Position numbers and translations under genes: made by a program
Notes under the pieces: model-generated
What the model saw: the letters and a program-made list of their open reading frames with translations, nothing else
Told to the model about the DNA's origin: nothing
The model's database searches: none
In this document: one piece after another, positions 1-64,000 of the stretch
How positions within the stretch are numbered: position 1 is the first letter of the stretch
How the letters are laid out: the number at the start of each line of letters is the position of its first letter
Assembly (NCBI GenBank): GCA_958510825.1
Contig: OY294044.1
Span: 68,304,357-68,368,356 of the forward strand
From: Brachypterus glaber
Lineage: Eukaryota; Arthropoda; Insecta; Coleoptera; Kateretidae
Direction of reading: 5' to 3'
DNA: 64,000 nucleotides

Positions 1-405
1 TTATTTTGCTCACCCTCTTGGAACCACCTCCAACTAGTTTTTTAAATAGCACCCCCTTACCTTACTAAAGAATATGAAAGCACATTTCATTCTAAATTTA
101 ACCAGAAAATTTTCCAAAAACTTACGTTAAATTGTACCCAAAAGAAAATTGATTAATATATTCAAACCAACTCATAATAACCCACTCTTCTGGAACCACC
201 CGCAACTTTGTTTTAAATACCACCCTTCTATTAATAAACAATAATTGTTGTTTAAAGCCCCTTAAAATCTAAGATACCACTAAAAATAAATGGTTGAATT
301 CAGAATGAAGTGCACGTTCATAGTGGGGGGTGCTATTTGAAAAACCGAAGTTGGGGGTGGTTTCACGGGAGTGGATAAGCACGGGTCGGTGTTGAATAAG
401 TCAGT
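1..405. repeat. Flank with three copies of a degenerate motif
   Basis: No gene is seen. A motif of about 40 bp (GGAACCACC, then CAACT, a T run and AAATAGCACCC) occurs at about 18-58 and 190-228, and inverted at about 326-366. This looks like remains of a foldback repeat into which the BEL element inserted. Confidence 0.45.
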
Positions 406-410
406 AAAAT
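406..410. repeat. Target site duplication (left copy) of the BEL element
   Basis: AAAAT directly precedes the left LTR and the same five bases, AAAAT, directly follow the right LTR at 8591-8595. A short duplication of this size fits BEL/Pao integration. Confidence 0.85.
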
Positions 411-1044
411 TGTTGTGTGACGTCGAAAGGTCCCATTCGGTGATATGGGATTGCCTCCGTAACATCGCCTTTATGATATTAATTAAGTGGACTGCGAATA
501 GGTATTAATGATTGAAAAGAATATTAAAGACAAAACGACAGTTCCAATAATATATATGGTAATCTTACCTTAGTTACAGCATTCAGCACGACAGGTCATG
601 ACCGCCATTTCTTCACAGGAGACACCACATAATTGGAAACTGATGTACGCGAATTAAAGTTTGTTTGACCAGTGTAGGTATACACTACTAATTATTTAAA
701 TACATATGTGTATATGGAACTTATTTCTATAGTTTGCAGCCGTAAATATGGTAAATTCTAACGAATGCCCGCGGCGTGGTATATTCGTCAGCTGATTTGA
801 GTATATTTTTATTGACACGCATCGATCGTTCTCGAGTGTCAAATTGCTACTGTCCGGAAGGCAACCTACTCGAACTCACGCGCAGAAAAGCTAGGAGGTT
901 TTCAGCGCGTTACTTACAAAAATACAATCAATTCAAAATAAAATATTATTTTTGAATTATAACTAAGTAAAGAAATTAAATGAAATTATGTATAATAAAA
1001 CCCAAATTAAAAATAAATACAAACACCGAAATGTGGTTGTAACA
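411..1044 (-). repeat. 3' LTR of the BEL element
   Basis: This 634-bp repeat matches 7957-8590 base for base except for four substitutions. It carries AATAAA on the minus strand (808-813), a plausible polyadenylation signal, and a fairly GC-rich middle (about 770-910) that may be the promoter region. Confidence 0.95.
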
Positions 1045-1060
1045 TTACCGCCCACCAAAA
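1045..1060 (-). other. Candidate polypurine tract
   Basis: On the minus strand, GGTGGGCGGTAA directly abuts the start of the 3' LTR. It is the most purine-rich stretch next to the LTR and sits where plus-strand priming would occur. It is short and has one cytosine. Confidence 0.5.
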
Positions 1061-1079
1061 CACACAAAATTAGAGTGTT

Positions 1080-4000
1080 TTAACAACACATAGGTAATAT
1101 ACATAATTTTACTAAGGGCCTCTTTAGGACACCTTGAGCTGTACGGACATTTACTACTCGGATCACACCATCAGCACCTGGAAATAACTCTATTACACGA
1201 CCTATCGACCAACGAAGAGGGGGCTGTAAATCGTTCTTTATCAGCACCATAGAACCAAGTTCTATCGGTTTAGAGGGTTCATTCCATTTAACTCTTTGCT
1301 GTAAAGTACATAAATATTCGGAATGATACCTGGCCCAGTATTCCTGATGCATACGTTGAATGAGCTGCCACCTATTTAGACGATTAAGAGGCAAGTCTTG
1401 TAGATCAGGCTCTGGCGGGGCAGAGAGTGAGTTCAGGGTAAGAAAATGTCCGGGAGTTAAGACCGATAAATCATTTGGGTCAGAGCTAACTGGACAAAGA
1501 GGTCTCGAGTTCAATAAGGCTTCTATTTGAACTAAGAAGGTTGAGAATTCCTCATATGTCAGTCGTTGTAAACCAACTACTCTATAAAAATGAGTTTTTA
1601 CCGACTTAACACCAGATTCAAACAGACCACCAAAATGTGGGGCTGAAGGGGGATTAAATGACCACTTTATCGATTCAGTTTCAGTGGCATGCTGCATCAA
1701 CTCATCTAATTGGCGCGCGGCACCAACAAAATTTGTACCTTGATCAGAGAAAATGTGATTACAGCGTCCACGTCTAGAAATGAAACGACGAAGAGCAGCC
1801 AAAAAGGACTCAGAAGAAAGTGAGGACACCAACTCTAAGTGTATAGCTTTTGTGGTCGAGCACACGAACACACAAATCCAAGCTTTGTAAGTTTTTGCAC
1901 CACGTACTCGTCCCATGCTTATATTGAATGGACCACAATAGTCCACGCCACAGCTTTGGAAAGCTTTCAACTGACTTATCCTAAAGCTCGGTAGGTCACC
2001 CATCCTAGGTTGGATAGTGTTTGGCTTAACCCTAAAGCACTTGTGACACTTTGAAACAACAGATTTTATGGCCCGCTTGGCGGATAATATCCAAAACTGT
2101 TGATTCAATAAAAACTGTAAGGTTTGAATCCCAGGATGCATATGCCTAACATGCATATCCTCGATAATGAGGTAAGTCAATCGATGAGTACGAGGTAATA
2201 ATCCGGGATGTTTACTTTCAAACGGCAGATGTGCATTTTTTAGCCTACCGCCTACTCGTAAAACTCCTTGTGGGTCTATGAAAGGATTTAATTTACGTAA
2301 AGTTTTATTAACCGGCTTTTGTTGCTCGATACGTACAATATCTTCCTTAAAATATTGGTGTTGAACAATTTTAACCAAAGTCATTAAGGACACTTGTAAA
2401 TCATTTGCAACTAAAGCAGTAGTAACCTTTTGATTAGGATTACGTAAATTGAAACCAAAACGAAAAATATATGAGACAACACGTATTAGACGTGATAATC
2501 TAGAATATTTGTTTAATAGGGTATCAATAAATTGATCAGTCTCTATTAAAACTAGGGATATAATCTTGGCCTCATCTGGAGACGTAACGGGTGTAAAACT
2601 ATCCGTATCAAGATCCAGGGAGGTAGACAAGAATTCTGGTCCCGCCCACCATTGGGTACACTGCATAAGCTCGCTGGGAAAAAGCCCACGTGAACCATGG
2701 TCAGCCACGTTGTCCGCAGACTTAACATGATACCAACAATCTGGTGGTACCAAATCTTGGATGTGGCTAACGCGATTTGCGACGAATGTTTTCCAACGAT
2801 GGGGCGGAGCCTTAATCCATGATAAGGCTACCATGGAATCTGACCAAGCATATGTTTTATGAAAAGTAATGCTGTTTTTATAAGTGTTGCGAACAAACTT
2901 TATTAAATTACTTAATAAAACAGCAGCGCACAATTCCAAGCGGGGTATTGATAATTTCTTTAAAGTAGCAACTTTTGACTTTGCACAGATTAAGGAAACT
3001 TCAAACTTTCCATCTGGCAGAGGTTTTCGAAAGAAAATTATAGCACAATAGCCCTTCTCAGAACTGTCACAAAAGCCATGCAATTCTAAACCACTGGCGT
3101 TTTTTATATCAAGGAAACGGGAAATTTTTAAATCTGCTAACATGTGCAATTCAGATTTAAATTGTAACCACTTTGTTACCACTTCATTGGGAAGTGGCTG
3201 GTCCCAATCACAACCTAGTGACCATAAATGCTGTATTAAATGCTTGGCTACAAAGGTTATTGGACTGAGATATCCAAGTGGATCCCAAATACGCGCAATA
3301 TCCGATAGGATAGAACGCTTAGTTGGTGTAGACTCTAAAGCCTTCACCCGAAAAGAGAAAAAATCTGTATGTGGAGTCCATTGAAGTCCCAAAATTTTAA
3401 GATATGAATCTTCTTCAGAATCAAATGATATATGCTGTCGATGATCGACAGGGATATCTTTCAATAAATTTGGAGAATTGCTCGCCCACTTCCTCAATTC
3501 AAACTTTCCTTTTTGTAAAAGTTCAGTTAGCTGAAGACAAAGCACCTGTGCTAGCTCTAGGTTGTCAGCCCCTGAGATAATGTCATCAACAAAGGTATCT
3601 TCTTCTAGAGCTTTTGATGCCATAGGAAAATCTTTACCCTCATCTGTTACTAACTGTTTAATAGTGCGTAATGCTAGAAAGGGAGAGGAAGTATTACCAA
3701 AAGCTACCGTTGTAAGTCGGTATTCTTTTACTGGTTGTTGGGGATGAAATCTCCAAAGCAATCGTTGATAATTTCGGTGCTTCGGATCCATAAGAATTTG
3801 CCTAAACATTTGTTTTATGTCTGCCATTATAACAATAGTATGAAGGCGAAATCTTAATAAAAGGGAAATTATATCAGTTTGTAATTTAGGTCCTGGACAT
3901 AATAAATCATTAAGGGAGTAGCCCTCTGATGTTTTAGCACTGCAATCAAAAACTATGCGTACCTGGGTAGTACTACTATCCGGCCTTAGTACCGCAAAGT

Positions 4001-4214
4001 GCGGAACCGTATAATGCGGTGCAGTGGCCTCACATGGAGGTGCTTCTTCCATGTGCCCAGAATCTAAATATTCCTGAATAATTTTAGAATATGATATTTT
4101 TACGGATTCATCTTGCAAGCATCGTTTTTCTAAAGAGAAAAAACGCTTAAGTGCGTTTGTGCGAGAATCACCCATAAACGTAGGTTCCATTTTTTTGAAT
4201 GGTAGGGCAACCAT
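1080..4214 (-). CDS. pol: BEL/Pao pol: reverse transcriptase, RNase H, integrase
   Basis: This 1044-residue frame is the C-terminal part of the polyprotein. It copies element RNA into DNA and inserts it into the host genome. The reverse transcriptase has its first aspartate at about D132 (MADIKQMF) and the FVDD box at about 208-211. An RNase H-like region follows, with acidic residues near D383, E427, D459 and D505 (NVADHGSRG). The integrase has an H2C2 zinc site (HVRHMH near 688-693, CHKC near 723-726) and a D-D-E set near D758, D824 and E866 (HFGGLFE). The last 100 residues resemble DUF5641. The open frame continues upstream of the first ATG, in the same frame, to the TAA at 4311-4313, so this ATG is probably not a real start. 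No frameshift is seen. The frame ends 36 bases before the LTR. Confidence 0.95.
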   Translation of the reverse strand: MVALPFKKMEPTFMGDSRTNALKRFFSLEKRCLQDESVKISYSKIIQEYLDSGHMEEAPPCEATAPHYTVPHFAVLRPDSSTTQVRIVFDCSAKTSEGYSLNDLLCPGPKLQTDIISLLLRFRLHTIVIMADIKQMFRQILMDPKHRNYQRLLWRFHPQQPVKEYRLTTVAFGNTSSPFLALRTIKQLVTDEGKDFPMASKALEEDTFVDDIISGADNLELAQVLCLQLTELLQKGKFELRKWASNSPNLLKDIPVDHRQHISFDSEEDSYLKILGLQWTPHTDFFSFRVKALESTPTKRSILSDIARIWDPLGYLSPITFVAKHLIQHLWSLGCDWDQPLPNEVVTKWLQFKSELHMLADLKISRFLDIKNASGLELHGFCDSSEKGYCAIIFFRKPLPDGKFEVSLICAKSKVATLKKLSIPRLELCAAVLLSNLIKFVRNTYKNSITFHKTYAWSDSMVALSWIKAPPHRWKTFVANRVSHIQDLVPPDCWYHVKSADNVADHGSRGLFPSELMQCTQWWAGPEFLSTSLDLDTDSFTPVTSPDEAKIISLVLIETDQFIDTLLNKYSRLSRLIRVVSYIFRFGFNLRNPNQKVTTALVANDLQVSLMTLVKIVQHQYFKEDIVRIEQQKPVNKTLRKLNPFIDPQGVLRVGGRLKNAHLPFESKHPGLLPRTHRLTYLIIEDMHVRHMHPGIQTLQFLLNQQFWILSAKRAIKSVVSKCHKCFRVKPNTIQPRMGDLPSFRISQLKAFQSCGVDYCGPFNISMGRVRGAKTYKAWICVFVCSTTKAIHLELVSSLSSESFLAALRRFISRRGRCNHIFSDQGTNFVGAARQLDELMQHATETESIKWSFNPPSAPHFGGLFESGVKSVKTHFYRVVGLQRLTYEEFSTFLVQIEALLNSRPLCPVSSDPNDLSVLTPGHFLTLNSLSAPPEPDLQDLPLNRLNRWQLIQRMHQEYWARYHSEYLCTLQQRVKWNEPSKPIELGSMVLIKNDLQPPLRWSIGRVIELFPGADGVIRVVNVRTAQGVLKRPLVKLCILPMCC

Positions 4215-4310
4215 GTAACGTCCATCGTTTGTTCGTGTACATGATTCAGTATATTGTTGTTCACACCATTTTTCCTCAGGAGTTAATTTTTCCTGTTGAG
4301 GTACCTGCTC

Positions 4311-6251
4311 TTATTCCCAAAAGGACTTTAGATCAAAGGTTTTCATGGATGTGACAAGTGCAAAATTTGTCGGGGAGGGATAGGATATTTTCCCCATTAG
4401 TATATATCCGAAAACTGTCTCAATGGCTACCGGTTGACTCAGATCCCCTGCTACTTTATTGCTGAGCAAAATCTGAGCAAACACCTCCGCCCCCAGTAAA
4501 AGCTCCACGGCTTTTACTTTATTAAATTCGGGATCTGCTAAATTTAGCTGGCGTATGTGATGCCATTGGGTAGTATCGAGTGCGCATGCCGGCAACCGTT
4601 CAGGAAGATTCGGCAGCACAACTGCATCAATATTAAGAATAGGATTCTTAGCTTGAGTGGGCTTTATTACGCATTGAGTAATGCCCTTGGATGTTACCGG
4701 AGAATTAGGATTAATGCCCGTTATGGTCTTATGAAAAGACGAACGGTGTAATCCTAGCCGATTCAAACATCTTTCTGTTATAAATGAACAAGTAGAGCCA
4801 TTATCAATTAAAGCACGTATTAATTGATAGTGCCCACGACCATCCTTTACGTGTACCATAGCAGTAGCCAATAAAATTGGCGCTGGTACTGTCGTTATGG
4901 ATGTAAAAACGTTAGGATCATTAGACTCGACGCTAGAGTCATTATTTCCTACGCAGTTTTGTCCCGATGTACCGGCCGTTTGGACCGATAAGGGAGGGGT
5001 TACGTTATTTTCACCAGAATGTGATAAATTTACTTTAACTGCCTTGTTATTTGGCTTGTCAAAATGTAAAGTGGAATGATGTCGCTTTTTACATATTTTG
5101 CATAAATGAGTAGAATTGCAAAACTTAAAGTTGTGTGAATGGCTAAGACAATTGACACATAACCTATGCTGTTTAGCAATTTCATATCTCTTTTTTGGAG
5201 CTTCTGATAAAAACGACCTACACTGAGAAACATGATGATTTGACTTGCAAACAGGGCAAGATAAAATATCAGTATTTGTCACAAAAGAAGAATTATTATA
5301 TGAATCTAACTTAACATGTTTTGATACTGGCTTTTGAACATTGTTGATTGGTGCTTTTTTAGAAGATAAAGCCTCAACAGTTTCTAAAGCCTTAGCATGT
5401 GCTGTCAAAAACAGTTTTAATTCGTCAAATGTGGGAAAACCATTCTTTTTATTTTGTTCCTCAAACTTAGCACAAAGATTTTTTGGAATACGTTTGAACA
5501 CCATATCTACAAGAATAAAGCTCCACTCGTTTGTTGGAAGACCCAAGGCCCCGAGTGCCGCTAAATTTTCGACAAGAGTATTCAGGAAAATAATCAAGGC
5601 TGATGATGTGTCAGAGATGTTTGGCAGTTGACATATTGCCTGCCAGTGCGTATTAGCCAATAATCGTTTATTGTCATACCTCTGACGCAGCTGATTATAA
5701 GCTACAGAGTAGTTACTTCCCGATAATTGAACACACTTAATAATGCTAAGTGGTTCCGAAGTTAATAATAAATGTAAATGAGAAAATTTTTCAATGTCTG
5801 AGAGTTGGGGATTTGTATGTATAGCAGAATCATACAAATCTATAAAAGTTTGCCAGTCTGGAAATTTTCCGCTAAAAGGTTTTAAATTCAACTTTTGAAG
5901 TTTGACATTTGAAGTCGTAGCATTTGAAGAACTTCCAAATAATTGTACATAAATACCTTGGATCTGCCAAAACATTTCATCAATCACCGTAGCAGCTTCC
6001 TTTTCTTTAGCTATATCCGTTTTTCGGATAGCATCCGTACGTCCAGGATCTGATATGACGAAAGCGAGTATGTCATCAGCCAGCTTATGCCATTGCTTAT
6101 AAGTCACATCCAGCTGTTGATAACAAATTTTAAAATGTTGCTGTTTTGTGATATCTTTTTGAGCGGCCACTGCTGCCTTTTGAACTCGCTTTAGCCTATC
6201 ATATGGCAACTGCCTACGGTTGTCCATAATACAATATTCGTTTAGATCCAT
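4311..6251 (-). CDS. gag: BEL/Pao gag and aspartic protease
   Basis: This 646-residue frame starts at the first ATG after the leader. Residues of about 110-300 resemble the DUF1759 gag region (LKPFSGKFPDWQTFIDLYDS). Cysteine/histidine knuckles for RNA binding follow at about 332-395 (CPVCKSNHHVSQC, CVNC, CKICKKRHH). A retropepsin-like (DUF1758) domain follows with its active-site motif LIDNGST at about 481-487. The middle residue is N where most retropepsins have S or T, and I cannot tell whether that affects activity. The frame stops with TAA directly after KSFWE. The next 33 codons up to the first ATG of pol are open in the same frame, so in a typical BEL element this would be one continuous polyprotein. 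The stop is either a disabling point mutation or a suppressible stop. Confidence 0.93.
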   Translation of the reverse strand: MDLNEYCIMDNRRQLPYDRLKRVQKAAVAAQKDITKQQHFKICYQQLDVTYKQWHKLADDILAFVISDPGRTDAIRKTDIAKEKEAATVIDEMFWQIQGIYVQLFGSSSNATTSNVKLQKLNLKPFSGKFPDWQTFIDLYDSAIHTNPQLSDIEKFSHLHLLLTSEPLSIIKCVQLSGSNYSVAYNQLRQRYDNKRLLANTHWQAICQLPNISDTSSALIIFLNTLVENLAALGALGLPTNEWSFILVDMVFKRIPKNLCAKFEEQNKKNGFPTFDELKLFLTAHAKALETVEALSSKKAPINNVQKPVSKHVKLDSYNNSSFVTNTDILSCPVCKSNHHVSQCRSFLSEAPKKRYEIAKQHRLCVNCLSHSHNFKFCNSTHLCKICKKRHHSTLHFDKPNNKAVKVNLSHSGENNVTPPLSVQTAGTSGQNCVGNNDSSVESNDPNVFTSITTVPAPILLATAMVHVKDGRGHYQLIRALIDNGSTCSFITERCLNRLGLHRSSFHKTITGINPNSPVTSKGITQCVIKPTQAKNPILNIDAVVLPNLPERLPACALDTTQWHHIRQLNLADPEFNKVKAVELLLGAEVFAQILLSNKVAGDLSQPVAIETVFGYILMGKISYPSPTNFALVTSMKTFDLKSFWE

Positions 6252-6429
6252 GGCTTATAAAATTTATTTATTGAAAGGTAAAAGAAAAAAAATAAAAATT
6301 ATAAAAAAAATATAAACTGAATAATTTTAGGAAAATTACACAATTTTTTCTCAAATTTTATTTCTTAGATTGAATTTATTGTAGAAGAAAACCTCCAGAT
6401 ATAATGGCTAAAATATAACTTATACCTCA

Positions 6430-6790
6430 GTAATGAATCACCCTGTAAATATTTTCAACAAAATTCAAAATTCCAAATTATAATCCAAACTATGAGTTAC
6501 CCTGTATATTTGCACAGAGTTTTCCAAAAAACCAAATTCAAAAAATTACAATTTAATTTTTAAGTCACCCTGTATATATTCTGACAGAATATAAAAAAAA
6601 CAAAAACAAAAACTCAAAAGTACAATTTAAGACCCTGTATATATGGACTGGATACTCAAAAAGGCAAAATTCAAAATTACAATTAAGCTTTAGGTTACCC
6701 TGTATGCATATATTTGACAGAATATTAAAAAAATTCAGATTACAATCTAAGTTCAATTCTCCTGTATGAAAACATTTTGAAATGGGCTAA
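6430..6790. repeat. About 65-bp degenerate tandem repeat in the BEL leader
   Basis: Six units are marked by CCCTGTATAT or variants beginning at 6441, 6500, 6568, 6633, 6698 and 6760, so the spacing is 59-68 bp. Between marks, each unit has an A-rich CAAAATTCAAAATTACAAT-like stretch. A further isolated mark is at 7047. The array lies between the 5' LTR and gag. Confidence 0.75.
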
Positions 6791-7640
6791 ATTTATTTTT
6801 AACCTATTCTTTGAAAATTACAATTTTTTTATGTACCGATAGTATTTCCAAAAAATAAAAAAGAAAATAAAATAAAAATTAAAATTATATTTTTAAGTGT
6901 TTTCTACTATTTTTTTAACCTGGTATACACTAAAGGTACAGCTCAAGATTTCCCACTTGCATAACATTCGAAAAGTACAAGAAAAAAATACCTAGATATC
7001 CAATATAAAAAAATAAGTTTTACAAAAGTTCCTAATTTTAAGAACTCCCTGTATAATGGTAAAACTAGAATTTGGACAAGGTATCTTATTTTTGCGCGCA
7101 AAAAAATATATCAAATTAGAAGGAAAAAAATCAAAATATAAAAGTAATTTTGTTTCCACCCTATATGTAACTTTACTAGCAATAGGTAAATTTTAAATCT
7201 ATTACTACTAGATAGGTATTTTAATTATAATATCTTGCTCGCAAATAAGTTCTATCGAATGTAATTAATTATATGGATAAATTTTAATTTATTTTTTTCA
7301 AAGCACAGAAATATTTTTAAGAATCTTTCTACGCCCAAATAAATCACCAGTTTTAAAACAATAATTTTCAAAAGGCAAAGTTAAATAATATTTTTATTTT
7401 AACAATAAACTGTATTTTTGCAAAATAAAATAATAATTGCGGTTTTGACTGTGTCCAAAGAAAAAGGAAAAAAACGCTTGGATACAGCTGATAATTTTTT
7501 GCCTTTTTTATAGAACACAAAGTTTACGATTTTATCGGTTTTTAATTTTTCAACCGAAAAATCCAAAATATATTTTTAAAGCGAATTACCCTATTTGAAA
7601 ATAATTTTTATTCAAAATAAGATTTTACGCGAGATTTTTT

Positions 7641-7785
7641 TGTTAATAAATAAGCTATCTCCGAATGCAACACTCAAATATGATATATTTATTTATAACG
7701 AATAATTTTAATGTTAATAAATAAGCTATCTTCGAATGCTAAATCCAAATATGATATTGTTATTTATAACAAATATGTAATTTTA
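7641..7785. repeat. 71-bp tandem duplication in the BEL leader
   Basis: TGTTAATAAATAAGCTATCT starts at 7641 and again at 7712, and the similarity continues through about 70 bp (CGAATGC, CAAATATGATAT, TTATTTATAAC). Confidence 0.75.
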
Positions 7786-7937
7786 CAACTGCAAAAGAAC
7801 GTTACCACACACACACTGTAAAATTAGCAAAATCTAGGTAAATGAATTTAAAAGCTATGAAGCTATGTTAAATAGTTATACTAGTGCCAAAATTCCGGTT
7901 CAAAACGGACCATGTTATAATGGTTCTGCTAGCTTAA

Positions 7938-7956
7938 ATCCGGTTCGAAAGGGCCA
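7938..7956 (-). other. Candidate primer binding site
   Basis: On the minus strand, TGGCCCTTTCGAACCGG directly follows the 5' LTR and starts with the expected TGG (complement of a tRNA CCA end). Beyond the first bases it does not fit a normal tRNA T-arm geometry, so the primer tRNA is not identified. A second related copy lies 45 bp away (7895-7912). Confidence 0.45.
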
Positions 7957-8590
7957 TGTTGTGTGACGTCGAAAGGTCCCATTCGGTGATATGGGATTGC
8001 ATCCGTAACATCGCCTTTATGATATTAATTAAGTGGACTGCGAATAGGTATTAATGATTGAAAAGAATATTAAAGACAAAACGACAGTTCCAATAATATA
8101 TATGGTAATCTTACCTTAGTTACAGCATTCAGCACGACAGGTCATGACCGCCATTTCTTCACAGGAGACACCACATAATTGGAAACTGATGTACGCGAAT
8201 TAAAGTTTGTTTGACCAGTGTAGGTATACACTACTAATTATTTAAATACATATGTGTATATGGAACTTATTTCTATAGTTTGCAGCCGTAAATATGATAA
8301 ATTCTAACGAATGCCCGCGGCGTGGTATATTCGTCAGCTGATTTGAGTATATTTTTATTGACACGCATCGATCGTTCTCGAGTGTCAAATTGCTACTGTG
8401 CGGAAGGCAACCTACTCGAACTCACGCGCAGAAAAGCTAGGAGGTTTTCAGCGCGTTACTTACAAAAATACAATCAATTCAAAATAAAATATTATTTTTG
8501 AATTATAACTAAGTAAAGAAATTAAATGAAATTATGTATAATAAAACCCAAATTAAAAATAAATACAAACACCGAAATGTGGTTCTAACA
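7957..8590 (-). repeat. 5' LTR of the BEL element
   Basis: This is the partner of 411-1044 and carries the transcription start region for the minus-strand element. AATAAA is at 8354-8359 (minus). Towards its 3' end the minus strand contains AAG|GTAAGA (boundary 8115/8114), a good match to a splice donor, which could remove the repeat-rich leader. Confidence 0.95.
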
Positions 8591-8595
8591 AAAAT

Positions 8596-9230
8596 CTTCT
8601 TTGGCTTTGATTTAATGCTACTTTTTGCAAATTTTCATACTTTTTCAAATAACGGAGATAAGTATATTAAGAAATTGTTGAGATACCCAGTATATTGAAC
8701 GGATGGACCGTTTAGAAAAAAAAATGGTAGGAGTGCTTAAGTACCATAGTGGTACCACTATGCCAAGTTTGGTTAAAATCAGAGACATCGAGGGAAAACC
8801 GAGTATGTTAACGTGAAATATCAAATCAGATTAATCCCTGAAGATGTCTCTAGTAGTAAGAGACGAAACGTCGGAAAGTGAAAATCCATTAACACGGTCT
8901 AAACTCGAAAGTGAAAGTTCTTTATAAATATCAAAGATATTTTCTAAAAAACACATTTTTTTTAAAACGGCTTTAACGATTTTTAAATTTTTGGTCTTAT
9001 TTTTTTAATTAGAGTTCGTATAACAAATTCCAAAAAGAAAAAACAAATGGAAGTTGTCATGTCATTTAAAAGTTCTTCTAGAACACCGTGGAGGTTTAAC
9101 ATAAACAAATGAGATAAGCTATAGCGCATATATTTAATAAAATTATAATTTTATTATAATAAAATCTTTCACATTTAACTTATATTTTTTTTAAATAAAA
9201 ACTTATTTTCAATTCAAAAACTTGGTTTGT
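8596..9230. other. Right flank of the BEL element, no gene
   Basis: AT-rich DNA. It contains a perfect 18-bp palindrome, CATAGTGGTACCACTATG, at 8745-8762, and the retroelement-tail-like hairpin listed separately. Confidence 0.5.
8829..8930 (+). repeat. Retroelement 3'-tail-like hairpin motif
   Basis: CTGAAGAT is followed by a 6-bp stem, GTCTCT/AGAGAC, and then GAAACGTCGG. This resembles the hairpin often seen at ends of Penelope-like and some non-LTR elements, and has pieces of a hammerhead core, but the remaining stems do not form. A diverged relative lies inverted at about 28780-28840. Confidence 0.4.
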
Positions 9231-9234
9231 TAAA

Positions 9235-9560
9235 TGGCACTTTCCCCCTACAACGTGCAATTTTTTGTACTTCCAGTTTCGCCGGAAATTAAGTCAGTTA
9301 AGTTTTTTTTTTAATAAATAAAAAATTAATTAAATGTTTTTTTTTATGTAAAATTGTTTTCTGAACTCAAAAATGCAAAAATATACAGGGGGTGACATTA
9401 TAAAAATTAAATTGCCTTAGTTTCCGGCGAAACCGGAAGTGCAAAAAAAATGTACGCCATTTTGTAGAAATAAAAGCTACATAGAAAAAAATTGCTTTGA
9501 TCGGATTGAAAACAAATTCATTTTAGGGGGTGTCCATGGGCTGAAACTCACCTTGTATAC
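9235..9560. repeat. Foldback repeat with CTTCCNGTTTCGCCGG arms
   Basis: TACTTCCAGTTTCGCCGGAAAT at about 9270-9292 is inverted at about 9420-9441 (TTTCCGGCGAAACCGGAAGTG). The outer right end reads CTCACCTTGTATA. Related arms occur at 42320-42345 and 42783-42812. Confidence 0.55.
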
Positions 9561-10078
9561 TGCGAAGAGTAGGTATAATAAAACCATTTAAAGTATGTCC
9601 ATCATCTATCTAAAGCATCTCTAAATGCTATAAAGATAATTACAGTATATTTATCATTTTGATCGTTATTGTATACAATTTGTTCAAAAATAATACATAT
9701 TCACAGGCAGATTTCAGTTTTAGATGAGCACGAAACTAATATGTAATTAGCCTATAATAGTTAAAAACAGTTTTTACTAATCGACGCGTCGCGTCGTTCC
9801 GTATTTTATCACATTTTTATTGTGTCAGAATCACTTTTAAGTAAAAAACATAGTTAATTTCAAATAAATGTGGGTACTATTTTTTCTGGACACAAAATTT
9901 GTTTGATATATTTTGTAATAATTTAGGGTACCACCGATTACTCTAACCAACACTTAATATACCAATGTAATGCATTGATTAGAGTAGCGCATTATATGAG
10001 GAGAGTTTTTTTTCTAGTTTGGACTTTTAAGAAAAAAACATAAATGCTAAGGAAGATCAAGTGACTCAAACAGAGTAG
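9561..10078. other. No gene recognised
   Basis: AT-rich sequence. The only local structure is a CpG-dense CGACGCGTCGCGTCG at about 9782-9796. Confidence 0.5.
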
Positions 10079-10880
10079 TACACTGAAAGAAATTACATTG
10101 AAAAGGTGTAAAAAAATACACTCTATAAATGTGTAAATTTTACACCTTTATATAAATGTACATCAACAGTGATGTGACACTACACCGGTGAGGTGATTTT
10201 GACCTAGAGTGTGTATTTTTACATCCATACCTTCTGCAACAATACACTCGGAGCTCAAAAAAGTATATTTTTATAAACATACCTTTAGCAACAATACATC
10301 CAAAGTGTAAAAATCACACTCCTAATGTACAAGCCAGCCAATCGCGGGCTGTCGACCATTATAATTGTTTACGTTTGTAAGAGCGTACGTATAATTTTGT
10401 ATGTGCTAGATTTTTCAAAGAAATAATTGGTAAGTGTTGATTAAAAGGAAATATTTAAAAAGTGTGATTAATACAATATCCTTAAAACATACATTTTATA
10501 ATATTTAACTTATTTAGGCGGTAACACTGGCCTGCAAATTTTGAGTTGTTAAGACTTGTGTATGTTTTCTGTTTCTATTTTATATTGGTACTTTCTGTAG
10601 CGCTGATTACGAATATACGTTTTATTTTTCTGTTGCGTAGTTTTTCCATAAAACACTATTCATAAATAGAAAAATAACAAAATGGTTATTCTATTTTATT
10701 TAATAAATTGAAGGGTTTTAGGTAAAAAGTATATTTACGCGTTGGTGTTATCTTTACACACTGGATGTAAAAATATAACACACACCACATTTATATTAAC
10801 GCTTCGAGTGTAAATTCGCATCAGCAGCAGCTGCAAGTAAATTACCCATGCACGTGGATGTAAAAATTTATCTCAGTGTA
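10079..10880. mobile_element. Putative non-autonomous TIR element (TACACTGA ends)
   Basis: The left end TACACTGAAAGAAATT and the inverted right end TACACTGAGATAAATT match at 13 of 16 bases. The ends are rich in GTGTAAAAA and TACACTC motifs in both orientations. ACTCAAACAGA occurs just outside both ends (10064-10074, 10886-10896) but not directly abutting them. No coding sequence is visible. A CG-containing stretch lies near 10340-10390. Confidence 0.45.
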
Positions 10881-11005
10881 GTAGTACTCAAACAGAACTA
10901 TAAACAGCAGTATACTGCTTGTCCATACTATTATTGGTACCATGGTTGTCGCCACAAATAAAAAAATAAAAATGTAATAGCTACTAAATATTTGATAATA
11001 GCAAC

Positions 11006-11296
11006 GGCCCACAAAAAAAAAGTTGTCTGTGCTGGGGTTGAGACCCACCTATTCTTATGTATTTTGGAATGCTAAACACGAATCTGCCATAAAAAAGGCA
11101 ACTTCTGGGCCCATTTTTTGCTACACTGAAAAAACTGTCTAAAATGGTGAAAATCTCATATTATTAGTCTGCAGTTTCAGTGTAGCAAAAAAGTAAGCCC
11201 GTGAAGTGCCTTTTTTATGACAGATTTAGCATCCCAAAATACATAAGAATAGGCGAGTTTCAATCACAGCACAGACAACTTTTTTTTTTGTGGGCC
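11006..11296. mobile_element. Foldback MITE, copy 1
   Basis: About 290 bp with arms covering almost the whole element. The left end GGCCCACAAAAAAAAAGTTG is inverted at the right end (CAACTTTTTTTTTTGTGGGCC). The arms then share GGGTTGAGACCCACC/GGCGAGTTTCAATC, ATTCTTATGTATTTTGG and TTTTTTGCTACACTGAAA around a 40-bp spacer. Noncoding. Confidence 0.8.
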
Positions 11297-11581
11297 ACCA
11301 AAAAAAAATTGTTGTTTGTGCTAGGGTTGAGACCCACCTATTCTTATGTATTTTGGGATACTGAACACGAATCTGTAATAAAAAAGGCACTTTCTGGACA
11401 CACTTTTTTGATACAATGAAAAAACCGTCTAAAATGGTAAAAATCTCTTCTGCAAATTCAGTGTAGCAAAACAATGAGCCCATGAAGTGCCTTTTTAATA
11501 AAAAATTCGTTTTCAGCATCCTAAAATATATAAGAATAGGTGGGTCTCAATCCCAGTACAGACAACTTTTTTTTGTGGGCC
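11293..11581. mobile_element. Foldback MITE, copy 2, abutting copy 1
   Basis: A second copy of the same family lies in the same order and shares its left GGGCC end with the right end of copy 1. Relics of the family end at about 43850-43918 and 63247-63560, each followed by GCCTGTGT as here. Confidence 0.8.
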
Positions 11582-12099
11582 TGTGTAATTTGTTAATCAA
11601 ATAGAGTAGATGAGTTCCTTGTACCAAAAATAAATATTTCCAATTTAACTGCATAATATGTATCTTAAGATATTTAAGATCGTTCTCTGTTATAGTCATT
11701 CACGAAAGGCTGCGACGAACGGACAGCGCGCTCTCTTCTTCACGTTAAGCGTGCGTGCGTGTAAGTGAGACCCACTTACATTCCGCACATATTTTCAATA
11801 GGCACACATCCGTGAGGCGAACAATACAACAGGTATGACAATAGACTAAAATTAATAAAAATAATTTAGAATAGATATTATGCGCAACTAACAGTTATAA
11901 CGTTACGCTACTTCATTAAAAAAAATCTGCATACATTTTAAAACTTAAATTTTGACACCATAATCTTTCCCAATTCTGAAGCCTTTTTAAATCCAACCTA
12001 TTGAACCAAACCAAGTTTACTCGAAATTTCATATTTAAATTAGCTCCCAAATCATTAATAAAAGATAATTAATATAAATCAATTGTTAATATTTTTTTT
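11582..12099. other. No gene recognised; one GC-richer block
   Basis: About 11700-11840 is clearly more GC-rich than its surroundings (GACGAACGGACAGCGCGCTC) and has a small hairpin GTAAGTG/CACTTAC near 11762. It may be a fragment of a promoter or of a transposon. I cannot assign it. Confidence 0.35.
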
Positions 12100-12582
12100 T
12101 TCTATTTTGCGACTCTTATAAGCTCATAATCACACGCATTTTGCGTGTTCTTATAGGCCCATAAGAGGTCTGTACTTTTTGTTCTTTTGGGTTGGCAACA
12201 GACCTGGCCTATCGCTTGACGTTTTCCGTGCAAATGTAAATGTCGCTTTAAAGTTGAATTTTCTACAAAATTTTGTGTTTAGGTTATTTTTACCAGGAAT
12301 AGATGATGATATATCAAAATATAATTTGTTCTTAGAATTTTAAACATGGTGTAAACTGTAATACCAATCCAAAACAAAAATCTCTAAATCAATCATCAAT
12401 TTAAATGTAAGATTTTTTTAAATTTTAGAGCAAAATAGAAAAAATTGTATAAAGCACTCGTTTCATAACACGTTTTTAGCGCACTAGTACTTTAGAAAAC
12501 TCACCGCAAGCGGCTCGTTTTCTAAACTTGTACTCGTTCGCTAAAAACGTATGTATGTCCAAACTAGTACTTTAATATACTA
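12100..12582 (+). mobile_element. Helentron-like non-autonomous element, copy 1
   Basis: The 5' end is TTCTATTTTGCGAC. The inverse, GCAAAATAGAA, occurs internally (12430-12440), about 145 bp before the 3' end. A long palindrome follows (TTTCATAACACGTTTTTAGC ... GCTAAAAACG), then CTTTAATATACTA at the 3' end. Asymmetric inverted repeats plus a 3' palindrome and insertion at TT are the signature of Helentron-derived elements. Noncoding. Confidence 0.65.
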
Positions 12583-12622
12583 TTAATTTACCGGACCCAA
12601 ATAATTTATACTTTTATCAAGT

Positions 12623-12880
12623 AATTATTTCGTTCTGTCTAGAAATTAAAACTATTCCGTTTAAAAATAAAATATTACATTGACATGCCACACGAGCTTA
12701 AACTACTGTGTAGGATATATTTTCGAGGGCCACGATATTTCACACCATTTAAATGCGTTTAGCCACTTTGTTTTGTCATCTGTCAAAAGATCATTTAAAA
12801 AGTATAGAGCTCGAAAATGGATAATACTTGTACATATTTATAACGGTCTAGATATCGACCATATGCAATTTACATTATTA
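12623..12880. repeat. Tandem unit A (uninterrupted)
   Basis: This 258-bp segment from ATTATTTCGTTCTGTCTAG to CAATTTACATTATT is repeated directly in 12881-13662. In this copy AAATGCGTTTAGCCAC is intact, so it is the empty site for the Helentron-like insertion in the second copy. Confidence 0.8.
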
Positions 12881-13662
12881 ATTATTATTTATTTCGCTCT
12901 GTCTAGAAATTAAAAAAAAACTATTCCGTTTAAAAATATAATATTACATTGACATGCCACACATGAGCTTAAACTACTATGTAGGATATATTTTTGAGGG
13001 CCACGATATTTCACACCATTTAAATGCGTTTTTCTATTTTGCGACTCTTATAAGCTCATAATCACACGCATTTTGCGTGTTCTTATATGCCCATAAGAGG
13101 TCTCTACTTTTTTTTCTGTTGGGTTGGCAACATGCAAAAGCCTATCTCTTGACGTTTTGCGTGCAAATGTCAATGTCGATTTAAAGTTTAACTTTTTACA
13201 AAATTTTGTGTTTGGGTTATTTTTTACCGTGTTAAAATTGTGGACTTAACCATTGCAGTAAAAAAAGAAGAGATGATATATCAAAATATCATTTGTTTTT
13301 AGAATTTTAAACATAGTGTAAACTGTAATGCCAATGCAAAACAAAAATCCCTAAATCAGTCATCAATTTAAATGTAAGTTTTTTAAATTTTAGAGCAAAA
13401 TAGAAAAAATTGTATAAAGCACTCGTTTCATAACACGTTTTTAGAGCAATAGTACTTTAGAAAACTCGCCGCAAGCGGCTCGTTTTCTAGACTTGTACTC
13501 GTGCGCTAAAAACGTATGTTATGAAACTAGTACTTTAATATACTATTAGCCACTTTGTTTTGTCATCTGTCAAAAGATCATTGACAAAAGAGTTCGAAAA
13601 TAGATAATACTTGTACATATTTATAACGGTCTAGACATCGACCGTATGCAATTTACATTATT
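12881..13662. repeat. Tandem unit B, interrupted by a Helentron-like element
   Basis: This is the second copy of the segment at 12623-12880. It is about 268 bp once the 514-bp insertion at 13032-13545 is subtracted. Confidence 0.8.
13032..13545 (+). mobile_element. Helentron-like non-autonomous element, copy 2
   Basis: Same family as 12100-12582. Comparison with the intact tandem unit places the left junction after GCGTTT and the right junction before TTAGCC, so insertion was at a TT dinucleotide. CTATTTTGC at 13034 is inverted at 13395-13403, followed by a palindrome of about 120 bp ending near 13540. Confidence 0.75.
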
Positions 13663-14184
13663 GTTCAGGATCGTTGACACCTTACGGAAATTATTCGTCA
13701 TTTTAAACTTTTCCTTTTAGTAATTTGCAAAACGACCACACCTACAGGGCATGTCTGCATGTTGTGGTGCACCATATTTATTACCTTTTTATTTCTTGCA
13801 TCATTTACCATCATTGAGGTTTCGGATTGATTAACAATCCACACGGAATACACTGCCAAAAATGGTTACATAAAAAGAATCACTGATTGTATTTTTAATA
13901 TGCACTGTAAAAAGCAGAGCCGTAACTAGAGCTGTGTGCACCTGTGGCAGGTTATCAATTTGCACCCCCTTATTTAATATAAAAACAACTAAAATGTTTA
14001 AAGTTTTTTATTAGATTAAGTAAACGAGGAAAAAAGTAACAAAGATTAAAACGCCGTCTCATTTGAACCCGGAATCCGTCCTGACAAAAAATAAGCGCCG
14101 CCGCGTTTTTTGTTAAGGTTAGTAAAAGATACTACTTTTTGTTAACGTGGTTTTATTTTATTTTTTGTAACAAAAAGTAGTTTG
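13663..14184. other. No gene recognised
   Basis: Mixed AT-rich sequence. AAAAAGTAGT-type words repeat around 14120-14180 (ACTACTTTTTGTTAAC then GTAACAAAAAGTAG), a weak inverted repeat. Confidence 0.4.
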
Positions 14185-14285
14185 TTAAAGGCACAATCCC
14201 GCATGCAGGATCACGCGGGATTGACGCCAATCCCGCAAAAATCCCACGGGATTCAAACTCGTGCGGGATTACAATCCCTAGTTAT
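14185..14285. repeat. Cluster of GCGGGATT motifs in both orientations
   Basis: AATCCCGC or GCGGGATT, with near variants, occurs about six times in 90 bp, in alternating orientation (AATCCCGCATG, CACGCGGGATTG, CAATCCCGC, CCCACGGGATT, GTGCGGGATTAC). The spacing is irregular, so it is not a CRISPR array. Confidence 0.6.
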
Positions 14286-15350
14286 TACCTAGGAAAACCT
14301 TGGATCCGTTCCTGCATACTACAAGTTTAAGATTTATAACCTAATTTAATTTCTACATAAATTGCTAAAGCCGGTAAACCAATAAATGATAATATACAGC
14401 AAACAAATTAAAGTAGGCTGCAGCCTATTATGCTATATTATACCTTCTTTAATTTGTTTTGGTTGAGAATCTGACATTGCTAATCTGACATTTATAAACG
14501 GCTAACCTCAATTAAAGATTAATCTAAATCATGCCCTTCTCATTTCATGGCTCACTATTATTGTTATTAATTTTATCACTTCATGGCACACTATTATTGT
14601 TATTAATTTTATCTGTAAAATAGTGGAATGGGTTTTTAAATGAAGTTTCTTAGTTTTAACTAGATTCTGATATCATATTTAATTTTAGATTTATAATTGT
14701 TCTTAATTAAAGTAGTATAACTGCTGGATTAATTATTTTTTGTTACTTTTACTGTTAATTAGATATAGTACAATTAAGTACTGAGTCATAACAATAGTAA
14801 CATGATTTATTAGCAATAATAATTATAATATATTTTTAAACCAGGTATAAATAAAGACTTTTTAGAGAAATGATTACTAAAAACAAATACGTAATATGCA
14901 GATTGAATGGCTCAAAAGTATATCCGCAAGAATCTATGTTAAATATGTTATTTTTTTATTTAAGTTTAAGTATTAAGTCCAAACCAACAGGTTAAAACTT
15001 AAATCAGGTAAAATTGGATTGAATAATAACATTTCTTGTATTACAATTAAAAAAAAAACAAGTAAATATTATTACTGAGTATATAAAATACTAAAAATAA
15101 TGAAAAATAGTACTAATACAATTTTTTTTTTGAAACAAGTACTAATTGAACTTATAATAATCAATTTTATTTGATTAAATATGTTTACAGTAAGTTCTTT
15201 TATTTACTTTTTTTATTTAATTATTTAATTACATCCAACAACCAATTATAGAATAAGTCAATAATAAAGAACAAAATATTTCAATAAAAAAACATCATAG
15301 GGTTACTTAAATTTAAATACAAATTTTTAATTTTAATTTAAATAGTTAAA
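14286..15350. other. AT-rich noncoding stretch with a 37-bp tandem duplication
   Basis: TCATGGCNCACTATTATTGTTATTAATTTTATC occurs at 14544 and 14581. The rest is AT-rich with no arms or frames that I can support. Confidence 0.5.
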
Positions 15351-15600
15351 AACGAGGTGAAAAACGTATTTTATCCACGGCCGTGATTAATAGGCCAATT
15401 AATCACGGGTCTGTAAAAATTAACCGTTTAAAATTTAAAACGACCGTGGATAAAGTGTAGAATACTACTCGCGTATAATAGGTATTAATCATTCGGGTGA
15501 TTAGGTCACTCGCCTTTCGGCTCGTGTCCCAAAATTCACCCTTATTGATTAATAGCAATTATTATACGCTCATTGAATAATATACTATTAAACGAGCAAC
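15351..15600. repeat. Nested foldback repeats
   Basis: TTTTATCCACGG at about 15370 is inverted at about 15446 (CCGTGGATAAAG). A second pair, CGTATAATAGGTATTAATCA (about 15472) and TGATTAATAGCAATTATTAT (about 15545), encloses a GC-rich loop with ACTCGCCTTTCGGCTCGTG, typical of MITE hairpin loops. Confidence 0.55.
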
Positions 15601-16395
15601 AGAAACAGCAAAAATATCAGCCTCTAAAAACAACACAAGTATCATAATAGAATATGTACTTATATGATTTATTTCATATTAGAATATTATTTCTGTGTGT
15701 TTAAATTTCAGAATAAATATCCTGGTTACTTTTTGCAAGGCTTTTTCTCTGTGTTTACATTTTAGAATAGATATCCTGGTAACTTTTTGCAAGGCTTTTT
15801 ATAATTTTTTACGTTACCTTTTTCTAGTGCAATTGCACTCTTTAAAATGAAGCGTAAATTCCAGCCGAGTTTCGAAACAAAATTAGGAAAATTAAAAGAG
15901 AAGTCAAAAAAAAATAATAATATAAAAACCTAAACACTCTAATTGTTGTTAGCTGCACGATAGGTAACAAGTTAATTACAGAACAGCAAAACCAAAAAAA
16001 TTCTAATAGGAAAAAAAACTATTAATCATTCTGAATCATTCATATTATGTAATCATAAACAAAATACCAGTCTTGTCTTAATGCTTCGCATTCAGTGGAT
16101 ATCCCCAAATGTTATGCTATATGGCTACACTGTAAATGAAAATATGGTAATTTCACAACAAATAAATTAGGTCATATGTTACCAGCAAAGAAAGTGGTAA
16201 ATTTAAATCAGTACTGTAAATTCTCTGTTATCTGTAAAAATGTGAATTTTTACCTCTGATTTCACAGTAATTTAAGCAGCGAATTTAATGAGTATTTCAA
16301 GCAGTATTACGGGCTCTTGTAATTTTCGAGACTGTCTGTAAAAGTGTCGGGTTTTTGGACCACAAGCATAAATCTTAATGCAAAATTATTGTACC
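15601..16395. other. Noncoding with a short tandem duplication
   Basis: TCTGTGTTTAAATTTCAGAATAAATATCCTGGT-type units of about 58 bp occur twice at about 15690-15805. GGCTACACTGTAAATG near 16122 resembles the CACTG-ended MITEs elsewhere in the window, but no partner end was found. Confidence 0.45.
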
Positions 16396-16687
16396 GACAG
16401 GAAAAGAGCTGAGATTTTACTAAACCGAGTAATATTGAGGTTAATTTAATAAATATTGTAAATTCACATTCTGACATGGTAAATTTGCTTTAATTATTAC
16501 AGTTAATACTATTGAAAGATTGACGGACAAATTTAGAGTGCGACAGGAAAAGAGCTGAGATTTTACTAATGCGAGTAATATTAAGGTTAATTTTAATAAA
16601 TATTGTAAACTCACATTCTGACATGGTGAATTTGCTTTAATTATTACAGTTAATACCACTGAAAGATTGACGGACAAATTTAGAGTG
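16396..16687. repeat. 146-bp tandem duplication
   Basis: GACAGGAAAAGAGCTGAGAT begins at 16396 and 16542, and similarity runs through the whole unit to CGGACAAATTTAGAGTG. A minus-strand open frame across it is a by-product of the repeat. Confidence 0.85.
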
Positions 16688-16751
16688 TATGCTATGTTTT
16701 CATTAGATCATATATCCCCTCCTAGATGTGCCTTGAACCCACGTCAAACCC

Positions 16752-17057
16752 AAATTTCCGTCCCAGTTTATATTTGAAAGTTTATTGTATGTTAAAAATA
16801 ACTTTGAAAGGCTTCAGTTAAATAATAATATACATTCGTACAATACAAGAAATAATTCCGATCTAAGACCCAGATTCTTTCGTCTTTCAAAAAGCCAAAA
16901 ACAAAGTCCAAGTTATATAGCTGTAAATATGTACAATAAACTTCCCAACGATATTAAGGCTCTTTCTATCCATATCTTTAGGGCAATAATTAAATCCTTC
17001 CTTTTAAAGAAGGCTTTTTATTCATACGATGAATATTTTAACTGTGATTTTAATTGA
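16752..17057 (+). pseudogene. C-terminal fragment of a LINE reverse transcriptase
   Basis: The frame is open from about 16752 (FPSQFIFESLLYVKNNFERL) to the stop at 17057. It shows the usual tail of insect non-LTR retrotransposon polymerases: SYNTRN, then YIAVNMYNKLPNDIK, then FLLKKAFYSYDEYF. This segment follows the reverse transcriptase and thumb in full-length elements. Nothing of the catalytic region is present upstream, so the copy is 5'-truncated, as LINE insertions usually are. About 100 bp of 3' UTR leads into an (ATCT)n microsatellite, which is probably the element's 3' tail. The clade (CR1, Jockey or another) cannot be told from this fragment. Confidence 0.75.
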
Positions 17058-17154
17058 TGATAGTTTTGTATTTCTGTATTTTTAATCTGTTGTTTATTTT
17101 TATTTTTATGTATTTTGTTTGACTTCTGTAAGCACTATAGTGTATTAACATAAA

Positions 17155-17171
17155 TAAATTATCTATCTATC

Positions 17172-17219
<48 letters not shown>

Positions 17220-17220
17220 A
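17155..17220. repeat. (ATCT)n microsatellite, LINE 3' tail
   Basis: About 16 ATCT units with one ATTT interruption directly follow AACATAAATAAATT at the end of the LINE fragment. Confidence 0.85.
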
Positions 17221-17345
17221 TTGCTATATCCAGGTAGATTTCATCTTCCCGATTCTGGTCACCACCCAGCGCTATAGTGGTTTGTTAACAAATATGTTAT
17301 ACTTCACCTCCTCGCAACCTAGCGCTATAGTGGTTTGTTTACAAT
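17221..17345. repeat. Short duplication AGCGCTATAGTGGTTTGTT
   Basis: This 19-bp word occurs at 17268 and 17321 within a roughly 53-bp tandem unit. Confidence 0.6.
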
Positions 17346-18435
17346 TGGCTTTGTATATGTTCTACATAAAACAAATCAATATTAATGCCATATCTATGTA
17401 TATATGATCTAATATGTTTTCATTGAAATGGACCGGTATTTGTTTCACTTTCCCGAGGAAAGTCGTGTCAGTAATAAGATTGAAAAATTTGTATTGCCTT
17501 TTTTGACGTTTCCCGAGGTTTCATGCGAATAACACGCAAATAAATATATTGACCGAGAAAATTTTTAACCACGGTAAATCGAGAACGCTTTGAGCTAAAC
17601 ACTTTAAATTCAGAACATTGTCCAAAATTCTTGGCTGGAGTTGTTTTTGGTATAAATTAAATAAAGGTGGCGTAAAAGTCCAAAGGACCCCTTACACCAA
17701 AAACTACTTTTCAATTGTTTTTTTTCAAAAATGTATAAAGCAATAGATAAATCATTTTTTGAAAAACAAAAAAATAAAAAAGTCTAACTTTTCGTCCGCA
17801 AAACATGAACAAAAAGTGTCGCTTTTAGAATCAATCGAATAAAAAAACTGTATTATCTGAGATAATTTATCTCTATGATTTCTAGTTACTTTTTTGCTAG
17901 ATATTTTATCTGAAAAGCTACGAAGAGTCTAGGTTAAAACTGAACAAGATAAAATGGAATGGAAAGTATCACCTGCATTTACGCTTGCAGAACTATCGAC
18001 ATTTTAAAATTAGCAAAAAAAGCTTGACGGTGTTAAAACAATTTGCATTGAAATCCTTGACTCCTATGATTCATGGTTTCTTTCAACTAGACTATTAGGC
18101 AATGTTGTCAGGTATAACCTTGTTAAATAAATTAAAGCCAGATATTATCAAATACTTTTCGTATAAAAAAGGGTCATTCAACTGAGATTTATATCTTTTT
18201 GTGGTCTATTTTGCTAATTACGAGATTCATTTCAAATAGTTGACCATAATATCTAGTAAAATACTTAGGTAACAAGGCTATCGTATTTTTTGACCTAGTA
18301 GGAATTTTCTGTCAAGTATCTGTCAAACGAATCTGTCTTTTATGAGTCATAAGTTGTACGGTCTATTTTTAATTTTGGTACATGTAAATGCTATGTTTAT
18401 AAGCAGCAAATATTTATTGCAATTATTATACTTTT
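17346..18435. other. No gene recognised
   Basis: AT-rich sequence. A small hairpin GGCGTAAAAGTCC/GGACCCCTTACACC lies near 17668-17700. Nothing else can be supported. Confidence 0.45.
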
Positions 18436-18720
18436 CACAGCGCATGCGCTAGAATAGTATTATGCGTATACCGTATACAGTAGTTTCGAATTTTCAAAAA
18501 TCTCCAAAAAACGTCCCAAAAACTAAAAATTCTTGTACAGAAATGTATTTCATGTAAAAATAACCAACGTTGAAAATGCCCGTCATTCTGTCTGTCCGCC
18601 TGATGTCACGTTTTTTGTAAGCACGATAACTCAACGAATTATCTGATCGACTCGATTTTTTTCAGGAGAAGATACCTATTGTTTTTAAAAATAACTCCTC
18701 CAAAAACAAACAAAAAAATA
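18436..18720. repeat. Dispersed repeat, forward copy
   Basis: CACAGCGCATGCGCTAGAAT, GTATACCGTATACAGTAG and TCTGTCTGTCCGCC...AGCACGATAACTCAACGAAT are matched in inverse order and strand at about 21540-21860 (ACTCTAGCGCTAGCGCTGTG, GTTATCGTGTCTACAAAAAT with GACAGACGGACGG). It is a mobile-repeat family of unknown class. Confidence 0.6.
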
Positions 18721-18784
18721 ATGGGTAATAATGTATTAAACTTATAAAAAATCAAAAAGTATCTTTTCAATTTTTTTTTCATTT

Positions 18785-18890
18785 TTGTTTTTTCGTATTT
18801 CGATAAAAAACTTTTTTCTCACTTGCTTAGTTTGTTTGTATTTTCGTATTTCGATAAAAAACTTTTTTCTCACTTGCTTAGTTTTTGAGG
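18785..18890. repeat. About 51-bp tandem duplication
   Basis: CGTATTTCGATAAAAAACTT followed by TTTTCTCACTTGCTTAGTTT occurs at about 18794 and 18845. Confidence 0.8.
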
Positions 18891-18899
18891 AAATAGGGA

Positions 18900-19811
18900 A
18901 AACTTGTGCCGATATCTTGATTTTAAGGTAAACTTTTGGATTTAGGTACCTTAATGGTACTTAAGATATCACGTTAAGCGAAAATTCTATATCTAATTTA
19001 AGCAAAAAATGTGTATTTCAATACTTTTATACAGCGCGCGTGAAAAGTTGAACACGTTGAATGATACGATAGTTGTGTCTGCAGTCTGCAAAAAAACTAT
19101 TGCGTATCTAATTTGAACAAGGCCAATGAGGGACACTGGCGTTGAGATTCCCCTATCCCCTTCAAATATTTTTCTTCCTTCATTCTTGGGCACTCAACTT
19201 AACTACCATCCGAAGTGGTTCGTATTTTCATGCGCACTGTATATTGAAAATATAAAAGTAAAAAGGTAACTACCTACTTTATGATTTTTGTAAAGAGTTT
19301 AAAAGCTTTATTTTTTATAATTTACTATTTAAAAATATTAATCGCTGAGAGGATTTTTGCAAAAAACTGCAAAAGTGTACCTTAAAATCAAGATGGCGGC
19401 ACGAGCTTCAATTGTTGGGGACTTTTAGTAAGTTCATCAGGAAGGTCTAAACTATATTTCCAATTTCCAATTTTCAAAACTTTTGTATTTTTTTTAAGGC
19501 AAAAAACCTTCGTTGCCGTGACTAATATACCTGATTAAAAATTGGCAACACTGTCTTACTATAGTACTATTAAAGTGCTATAAGTTTGAAAGATTGTTCT
19601 GGCTTTACTGTCTATTGTTATTATATAAAACAATAAAATCATCGGATAAAAAGCGCATTCCTTCCAGTCGTTAGATGCGCAAGAAGCATATTTCGATTAA
19701 ATCGAATTGAAAGAATCGAATCCATTGATAGGCATCAGTCGATACATCAATATGATAGATTATAATCTAGAAAATTTATCACACGACAATGTCCCATTCT
19801 ACACAGATTAT
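18900..19811. other. No gene recognised
   Basis: AT-rich DNA with several short low-complexity runs. No terminal repeats or frames that I can support. Confidence 0.4.
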
Positions 19812-20282
19812 CAGGGCTCCCACCGAAATTTTTCAGATTATTTTTATGATTTTATGACAATTTTAGGCATTTTATGACAAATTTTATGATAAAATATTTG
19901 GACAAAAAAGCGGAAATCTTCCATTTTAAATTCTTATTCTACAGTACTCTATCTCTGGCCAGGGCCGGATCGAGCTAGTCGAAGCTCCGGGGAAACTTTA
20001 AATTTTATGGTGTATTTTAATTTTAAAACAGTGTTGCAATTCAAAGTTTCATAAAAATGCAAGAAAACTCTAGCGCCTCAGACGATTTTTTTTTATTTAA
20101 CGTTAAGTTTTACAAACTCCATGCCGCAGGCGACATTTTTACGAATTCTGTTAATTCACGTTAATTTAATTCTGTAAAAAATACTGTTAAAAGCGCTAGT
20201 GCCAAGGCGAATTTTTTTACGAATTTGAAGGTCTATGGTCATTTTATGACATTTTATGATTTTATGACAAGTGGGAGGCCTG
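19812..20282. mobile_element. hAT-like MITE (CAGGGCTCCCAC ends)
   Basis: The ends CAGGGCTCCCAC and GTGGGAGGCCTG are inverted repeats (11 of 12). ATTTTATGACA-type words cluster inside both ends. The CAGGG start is hAT-like, but I cannot find a clean 8-bp target duplication. Confidence 0.5.
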
Positions 20283-20646
20283 GATTTTTGTTTAATTACA
20301 CAACGCAGATTATGATACTGGTAATTCTCAATTAAGGGACAACAAAAGTGTCCCAATACTTTTTTTCTTCAGATAAAGAAAATAAGTGATTACCAGGAAA
20401 TGATCCTGGGGGGGGGGGTAAAATCCAAAAATTATTATTTTAGGTAAACAATTTTTAAAAAAATGGCACATAAAAAAAACATTAACAAAAAACTTGAAAA
20501 ATCATCAAAGGATTATATATTTTTGTTGTCGTCAACTGACGAGTGGGGCGCTAAATTGCATAGAAAAAAAGGATTTCTTGAATTAAGGACACGTGTCTTT
20601 CGATATGTTTAAAGCCATATTTTCTTGTTTTAAGACTAGCATTTCT
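20283..20646. other. No gene; poly-G run
   Basis: A 10-base G run at about 20409-20418 interrupts AT-rich sequence. Confidence 0.4.
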
Positions 20647-20665
20647 TTAACACGTTAAGCGCCAT

Positions 20666-20728
20666 GAGCACCATATATGGTGCTCAGTTAATTTGCCAAA
20701 ATTGATCTGAGCACCATATTTGGTGCTC
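20666..20728. promoter_or_regulatory. Subterminal palindrome pair of the piggyBac-like element
   Basis: GAGCACCATATATGGTGCTC is a perfect 20-bp palindrome, repeated 43 bp later with one changed central base (GAGCACCATATTTGGTGCTC). Placed just inside the terminus, they are candidate transposase-binding sites or cruciforms. Confidence 0.6.
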
Positions 20729-21282
20729 AGACAGAAGAGTTTAAATATTTGCATAATAAATCGAAATACTTAGATAGTGGCAAAAAAAGCATTTGTTTAG
20801 CATTCTAAAACCTAAAGGATTAAAAAAAGGGCCTTAGCCGATACTTTTACTTTTCCGACCCCTGCTAATGGAAGGGAAAGTACTGTTATCGTGCAAACAT
20901 TCAAAATCGAGAAAACGACCGTGTTATCCATTTTAAGGTCTCATATTGCGATTAGACCCTTTGTCAGTATGATGCCTGTCTGTCTGTCTGCCTATAAACC
21001 TTCACGATAACTACCGATCGGTTTATCCGATCGATTTAAAATTTGGTATGAAATCACCGTTTGGTCGAAGGATACAACTATTAGTTTTAATTAAAAAAAA
21101 AATCTAAAAAAAAAAATAATTTTTTGTAAAACAAAATATGATAAATTTGAAGAGGTTTAGGTCTTTAGTGTAGAGGGTACCTAATGTTTCTTTTTTTTTT
21201 TGAATTGTCTATTTGCCGATGGCGACAGTGCTAATATTTTATTGTTTAAATAAAAACCTTATAACTATGTAATATTTTAATT

Positions 21283-21412
21283 TTACTTGATACAACTCTT
21301 ACGACTTTGAAAGAAGCACGCTACACAAAAGTATTTACTACATTTTGGACATTTGTAACTTGTCTTTGGTGTATTTTCTAAGGTCATAGTAACATTTACT
21401 ACAACGGCTTCT
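21283..21412 (-). pseudogene. piggyBac transposase C-terminal cysteine-rich remnant
   Basis: On the minus strand one frame reads RCSKCYYDLRKYTKDK. After a one-register shift another frame reads YKCPKCSKYFCVACF, followed shortly by a stop. The spacing C-x2-C-Y, then C-x2-C, then C-x2-C-F is that of the cross-brace zinc finger closing piggyBac transposases, which binds the terminal repeats. The DDD catalytic core is not recognisable in the 800 bp upstream on this strand. The fragment is therefore a broken end of the gene. The TTAA-flanked inverted termini around it support the family call. Confidence 0.65.
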
Positions 21413-22239
21413 TTTATTTACAATTTTTTTTATTTTTTTTTTAAATTGATCTTTATAATAAAAGTATTTTTTCCTTATAATTTTAATATGAATTTTTATT
21501 CAGCATTTTTCGATTTTTTTTTTAAAGTTTAACCTCCCATAACTTTTTTGTTTTTGAGGGGACTACTTTCAAAAACAATAGGGATCTTCCCCTCATAGAA
21601 TTTGTTTTTTTTTCTGAAAATTTCAATACGATCGGTTATTCGTTCTTGAGTTATCGTGTCTACAAAAATTATGACATCGGACAGACGGACGGACGGACAA
21701 ACATTTGAAAAAAAAAACAGTTGCTCGTTTTTTCATGAAACAAATTTGTATCCAATAATTTAATTCTAGGACGATTTTTGATTTTTTTTCGAAAATTTGA
21801 AACTACCGTATAATATTACTCTAGCGCTAGCGCTGTGAATAATATAATAATAGTATAATATACAATGAAGAAAAAATATGTAAAAATTGTTGTTCTGATT
21901 TTTCTCTGACAGTCGGTCTCGGTAAAATGTATTTTTGAACTAAATTTATACGTGCAAATAAAATGATAACAATTAAATGAACCAAGCAAACAAAAACAAA
22001 GGTTTTTATTGAGTTTTTTTATTTTTATTTTAATTTAATATACATAGACGTGCCTTAGTTGCTCTGAGCATCTTTAATGGTGCTCACCCATTTAAACCCT
22101 TAAACATATATTTTTTTTTTGTAAAATTATTTTAGATCAAATTTTTGGCCTATTTCCACTAAATTACACGAAAAAAAAAATCAGGTGGCCCAGTGGACTT
22201 TTTACTTACTCATTTCTGGCATGGGGCTTAAAGTGTTAA

Positions 22240-22904
22240 ACCAGTCAATGTCCTTGAATGAAGAGTTTTTAAAACACCTGGAAAACTAATCATTTTTAGA
22301 ATATGATGTCTATTTCATCAACTTTAACGCTCTGTAATTTCTTTCTGATTGTTTAAACAAAAAAAGTTATTTACATAAATTGTAGAGAATTCAATAACGA
22401 ACAAATAACATGTTTGCTTTTTGTTAAGCGACGAATAGAAGCCGAGATATGAACCAAAAACAAAAAAAATGCGTTTTTGCACATAACTATGCAAAAAAAA
22501 TGGCAAAGGGGCGCAAATTTGGATTTAAGCTTTTTATGCAAACCCTTTTTGATTAAAAACCCAAAAGTGCAAACCAAAACGGAGAGTGTGCCTTTCATTG
22601 CAAGGTGAGGCCCTTAACATAAACATGGTCATCGCCTCTGTCGTGTCACTTAGAAGAACTATGTAAATACTGATAAAGTAACAGTCAAATGGGACCATTT
22701 ACCATGGGATGCTAACATACTTAGGAGGAAGACAATAAATTGAAATTTGATAATTTTAGATGCACTTAGTTAATTAATTGATTTCTATAAAACACCAGGT
22801 TCACGACCTCTTAAAGAATAATAGATATTGATTGATTTGTAAAAAGCCATGAGAAACTAGAAATTAGTGAGTTAAATTTATGATAAATCATTTCTAATTG
22901 CATG
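22240..22904. other. No gene recognised
   Basis: AT-rich sequence. Two overlapping minus-strand frames at 22324-22598 are low-complexity F/L-rich and are not supported. Confidence 0.4.
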
Positions 22905-23655
22905 AGTTGGCTTTGATAAACCACGGCGGGCTTGGATCAACTTTAAAACAAAAGTCCTTGCACCGATGGAATTTTTTCATAAATATCTTCTTCGATGTCA
23001 CACGAGTATTCATTTGTTTTTATATATTTTTTATTGTATGTTTAATTTTTATTACGGATATTGAAAGAGTTTATTTTTTTAAGGAATTTTGTAGAATATC
23101 TTTCTTTTTATTTTCATTTGTTTCTAAATTATTTAAAATCAAAATTTACAAAACTGTGTTATTAAATTTTTTTTAAATAATTTAAAATTACCACAAAATG
23201 GCTCTAAGCGCTAGAACACAATATCTATAGCATAAAATTAAATTGGCGTTGGTACTAAGTTAGAGCCATTTTGTGGTAATTTTCTAACATAAAATTTATA
23301 GATGGCGTTAACCTAATTTTAAATTATTTTAAAACAGGTTACAACAGGTTACTTGATCAAAAAATGAGTTTTGTCAATTTTGATATTAAATAATTTAGAA
23401 ACAAATGAAAATAAAAACAAAGATATTCTACAAACTTGCTTAAAAAAAACTCTTTCGATATCCGTAATAAAAATTAAACATACACTAAAAAAAATATAAA
23501 AACAAATGAAATTCGATTTATCTCACGAACCCCTCTACCGATTATTTTCATACTGACAATAAATACTTGTGATACATCGTAGAAAAGATTTATAAAAAAA
23601 TCCCATCGGTGTAAGGACTTTTGTTTTTAAGTTGATCCAAGCCCACCGTGAAACA
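22905..23655. mobile_element. Long foldback element
   Basis: Arms of about 230 bp (22921-23160 and about 23375-23645) carry CACGGCGGGCTTGGATCAAC, AAAACAAAAGTCCTTGCACC, AAACATACNNTAAAAAA and TATCCGTAATAAAAATTAAA in opposite orientation. The centre holds a second inverted pair, ACCACAAAATGGCTCTAA (23191) and TTAGAGCCATTTTGTGGT (23261). No transposase. Part of the arm sequence reappears at 55190-55660. Confidence 0.75.
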
Positions 23656-23692
23656 TTATATGCAAAAGTATGGCTTAAAAATAAAAATAAAC

Positions 23693-24140
23693 TTTTTGCA
23701 CGATCGGGACTAAAACGTTATTTTACTCCCTCTTAAAAAAAATCACGGCAACCAATAAGTTTGGTGATGATTTGTAATAAATAATAAGCGATTCAAACAA
23801 AAGAAATTATTTCATTTTAACGAAGTACACCTTTTAAATAACATTGTTTAAATCCGAGTTTAAATCACTTCGTCTTCGTCCATTTTTTCGAACTGACGTT
23901 TGTGTCAATTATATTAAAAAACAATTGAAATCGCGATAGCCGTGAAACTTTTCGCCATTCACATGTATCTTGTGAAATTAAATTACGAAACTAACAAAAA
24001 TAAATAATTTTAATTTTATGTAAATATAGTTGTCGGTCGTGCAAAAAATAGTGTATAAACCTCAGGAATAGACTGTGTTTTAGCCCCTAGCTTCGCTCCG
24101 CGGCGCTCGGGAAACATTCATGCTGCGGGAGTAAAATAAT
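23693..24140. repeat. Dispersed repeat, copy 1 (TTTTTGCACGAYC ends)
   Basis: TTTTTGCACGATCGGGACT (23693) and the inverse GGTCGTGCAAAAAATAG (about 24035-24052) bound a segment matched at 53526-54000. Shared inner words include GACGTTTGTGTCAA and AACAATTGAAATCGCGATAG. The part after 24052 (CCTCAGGAATAGACTGTGTT) is also shared with the second copy. Confidence 0.65.
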
Positions 24141-24644
24141 CGTTGTTCTGTTATGTTTAACCCTAACAACTTGTAATTAATAACAAATGTTGCGTGGGGT
24201 TCCCAATAGGCTAAAACGTTTAGTATTTACTACGGTAACAAAATCTCAGAGTATCTTATTATCTTTATATACAGTGTAATTTTAAACGGAAAATTCCCAT
24301 TATAAGTAAATATGTCAAAACATAAAAAAAAACATATCAGGAACATAATTAAATCCGTAGTAGGTATGTCCAATGTATGTACAGTACATCAATTTAAAAG
24401 CAGTTAGTGCCGTTATGTGCGTATATAAATAAGAAAAAATACAATTTAATAACTGCAAAAATAATTTAAATATATTGCTTTTGTAGAATATTTAAATTGA
24501 CGTGCTGGTGCACTTCACATGTCCTTTTTTGGATCGACTTATCCTGAGTGAGCACCCAGAAGTAACAAGTGTAGGATAGAGATAGCGAAGAATCGTTGTT
24601 ATTTTTTTTCTTTCTGATTCAGCCTTTTATTCCACTAAGGTTAT

Positions 24645-24668
24645 ATGTATGTATGTATGTATGTATGT
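24645..24668. repeat. (ATGT)6 microsatellite
   Basis: Six ATGT units in a row. Confidence 0.9.
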
Positions 24669-24682
24669 TAAAAAGTCCAAAA

Positions 24683-24725
24683 TAATCAAAATTTGCGTTA
24701 CGTAATACTTGAACGTTCCCTAAGA
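24683..24725. repeat. Single end of a TTACGTAACG MITE
   Basis: TTTGCGTTACGTAATACTTG followed by AACGTTCCC is one terminus of the small MITE that is complete at 56047-56210. No partner end is seen here. Confidence 0.55.
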
Positions 24726-25056
24726 TTCCAAAAAGCAACCCATATTAGACCAATTCTTTTCGTTAGTTCGGCTGTATAATTATTCTTTGAAAGAATTTTT
24801 TTCCGAGTCTGCAAATGTGTCCTTTTTAAACATATTCATTTTTAATTTAAGAAACTTTTGGTCTTTTTGAAAAGACCAAAGACCAAAAAAAAACTTCCGA
24901 TAGCAATTTTGCTTGTGGATAAGTCCCTTTCGATCATACTATCGATAGACGATCATATTAATCTTGTCGACTGATCGAATTTTAAAATAAAAAATGGCAG
25001 TTTGGTAAATGCTTAATGAGCTGAGAGTTTATAGAATCTGTTCTAGATTAGTCCTA
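24726..25056. other. No gene recognised
   Basis: AT-rich DNA. A small palindrome CTTTTGGTCTTTTTGAAAAG lies near 24857. Confidence 0.4.
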
Positions 25057-27619
25057 CACTTCTGCTCAAAAATATCGGCCCACCTAAAAAAATACACATT
25101 TTTGAATGCAAATATCTCCAAAACTATTTAATGGATTTATTCGATCTTTTTTTTATTTTGAAGCTTGAACTTTTAGCTCTTACTTACTGGAATAAAAATT
25201 ATCAAACATCTTTTTTTATACCGGCAGCAATGAAAAGTGCACAGCTATGTTTTTTTACTGCACCTTTCGATATGCGCATGGTTCGCCACTGCATATTTTT
25301 TTACAATTTAATTAATTGATTTTATAGCCTAATTAAATGGAAGTAATCTCTTTTTAAATTTTTAAATTTTCCTTTTCTCGTTTAGGAGATATAAGGTTTT
25401 TTCTAAAAATTTACATTTTTGCAAGTAACAAAAAAACTACGCAATGGATTTAATTGATTTTTTTTTTAATTTGAAGCTTAAATCGTAAACTTTTATTTAT
25501 TTAATTTAGGTTTCTGGTGCAAACATGTTTAAACTGAGTTTACATTGCTTAAATAGTCATGTTTTTTTTTACTCGATCTTTTTTGTTGCAATTTAAACAC
25601 AAACTCAAATCTTTCCATAAGTTTTAAAACTTATTCTAATAGCCACACTTATTGTGACTGATTCCGTCTTTTATTTTTTATCATAAGTCTTCTCATTTAG
25701 GAGAAATTATGTTTTTTTGGTAAATAAGGACTTTTTAAGTGGTGGGCTAGTGCCACCCCTGTAACTAACTTTTTTATGATTGACAAGACTTGTCACTTAT
25801 GTGACAATACTTTTTTAACTCGTTAAAATTTTATTTAATTGTATTATTTAAATGGAAACAAGTCCGGAAGTAGCTGCCCAAGCTGTAGCTCTGCTACAAG
25901 AAGGGCACAGTCAGCGTTATGTTGCTCAACAGTTAAATATTACGAGAGCAGCGGTAAGAAGTGTATTCCAACGTTTTGAGGAGACCGGTTCCTTTAGTCG
26001 ACGCCAAGGAGCTGGCAGACATAGGTGCACGTCCGCTCGGGATGACCGATTTATCGAGCTTAATTCCCTGCGGAATCGTCGTCTAAATTCAGTTAATTTG
26101 AGATCACGGCTTCAAGAAACAAGAGGTGTAGCAGTAAGTAGGTCCACTATTGGTCGAAGGCTTTTTGAAAGAAACCTTTGCTCTTATAAGGCCGCAACTG
26201 GACCTAAACTCACTGCTAACCATCGTCGTGCCAGGCTGCAGTTTGCAAGAAGACATTTAAACTGGGACAGAAACCAATGGGCAAAGGTTATGTTTTCTGA
26301 TGAAACCAGGATATGTCTATTTGGGAATGATGCAAGACAGCGTGTCTACCGACGTCCTGGAGAACGTTATGCACAGGCCTGCATTGCAGAAAAAGTTAGT
26401 TATGGTGGTGGATCGTGCATGATATGGGGAGGTATATCATTGGAAGCTAAAACTGAACCCGTAATGTTGGTTAGTTTTAGTGTTTTGTTAAATTAAATTG
26501 AATGTTTTATTGACCATAATGTAATGTAACTAATAATAACGAAGAACAGCATTGTTGTAAAAAAACATACACGTCTAATACGTTTTTTTGTGTTTATAAT
26601 TGTTATTAAATAATTTTAATAAAATTTAAAATTTGTTTATTGTTATTTTATTTGATAAAATATTTTGTTTAAAAAAAATTAAAAAGCAAAAAGTCCTTAA
26701 AAAGACGTTAGAACTTGTTTTTGGAGTACCATTAGAGATTTAAACAGTCTGTGCAAAGTTCGTTCGACATATATGCCTCAAAACGCAGTCTGAGCTGGGA
26801 ACCAAAAAGTTGCTAACGCAGAAAACGTGTTAATTAAATGTATTTATTTAAGCTAAAGTTATAGAAGTGCAATAGATCTTTATATTCTATCGACGCTTTT
26901 CCGTCATATACAGTTTTACAGGGGTGGCACTAGCCCACTGATTAAAAAGTCACTTTTTCCGAAAAACTTTAATTTCTCCTAAATGAGAAGACTTATGATA
27001 AAAAATAAAAGAAGGAATCAGTCACAATAAGTGTGGCTTTTAGAATAAGTTTTAAAACTTATGGAAACATTTGAGTTTGTGGTTAAATTGCATCAAAAAA
27101 GATTGGGTAAAAAAAACATGACTATTTAAGCAATGTAAACCCAGTTTAAACATGTTTGCACCAGAAACTTAAATTAAATAAATAAAAGTTAAGGACTTAA
27201 GCTTCAAATTAAAAAATAAATCAATTAAATCCACTGTGTAGTTTTTTTGTTATTTGCAAAAATGTTTATTTTCAGAAAAAACCGTATATCTCCTAAACGA
27301 GAAAAGGAACATTAAAAAGTTAAAAAAGAAATTACTCCCATTTAATTGGCCTATAAAATCAATTAATTAAATTGTAAAAAAATATGCAGTGGCAAACCGT
27401 GCGCATATCGAAAGAAGCAGTAAAAAAACATAGCTGTGTAATTTTCATTGCTGCCAGTTTAAAAAAAGATTTTTGATAATTTTTATTCCAGTAATTAAGA
27501 GCTAAAAGTTCAAGCTTTAAAATAAAAAAAAGGTCAAATAAATCTATTGAATAGTTTTGGAGTTATTAGCATTTGAAAATGTGTATTTTTTTAGGTGGGC
27601 CGATATTTTTGAGCAGAAG
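25057..27619 (+). mobile_element. Tc1-like transposon with about 700-bp inverted repeats
   Basis: TA lies at both ends (25055-25056, 27620-27621). The terminus CACTTCTGCTCAAAAATATC on the left matches CTTCTGCTCAAAAATATCGG inverted on the right. Similarity of the arms continues inward to about 25763 and 26916 (TTACAGGGGTGGCACTAGCC), so each arm is about 700 bp. The 1.15 kb between them holds the 5' part of a transposase gene (25852-26496) and about 420 bp with no clear second half. The whole is 2563 bp. Confidence 0.9.
25852..26496 (+). pseudogene. Tc1-like transposase, N-terminal part
   Basis: The 214-residue frame begins METSPEVAAQAVALLQEGHS 89 bp inside the left arm. It has two helix-turn-helix DNA-binding units: about residues 5-45 (QRYVAQQLNITRAAVRSVFQ) and about 60-110. 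A basic GRHR-type linker joins them (RRQGAGRHR). The first catalytic aspartate follows in KVMFSDETRICLFG (about D147), then WGGIS at about 192. Homology stops after KTEPVML at about residue 206, and the frame ends VSFSVLLN-stop. Full-length family members run to about 340 residues and need two more acidic catalytic residues, which are absent. A possible decayed tail (frame near 26720-26800) is too weak to claim. The protein is expected to bind DNA but not to cut it. Confidence 0.9.
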
Positions 27620-27621
27620 TA

Positions 27622-28779
27622 GATCCATTACTTCAAACGCCCTCTGAAAGTTTATGAAAGCAAGATGCAGTGTGATTCAGTGCATTTTCACTGTCATAGA
27701 ATTTTGTAAGGTTTTTGCTTTTCCTACAATAATACAGCAGGGTTTCATAATAAAATATGTTTTTGTCTTTTATGACCGATATAAATGAAATTTTGCAGAC
27801 CAGGAGGCCTCAAAATAATTAAGAATTTTGGAGCCAAAACCCGATAAGTGGCAGGAGTACATTTCCAAAATAAGTATACGTTTAAAGATAAAGTTAAGGT
27901 GCTAAATGTGTCAGGGATTCTGAATGCAATTCCGATAAAGCAGCAGTACCTTTTTAGAGAACTCATTTAGAGTTATATACCATAAATATAGCCATAGCCA
28001 AAGCCATAAAAAAATTAGTTAAGTTCACTTATCGGGTTTTAACCCCACATCCTCGATAAGCACAATAAAAAATCAATCATTGTCAAATTAATCAAAATAG
28101 TATTAATTGTTATTATAGTTAATATTAATTATAAACATTTTTAAGAAAACAATATTATTTTGCTTCCTGTAAAATAAATATCTGGTACCTGGGCCCTTAT
28201 GGATATATCGCTCTGCATATATTCACGTTTTCAGTCGTTCTTCCCGTGTACTCTTTACTTATCTACCGCTTGCTCTGGCCCGTTCTCTGTTAGCTACTGG
28301 ATACGCAGATTAAGATTGCATATATTTATTGCTTTTATTCACATTCTTTTTGTTCAATTTCTTATTTGACATAATACACTGTCACTAATGGACTCAAACA
28401 ACTTTTTTGTACAACAAAAAAATATCGTAAGATTTAATAACAGTAAACTAAATTTACCATAAATTGATGGCTTAGCTCCAAATACGGATTTGAAGATTTA
28501 AGAGCGATATTTTCTCTTTAAACGTCTACAAAAAGATGCATTTAGAGCTTATGCTTTCTATTATCATTATAATTCTTATATAAGAACGTAAAAGATAGAT
28601 TTCTTCTGCTTACTAAACCACGAACGTTTTAAATGAATGTTTCAAGCAGAGGCTGTCCCAAGGGAAAGGTCAAAGGGGCCCGTCCCCAAAAGTCTTAAAT
28701 TTTGACAAAATTTAGATCTAAGGCTTTCACGGTTAAACATATTTTTAGAACTAATAGTTTCGGGTTTTAACCGCGTTGA
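27622..28779. other. No gene recognised
   Basis: AT-rich sequence. A minus-strand frame at 27745-27966 has no recognisable motif. ATCGGGTTTTAACCCCACAT near 28031 lies beside CTTATCGGG-type words. Confidence 0.4.
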
Positions 28780-28845
28780 TCATTACTATCAGACGTTTCG
28801 TTTCTTAATCCTAGAGACATAACATACTTAAGTTTCTACAACTAC
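28780..28845 (-). repeat. Diverged retroelement-tail hairpin, inverted
   Basis: Read on the minus strand, ATGTCTCTAGGATTAAGAAACGAAACGTC is a relative of the motif at 8829-8870, and both are followed by AACGCGGT or AACACGGT. It is a relic of the same retroelement family. Confidence 0.4.
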
Positions 28846-29780
28846 AAAATCTAAATGCGGATTAAAAATTGCACTGAACACAATTTTATTATTTCATAAC
28901 TTTTAGAAACTGTATCGGTTCTGTTTTATAATTTCTTTTTTTTTTAGTTGAAAAGTTTTATTAAATTATACGCCTCGCGTGGTTGATCGACTTATCTTCC
29001 GCCACAAAAACAGATTGTTAGTTTTAAATTCTAAATCTCAAATTTTATTGTGCCAAAACGTTTTTCCCTAGATTTACTGCTTAAGATTTTGTTCTTTTTT
29101 ATCACGATTTGATGTGGAGATAGAACTATTAAACCAAACATTTTCACAGATGATGAAACGATGGCAAAAAAGCGTAGGATTATATTTGAATTGATAGTTG
29201 TATAAAGCGGTTAACTCCAATTTTTGACAAAATATTATCTGCATTTTTTAAGGCAACAAAACAGATTTTTTTTGAATGTTTAATTTAAGTTGTATATCTA
29301 AAGGCATAATACCAAAACTCGGGTAAAAAGTATATTTAATGTGATGGGGGGTTTTAAAACGGTCTTCCATATGTGAGCGATGTTTTTAAACGGTGGTTCT
29401 ATATGTGGAGAATGTTTTTTAACCACCTTCAGTTTCGAAGCCTATTTTTCTCGTCAGGATTTTAACCCTCCCAATCACAAATATATTTTCTTAGTTTTCT
29501 ATAGCATTGGCATACACTACAATATATACCATTCTTTATAAATATTAATTTTACGTTTTATTTTTTTTTGTGAAATATATTATCTAAAAAATCATTAACC
29601 GTTACATTAATGTATTAGGCTAACAAAATTTAATAATGTAAAAAAAAAATAAATAATGTAAAATATACTATTAATGCAATAAATTAAATTTTGTTTATTT
29701 TTTTTTTTGGGTTCTTATTACGAGGTAATTAATGTTTTTTTTTATAAAACTTCAGGATCTAGATACAAGTATAGAGGATT
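28846..29780. other. No gene recognised
   Basis: AT-rich DNA. TTTAAACGGTGGTTCTATATGTGGAG resembles the preceding TTTAAAACGGTCTTCCATATGTGAGCG (about 29350-29415), a weak 49-bp duplication. Confidence 0.4.
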
Positions 29781-29789
29781 ATTCTTTTA

Positions 29790-30100
29790 AATGGTACACC
29801 CCGAGGTACACCCCCCGTAACTTTTGAACGGGATGATACATAACTTTAAATTTAAAATATGCATATCACACAACAAAAACTATCATTTGTCATATTTATT
29901 AATTTTTTATTCGGTAAGGCGCCAGGGGGGAAGTGGGGAACAATATTTTAAATGGCATGTGATACGTCATTTTAAAGAGCTAAAAATTCTCTATTTAACC
30001 ATGTAACTATTTATTTTTTAATAGTTTTTTTATAGATTTTTTTTCTTCAAAATTGATGCCGCTTCTTCTGAGAATTCAATTTAACTTTTTTGGAGTTAAC
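29790..30100. repeat. Distant relative of the CAGTGCGGTCC foldback family
   Basis: CCCCGTAACTTTTGAACGGG, AAATGGCATGTGATACGTCA and TTAAAGAGCTAAAAATTCTC follow the same order as in 30703-30960 and 61709-61920, but are diverged. Confidence 0.4.
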
Positions 30101-30700
30101 CCCTTTGTACAACTACCGATTCATTTGTACTTGTATAATACCAATCTCTCAGTTCATCCAATGATAAAATCTCACACAACGATTTTAACGCATCTTGATA
30201 ACTACGAAGATGATTTGCATTTTGCCGGTTCGTGATCTTACGACGGCAACGGTACATTTTGAAAGGTACGTGCCAAAAAGACTTTTTAAAGAAAGGCTAA
30301 AAATTAATGTATATTTTTTCCGTAAACTTTTCGTCACCAAAAAGTAACTGTTAACCATATAAAAAAAAGTTAAAATAAAAAGTTTAGTAGCGAATTTCTG
30401 TTTAAGAACAGACAAACATATCACACCCCGGCTGAAATATCCCCCACCCTAAAGTTTCTTCACCTTAGATTTTTTGATGTTTACTCATTCTATAGTTCTA
30501 TTAGGATACTGTTATTTGAAATATTTTACCGGCCTTTTTTTTAATGGTAACGAAATTCATAAAAATTCATAAAACTGAAAAAAAAAACATGAAAATGAAT
30601 CTTTTTTACCCGAAAACGAAGTTGAATATTTATTGTTAAATTGTTAAATATCAAGTTAAATAATATATATAACAATCAAGCTAACAATAGACTTGAACTA
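30101..30700. other. No gene recognised
   Basis: AT-rich sequence. Frames at 30053-30235 and 30185-30424 overlap on opposite strands and lack motifs. Confidence 0.4.
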
Positions 30701-30702
30701 TA

Positions 30703-30960
30703 CAGTGCGGTCCAAAAGTCACCCTTCCCCATCTTAACTTTTGAACGAGTTCAGATATTGACTTTTTAGAACTCTTAAATAAGACCACTTAAACTATCTT
30801 TTAGCATGTATTTGATACTTCCAGCTCTTAAAATGTGGGCAGGGGGTCATGGGGGGACATTTTTTAAATGGAAAGGGGGGTCGTCTGATACATTATTTTA
30901 AAGCTTATGAAATTTTCCATTTAACTATATATTATAATTTTTTTAAACATTTTTTTTTAA
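30703..30960. repeat. Half copy of the CAGTGCGGTCC foldback family
   Basis: ACAGTGCGGTCCAAAAGTCA, CTTAACTTTTGAACGAGTT and TCTTAAAATGTGGGCAGGGG match the left arm of the complete element at 61709-62303. The second arm is missing. Confidence 0.7.
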
Positions 30961-32455
30961 TTTAAAATAGGGTTGAAAAAAACATATTAATTTTCTGTAC
31001 CTAACTAACTAAAAATATATCAAGGATGGCTGTCAAAATTGCAGGGAAAAATTATAAAGGACAATAGTGTATCATACTAAGCCCACGTATTTTAAATCTA
31101 TCTCCAACACAGAATTAAAGCGTTGTAATCGAGGTTGTATCACAATAGCCCCTTACTGTATCCACGATAGCCCCAAACGTAGGGCTATTTTGGTACAGCA
31201 TTTTGTTGTATTTTTATTGTCAACTATTGTTTTTTGCCCTCAAAACTGGGCAGATAACCCCAAGGCTTACAAGGCATTTTTTGAGATTTTTAAAAATTAT
31301 ATTTATATTTTTTTTTGTAAAAGTTTTAATTTTTGTATCATAATAGCCCCGCCCCAATGGACCCTACTTAAAGTTTTGAAGAAAATCATTTTGACACTAA
31401 AATAATTTTCTCACTAGTGCTAGGGACTAATTCTGCCCTACTACGCTAGAAAGCAGTAACTCCATTTGTCGCATAGCAGCGTTTTCCAAATATTACATCA
31501 GAGTTGACGTGTAAACGTGGCAGAAATACTCAATGTCCGTTTTCATAAAAAATAATAGGGAGCCCCCAGCCTTTATTAGATAGATTACATAGGTAATAAT
31601 GTATTGTTTTAATAATTTAAGGGTTTTTGGATTTTTAGTTTAATTATTTTCTTCGATAGTGATCTTCGTTAACACTAATTTTTAATGATTAACCAGTTTT
31701 ACCCATATACACAACTCTGTTGCTTTAACCGGGATTTTTTCAACAAAGTCCATTTTTGATGCAGGGTGTGGTACACGAAATTAAACTCTGTGGTATATTA
31801 AATTAAAATGACTTTAAATTGTCCGTTTTTGGCTGCGACTCTTCTGTTTTATGTGAATTTTATACTTTCGTGCAGACGCTTAGGGTTGGGTAATTGTTTA
31901 TGTTTTTTAATTTATTGTTACTCTTTGTTACTCCAAACCAGAATAGTAGGGTAAATTAGGCAGTGCCTAATAGGCACACTCATTTTTTATTTATTTTTTA
32001 TTTAAATTCTATTGCGACCTAAGTAATATTTGTGAGGCTCATGACAAAAAATATTCAAATTAAAAAAATCATCTTATACATTTTTGACGTTAGCTGATGG
32101 CCGAATTAACTTTTTGGGAGTTTATCGAGGAGTTTATACTTGTTTTGTACTTCTCCTTGCACAGATCGAAGTACCCGAAAAAATTAAATTAAAAAAAAAA
32201 ACTATTTCTTAATGAATAAACATCTAAAACTATATTTCACTAATGGGTCATGTGACATGACTCATATCAACGCTGTTATTGCAAGGTCACTTGGATCATA
32301 AAAACAGTTTTTGAAAAAAATATATTATTTTTTTCGAAAAAATTATTATTTCTTATTTGATAAAAAAGAAAATTAATATTTTTTTTTTATTATTTTATTT
32401 TTTCAGGACTCGCTAAGCAAAAACAGCGTTGACATGAAAGTCCAGTTGATAAAAT
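30961..32455. other. No gene recognised
   Basis: A 112-residue frame at 31067-31405 has no recognisable domain and unremarkable composition for random AT-rich DNA. Nothing else is supported. Confidence 0.4.
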
Positions 32456-32466
32456 ACAGTTTAAAG
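32456..32466. repeat. 11-bp target duplication (left copy) of the ribozyme element
   Basis: ACAGTTTAAAG here and at 32890-32900 immediately flank the element at 32467-32889. Confidence 0.7.
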
Positions 32467-32889
32467 AAAATAGATTGATGGAATAATAAATTAATATTTT
32501 TATAATTTTGTTTAAAATTAAAAATTTCTGTCCTTACTAATTTTACGTCTAACCACCCGTTAGTGGTACTATGTGCTTGAGACACACAAGTCTTCAACTT
32601 GCTACCATTCAAAGTCTCCAGATTAGGAGAGGTATGAGTAGTTATCTACATCTAGAAATAGATGGCGCACAAGTCTACATCAATCTAATGGCTATATTCC
32701 TTTTGCGAGTAAAGTCTAAAAACGTTTTCTTAATCAGCGTGCAGAGTTGACTCTTGGTACTGAAGAGGGCCAGCAGCCCGAAACTGTCAGTCTACCAATA
32801 TCACTCTGTACGATGATTAGAAAATAGATTGATGGAATAATAAATTAATATTTTTATAATTTTGTTTAAAATTAAAAATTTCTGTCCTT
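32467..32889 (+). mobile_element. Retrozyme-like / Penelope-like element with a hammerhead
   Basis: A 423-bp insertion lies between 11-bp direct repeats. Its first and last 69 bp (32467-32535 and 32821-32889, AAAATAGATTGATGGAATAA onwards) are identical by eye, so it is 1.2 tandem copies of a 354-bp unit. The unit contains a type I hammerhead fold at 32739-32811. It has no TG...CA termini and no coding sequence. Tandem units with one ribozyme per unit, a long target duplication and no frame are known for animal retrozymes and for pseudo-LTR fragments of Penelope-like elements. The assignment is inferred from structure alone. Confidence 0.7.
32739..32811 (+). ncRNA. Type I hammerhead self-cleaving ribozyme candidate
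   Basis: All core parts are present in order. Stem I is TTGGTA (32754-32759) with TACCAA (32793-32798). It extends across an internal loop by GTGCAGAGT (32739-32747) with ACTCTGTAC (32803-32811), one mismatch. The conserved box is CTGAAGA (32760-32766, fitting CUGANGA). Stem II is GGGC/GCCC with loop CAGCA. GAA follows at 32780-32782. Stem III is a short ACT/AGT closed by GTC. C at 32792 is the cleavage-site base in a GUC triplet. An internal loop in stem I opposite loop II is the arrangement that supports tertiary contacts in natural hammerheads. Cleavage would fall between 32792 and 32793. Confidence 0.75.
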
Positions 32890-32900
32890 ACAGTTTAAAG

Positions 32901-33140
32901 TGTCTATTTGCTTTAAAAATTAATTTTTAAAATTTCAATTTTTGCAAGCCCCGTAAATAAAAATCTCGATCCGAGCTCTGATAATAACTTTTTTTTTCTC
33001 ATCACTTTATTTTTTTTTCAGACGGTGACGTCCCGGAATAAAAAAAGTGACAATAATCTGAATTTTTGCATACAGTCATTTTTAACACTGCTAATTTTGA
33101 ATATCATAGAAAAATATGAAAAAAAAAATCCGTGACATTA
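32901..33140. other. No gene recognised
   Basis: AT-rich flank of the ribozyme element. Confidence 0.4.
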
Positions 33141-33372
33141 GGGTAGGTATTACGTAACGGGCTGGGGTCTCGAAAACGTTACGTCGCGTTACAGAGGGGG
33201 GCCCCCTGTCAGTAAAAATGTTACGTAACACTTAAAAAAGTCCAAACTTATAAAATGTTTATTGGATCACGTTTTTAATAATGATCTAGGCCTAATGAGA
33301 CGGATTTCTTGCAAATTTTAGTGCAAAAGTCAAAAATGGCCAAATTTTGCGTTACGTAAGTTTTTTTTTAAA
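33141..33372. repeat. TTACGTAACG-type repeat
   Basis: ATTACGTAACGGGCTGG, GTTACGTCGCGTTACAG, GGGGGGCCCCCTGTC and GTTACGTAACACTT cluster here, and TTGCGTTACGTAAG lies at about 33349. These words mark the MITE families at 56047 and 61293. The boundaries are unclear. Confidence 0.45.
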
Positions 33373-33429
33373 TGTGCGATTTTGCTAAAATTTGTTATAT
33401 TTTTTGAGAATTAGAATTATGATAATGGG

Positions 33430-33720
33430 TAAATCTTGCTTTACCAGTAACGAAATTTTGATGACCTAAAAAAAGGTCCTCGCCTCTAAAAAAAAAGCTT
33501 TACCCCTGACGGAAAACTTACATGGCTACAAAAAAAAGTCCTCGCCTCTGCGATGTACCGCTCCAATTTTCCCAACTTTATTAGTATTGCTGATCAAAGA
33601 ATAAAAAAAGGTCTTTGACTCTACCAATTTCCCAACTCTGCCAATAAATGTTTCCCACTATTCTACCAATTTCCCAACTCTGCCACCTAATTTTCCAACT
33701 ATTTCCCAGCCTGACAGTGG
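33430..33720. repeat. Short irregular repeats
   Basis: GTCCTCGCCTCT occurs at about 33476 and 33538, and TACCAATTTCCCAACTCTGCCA at about 33622 and 33664. The units are imperfect and of different length. Confidence 0.5.
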
Positions 33721-34198
33721 ATTTTCCTAACATGAACGTGGTTGGGAGAGGGGGAAGTTAACTAACTAGTTTTGGATGATACGATTCAGTTATTAATTTT
33801 TTTTTTAACTTTCGGAAAAAATCACTTCTACGAAGAATATACTAAGAAATTTGAAGCACCATATATCATCATGGATTGTTTATGATTTTTAATTTATTTT
33901 TAGGGTAGGTCTACGCTAAAGACTCGCCCATTTTTATCACCGGGACTTTCAGGGAACGGTTCACGTATGTTGCCAGTAATTTGATCAAGATATATTATCT
34001 GGGTCATTATTATTCAATAAAGATTACGTTTATAGACGTTTTAAAATAGCTTTTAATAGATAATTTTAATTTAAAATATTGCTAACAATGAAACTAACTG
34101 GATTTTTATTTTCAATAACATTATCCCACATTGGGAAATGACTGTAGGCCGACGCTTGTCTATTGATTCCAGATACTTATTTTTTGCGCGTCGCACAC
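33721..34198. other. No gene recognised
   Basis: AT-rich sequence without supported structure. Confidence 0.35.
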
Positions 34199-34995
34199 AG
34201 GTAAAAAAATCCAAAAAAAAAACGGAAAAAAATCATGAAGCGACAAAAGTTGAATATTTATAAACCTAAATGATGTATATACATTTTTTTAAAAATGTTT
34301 GCGGTCTTGCTTAAAAAATTAAATTTAAGTGGCACATTGAATACACAATATCTTGTAAATCTTGTAAATCTTGTGTAAACACTTATTTTTTTTAGGGCTG
34401 TATTTTTTAAATTTTAAAATATAGTACAAATATGGGGTATTAAATCATAGAAAGGTATTAATCCCATGTCTGGACCCGTCATGACGCGTCCGGACGCGTC
34501 AGGTAAAAAAAATTAAATTTTTGGAAAAAATTTCTTTTGTATATTTTTGGGTTTAAAACAATGAATTAACCTAAACAATAGAAAACTACTAAAATATTCA
34601 AATTTTTCAATTTTTTTAAATGGCGTTTTTTTTTATTTTAGTTTTTTTAACAGCCTAATTTGAGGTTCAAAAAAAAAACTTTTTCGGTCAATTATGTAAT
34701 ATTTTATACTGAATTTGAATCTGAATAAAAAACACCCTCATTCCATTTAAAAATTATAAGTTACCCCCTCTCCCGCCTAAGGGTGTGGATAAAAAAATCT
34801 GCTTTGATAAAAAGGTGTCTCCCTTGATATTGAAGCTTAATACCAAATTTAAAATCTTGTACGGTTGCTGAGATATCGACTTTTAACCGTTTAAATGTCC
34901 CGGTATGCAGTGTGCCACTTAAATTTAATTTTTTAAGGTTTATAAATATTCAACTTTCGACGCTTCATGATTATTTTCCGCTTTTTTGGTAGATA
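34199..34995. mobile_element. Foldback element
   Basis: GTTGAATATTTATAAACCT (about 34247) and TTAAATTTAAGTGGCACA (about 34318) are inverted at about 34936-34960 and 34909-34930. TCATGAAGCG/CGCTTCATGA forms part of the arms. A GC-rich centre contains CGTCATGACGCGTC (34477-34490), a word also found at 59407-59420. Confidence 0.6.
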
Positions 34996-34999
34996 CCTC

Positions 35000-35318
35000 T
35001 AAAGCAAGTGCTTCCAAGCAGCTCTTGATATCGCAATGAATGGATAAATTCTTGGGGATTACTACCGATTCTGTATTACAATGGCCTGGCCATATATTGG
35101 TTTAAAAAGATATATACACCATGTCTTATAGCATAAGGGTCATAACTGAATCAATTAAAGTGATTATATGCACTCTAAAAAAAAAAAAAAATACAAAATT
35201 GGCCCTCATCCATAGGTACTAAAATTTTACCTGCATCGATGTCTCTCCTGCAAAATTTCACTACATAAAAAAATAAAAAAGTTAAGGGGGGTGAACCACC
35301 TTCCTGACCACCCGGTAT
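35000..35318. other. No gene recognised
   Basis: AT-rich, with an A run at 35177-35190. Confidence 0.35.
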
Positions 35319-36455
35319 ATCACACTAGTTTACAAATGTCAACTTTTGTTTTATGCGAAACTTTATTTACATGTTTTTTTTACATAACTTTTGATGAATC
35401 CAAATCCGTCAAGAAAAAAAATCTTTGGTTAATTTTTCGAGATAATCAACCCCAAAGTTTTTATAAGGGAAAATTATAGAATTCGTATATGTTAGTTTAA
35501 TATTTATAAAAATTGGTATCTGGGGTTTTTTAGAATCGCTAAAAACAATTTTATATTTAAAAGTTTCAATCTTAAACCCTTAAGGGGATGGAACCACCCG
35601 TTTTTATATTTTTTAAGTAACCCGATAAGAATTAGAACTTAAGGGTTTTTCGTCTCGCTGAAAATGAATTAAACTTTTTAAAAATGTTATCCTCACCCAT
35701 ATAACTATGGGTCCACCCATATTTACATTTTTTTTTTAAATTAAACTCATCAAATTTGGTACAAACAATCTCAAAACACTTATGTACCAACTTTTATAAG
35801 CTAGTTACAAAAATATAAATACTGCTGTCAAGAAAATAATAGTTTCCCCTTAGGCCTAGGTTAATTCAAACCAAAAATGAAAGAAAAAAATAAAATAAAG
35901 AACCTGGCACACATATAGGGGGTTCCTGGGCCTCAGTCAAACTGCCTCAAATTTTGATATTTTGTAATTTCGGGGCTAAACATTAAATTAGGAAAATTGC
36001 AGCCAAATTAAATGATCAGTTTCGAAGAAAAACGCTTTTAAAAATCTAATTTTATGACAGATTTTTTGACGTATATTAAGGTTATTTACTACGTAAATAT
36101 TAACTTAATTAGCCGTTTTAAGTTTATTATACTCTATTAATTAAAGAACAGGCAAGATAAATATTACATAAAAGGCTTTATTATCATTTACTTACATGTG
36201 GTTCTATAAAAATTTTAAAACTTTGTGAAACTTCCACGTGCTGGCATTTTCCACGTGTTTGCTAATTATCTGCATATTTTCTGTTAGATTTTTGCTTGAT
36301 TATGTTGAAACATGGTTTGGACTTTTTCGATTATCTCAAAAACTGAACCAACGATTTTTTTTTCTTGACGGATTTGGATTCAGCATCAACAAATATGTAA
36401 GAAAACATTAAAATAAAGTTGCGCATAAAATCCCTGTAAACTAGTGTTATAAGTA
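35319..36455. mobile_element. Foldback element with ACACTAGTTTACA ends
   Basis: The left arm (about 35321-35450) carries ACACTAGTTTACA, TTTTATGCGAAACTTTATTT and GATGAATCCAAATCCGTCAA. The right arm (about 36320-36450) carries the inverses TGTAAACTAGTGTT, AATAAAGTTGCGCATAAAAT and TTGACGGATTTGGATTCAGC. The interior has no supported frame. Confidence 0.7.
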
Positions 36456-36611
36456 TTTACTTTTTTACCCAAACTTGTTACGCCAAATTTTAAAAATTTA
36501 CGCCTCAGGCGTAACGCCTGGGTCTAAAGAGGTTAAGGACATTTCTTTCATACAAGAAGATATCAAAAGAAACCATTTTAAGGTTAGAACGATCAGCAAC
36601 GTTGAAGTTAA

Positions 36612-36900
36612 AGGTAATGGGTAACATAGCGTAGTGGCTAGCGCGTGCACATAGGAAGCATACTAGCGTGAGTTCGATTCTCACTGGCGCCGATTTGCCT
36701 TTTTCAGTTAATTAATAATTGAAATTTGGCGAAGGCGATAAGTGAAACGGACACTCCCTATAAACTGGTTCGAAAGTCAGTATAAGCCGGTGGTTCCCTC
36801 TATTACTAACCCACACAAGTCCTGGACTTAGGGATCCTTAATTAAGTAGAACAGTACGAGGTTAAACAAACATGACAAACATGACAAAACATGAATACCA
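36612..36900 (+). mobile_element. tRNA-derived SINE
   Basis: The head has an RNA polymerase III A box, TAGCGTAGTGGC (36627-36638), and B box, GAGTTCGATTCTC (36670-36682), with a closing T-stem (GTGAG/CTCAC). The acceptor strands do not pair, so it is not an intact tRNA gene. A body of about 160 bp (CGGACACTCCCTATAAACTG, AGTCCTGGACTTAGGGATCC) follows, and then a tail of CATGACAAA repeats (about 36870-36893). Confidence 0.65.
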
Positions 36901-37013
36901 ATAAATGTTACCATTATAATGGATATATCCACGGTAAAAAAATCTTTGAACGTCATTATGCACGGCGTTTCCTGTATTTTAGCATTATTTTTTTACTATA
37001 AAATAATCTTCTA

Positions 37014-37555
37014 CAGTCCGTCCAATTATGTAAGATAGCTACATCATTGGTTAAAAACTCGTACCTTTTAACATATAAAATATTGTGACATTTTTTGTCT
37101 ATGACAATGATTGAAGGTCGTTAAAGCTAATAAAAGAAGAGAAAGTTACATAAAAAATGGTTATACTTAATGTTATTTTGTATGGTATTGAAAAAGGTAC
37201 TTTTTTGGTTTATTCTTCATACACTCACACTAAATTAGCATATTGTACAAACGTAAATTATATTGAACACAAGGAAAACGTCAAATTTTTAGGTTACAAT
37301 TACAACTTCAGGCCTATCCAGAGACTCGCATAACAACCATTACAGATTCATGACGACACATCAAGCCAATTCTGGCATCGCATTCTTATGTACTATGCTT
37401 GTTATGCGAGTCTTTGGATAGGCCCTTTCCAGTAAAACAGTACCGACATCTGTTAAATTTTTAATACACTACGATTTATGCATAATTATGCTATTTATGC
37501 TCTCTGTGGTGTAAAACGGGCCGCGTCCCTTACTATCTTGCATAACTGGACGGAG
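37014..37555. mobile_element. mariner/Tc1-type MITE
   Basis: TA flanks both ends. The terminus CAGTCCGTCCAATTATGTAA and the inverse of the right end, CTCCGTCCAGTTATGCAAGA, are inverted repeats. Noncoding, 542 bp. Confidence 0.65.
37312..37423. repeat. Hairpin nested in the MITE
   Basis: GGCCTATCCAGAGACTCGCA and TGCGAGTCTTTGGATAGGCC are arms of about 26 bp around a 60-bp spacer. Confidence 0.75.
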
Positions 37556-37727
37556 TATAGTAGTGTTTTCTTAAAGCAGTATTGTAAAGTGGGTAATAAA
37601 ATTTCGATCTACTTACCAATTGGTATGTTACTAAAAATTTCGGGCACTCACCTGTAATAAAAAAGTTAATTCATGTTAAAATATTGCAATTCATTCAGGA
37701 AAATTAAAAATTAACAATACAGGGTGA

Positions 37728-38435
37728 TACAGGGTGATCAGTAACTGGCATGCCAAATTTTAAGAGGTGATTATACTTTCAAAAATATGGAAAAAAGTTT
37801 CTATAAAGGTTGCTCCGGAAATGAGCCCTACGGGAGCTACGGCCCTTCGAAGAAGACATATTGAATGGGGAACAAATAAGAGCATCAATAAAACTTTAGG
37901 GTGATTCTTCATTTAAAACTGAACAAAAAAGTATTCTTTACTAAATTTAATATTAAAGGAGTAATAGCATTTTAAAAAGTAACGTTTTTGGTGGCACAAA
38001 ATGTTACTTCCTCTTAATTGCATTTTTTTTTTAAAAACGGTTGCTCCTACAGTGTTATATATAATATATATGACATTTTTGATGTATTTTTACTCAAAGA
38101 ATCCATATTTTTTACAAAAAATCGAAAAAAAACTACACATAAAAAAGTTTGGGGCAAAAATCCAAACCTAATACATTTTTCCGTCTAGGGACACCTCTGG
38201 ACAAATTCAAAAAAATAACTTAACGTAAACTTATTGCCCTTATTAATACTAGCATACATGCAAAAGCTCGTATAGCTTAAAGGGTACCAGAGTTATTAAT
38301 TAAAAACCTTATTTTTATTATAATTTTAAAGGGCCGTATCTCCATTAGGGCTCGTTTGAGGACCAACCAATAGGAACTTTTTTTTATATTTTTGGATGCA
38401 CAAATTTTGACATGCCGGTTATTGATCACCCTGTA
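37728..38435. mobile_element. Foldback element with TACAGGGTGATCA ends, copy 1
   Basis: TACAGGGTGATCAGTAACTG at the left is inverted at the right (ATTGATCACCCTGTA). Inner arm words are shared with 52551-53395 (GGAAATGAGCCCTA, AAAAACGGTTGCTCCTACAG, AAAAAAGTTTGGGGCAAAAA). Noncoding. Confidence 0.7.
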
Positions 38436-38439
38436 TATT

Positions 38440-38943
38440 ACTTTCATTGACTCTCTATACTATGAGTTTAGCAAAGTTTGATTGGGTTTATGGAGCGTAA
38501 ACAAATTTTCTTTTATTTTGACTGAACTCTTTGTCAACATACAAAATTACAGTGATTTTTAAGCTTTAATGTTCTTAAAATAATCATACTTAAATCATAA
38601 TCTATGTATGCTTCGATTAATACACCTAATTGACAATTATTAAACTTTCTAGGCTCATAAAGTAATGCACAGTCGGGCAGTCATTATTTTTTGGATACTT
38701 ATATCTAATTTAAGATACCGCTTTGTCACAAAACAATTAGGGTTTATTTAAAGAATTACTTACATAGTACACAGTTAAAATTTTTAATATTGTAAATGTG
38801 TGAAACTGTTCCTTAGTCATTAAGTGATTAATATTATAAAAACAATTTTAAGATAAACAATTTTTTTTTAAAACAATTCTTTTTTGAAAAACAAAAAACA
38901 TAAAAAAGGTTTTCAAAAAAAATGTTTTCAAAAAAAAAAATGT
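38440..38943. other. No gene recognised
   Basis: AT-rich, ending in long A runs (38930-38940) just before the next element. Confidence 0.4.
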
Positions 38944-39499
38944 TTATGGGTAAATCCACGAAAATCGGGACACGAGTATCCACAAAATAAACTTACCGCA
39001 ACACATCCATACTAGCCTAATTAAATCAACTAACAATCGCATTACCTTGTACAAAAAACAAAGTTCGCGTTTTCTTCCAAATGTCAAATTAAAGCACAAA
39101 ACAAAAAGACGCTGTTAGAAGTGCGATGTTGTGTTGAAAAATCAGTTATTTGCAACAAAAATATTATAAGTAATAAAGCTTTAATTGGTAAGTTCATAAT
39201 AATTATTACATTAAGTACTATCTCTCTTTAAAATACATCCAAAATTAATTCAATATTCTTTTATTGCTATAAGAAAAATTTAAATAAAAATGGTCACACT
39301 TATGTAACGAGAGTTACCGTTAAATACATTTTTTAAGTGATTTAAGTAATTGTTGCATATTTTTCCAAACAAATGTTTAATAATTATTGATTTTTGTCAA
39401 ATATCTCTTTAATAATACTGATAATGTATCTCCAGTCGTGTTATTTGTTTGTTTTTTATATTTAAATTTATGTAACGTGAGTTACCCGACCTAACAAAA

Positions 39500-40760
39500 A
39501 AACACTTTTTTGGATTTTACTGGCTTATCGTTAACTTTTTGTTAAAAATAGATATTTAACAAATTAAAGGCAACTAAATTCTCTACAAAATAGCTTCTTA
39601 TCATTTTTTTTTGTTGTATTAGTATTCATCAAAGTAATGTCTGTCTAAGTTCGAGCATTTATAGATTTACTCCTTATCGGGGGTTATCACGACATAATAG
39701 TATATTAAAGTACTAGTTTTATAACACCCATTTTTAGCTCACGAGTACAAGTTTTCTAAAAACGTGTTATGACACGAGTGCTTTATACTATTTTTTCTAC
39801 TTTGCTCTAAAATTTAAAAAAACTTACATTTAAATTGATGACCGATTTAGGGATTTTTGTTTTGGGTTGGCATTACAATTTTCACTATGATTCAAATTCA
39901 TAGAACCAAAGTATAATAATCGTTTATTATATTTTGATAAAACAAACGATATTTTAATATCTTTTATAGTGAGGTATTCTCTATTTTACTGCAATTAACC
40001 AAGCCACAATTTTAACACGGTAAAAATTTAACTTAAAACACAATTTCGTAGAAAAAATTAACTTAAAAGCGGCATTGACATTTGCACGGAAAACGCGAAG
40101 CGATTGTCTTTTGTTGTGTATTGCCAACCCAAAAGAAAAAAAAAAGGACAAATCTCTTATAAAATGTGTGTGATTTAATCAAAATATGAGCATGTAAGAA
40201 TCGCCAAACCGAAAAAATTGGTTTTCTGTATTTTCAAGGCTTATTTGTTTTTTTTTTTGTACAAATGGTTATATAACAAATTAAAGAGAATACAATTCTC
40301 TGCAAAACTGATATTATGCATTTATTTTTAACAATCTTTACAAAAAGCAGGAGGCCCTCAGCTTCAAAAAATTATTTTTATTGCATTTTTTTTACTTTCT
40401 CAACTGTAACTTTTTAACCGCTAGACCATTTAAGGTCTTTTTGGTCTATTTTGATAGAGAATTTATTACTATACCTATCAGTAATAAATCCTAGATAGAG
40501 AATTTTATTCTCTTTAATTTGTTATTTTACAAAAAAAAAATATAGATAAGCCTTGCAAAACCTGAAAACCAATTTTATGCCGTGATAACCCCCAAAAAGG
40601 AGTAAAGCTACAAATGCTCGAACTTAGGCAACCATTATTTTTATAAATATTAATCTGACAAAAAAATGATAGAAAGCTATTTTGTAAAGAATTTAGATGA
40701 CCTTAAATTAATTAATTTATTTTTAACATAAAGCCGGGAAAACTCAAAAAACTATTTTTT
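39500..40760. mobile_element. Foldback element inside the 38948-41500 element
   Basis: Left-arm words TAAGTTCGAGCATTTATAG and TTATCGGGGGTTATCACG (39650-39690), continuing after the Helentron-like insertion with ATTGGTTTTCTGTATTTTCA, are inverted on the right (about 40530-40630). AGAGAATTTATTACTATACC and CAGTAATAAATCCTAGATAG mark the centre. The arms are about 250 bp or more. Confidence 0.65.
39698..40218 (-). mobile_element. Helentron-like non-autonomous element, copy 3
   Basis: This is the diverged reverse-strand copy of 12100-12582. It starts TAGTATATTAAAGTACTAGT and shows TTTTTTCTACTTTGCTCTAA internally, GACATTTGCACGGAAAACGC and a degraded ATCGCCAAACCGAAAAA end. It interrupts the left arm of a foldback whose right arm keeps the site intact. 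Confidence 0.65.
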
Positions 40761-41785
40761 TTTTGTACATGCTGTGAAAAATTATTAAATAAATTAAATC
40801 TATTAAGGGATAGATGGACGTATACTGATGTATATAGTTCATCTGATAGTGACGACAGTGACGTACCGCTGTCCATAAACCGTAAAAAACTAAAATAATA
40901 GTCTTTTGCACATGACATAATATTTTAATCATGTTCTATGCAATTCCTATTCCTCTGTCTTTTTTAAAGTACCCAGCTATGCTCTTTTAATTTGTGAACT
41001 CATTTAAGTTATGTTTTTTTTTAAAACATATGAACTTGGTTATTGCGTATTAAAAAGTTAAAAATTTAAATGTAACGCAAGTTACCCATTTTGTTGTAAC
41101 GTGAGTTACCCGACTATCTTTACCTTTTTATTAGTTAAAATTCAATCGTTACTAAATTTGTAGTGGTCTTTGGCATATTGCGTACCTTATATGGTAATTA
41201 ATAAACTTATCATAATTAAATACTTTTTTATTAACTGAATTCGCAGAAAATTATAACGTATTTACCTGTTCACAACCTTATGTCTTTTTTGTGTAACGAG
41301 AGTTACCCACGCAATTAAGTATTTTTTTTAGTGAATTATCAAATTGTATTTAAGGTTTTTACTTTGGTTTTATAGTTAAGCCTATATATTATTTTAGTAC
41401 TTCAAAAAAAAGTTTGAAAAAAAATAATAATGTATAAAAATATTGAAAAGAAAGTGCAGTTTTTTCTGCGGATGTAACGAGAGTTACCATGGATTTACCC
41501 TTATTGGATTTTAAAACGAAAATATCAAGAAAAAAATATTTTTTTTTATGAAAAACAGACAGGCACGTAAAAATATTTATTGGATTTTAAAATTTAAAAT
41601 TATCATAAAAAGAAATATTTTTTTTTGTGTGTAAAACAGACATGGAAACTGACCTTCGGTCAAAAATTCTAATTTTTAGTTTGATGTAGATGATTTTTTA
41701 TCAAAAGCTTCCATTCCCAACTTGATCTGACAGCTGGTTTTTGAGTTATAGGTCAAAGACAGTAAAATTTTTTTTTTTTAAATAC

Positions 41786-42985
41786 ACTGAAACCTTTAGA
41801 TCAAGTTTTGTTCTTATTATAATATAATATAATTATATATAACTACTCGTAATTAAGCACTAAAATGATTTTTTTTGTTTAAAATAAAGGTAAAAATTAA
41901 AAAATCTTTGAAAATATGGCGAAGGCGCACTACAAGAAAAAAAAATTAACGGTCAGATTTTCCTAATATTATACAGGGTTATTCAGAAATAATTTCGAGA
42001 AATATACGAGGTGATTCTACGTTAAAAAATATGAAAATAAAAGTTTCTATAAAGGTTGTTTCGGAAATGAGTGCTAAGGCAGCTACTGCTCTTTAAAATT
42101 GTAATAAAAATAAGGTTTTTAATTAATAAATTTGACCGTTATTTCTCTTTTTTTCATCTTGTAGTGGCGCCTTCGCCATATTTTAAAAGGTTTTTTTATC
42201 TTTATTTTAAACAAAAAAAATATATTTTAGTTTTTTACGAGTAAAACGAATGAAAACAAAACTTTGTCGACTTATATAATTTTATATTGGCTATAAAATG
42301 GCGGATTTAATTTATTTGTTTCACTTCCGGTTTCAGCCTGATAAAAAAAACTGATTGTTTTTTTAATTTTTTTTTTCGTTTTCGTTTTTATACTATAAAA
42401 ACGAGATTTACATAGTTTACCTTGTTTTTAATTACTTTTAAGTTACTTTTTTAAGCTATAAAACTAATATTAAAATGAAAATTTGATCAGTGACAGCGAA
42501 TTAGAGCTAAAAAACGTTTTTTTCCCCTAAACTCGTTTTTTTTTTAATGCCCATGTAAACTTTATTTGTAGAGTATTTTTCCGCTATTTTTCTTATGCCG
42601 AACTTATGATGTACTTTGAAGATTCAGTAAGTAAAAGTAAGTAAAAAGAAGGTGTATCTCGTTTTTATACGACAAAAAGGAAAACTAAAAAAAAAGTAAA
42701 AAAAAAACAATCAAAACATAGAATTTTTGACTGAATTCAAAAATGTAAAAAAATTGATGTAAAAAATTCCATTAAAAAAAACATATTTATGCCACTTCCG
42801 GCGAAACTGGAAGTGAAACAAACAAAATAATTGCGTCATTTTATAGCCAATGTAAAATTATATAAATCGCCAAAGTTCCGTTTTTATCGAATGAAGGTAT
42901 ATCTTAATTTTTGAGATGGACATAAATAAAACTCACCCGGTATATAATAAGAACAAAACTCGATGTAAAGTTTCCTCTACAAACG
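41786..42985. mobile_element. Complex of nested foldbacks
   Basis: The outer arms are CAAGTTTTGTTCTTATTATA (about 41801) and TATAATAAGAACAAAACTCG (about 42943). A second pair is ATATGGCGAAGGCGCACTAC (about 41915) and GTAGTGGCGCCTTCGCCATA (about 42162). Within that, TACAGGGTTATTCAGAAATA (41973) resembles the TACAGGGTG family. A third pair, TTGTTTCACTTCCGGTTTCA (about 42317) and GAAACTGGAAGTGAAACAAA (about 42803), forms the right-hand part. All noncoding. Confidence 0.6.
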
Positions 42986-43059
42986 TCAGTAGTAGTATAA
43001 TTTTTAATGCATGCTGTCAGTGTCTAAAATGTCATTTTAGGCACTGGTGCTAAACGTAA

Positions 43060-43089
43060 TTTACTTTTAGCACTGGTGCTAAAAGTAAA
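43060..43089. repeat. 30-bp near-perfect palindrome
   Basis: TTTACTTTTAGCAC and GTGCTAAAAGTAAA are perfect 14-bp arms around TG. TAGGCACTGGTGCTAAACGT just before it is an imperfect earlier copy. Confidence 0.85.
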
Positions 43090-44300
43090 TGTCGATATCT
43101 TTCGCCCTTTCGCGTCAAAAAAGCAACAAGCTTATAATATTTGCTTATGTCCTGATTCTTTATGTTCATCATCGCCTTCAACATGAAATAATTTGACCAA
43201 AGGGTTGACGATTGCCATATTTTGGACTTTTCTTCAAAGTATGCCAAAAGCACTTTTTCACTAATATTTTTGTCAACAAACGATCAAACTTTCATTACCT
43301 TAGCAACAATAAACTTCATGGACAATTTGATTTCAAAATGATATATTATAAATTTAATAACATAAGAAATGCGTTGATTTGTACTATTAATAGTGTTTGT
43401 AGAAAAAATTGTGTATGATATATGTGCTAAAAGTGATTTTATTTTGTTCGAAGGGATGGGACACTCCGCCTTCGGCATCTTATCCCAAACTTCCCTTTTC
43501 ACAAAATAAATTGTCACTTTTAGCACTTATATCATAAATAACTATTATTTCAGTTTATTTAAAAAAATAAAATAAAATTTTACTGTTTTTTACTTTTTGA
43601 CCTATAAGTCAAGTTGGCTTTTGATCAGAAAGATTACTAAAAAATCATAAATTCTGACCAAAATCCAGTTTCCATAAGAAACGCGACTGGTGGTTTGTAC
43701 CCTTATAAACTTTTGATCGAAATGTCAATAACTATATCCTTATAACATATCCAAAATTTAGCCAAATTTGAGTGAAACCACTTTTACATAAGAAAGGTGC
43801 GAGGTACTCTGTGGGTCAATGAACTTTTTCACAGTCATATTCGTTTTCAGCATCCAAAACTATGTATGAAAAATTTTGTCTGTAATAATCGAACATATTT
43901 TTTTTGTGTGGGCCTGTGTTATTATATCATAGTTTTGTTTTTCTTACAAAAGGGTTTAATAATGGGAAAATCTATGATGCATACATATGATTTCCAGTCG
44001 TAAAAAGAGTGTAAGGTCATCATGAGTCATATGTGCATTGTACACAAACTAAACTTTTATATTTATAATATTAATTTGTCCCTGAAAAGGTTAATTTCTT
44101 ATAAAATAATGAAATTAAAATGACATTTAGGGTCAATTCGAATAAAAAACTCTACAAAGTTTTTCTTGTCCATGATGGAACAAAAAATTAAATATGTATG
44201 TGTGAGTTAGACCCGGTTCTGATTGGTTAAAATGCAATTTTTGGCATTTGTAAGGCTTTTTTATTCGAAAATTCTGGGTTATTAATAGAGATATCGATAC
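43090..44300. other. Noncoding with one hairpin and a MITE relic
   Basis: Arms ATATGTGCTAAAAGTGATTT (43420) and GTCACTTTTAGCACTTATAT (about 43512) form a hairpin and share GTGCTAAAAGT with the palindrome at 43060, so 43060-43533 may be one element. About 43850-43918 is one end of the GGCCCACAAAA foldback family. Confidence 0.5.
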
Positions 44301-44301
44301 C

Positions 44302-44503
44302 ACTGTTTAGTTAAAGAGTTGCTTGAGTCCCTAAAGTCGCCCTTTCTTCATTTTTTTTGTTTTTAATATAATATTTTTGACTTTAAAAATTAGTAAATTT
44401 TACATAAATTCAATCATATGAAAAAAGTCTTTAAAGCAAAAAATTTAAAAAAGGACGACGCGTCGTTAGGGACTCAAGCAACTCTTTAACTAACTAAACA
44501 ATA
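44302..44503. mobile_element. Short foldback MITE
   Basis: TTTAGTTAAAGAGTTGCTTG with AGTCCCTAA at the left is inverted at the right (TTAGGGACTCAAGCAACTCT with TTAACTAACTAAAC). The length is about 200 bp. Confidence 0.8.
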
Positions 44504-45019
44504 AAAAAAACATGATGTAAGATACATACATATAATATTTTTTTATTCTCACATTTTAAAATTATGAATAAACTTTGTATACATGTAATGTAAGTAATTT
44601 ACGGAAAAAAAACATGAACAATAACATTGTATGACGTGATTGTTTGCAGTTAATTTATTTTTACAAAAAATTATGGTTATTTTGAGACATTTGTTTATTT
44701 TGATGATTAAGAAACAACGTTAAATATGTTATAAGTTTAACACCTAATAATGTATTGATCTAATATAAAAACGAAACATAAGAAAATATTTTAATTTAAA
44801 AGTTAATTCGGCTTTACTTTACTTGTCTAGTCTTTCAAGAGTCTCGATTAGTAACTCTCGCAAGAGTATTTATTTTCATCCTAAAGATTTCGTTGATCTT
44901 AGTCTCACGCTTCGAAACATACCCAAGTAGGCCAGACAATTTTTAATTATCGACAATGATTCTTTGTTTCCATAATTTGTATGTATAGAACTTACCTACA
45001 ACTTATAATTGGTAGGTAT
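44504..45019. other. No gene recognised
   Basis: AT-rich. ACTCTCGCAAGAGT near 44852 is a short inverted repeat. Confidence 0.35.
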
Positions 45020-45890
45020 TATACCGGGTGTCAAAAGAAGTATTGCCTACGAATAATCTCCGTAACTATAAAAGATAACTGTTTAAAATTTACAGAGCTT
45101 GTATGAACCGTAAATACCCCCATTTTGGCATGGTCATTATAAAAAATATCATATCCGGTCTAAGCGAAAGGAATAACAACTTTTGATTTTTAAATGGAAC
45201 CCTATATATTTGTTTACATTTTTGGATTCGCCTTTAAATTCTCTTTTTATTAATATATCACAAGTCGATGTTTGCATTAAAAATGGCGCCACAGGACGCG
45301 TTTTTCATGAAAACAACATTTTTGTGATTAATTTTCAAATAGAACAACCTATTTTGGATTTCTTTAAATAAAAAACTTAGGTATACTCTACAAGAAAAAC
45401 GTACAAACACCCTAATAGGGTGAAAATGGCTATATTCCGTTGGGAGCTATATTGAATCCCAATGGTATATGGCCATTTTCCCCGAAAAGGGCCAACGCTA
45501 TAAAGGTGTTTGTACGTTTTTCTTGTAGAGTATACCTGAGTTTTTAATTTAGCGAAATCAAAAATAGGTGGTTCCATTAAAAAAATTAGCCCAAATTAGC
45601 GTTAAAGTTGATGATTTTTAAAAAAACTTTAAAACAACGCCTTTTTCATAAAAACAATAGAAAATCAGTTTCACATGAACAGTAAATTCTCAGCATACTA
45701 CTAAAAGTTTTGAAATGTCAAGTTTCAGAAATATTCCAACATGGACGTCATAGGACCGCCATATTGCTTTTATGAAAAAACGGCTCCTGTGGCGCCATCT
45801 TTAATGCAGATATCGACTTGTGATATATCAATAAAAAGACAATTTAAAGGCGAATCCAAAAATGAAATATACCACTTATTTTGTATTATT
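45020..45890. mobile_element. Foldback element
   Basis: Arm words GGATTCGCCTTTAAATTCTC and ATATATCACAAGTCGATGTT with AATGGCGCCACAGGA (45223-45296) are inverted at about 45786-45862 (TCCTGTGGCGCCATCTTTAA, GATATCGACTTGTGATATAT). The left end may be CCGGGTGTCAAAAGAAGTAT. Confidence 0.6.
45377..45541. mobile_element. 165-bp MITE nested in the foldback
   Basis: CTTAGGTATACTCTACAAGA and TCTTGTAGAGTATACCTGAG are its ends, and the arms continue through AAAAACGTACAAACACC and its inverse. The interior has a second inverted pair, GAAAATGGC/GCCATTTTC. Confidence 0.85.
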
Positions 45891-46218
45891 TTGAATCCCT
45901 GCAATATACAACATTTGTCTGAATCCCTGCAATATGTAACTTTTTTTTTTTTGTAAATATACAACTTTTGTTTTAAAATATACAACTTTTTAAGATTTTT
46001 TGAAATCCATAAAATATAAAACTTTTGTTGGATCAATACAACTTTTCAAGTAGGCTGGGGGGACGCTCCCCCCCCCACATCCCCCCATAGCTACGGCCCT
46101 GACGTCAGTCCAACTAGCTGTAAATTTCATTTTATTGCTACATGTAGCCCAAGAGATCTCTTGAAAATTAAATTATTTTCGATACCATGGACTTTTTTTT
46201 TTTTTTTTTGTAAATATA

Positions 46219-47121
46219 GAGGAAATGCGCCTAATTTCGGATGGTTTCCAAATTTCGGATAGTAGTGTATTTAAGATACTGTCTGCAAAGGTAAACAGAA
46301 ACCTACTTTTATGTGAAGCCAAAAGTCAAACTAAATCCGTCCTGTAATATGATAACGGTAGAGCTTCTCCCCTTTAAATGGCAGCACAAATCGTTTATAT
46401 TGCAAATGGCAGTTTTGTGCTCAGTTGCATTATTATGCTTGTTTATTTTATAAATAATCGTTATAAAAGTTCGTGATTCTGTCTTGGGTAAGTTATGATG
46501 TTAGTTAAGTTGATCCACTATTCATCATTAAGCAATTTGAAAACGTAAACATTCTACAAATTTCTAATCTAAAAAGCAGAAAGTTGTCTAATTTCGGATA
46601 GACCATTTTTGTGCATTTGATTCCCAATTTCGGATATCCGCAAGGTAATTATTATTCAGGATAACCAACCATTAATTATTATTTTTATAATGATACAACA
46701 AACTAAGATAAACAATTTTGAAAAAACGAAAATTACCTAAGATACTAAGATCTTCGAAATTGGGAATCTAAAATTATAGTTCCTATAGTATTTCGTAGAA
46801 AATCGCTTAATGATTAAATTACTTTTTAAATGTGAAGGAATAACAGGAAACATAAGCAATGGGATCCAGATCTACTATTGAAAAAATTTTTTCGGATATG
46901 TCCGAAATTAGGAGCCCTTTTTCAAATGCACAAAAATGCGCTGATTTTTTTTAACCGTGTTTTTTGGAAAAAATAAACTGTAATAAAATTGCTTTTATAA
47001 TAAATCATGGTTCGCTATAATAAGTTGTATCTGGTTATATAAAAAAAATATCAAAAAGTAATACCGAGTATTAAATATTGAATACATTGTAAATGGTATC
47101 CGAAATTAGGCGACTTTCCTC
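46219..47121. mobile_element. TA-flanked MITE B, copy 1 (CGGAT-rich)
   Basis: The ends GAGGAAATGCGCCTAATTTC and GAAATTAGGCGACTTTCCTC are inverted repeats between TA dinucleotides (46217-46218, 47122-47123). AATTTCGGAT or its inverse recurs at least seven times in the 903 bp. The uninterrupted host words GTAAATATACAACTTTTG at 45953-45970 show the empty site. Confidence 0.8.
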
Positions 47122-47371
47122 TACAACTTTTGTTTTAAAATATACAACTTTTTAAGATTTTTTGAAATCCATAAAATATAAAACTTTTGTTGGATCAATA
47201 CAACTTTTCAAGTAGGCTGGGGGACGCTCCCCCCCCACATCCCCCCATAGCTACGGCCCTGACGTCAGTCCAACTAGCTGGAAATTTCATTTTATTGCTA
47301 CATGTAGCCCAAGAGATCTCTTGAAAATTAAATTATTTTCGATACCATGGACTTTTTTTTTTGTAAATATA

Positions 47372-48274
47372 GAGGAAATGCGCCTAATTTCGGATGGTTT
47401 CCAAATTTCGGATAGTAGTGTATTTAAGATACTGTCTGCAAAGGTAAACAGAAACCTACTTTTATGTGAAGCCAAAAGTCAAACTAAATCCGTCCTGTAA
47501 TATGATAACGGTAGAGCTTCTCCCCTTTAAATGGCAGCACATATCGTTTATATTGCAAATGGCAGTTTTGTGCTCAGTTGCATTATTATGCTTGTTTATT
47601 TTATAAATAATCGTTATAAAAGTTCGTGATTCTGTCTTGGGTAAGTTATGATGTTAGTTAAGTTGATCCACTATTCATAATTAAGCAATTTGAAAACGTA
47701 AACATTCTACAAATTTCTAATCTAAAAAGCAGAAAGTTGTCTAATTTCGGATAGACCATTTTTGTGCATTTGATTCCCAATTTCGGATATCCGCAAGGTA
47801 ATTATTATTCAGGATAACCAACCATTAATTATTATTTTTATAATGATACAACAAACTAAGATAAACAATTTTGAAAAAACGAAAATTACCTAAGATACTA
47901 AGATCTTCGAAATTGGGAATCTAAAATTATAGTTCCTATAGTATTTCGTAGAAAATCGCTTAATGATTAAATTACGTCTTAAATGTGAAGGAATAACAGG
48001 AAACATAAGCAATGGGATCCAGATCTACTCTTGAAAATTTTTTTTCGGATATGTCCGAAATTAGGAGCCCTTTTTCAAATGCACAAAAATGCGCTGATTT
48101 TTTTTAACCGTGTTTTTTGGAAAAAATAAACTGTAATAAAATTGCTTTTATAATAAATCATGGTTCGCTATAATAAGTTGTATCTGGTTATATAAAAAAT
48201 ATATCAAAAAGTAATACCGAGTATTAAATATTGAATACATTGTAAATGGTATCCGAAATTAGGCGACTTTCCTC
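47372..48274. mobile_element. TA-flanked MITE B, copy 2
   Basis: Nearly identical to 46219-47121 and also 903 bp. It arose by the tandem amplification rather than by a separate insertion, because the flanking A segments are shared. Confidence 0.8.
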
Positions 48275-48507
48275 TACAACTTTTGTTTTAAAATATACAA
48301 CTTTTTAAGATTTTTTGAAATCCATAAAATATAAAACTTTTGTTGGATCAATACAACTTTTCAAGTAGGCTGGGGGACGCTCCCCCCCCACATCCCCCCA
48401 TAGCTACGGCCCTGACGTCAGTCCAACTAGCTGTAAATTTCATTTTATTGCTACATGTAGCCCAAGAGATCTCTTGAAAATTAAATTATTTTCGATACCA
48501 TGGACTT

Positions 48508-48869
48508 GTTATGGTTAGTGTTAAAAGCCTCTTTAATTAGTTTCACATTTCAGAACGCATAAACTTAATTTCTACATTGTTTAAATTGCAAAAATTAGTC
48601 ATCATACTAAAAATGTATATTAGTACTGACACAGAAATTCTAAAGGTTATTTTTAGAAATAGAATTAATTAAATAAAACACCAGACGCAGACACGTAACC
48701 AGGGTGCCAGTGGCTAGAACCCAGTAATGACAAGAGGCTCTTAATAAGAGCAATAATAATCTCTTTCAGTACTTTTTCAGCAACCTTAAAAACCCCAATA
48801 TACAAATATAAAAAAATTGGTGAAAAATGGTTCTAGAAAAAAATTACACTCAAAAATCAAAAATTCTTA
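48508..48869. other. No gene recognised
   Basis: AT-rich. CAGCAACCTTAAAAACCCCA near 48779 is one stray unit of the minisatellite at 50200-50720. Confidence 0.5.
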
Positions 48870-50027
48870 TACAGGGTGTATTTGAAATAGGGTAGGAAAT
48901 TTTAACCGGTGATTCTACATGATAAAATATGACAAAAAGTTTCTATAAACATATGTCTAAAAATGCGTCATAAGGGAGCTACGCCCCTTTCAAATTGGCT
49001 AAATTTAATAACTCAGGAACCCTTTGAGATATATTAACGAGGTTTTGCACGTGAATTAATCCTAATAAGGCCCATCTTTGTATGTCATTTTCACGTACTT
49101 ATTTAAACCAGGGGTGTGCGAAACAGGGGGGCCTCATCAGTTTTTTGTCCCAAACTTTTTTCTGTGTAACTTTTTTGAAATTTTATTTTTGAAATATGAT
49201 TCCTCAGGTCAAAATACATAAAAAAGGTGCTCTTGTTGTAATACTGTAGGATTAACCGTTTTCGAGAAAAGTTCATTTAAAGGTGAAATTTCACGGTTCG
49301 AGGACGAAAAATTAAATACTAAAATGTCGAAAACCAAAATTTTAATGATGCAGTGTTATTCTACATCAAAAACTAAGAAAAAAAGTTTCCATACATGTAG
49401 GTCGAAAAAACGCTTTTAAAGCTACCATAGCCCTTTAAAAATGGTGCATATTTAGGAGCTCCATTAGGATTCATTTTTGGAAGTACCTGTATATGAGGTT
49501 TTTTTCTTAGTTTTTAATGTATATTCGCCCTGCATCATTAAAATTTTGGTTTTCAACATTTTAGTATTTAATTTTTCGTCCTCGAACCGTGGAATTTTAC
49601 CTTCAAATGAATTTTTCTCGAAAACGGTTAATCCTACAGTATTACAACAAGAGTACCTTTTTTATGTATTTTGATCTGAGGAATCATATTTCAAAAATAA
49701 AATTGCAAAAAAGTTACACAGAAAAAAGTGTGGGACAAAAAACTGATAAGCCCTCCCCGTTTCACACACCCCTGGTTGAAATAAGTACATGAAAATAACA
49801 CATAAAAACGGGCCTTGGTAGGATTAGTTGACGTGCAAAACCTTGTTGATATATCTCAAAGGGTTCCTGAGTTATTAAATAAAAACCGATTTTTTTAGCC
49901 ACTTTCAAAGGGACGCAGCTCCCTTATGACGCATTTTTAGACATATGTTTATAGGAACTTGTTGTCATATTTTATCATGTAGAATCACCTGTTAAAATTT
50001 CCTACGCTATTTCAAATACACCGTGTA
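48870..50027. mobile_element. Long foldback with TACAGGGTGTATTTGAAATA ends
   Basis: The right end TATTTCAAATACACCGTGTA inverts the left. The arms are several hundred bp, with CATATGTCTAAAAATGCGTC, GGTTTTGCACGTGAATTAAT and GAAAAGTTCATTTAAAGGTG on the left and their inverses on the right. It fits one long hairpin. Plus-strand frames in the right arm (49477-49792) are noncoding shadows. Confidence 0.8.
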
Positions 50028-50199
50028 TATGTTGCCAAAAGACATTGATGAACCATATTTCATTCAAGAAATCCATACACGCATATTTTAAATGTAAACA
50101 TGTGCCTAGTATGTTCTGCCTACTATAAAGGTTAGAGTAGTTAAAATACACTGCCCAGTAAAAGAGCTTTCCCATTTTTTACATCCGCGCGTAGAATGG

Positions 50200-50720
50200 A
50201 TTTTTTATTATCACAATCACTTTTAGCAACCTTAAAAATATACCAATTTTCACGGAAACTACCCCACGCATCTTAGGGGGTGGAGTTAGATTTTTTTGTT
50301 ATCAGATTCTCTTTTAGCAACCTTAAAAACCCCAATATACCAATTTTCACAAAAACTACCCCCAACCCCTCAGGGGGTGAAACTAGAAAAAATTTATTAT
50401 AAGATTCAGTTTTAGCGACCTCAAAAACCCCAATATACCAATTTTCACGAAAACTACCCCCCGCCCCTTTGGGGTGGAGTTAGAATTTTATTATAATCAG
50501 ATTCACTTTCAGCAACCTCAAAAACTCCAATATACCAATTTTCACAAAAACTACCCCCCACTCCTCAATGGTCTACCCCAATAACAATTTTGAAGAAAAT
50601 ATTGTAAATATTTAAAAATATTTACCCCTCACCTGCTCGGGGGTGGAGTTAGAAAAATTTTATTATCAGATTCAATTTCAGCAACCTCAAAAACCCCTAT
50701 AATAGCAATTTTCAAATTTT
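50200..50720. repeat. About 100-bp minisatellite, roughly five units
   Basis: Units are marked by TTTTAGCAACCTTAAAAA or variants at about 50220, 50308, 50407, 50506 and 50666, each followed by CCAATATACCAATTTTCAC and AAACTACCCCC and a G-rich GGGGTGGAGTTAGA. The last interval is longer (about 160 bp). Confidence 0.8.
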
Positions 50721-50908
50721 TCTAAAAAAAAAATTATTTTTCGTTTGGACATTTGACACCCTTCCTGCACCTCAATGTTCACCAAAAACAATACCGAGCG
50801 AGAACATTTGGTAACATACCTGTATGCCAAATTTCAAGTCTCTAGCTTAAAGTGTTCCTAAGTTATCGTGCACACAAAATTTCCCGGACAGACCAATCGA
50901 CTAACAAT

Positions 50909-51294
50909 TTTTTTTTTGCTCGAAATTGATTTATATTGACATAAAACGTCATGAAACGCAAAAAAATAAACTAAAGAGGAAAGTCCTTGGTAAGTTTCTG
51001 CCCTTTTCATACGATAAGTGCTCTACAAAAATAGACTTTTTTGCCGAGGACCCTTTAGTTGATTCTGGTTATATTTCATACGCTGATTTTTCTTTGAGAT
51101 ATTTTTTTTTTGCTCGAAATTGATTTATATTGACATAAAACGTCATGAAACGCAAAAAAAAATGAACTAAAGAGGAAAGTCCTTGGTAAGTTTCTGCCCT
51201 TTTCATACGATAAGTGCTCTACAAAAATAGACTTTTTTGCCGAGGACTTTTGATTCTGGTTATATTTGATACGCTGATTTTTTTTTGAGATATA
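50909..51294. repeat. 194-bp tandem duplication
   Basis: GCTCGAAATTGATTTATATT starts at 50918 and 51112. Both units contain CGTCATGAAACGCAAAAAAA, GGAAAGTCCTTGGTAAGTTT and TTTTTTGCCGAGGAC. The second copy lacks a short piece after GAGGAC. Confidence 0.9.
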
Positions 51295-51490
51295 ACGCAC
51301 AGTGGTTTTTTTGCCCATAGCTGTTGTCAACAAAACAAATCAAAAAAAAGTCTTTTTTCCGTGGGTTGGTTCTCAATTTATGATGCTTTAAGCCAAACAA
51401 AGCTTTATTTGTTAATTTTAATGTTAATTTTTTACGCTTCTAAATTCAAAAAATAAGATTTTTTGGCATTTCTTCGATACAATTTGATGC
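51295..51490. other. No gene recognised
   Basis: AT-rich spacer. Confidence 0.35.
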
Positions 51491-51763
51491 ACTGATAGAA
51501 ATTTTGTTGTAATGTAGGCGCCAACCATATTTGCCAATATGTTACAACATAAATATGTTAACGATACAACAACCACTTGTAGAATTAGGAGGTAAACAAC
51601 ATAAAATTGTAATAAATACAACAACGAATGTTATCTTATCTTAGTAGTACTATACTAATAGTATAGTACTATACTAATAGTATAATACTATAGTACAATT
51701 TGTGTTTGGCGCATATATAACATTACGTTGTTGTATTAATAACGCGTTAATTCTATCAGTGTA
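51491..51763. mobile_element. MITE with CACTGATAGAA ends
   Basis: CACTGATAGAAATT at the left and AATTCTATCAGTG at the right are inverted. ATTTTGTTGT/ACGTTGTTGT words follow. A TACTATACTAATAGTA tandem repeat lies at about 51647-51690. Confidence 0.65.
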
Positions 51764-51769
51764 AAAATA

Positions 51770-52550
51770 TAATATAAACTATGTTGTGTAGTTCCTGAGA
51801 TAAATAGCTGTGACAGGCGGGCAGACAGATAGCTGTGACAGAAGTCCAAACCAAGCAAACTTATAAGGGTCTCATTTTCGTTATTGAGGGTCTGCACGGT
51901 CCTGAGGAAAGTATTATTTGGAGCAGTGTTTCAAAATAGTATATTACATAGCGTGTACGGAAACTTATTTCACATAAGCGAATACAAGAAAGATACTTTC
52001 CGACAAGGTATGTAAACTATTTTTTCTACAACCCCAACAAAAATAAAATTATTTAAAATAAATATAATTTTAGGTAAATAAAGATAATTTTTAGGTTAGG
52101 TTTTTGGGGTATCAGGGGGTATTTAATTAAAAACCTTTTTTTTTTCAAATTATAGGTTCGAAAACGACGGAAAATTCCTGTCGAAACGTCACGATTTGAA
52201 GAAAGTATTATACTACGGGAAAAAAATCATTTAACTAATAAAGATAAAATCATCATTAAAATTATTAAATGATTAAAATTGTAAAACATTCAAACCACCA
52301 GTACTTCCCAGAAAAATAAATAATTTAGCTGCAGTTTTGCTAAAATTCCTGAATATGTATGCGTCAACCTGGATAAATCAATTTAAGTTTACCTTGGTCT
52401 CTCTCGTTTGGTTTTTTAGATTAGACTTTGACTGTTAAAAAAGTGAAAAAAAAAATATATCCAGATACCTATATAAAAATGTAATGAAAAAACATCTAGA
52501 AAATGTTAAATATTTTAAAAAAAATCATTATGGCTTTGCTTTTCCACACA
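51770..52550. other. No gene recognised
   Basis: AT-rich. Contains AGCTGTGACAG twice (51807, 51831). No coding frames are supported. Confidence 0.4.
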
Positions 52551-53395
52551 TATATAGGATGATCAATAACTGACATGCCAAAATTTAAGAGGTGATTTTA
52601 CATCCAAAAATATCAAAAAAAGTCCTATAAAGGTTGGTCCGGAAATGAGCCCTAAGCTACGACCCTTTAAAACTGTAATAAAAATAAGGTTTTTATTTAA
52701 TAACTCTGGTACCCTTTAAGCTAGAGCGACGAGCTTTTGCATGTATACTAGTATTAAGAAAATATACCTTTTAATTGATTTTATTATTGATGTTGATAAT
52801 TAAATTTATTGTACAACAATCACTCTAATAAGGTATAAACTACTTTTGAAAAAAGTCCCCGAACGAGTATAAACAATAAACTAAACTAAACTAAACTAAA
52901 TAAGGGCAATAAGTGCCTGGACGGACAAAATATGCGAGGTTTAACACATTTTTGCCCCAAACTTTTTTATGTGTCGTTTTTTTTGGATTTTTTTGTAAAA
53001 AATATAGATTTCTTGAATAAGAATACATAAAAAATGTCATAAATGTAACACTGTAGGAGCAACCGTTTTTAAAAAGAAAAAAACGCAATTAAGAGGAAAT
53101 AATATTTTGTGTCACCAAAAACGTTACTTTTTAAAAGACCATTACTCCTTTAATATTAGATTTAGGTATTTTGGTGAAGAATACTTTTTTGCTCAGTTTT
53201 AAATGAAGAATCACCTTGCAGCATTAATATTTTATTGATGCTCTTATTTGTTCCCCATTCAATATATCATCTTCGAAGGGCCGTAGTTTCCTTAGGGTTT
53301 ACTTCCGGACCACCCTTTATAGAAACTTTTTTTCATATTTTTAGATGTAGAATCACCTCTTAAATTTTGACATGACAGTTACTGATCACCCTGTA
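52551..53395. mobile_element. Foldback element with TACAGGGTGATCA-type ends, copy 2
   Basis: TATAGGATGATCAATAACTG at the left and CAGTTACTGATCACCCTGTA at the right. The interior matches 37728-38435 in part in opposite order, as expected for a hairpin element, including the GGAAATGAGCCCTAAGCTAC words. Confidence 0.7.
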
Positions 53396-53525
53396 TGATA
53401 TTATTTCGCACGCGTACGAAATATGACAGTTTCTTAATATTTAAATTGTGTGAAATTTGTCATTTTCATTTGTTTGTAGGAAAAGGACATTATTCCTGGC
53501 TACGTGCCTGTTCCGACCTTTAATA

Positions 53526-54125
53526 TTTTTTTTGCACGACCAAGACTAAAACCTAATTTTACGCTTTCATTTTCGGGACTAAACTTGCCGTTTTTCTCCC
53601 TAGGGAATAAAAATCACGGCAACCTTGATAATATTAAAATATTATATTTACTATGTGCTTTGCTGGTTCAAAAATTAGGTTTGGTGGTGTTTTGTAATAA
53701 ATTAGCGATTCAAACCAATTTATTTGATTTTAACTAAGAAAACCTTTAAAAATAACATTGTTATAACAATTTATATTTTATTTTATAATTTAAAATTTAT
53801 CATCTTTGTCCATTTTTTTTGACGTTTGTGTCAACCATATTAAAAAACAATTGAAATCGCGATAGCCATGAACCTGACTTTTCGCAATTTACAGGCATCT
53901 TGATTAAATTACGAAAATAAAACAACCGATTTTAGACGCGTGGTTTTTAATTTTAATTTTATCTACCTACCTAAATTATGTTTGGTCCTGCAAAAAATAG
54001 TGTATATACCTCAGGACTAAACTTGGCTGTTTTAGTCCCTTGCATTTCTGTTTCCCTCGCTCGCTACGCTCGCTCTGGAAACACTAATGCAGCGGGACTG
54101 AAACAGCCAGTTTAGTCCCTTGGTA
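53526..54125. repeat. Dispersed repeat, copy 2 (TTTTTGCACGAYC ends)
   Basis: Partner of 23693-24140. It has TTTTTTTGCACGACC at the left and GGTCCTGCAAAAAATAG at about 53983-54000. Beyond this lies a hairpin, CTCAGGACTAAACTTGGCTG with CAGCCAGTTTAGTCC (54010-54118), around a CTCGCTCGCTACGCTCGCTC loop. Confidence 0.65.
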
Positions 54126-54460
54126 TATAAATAACTATTTGTTGGTCATTTTGTATGGGAAATCGTATATTATTGTAACGAGTTGCAGGAAGTACAGAAA
54201 ATATCGAATTCCTACGTGTAAGATTTTATAATAGTTAAAAGTTGAACATTTTTCTTTGTATGCACATGTACTTATAAGAATATCTCGTACTGTAAGGTTT
54301 CTACACTAATTAAAATAGACAAACAGGTGGGACAACTTCATAAAAATAAATAGGTCCTATTTTAACTCATTATTCAACTATTTTAAGCACAGTCTATTTC
54401 TCTTTTTAAATAATTACTATTTATGAGTGTAGCAGTAAATACATATGTCGGAAAAACTAA
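54126..54460. other. No gene recognised
   Basis: AT-rich spacer. Confidence 0.35.
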
Positions 54461-54977
54461 TAGTATATTAAAGTACTAGTTTCATAACATACGTTTTTAG
54501 CGCACGAGTCCACGTTTAGAAAACGAGCCGCTTGCTGCGAGTTTTCTAAAGTACTAGTGCGCTGAAAACGTGTTATGAAACGAGTGCTTTATACTATTTT
54601 TTCTATTTTGCTCTAAGTTTTAAAAAACTTACATTTAAATTGATGACTGATTTAGGGATTTTTGTTTCGTGTTGGCATTACAGTTTTCGCCATGTTTAAA
54701 ATTCTAAGAACAAGTTATATTTTGATATATTTTATAGTCATGTCTTCTCTTTTACACTTCAAGTAACCAAGCCACAAATTTAACACGATAAAAAATAACC
54801 TAAACACAAAATGTTATAGAAAATTAAATTTTAAGCGACATTGACATTTGCACGGAAAACGTCAAGCGACTAGGCTTTTGTCTGTTGCCAACCCAAAAAA
54901 AAAGTACACCTCTTATGGGCCTATAAGAACACCCAAAATGCATGTGATTATGAGCTTATAAAAGTCGCAAAATAGAA
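54461..54977 (-). mobile_element. Helentron-like non-autonomous element, copy 4
   Basis: This is the best-preserved reverse-strand copy, 517 bp. It has TAGTATATTAAAGTACTAGT at one end and AGTCGCAAAATAGAA at the other. The palindrome around GTTTAGAAAACGAGCCGCTT is followed by the internal inverted TTTTTCTATTTTGCTC (54603). AA (TT on the element strand) lies at the left junction. Confidence 0.7.
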
Positions 54978-55123
54978 AAACAATTTTATCAGTGCATATT
55001 ACCTAACATACACTATTGGGGTGGTTTTAATTTCGTAAAAGAAAGGTAATGGATGTCACGGTGTGGTTTTATAGATTTAAATCAAAAATTTTGTTTGTTT
55101 TTTTTTTAGAATATTGTTTATGG
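54978..55123. other. No gene recognised
   Basis: AT-rich spacer. Confidence 0.3.
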
Positions 55124-55660
55124 ACATTTTAAGACCAAAACAAAAATAATCGTCAGGGTGCTGTTTGAGAAATTTATTTTTTATTTGTTTTTTTATTTTT
55201 TCAGTGTATGTTTGATTTGTATTATCGAAAGCGTTTATTTTTCTGTGCAAATTTGCAGAATATTTTTATTTTCATTTGTTTTTAAGATAATATTATATAA
55301 ACCCTTAATTGAAAAATGTTATTAAGTCTGTCAAATTTAAAAACAAATGAAAATCGATTTTCTTAAAAAACACCCTAACGATTATTTTAGTAATTTAAGA
55401 CCAAAACGAAAACAATCGTTAGGGTGCTATTTGAGAAAATCAGTTTTCATTAGTTTTTATTTTTTTTTTTAGTGTATGTTTAGTTTTTATTACGGATATC
55501 AAATGCGCTTATTTTTCTAAGTAATTTTGCAGAATAACATTTTTTATTTTCAATTTGTTTTAAAGATAATATTATTTAAAATCTTAATTGAAAAATATCA
55601 TTAAGTTTGTCAAATTAAAAATCGATTTTCTTAAAAAGCAACGATTATTTTAGTTTTGGT
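55124..55660. repeat. About 265-bp tandem duplication related to the 22905 foldback
   Basis: TTAAGACCAAAAC with AATCGTNAGGGTGCT begins at about 55127 and 55396. Each unit carries AGTGTATGTTTNATTTNTATTA, GAATATTNTTATTTTC and AATCGATTTTCTTAAAAAN. The middle words match an arm of 22905-23655. Confidence 0.65.
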
Positions 55661-56046
55661 CTAAAAATACTCTGGGGATGCCCTAGAACATTATCTGAAA
55701 AAATATCAGAGGTGACGGCATTTTGATTTAAATTCACAATCCTATTTTTTACGTTTTATGTTTTTTGACTGGTAAATCCAGACAATTTCGTCTAATCCGG
55801 GGATTAAAATGTTCCAACCCTAAATTTAGCCGAAGGGACAATATTATAATTGTAAATACATGCATATTAAAAGGAGTTACGGTGTAAACCCGCATAGTAT
55901 ATTATAGCATTTTATCCACTATAATTTTGTTTTAAACTCCGTACGATTAACCGAAAGAGTTTTACGGGTGGAAATATGCGTACTCTTATTAAAATCGACC
56001 CAAAATTCAAAAAAATCGGTTTTTACAAATCATAAAATATCAATAA
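55661..56046. other. No gene recognised
   Basis: AT-rich spacer without supported structure. Confidence 0.35.
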
Positions 56047-56210
56047 AGGGAACGTTCAAGTATTACGTAACGCAAATTTTGATCATTTTAGACCCCCACA
56101 CCCCCCTGTAACGCTACTTTCATATACCATAATCCCATAATCATGTGCGTACTTCAAAATGACCCCCAGCCCCCCCCAGGAGCGTTACGTAAAACTTGAA
56201 CGTTCCCAAA
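56047..56210. mobile_element. 164-bp MITE with GGGAACGTTCAAG ends
   Basis: GGGAACGTTCAAGTATTACG and the inverse of the right end, GGGAACGTTCAAGTTTTACG, are perfect over 14 bp and continue through TAACGC. The interior is C-rich (CACCCCCCTGTAACGC). Confidence 0.9.
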
Positions 56211-56268
56211 TGCGAAAGATAGATCTGTGTCCATCTGTTTGAGTATATGCAAACCTTATAATTTTTAA

Positions 56269-56761
56269 CCCTTTCGCTCCTGTAGGGACATATATGTCCC
56301 AGCAGATGTTTAAAAAATTCTGTAGCCAAAAAGAACATTTAAAAAGCACAGAGCAGGGTCATTTTAGTATTTTATAGTCCTAACTTGATATCAAGTGATT
56401 AACTATAAGTTACTAATAGGATATATTTGTGCAGCTCTAAAACAATATATGTGACCCTGCACAAAGAAACCCAGTTAGTATGTCAAATTAACGTATTTCA
56501 TTTTTTGTCGGATTCTTATGTAGAAAAGTTATTTACATAAGAATCAGAAGTTTTATTTTTTTTTTCATTTGACACACCAACTGGGTTTGTTTTTGCAGGG
56601 TCACATAATATTTTATATTGGGATAAACATATCCCACTTATTTTTTGTAAAAGAACATTAAAAAAAAATTCCACTTGTTTCGTACTTTTGATAGCATTTC
56701 ATTTTATATACACAAAAAGAAGTTTCCGAAATTCAAAGAAAACAAATCCGGAGCGAAAGAG
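56269..56761. mobile_element. piggyBac-type MITE (TTAA-flanked)
   Basis: TTAA lies at both ends (56265-56268, 56762-56765). The termini CCCTTTCGCTCC and the inverse CTCTTTCGCTCC match at 11 of 12. A perfect palindrome, GGGACATATATGTCCC, lies at 56285-56300, and TGGGATA/TATCCCA lies near the right end (about 56618-56635). No coding sequence. Confidence 0.8.
56450..56605. mobile_element. 156-bp MITE nested in the TTAA element
   Basis: TGTGACCCTGCACAAAGAAA at the left and TTTTTGCAGGGTCACA at the right lie between TA dinucleotides. The arms extend through ACCCAGTT/AACTGGGT and TCTTATGTAGA/TACATAAGA. Confidence 0.85.
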
Positions 56762-56765
56762 TTAA

Positions 56766-58790
56766 ACAGAACGACCGATTAAAAAAAATCTTTTAGTAAA
56801 CTATTCAGTATCTTTGTAGTTTACGTCACGTCAAATGTGTTATGGGACAAGCCTTTCCCGGCAAGGGGAAAAAACCATTATTTTCGGCGATAACTTGTTA
56901 TAGAACAACATTTATGCAACCAGTGGCAGATTTCAAAAATTTGGCGTCCAAAACACTCTTTTAGCTATAGATTTATGACACCCAGAGTAGTCGCCTTAAA
57001 AAGAACACACAATTTCGTATACCTATATTTTGCGCTTAAAATAAATAGTATATTAGAAGTAGTAGTAGTAGTAATAGTTTTTAGTGCACGAGAGTGCACT
57101 TTGTGCAAGAATAACACGACAGAATCATTTTATTAACAGTTTTAACAATTATTGAAAATAATTTAACGTTAGTTATCACCAATTCTCTTATGGTTGAACA
57201 TTAATGATAAAGTTGCAGTTTTCATTTGCATTTGCCATTTCTATTATTCCTTCAGGTATCCTTCATCTTCTTCTTTAAGGTTCATAATTTTCTTTTATAA
57301 AAACTTTACAATTAAAATTGACAACACAATTGACACGAACAAACAAGCTTAGGACGCTATCATATTGATCGGTCGCCATGGAAACAACTTGTTTTTATGA
57401 AATTATGCGTGCGGAAAAGACCTTCTTTCCACACGCATATGCGTGGGGAAAGAGACATCTTACACCACGCTCGTTGAAAAAATATATTTACCACCGTTGT
57501 AAAAACGCGGTGCCTTTTTTGATGGAGCTCAAAGAAATTACTTTTTGTGTCTAGAGTAAATTCACCACTAGTTAAAAACGATGTTAAAACGCAATTTTAA
57601 TCTCCTGCAAAACAGTATATTCTGTAACAAATTTGGAATAACGCATAGTGGTAATTTTGACACAAGAGTCACAGGCGAGGATGACGATTCGACCAGTGTA
57701 GAATAATTAAACCAAACATGCTTTAGACTATACTTTTTCTTCGACTAAAAAAATTCTTAATAATGTTATTTCTTTTTTATTTCATACTTAAGGTAAGTGA
57801 CATGCTATAAATGTCAGTATCATTTTGATAGCTTAAATTCATTATATATAATTATTATAAATTATTATAAATTATATATAACTTACTTATTAATAAGCAT
57901 CGCCACATATGCCTATTCTATCACGAGAGCGAGCATCTAATATTCTCGCACAGTATGCCAGAACTATTAATTATGTAATAGAAAATCATTTAAGAATTAT
58001 GCTTATTTAAATCAGTCTCCGACGTCGGAGACAAACGTATTTAAACATTTTTGTGCTATTATTAGTTTCCAAGATATGGCCATTTGGAATGGTAACTATT
58101 TCAGCTTCAAATACCTACTATTATCCTTGTCTGAAATAGACTGCAGTGACTCTTTTTCGAAAGTGTGCTAAAAGGCGAGGATCATACCAATTCGGCTGCG
58201 GTTCGCGTAACTCTGTCTGAGGGGAATCCTTTATATAAAAGCAGCATAATATATTTTGGCTATTAGTCACTACGTTTTATTTCACACAATGTATAAAAAG
58301 TATGATTTAATTTTGGCAAACTTTTTACAGTGTAAGCAGGTCATGCAAAGAAAAACGTTTCTGCCCGAGATAAACTAATTTATCACTTTAAATTGACTTC
58401 AGGTAGAATTTATTGAGTTTATTTTATATTTAATTGTTGCATCTTGTAAAATAAAATAATACAGCGTGTTGCTGTGTTAATGAAGATTTATGGGAATTGG
58501 ACAATTAAAGCAAGATCTCATATGATCGCTGAAAATAAATAACGCTGCTAATTTTGCTTTCCCGATGTTTTAATAGAGCTAGACAAGGACAAGTTTATTA
58601 AAAAAATATTTTTCTAATTTTTATTTCTATTAAAAACTAATAGAAAAACCTAACTGCTGAACGGCGACGCTATATGTTTTTTTTTTCTAGCTGAGAAAAG
58701 TGATTAAAAAACAAAATTTTAGAAGGCTAAGAACTTTAATTTAGGACCAATATTTCCAATTTTACTCTTCCTCTGATCTTTAAAGTACAA
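56766..58790. other. Noncoding; several short palindromes
   Basis: (AGT)n-like run at 57056-57075. Near-palindrome CTTTCCACACGCAT/ATGCGTGGGGAAAG at 57425-57452. Perfect 18-bp palindrome GTCTCCGACGTCGGAGAC at 58015-58032. AATTATTATAAATTATTATA repeats lie near 57850. No gene is supported. Confidence 0.5.
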
Positions 58791-58794
58791 CTCT

Positions 58795-59022
58795 ACCCTC
58801 CTTAGTTAAAACGTCCTAACTACCATTGCTATTTTCCCTAAATTTTTCGAATAAATGGCCAAATTCTCTGACTTCCAGGTTTGAATTTCAACTTTTGACT
58901 AACTTCCCTGACTGGTGGAAACCCTGGAGAATAGATAAATATGGCAAAGAACAACCGTTATATGCATATAAGCCGAAAATGACAAAAATGTTATTTAGGA
59001 CGTTTTAACTAAGGAGGGCAGA
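58795..59022. mobile_element. MITE with CCCTCCTTAGTTAAAACGTC ends
   Basis: CTCCTTAGTTAAAACGTCCT with AA at the left and TTAGGACGTTTTAACTAAGG with AG at the right are perfect inverted repeats of 22 bp. A plus-strand frame inside (58826-59008) is short and reads through the right terminus. Confidence 0.85.
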
Positions 59023-61290
59023 ACTACTATTAAAGAGACATTCTGCTCGTGCAATTTAATATTTTTTCTACTTGGTTTCTACTATAATTTTAGTATAATG
59101 AAGCCATTTTTAAGTATTTTTAAAGGCGATATAGTATTATTGATAATAATAATTTATTGCAAGCACATATTTTCATATGCATCTAAAACGGTATATCAAA
59201 ACTTTTAATGACAACTAAACATCCTCATAAAACTAACATACAATCTGTGGTACATAAATATTTATTATAATTATTATTTACCACAATAATTATTACATAC
59301 GAAAGAGCATAAATAATAATTAAATGCCATTAAAAAATTTAGAATCAATTAAGTATTTTTTTCTAAAATGCAGACTCTACTTTGTATTGTTTAAAATTAA
59401 TCCAGTCGTCATGACGCGTCAGGTCAATAAAAGCGGCTTTACCTGGATATAATTGAGGGAGTTTTGATTTTGGGTTTATTGGGTAGGGTTTAGGACCAAT
59501 TTTGAGACCTTGAACTCGATTTGGAAGTGCCATTTTTTGACGTATTTTTTACAAAAAGCGGATTTTTCAAAATTTCTCAAGATCGGTGCATCCTAGGACA
59601 AAAAACGTTTTATATGAAAATAAAGAGGACCAAATTTCCAACATTTTTTGTCGTATGTATTTTTTTATACGACTTATAACTAATTCACGGCACCGCCTTA
59701 AACGTTACACTATAGGTTTTTAGCATTTTATTTTCTTTTTTCAAAAAACCAAAAATTTCCCCTATAAGTCCCTATAAGTCATGTCTCTTAGAACATTTTG
59801 GGTGAAATTAAAAATCAATCTAGATAGCGTTTTCTTTTAAATTTTTGTAAAATTACAAATTTTAAAATAAATCACCCATTTGTGTCCCATTATCTCGAGA
59901 TTTAGTACACCGATTTTCGATTGAAAATCACCATTGGATTAAGCATGAAAAAACCTTGACGTGAACAACAAAAGTCCTATTTTCTTAGATCCTTAACAAT
60001 GCCGGCATAGATTTTTCGAATTTATACGTTCAAAACGTAAAAATTCGTAAAATCGTGAGTTAAATTTTTTCCTGCAAAATAATGGACCGATAACTTTTTT
60101 TTTGAGTTAGCTATATCTAAAAGATAATAATTTCTGTTTAAAATTATTAACATAACGCCCGTCGAAATAAACTAATTTGACGGGCGACCCAATAGCCACC
60201 GCTAATTTAAACCCCAAATTAGTATTTAATTTTTCGCACTCAATGCGACTCTATATTTGAATGTGTATTTGCTTAGATCGACACTTCTCTGTTAACCCCT
60301 GCTGAGAGTTTGATAAGGGGCGTGGGTCCTAGGGGCATTTCGCATTAGAAAGGGTGGCATGGCTTACTAGATGACGGCTCAATTACAGTGCAAGTGCCTC
60401 GTGTATATATGAATAACCTCTACCAGTCATTAGAATGCTTTAATGAGTTCTAGATTGGTTTTAGCAACTTCAACCCAATACGAGGGGTTTTGGAGTGCGT
60501 ATTTTTTAATTGCGCTCCCTTTCTCGAAATGAAACTGCGTTAATAAGTTTATTTAAAATTGTAAAAAAAGTTAAGGTGCACTTTTTTAAGTCTTTTTGAA
60601 ATCACTAGAAGTTCTATTAGAACACTCAGAGAAAAATCGTTGTAAAATCAAACAAAAGTCATATGATTTAAAAGAAAACCAATATGTTTTTGCTCCGACA
60701 GTGTTTTTTGTTAATTCAAAAAGATATTATTTAATTTTATAAGTCATTGTAAAATTAAAAATATTCATTGTAATTTAATTAAAAAAATCTTGCTGTTAAG
60801 AACACTTAAATAATTCTTGTTCTTTTTATATAAAATAATCATTTTTTGATTATTTTATATAAAAAGAACAAGAAATATTATAATTAATTCATTGTAATTT
60901 AAAAAATTTTTCCTTTTAAATAATTTAAACTTGTAGATGATTTTTTAATACAATAACTGGTTATTTTAAAAAGAATTATTTTGATATATTGATATTTTTT
61001 AACAATAAGGGAAATATTATAATTTTATTAAGAAAACATTAAAATAAGAAAGTAAGGGACAATACTTTTACTTTAAAGTGAAAAACGGTTTGGTGTAAAA
61101 ATTATTTTTTTAAATTAATATCGTTCGTAACTAAAAAAAGTTTTTACTTTTAACATTTTAAAAGGCAATTTTTTTAAATTAAAATAATTTCTTATTGATT
61201 TTACAAGATGGGATATTTCTGAGTGAATATTTACGAAACCTGATGAATTAATAATAAAGCAAAGAAAAAAAAACAGAATTTGTATTTATT
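59023..61290. other. AT-rich noncoding stretch
   Basis: Contains CGTCATGACGCGTC (59407), also present at 34477, and a perfect 28-bp-arm hairpin (60814-60874). Around 60200-60540 is less AT-rich but shows no frame or RNA motif that I can support. Confidence 0.4.
60814..60874. repeat. Perfect hairpin, 28-bp arms and 5-base loop
   Basis: The arms 60814-60841 (TTCTTGTTCTTTTTATATAA...) and 60847-60874 are exact reverse complements around TTTTT. Confidence 0.9.
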
Positions 61291-61708
61291 AGGGGCTGTC
61301 CATATATTACGTAACGCGCCTAGGGGGGGGGTCAGAGAAATTGTTACAGTTTGTGACAGGGGAAGGGGGGGTCTAGGTAAACGTTACGTAACGGAATTTA
61401 ATAAATTTAATGTTTATTTCCTAAGCTTGGCAGATGTATTTTTATTTCAACATAAATTACTATTTAGTGGCCCATAATTCCCTTTTTCACACAAAAATTG
61501 ACGAAACTATGCATGTTTAAATAATATTGTAATCAGTAAAAAAAACTGTTAACATTGATATTAAAAAAAAAATCTTACGGCCCTGTTCTTGCGTGATCTT
61601 GCCGATGAATCATCGGGGATGATACATATTCGCGCGAAATGTGTACTCACAGAACACCAATGTGTGTACTATTTTATGTACCTGTGCATAAACAATATAC
61701 GTGTTATA

Positions 61709-62303
61709 CAGTGCGGTCCAAAAGTCACCCCCCCCCCCTCTTAACTTTTGAACGAGTTGAGATATCAATTTCAAATTTAGAACTCTTAAATAAGACAACT
61801 TAAACTATCTTTAAGCATATATTTGATACTTTTATCTCTTAAAATGTGGGCAGGGGGGCATGGGGCGAAATTTTTTTAAATGGATACATAATTTTAAAGC
61901 CTTTAAAATTCTCTATATAACCATATATTTTTAAATTTTTTAAACATGTTTTTTAAGGTTTTGATTTTTCAGTTTTTTGTGCTAAAAAAATAAAATTTTA
62001 AGTTTTTTTTTGTTAATTTTTATTTATGTCCCTATTTTAAACCCAAAAAAATGTTTAAAAAAAATAAAAAATATACTAAATGGAGAATTTTATAAGCTTT
62101 AAAATGATGTATCACACGACCCACCTTTCTATTTAAAAAAATGTCGCCCCATGCCCCCCTGCCCACATTTTAAGAGCTAAAAGTATCAAATATATGCTTA
62201 AAGATAGTTTAAGTTGTCTTATTTAAGAGTTCTACATTTGAAGTCGATATCTAAACTCGTTTAAAAGTTAAGAGGGGGGGGGGCTGACTTTTGGACCGCT
62301 CTG
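61709..62303. mobile_element. Foldback of the CAGTGCGGTCC family, complete
   Basis: TA flanks CAGTGCGGTCCAAAAGTCA and the inverted TGACTTTTGGACCGCTCTG. The arms of about 280 bp are nearly complete inverted copies (AAAATGTGGGCAGGGGGGCA and its inverse). 595 bp, nested in 61293-62970. A half copy is at 30703. Confidence 0.85.
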
Positions 62304-62428
62304 TATGTGACACTCAGTGTAAAAAGAGGTACCTAGTATTTTTTTCCCTGAGTGATATTGATTATGAATATTTTTTTCAAGTTTGAGTGATTTTTTCGTG
62401 TAAATTTTTTAAAGGTTGTTATACTATA

Positions 62429-62805
62429 TCGTCGGCTTACAAGTATAAGGCACTAAGTCACTTTTTTGCAAAAATGGGATTTTTAGGGTACTGTAATTAA
62501 TTTTTGATGATCTATGTACAGGTAAACCGAACTAACTTCTAGGTGGACTGCCAAGAGAGTTACCCACTATACAAAACGCACCAGTTTGATTTTGAATAAA
62601 ATTTTATCTGGCAATAGGCACTAGTGCGTTTTACTTGTAGATTATTTCAAATGTTTCTGCACTAAGCGACTGAGTGTTTGTTTGGCCAAACGTGCATTTT
62701 TGTAACAATTATTACAAAAATTTAAAAACAACAGTGAAAGTGAAATTTGTCAATATCTTAAAACCATGTTTTTGGACTTAGTGCTCTTTACTTGTAAGCC
62801 GACGA
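62429..62805. mobile_element. MITE with TCGTCGGCTTACAAGTA ends
   Basis: TA|TCGTCGGCTTACAAGTATAA at the left and TTACTTGTAAGCCGACGA|TA at the right, with GCACTAAGTC following in both arms. 377 bp, nested in 61293-62970. Confidence 0.85.
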
Positions 62806-62974
62806 TATTTTAGATTTATGTTTGTTTTGTTTGCGAAACAAAATTTTTATATTGTTACGCGTTACACAGGGGGGGGGGGGGTGTTGGTAAATGTGACAGT
62901 TTGTTACACAGGGGAGGGGGGGGGGGTCAATTTTTTTGAAAAATTGCGTTACGTAATATATGGACAGCCCGTTA

Positions 62975-63246
62975 GTTAAGGTTTTTAACTATCAAAAATC
63001 CGATTTCGTCTTTTCAGAAGTGGAGAGTTCATATTGTTTCAGATCAAAATTTTAAACATGTACTGTGGTTTTTGGAGAATGCTTTAAATGAAAGCGATTT
63101 TTTTTACCTCCTTAGAACAGGAACAAATCATTATCAAATTAAAAAGATATTGATCCTTACTCATATTGGAGTTGACTTAAATAAGCCAATTATAAATTTT
63201 TGGAGGGATAACATTTTTTAATTTGGTTTATTTTATTTTTGACACG
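62975..63246. other. No gene recognised
   Basis: AT-rich spacer. Confidence 0.35.
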
Positions 63247-63560
63247 GTCCACAAAAAGCTAAAAAAATGAATTAAGTACTCTTAACCAGACTATATTTAT
63301 CTTATGTATTTTTGGACGCTGAAAAAGAATTTGACAGTAAAAGAGCTCAGCTGACCCCCAAATGTTTCCAAAAAACTGCAAAAAAGCATATTGGACTATA
63401 TCGATATCTTTCTCTAGCACCTAAACTATTGAATTTTGGAGTTGTGCCCGTTGACCCTTTTTATCAGAATGTCAAAAACTATATCAAATCGATCGAGATC
63501 ATTGTCCAATTCGTCTTCAGTGCCCAAAAAAATTTTATCTGTTTTTTTTTTGTGTGCCTG
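63247..63560. mobile_element. Diverged member of the GGCCCACAAAA foldback family
   Basis: GGTCCACAAAAAGC at the left and TTTTTTTTTTGTGTGCCTGTG at the right match the family ends at 11006-11581. TTATGTATTTTTGGACGCTGAAAA matches its inner arm. The right arm is poorly preserved. Confidence 0.5.
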
Positions 63561-64000
63561 TGTAATTATTAGGATAAAATGTCATTTATGGCTCTCGTTT
63601 GCCCCGAAAAAAATTTTAACCTTAAATTTTCAGTTTAGTTTTTCTTATTTTCAGAATTTCTGTTTAGAAACCTCAAATTACAGTAGTTTACGTTAAATAA
63701 CTGATAAAGTGGCAAATTTTCAAACTGCAAGCTTGCAACTGTTACAATTATAAATTACCCGTAATGAATTAAATCTGCCACGTGTTCTTGTGCACTAAAC
63801 AGTGTGCAGTCAACTTTATAATTGACTCAATCTGTTCCGAAAACTAAGAACTTTACCACTGGCGCGCCGACAGTAACAATAAGTGCAACGGTTTCATAAA
63901 TGAGTTTTTGGATTCAGAATTACTTTTTACTACCATGGTGCCAAACAACCCGACTACGACAAAATGCATGTGCTCCATATTCATATATGCCCGATAGACA
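63561..64000. other. No gene recognised
   Basis: AT-rich. CAAACTGCAAGCTTGCAACTG near 63721 contains a short inverted repeat. The window ends here. Confidence 0.35.

Follow-up and report, generated by a model that had tools for sequence, protein, structure and literature searches.

The window analysed here is a 64,000-nt stretch of contig OY294044.1 of the beetle Brachypterus glaber. At 32465-32891 it contains an insertion in which a 354-bp unit is present 1.21 times and which is enclosed by a 12-bp target-site duplication (TSD). Unit positions are written u1-u354, and one passage through the unit is called a lap. The features of the insertion, all on the plus strand, are as follows.

32455-32466 (+): left TSD copy, TACAGTTTAAAG, found by a scripted repeat search; its last 2 bases may equally belong to the element
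32465-32891 (+): retrozyme insertion, 1.21 laps of the 354-bp unit, with u1 at 32465
32465-32818 (+): one complete 354-bp unit, u1-u354 (repeat search, sequence)
32465-32537 (+): left-hand 73-bp terminal direct repeat, u1-u73 (repeat search, sequence)
32488-32502 and again 32842-32856 (+): start site B region, u24-u38, AAATTAATATTTTTA, read through in the window copy
32535-32538 (+): start site A, u71-u74, read through inside the element (..CCTTACTAAT..)
32739-32811 (+): type I hammerhead, u275-u347 (descriptor scan; sub-threshold RAGATH-1-hammerhead match at 32731-32797)
32760-32766 (+): core strand CTGAAGA, C3-A9 (sequence)
32767-32779 (+): stem-loop II, GGGC-CAGCA-GCCC (descriptor scan)
32780-32782 (+): core GAA, G12 A13 A14 (sequence)
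32783-32791 (+): minimal stem-loop III, ACT-GTC-AGT (descriptor scan)
32792-32793 (+): predicted self-cleavage site, after C17 (32792) and before T1.1 (32793)
32819-32891 (+): right-hand 73-bp terminal direct repeat, again u1-u73, with 100% identity to the left-hand one
32889-32891 (+): start site A as the right end of the insertion, CCTTAC followed by target AGTTTAAAG
32889-32900 (+): right TSD copy, TACAGTTTAAAG, found by a scripted repeat search; its first 3 bases may equally belong to the element

The 73-bp terminal repeats are accounted for by the laps of the unit. The original prediction had described 11-bp direct repeats around a 354-bp unit present 1.2 times, with 69 bp of identical termini. 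The period of 354 bp was borne out, the identical termini measured 73 bp at the widest count (100% identity), and the flanking repeats were present with a length of 12 bp instead of 11. The values of 69 and 11 arose because the terminal repeat and the target repeat overlap by 2-3 bases on each side. The window copy consists of a single arm whose right end lies at start site A, and its left side carries no inverted arm; other members of the family have the outer end of an opposite arm at start site B. The GC content of the insertion (32467-32888) is 32%, and no reading frame of at least 110 codons overlapping it was found. Elsewhere in the window, the best match to the unit among those listed covered 30 bases with an E value of 0.004. 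The window copy differed from the per-position majority of 40 copies at only 1 of 354 positions and is therefore young.

Several other elements were observed in the window. A BEL/Pao LTR retrotransposon at 411-8590 has 634-bp LTRs (411-1044 and 7957-8590) that are 99.4% identical, and encodes Pao peptidase, integrase zinc-binding, DUF5641, and DUF1759 domains on the minus strand. At 25058-27620, a Tc1-like transposase frame (25852-26496) lies between 0.7-kb inverted repeats that are 91.8% alike. An Rfam tRNA match at 36620-36692 (33.3 bits, gathering threshold 29), called tRNA-Pro (agg) by ARAGORN, could be a tRNA-derived SINE. A second partial tandem was present at 45960-48507, with a unit of about 1162 bp repeated about 2.2 times at 98.6% identity; it gave no match to the ribozyme descriptor, and no 7-bp word was common to the flank stretches compared.

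Every part of the type I hammerhead named in the original prediction was present at 32739-32811. The distal stem I (GTGCAGAGT/ACTCTGTAC) has 9 pairs including one G-U, the internal loop of stem I is TGACTC/TATC, and the proximal stem I (TTGGTA/TACCAA) has 6 pairs. The predicted cut between 32792 and 32793 follows from hammerhead rules and their usual numbering. A descriptor looser than this fold, requiring only 4 bp of stem I, had a single match in the window. On one strand of 1.468 billion simulated bases with matching dinucleotide composition it had 8, which gives a chance expectation of about 7e-4 per window on both strands. On these sequence features, the predicted ribozyme is a canonical type I hammerhead with a stem I internal loop.

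The covariance-model check suggested for this assignment had a divided outcome. No hammerhead reached the gathering threshold in the Rfam search, and none was among the 5 matches listed in an evalue search with 561 bases. The corresponding search with 91 bases listed 3 matches with RAGATH-1-hammerhead (RF03152) in first place, scoring 21.3 bits with E 0.068. The gathering score is 56.3, so that by Rfam's rule the sequence is not a member of that family; the match nevertheless aligned with the ribozyme core and the predicted cut site in register. Since the best sub-threshold match was an in-register hammerhead and the core was retained in 100 of 113 complete laps from 40 copies (all 22 pairs in 81 of 113), we do not regard the absence of a gathering-level match as decisive, although at that threshold it formally amounts to one of the refuting outcomes named with the original prediction. 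The retention of the core is in turn no evidence of selection, because the copies are young and differences are just slightly rarer in the core (1.19%) than outside it (1.58%); purifying selection is hardly visible. The nearest-neighbour minimum-energy fold (-28.3 kcal/mol) differed from the catalytic fold (-20.2 kcal/mol), and the unit folded as a circle was stabler than 200 of 200 shuffled sequences (z -5.2). An exact 25-base ribozyme pattern had 0 matches in IMG/VR. A variant of the ribozyme was observed in a subfamily at C1:39292976, 49623464, and 52171907, in which a one-base deletion turns stem-loop III into ACTGCAGT and a C to T change in stem I turns a G-C pair into G-U; at C1:52171907 this subfamily gave at least 6 successive matches.

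The insertion was used as a query against the beetle's own genome (648 Mb), giving at least 44 matches, with 40 of 310 candidates scored. The matches listed were the window copy, 39 further copies that were 95-100% identical, and 4 inverted fragments of short length. A pair of ribozyme cores spaced by one unit, searched as an exact pattern, had 994 matches in the genome and the reversed-pattern control had 0, and the exact 16-mer ending in CCTTACA occurred 163 times. The tandem copies expected in the host assembly were thus found, and insertions of 1.2 laps, of several laps, and of more than 14 laps occur elsewhere in the genome, many of them with TSDs. These insertions support the earlier proposal that the locus derives from a circular or multimeric ribozyme RNA, and the suspicion of an undescribed insect family was likewise upheld, the family being a new beetle family of animal non-LTR retrozymes. 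During the genome searches, contig G000:C223 was seen to carry COX1 about every 21.9 kb, probably as a mitochondrial genome assembled in tandem. This COX1 was 95-96% identical to its top named matches, which were beetles throughout and included several longhorns.

We are nearly certain that the locus is a recent copy of a non-autonomous non-LTR animal retrozyme family in this beetle. The family is new, and its sequence features make a good case for retrozyme membership. According to the sections of PMC7229834 drawn on here, animal non-LTR retrozymes, whose hosts include insects, have a canonical type I hammerhead with an internal loop in stem I and a short stem III, units of 150-450 bp (354 bp in the beetle) with a GC content below 50% (32% in the beetle), tandem dimers to multimers, TSDs longer than 4 bp, and no frame of 110 codons or more. 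All of these traits are shared by the beetle family, and matching traits also appear in part of PMC7761336. Plant LTR retrozymes, as outlined in portions of the same two papers, are likewise non-autonomous and ribozyme-bearing and are thought to move via circular RNA, but they differ in having LTRs and a type III hammerhead, a unit length of about 700 nt, and a TSD of 4 bp.

The ends of the insertions were compared at 52 sites annotated against the unit, namely 39 other copies from the genome search, 12 sites from the dimer pattern, and the window copy. Statistics on ends and TSDs were based on 49 of these. L049, whose right end lies beyond the stretch examined, L058, which is split by a passenger and has a left piece ending at u324 and a right end at u72, and L013, with a left piece at u257-231 and a right end at u78, were left out; including L013 and L058 would add two breakers of the end rule described below, and a 13-bp apparent TSD of L058 is internal and spurious and was not counted. 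The queries required more than one lap. Copy ends are BLAST ends, some bases of which are uncertain where the target matches, above all at the right end of L062.

The right end fell at u71-81 in 37 of the 49 copies and at u24-38 in the other 12. An inverted left piece was present in 42 of 49 copies, and the window copy is among those without it. Thirty of the 42 two-armed copies had the right end at u73 and the left end at u28, nine had the reverse arrangement, three had another left end, and none had the same site at both ends. The two arms accordingly ended at opposite sites in 39 of 42 copies (Fisher P 4.7e-9 on the 39). Part of the agreement in end points stems from query bias: the query extended one base into the target beyond the right end, which gave an advantage to copies reading CCTTAC and then A. 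The 12 dimer-pattern sites, which are the first places on contig C1 and are unbiased with respect to ends, had 6 right ends in each class (u71-u78 and u24-u38), and 9 of 12 followed the two-site rule. An apparent preference for A after CCTTAC was dropped as query-biased, given that these unbiased sites use both ends equally. A random partial lap on a circle was also rejected as the origin of the 1.2 laps in the window, since other copies share the same end points: the right end of the window copy is not arbitrary and corresponds to a start site common to many copies.

A flanking word of at least 11 bp was shared by the two sides in 31 of 49 copies, 25 of which had words of 12-13 bp, compared with 4 of 2352 mismatched left-right flank pairs. 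The TSDs look AT-rich; the window itself has 31% GC. At 43 arm junctions, the overlap was 1-6 bp in 31, 21-23 bp in 3, and none in 9. The main arm measured 1.15-5.6 laps in the 49 copies, which were chosen for more than one lap, and over 14 laps in L049. Inner arm ends fell within u275-347, the ribozyme, in 19 of 49 and 18 of 42 cases against expected values of 10.1 and 8.7, a clustering that may owe something both to the self-complementary stem I and to the choice of copies longer than one lap.

These junctions bear on how the family spreads. Tandem laps and arrays would also be produced if the unit were a satellite propagated by unequal exchange or by extrachromosomal circles of DNA, the ribozyme being incidental. 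The dispersed insertions with TSDs, the two preferred outer ends, and the inverted arm are, however, marks of retrotransposition, and a chance expectation of only about 7e-4 per window for the descriptor argues against an incidental ribozyme; we therefore consider a satellite origin very improbable. Ordinary target-primed reverse transcription by a LINE, with occasional 5' inversion by twin priming as in L1, is a further alternative; LINEs too yield TSDs of 12-13 bp and arms joined head to head. The printed right ends, however, have no poly-A or simple 3' tail, and the start sites are internal, at u73 or u28. The second arm starts from the second site in 39 of the 42 two-armed copies and never from the same site twice, and we know of no fixed second site in LINE twin priming. 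A LINE mechanism is thus unlikely, and its backing would be a LINE family that ends in ..TCTGTCCTTAC or starts at a similar pair of sites. Snap-back of a single cDNA was considered for the inverted arm as well; it poorly explains an outer end at the second site and the swapping of the sites between sides.

The same anatomy resembles that left by Penelope-like elements. According to the parts of PMC11167929 consulted, these elements begin reverse transcription at two adjacent internal RNA sites that lack homology to the target; cutting and extension affect both DNA strands, the targets used are AT-rich, and the sequence between the two start sites forms the 'tail' seen in genomic copies. Rotifer Penelope-like elements have inverted 5' repeats, partial tandems, TSDs, and an optional tail, as described in excerpts of PMC3846280. 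Two internal start sites 30-45 nt apart, extension of both target strands, an inverted 5' arm, partial tandems, and a TSD are therefore held in common with the beetle retrozyme (PMC11167929, PMC3846280, each in the portions cited). There are also differences: the beetle retrozyme has no reverse transcriptase or endonuclease, its hammerhead is canonical and theirs is the minimal form, and its TSDs are mostly 12-13 bp compared with 8-9 bp in the rotifer examples given in part of PMC3846280. The beetle retrozyme is, judged by its sequence, not itself a Penelope-like element. Passages of PMC7229834 name Penelope-like elements as no more than a strong candidate mobiliser of animal retrozymes and propose that they complete retrozyme mobilisation, with no junction evidence in those passages.

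Candidate mobilisers are present in the beetle genome. At least 31 GIY-YIG matches were obtained with 150 of 419 candidates scored, and one locus, L086, has RVT_1 (7.7e-10) and GIY-YIG (1.3e-5) in a single open frame of 716 aa. The L086 protein gave no tblastn match to the window at E 0.01. In a relative, L082, an inverted left arm starts from one site and the right end lies about 28 nt further on, with a direct repeat of about 17 bp in the flanks as read from the printed ends; the retrozyme-like geometry in a Penelope-like family is represented by this one copy. The start sequences were compared for the L086/L082 family among the resident Penelope-like elements, and this element shares with the retrozyme start region no convincing sequence beyond a short AT-rich word at one start site, AAATTAATA, possibly by chance. 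A separate motif was observed on the plus strand of the window at 8828-8922, shortly after the BEL/Pao element, in a segment that resembles, at 88% and 83%, a pair of copies in opposed orientation near the L082 Penelope-like element. The motif, which begins at 8838 (CTGAAGATGTCTC..GAGACGAAACGTC), is a minimal hammerhead-like form in which a palindromic ACGT replaces stem III, and we take it to be of the kind found in Penelope-like elements.

The ends of the copies suggest that a Penelope-like protein probably inserts the retrozyme. A more specific proposal, towards which we incline only slightly, is that animal retrozymes are short parasites of Penelope-like elements: a ribozyme circle of 354 nt would take up the protein at two fixed sites, each cut target strand would be extended from its own site, and rolling-circle reverse transcription from both DNA ends would yield foldback multi-lap insertions.

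The laps within each copy provide information on the RNA template. At 10 polymorphic sites in 40 copies, laps of the same copy agreed at a level of 0.986, compared with a mean of 0.767 and a maximum of 0.808 after shuffling. Between arms, 11 of 16 informative sites agreed and 5 of 16 differed. Such lap and arm agreement is the expectation if one circle was read repeatedly. In 14 of 41 copy-by-site cases with a minority variant, the laps were mixed, and L048 and L054 contained laps of two kinds with no strict alternation; mixed laps are as compatible with a linear multimer, with switching between circles, or with subsequent conversion as they are with a single circle. In L058, a 175-nt passenger occurs twice in element orientation (4226-4400 and 5122-5296, 896 bases apart), and the resulting superunit of about two laps plus the passenger could come from two readings of a larger circle or from a local duplication.

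The main arms cross the ribozyme cut site, which means that the template of the sampled copies was closed again or never cut, the crossing in every sampled main arm being partly due to the selection for more than one lap. A linear ribozyme-cut monomer was set aside as the template of the sampled copies, each of which has a main arm of more than one lap; short insertions from cut monomers fall outside a sample whose queries chose more than one lap. The same retrozyme family might be copied from an uncut linear multimer transcribed from tandem arrays, with the ribozyme unneeded for insertion. Tandem arrays are common in the beetle genome, the unlike laps of L048 and L054 would fit such a template, and a section of PMC11167929 reports that ribozyme mutants of an Anolis Penelope-like element do not affect insertion in vitro and suggests unprocessed RNA as the dominant substrate. 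Against this, the agreement of laps inside copies lies far above the shuffled level, the more than 14 laps of L049 would need a very long uncut transcript of a sequence whose core is kept by most laps in the 40 copies (100 of 113), and the superunit of L058 resembles a circle read twice, although a local duplication would look alike. We therefore consider an uncut linear multimer possible but rather doubtful, and the sequences of the copies lead us to favour circles as the template with some reservation.

A life cycle that would join these observations can be proposed. Tandem genomic copies would be transcribed, the type I hammerhead in each unit would cut the transcript into 354-nt units, and a host RNA ligase would close the units into circles. 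A Penelope-like protein with reverse transcriptase and GIY-YIG endonuclease would then bind the RNA and cut DNA with a stagger of about 12 nt. The copies themselves read as two arms, both antisense copies of the same RNA strand, with one start site for each target strand; the start sites, u71-74 and u24-38, lie inside the unit about 45 nt apart, and arm length varies from 26 nt to more than 14 laps of the unit. The two arms meet head to head, in most cases overlapping by 1-6 bp, and repair of the stagger would give the TSD. The window copy has a single arm of 1.2 laps starting from u73, with no second arm. Because it holds a single ribozyme, its transcript could be cut only once and would release no unit circle; multi-lap copies could release such circles. 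We judge this life cycle as a whole, including insertion by a Penelope-like protein, to be likely.

What is new for retrozymes is the insertion anatomy, with its two start sites and opposite arms. No description of a two-site, two-arm anatomy for retrozymes was found in the open-access literature, including the sections of PMC7229834 consulted, in which the start-site pair and the inverted second arm that mark the beetle family are not described. The locus is real and ordinary in kind, and it is young and unusually informative, as the copies record their own insertion. Which enzyme moves animal retrozymes becomes a directly testable question through the junctions of the many young copies in one genome. 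If the proposed mechanism is true, retrozymes already published from mussel, coral, and axolotl should show the same signature, and the beetle family would offer a small template for work on the way a telomerase-like reverse transcriptase uses a circle.
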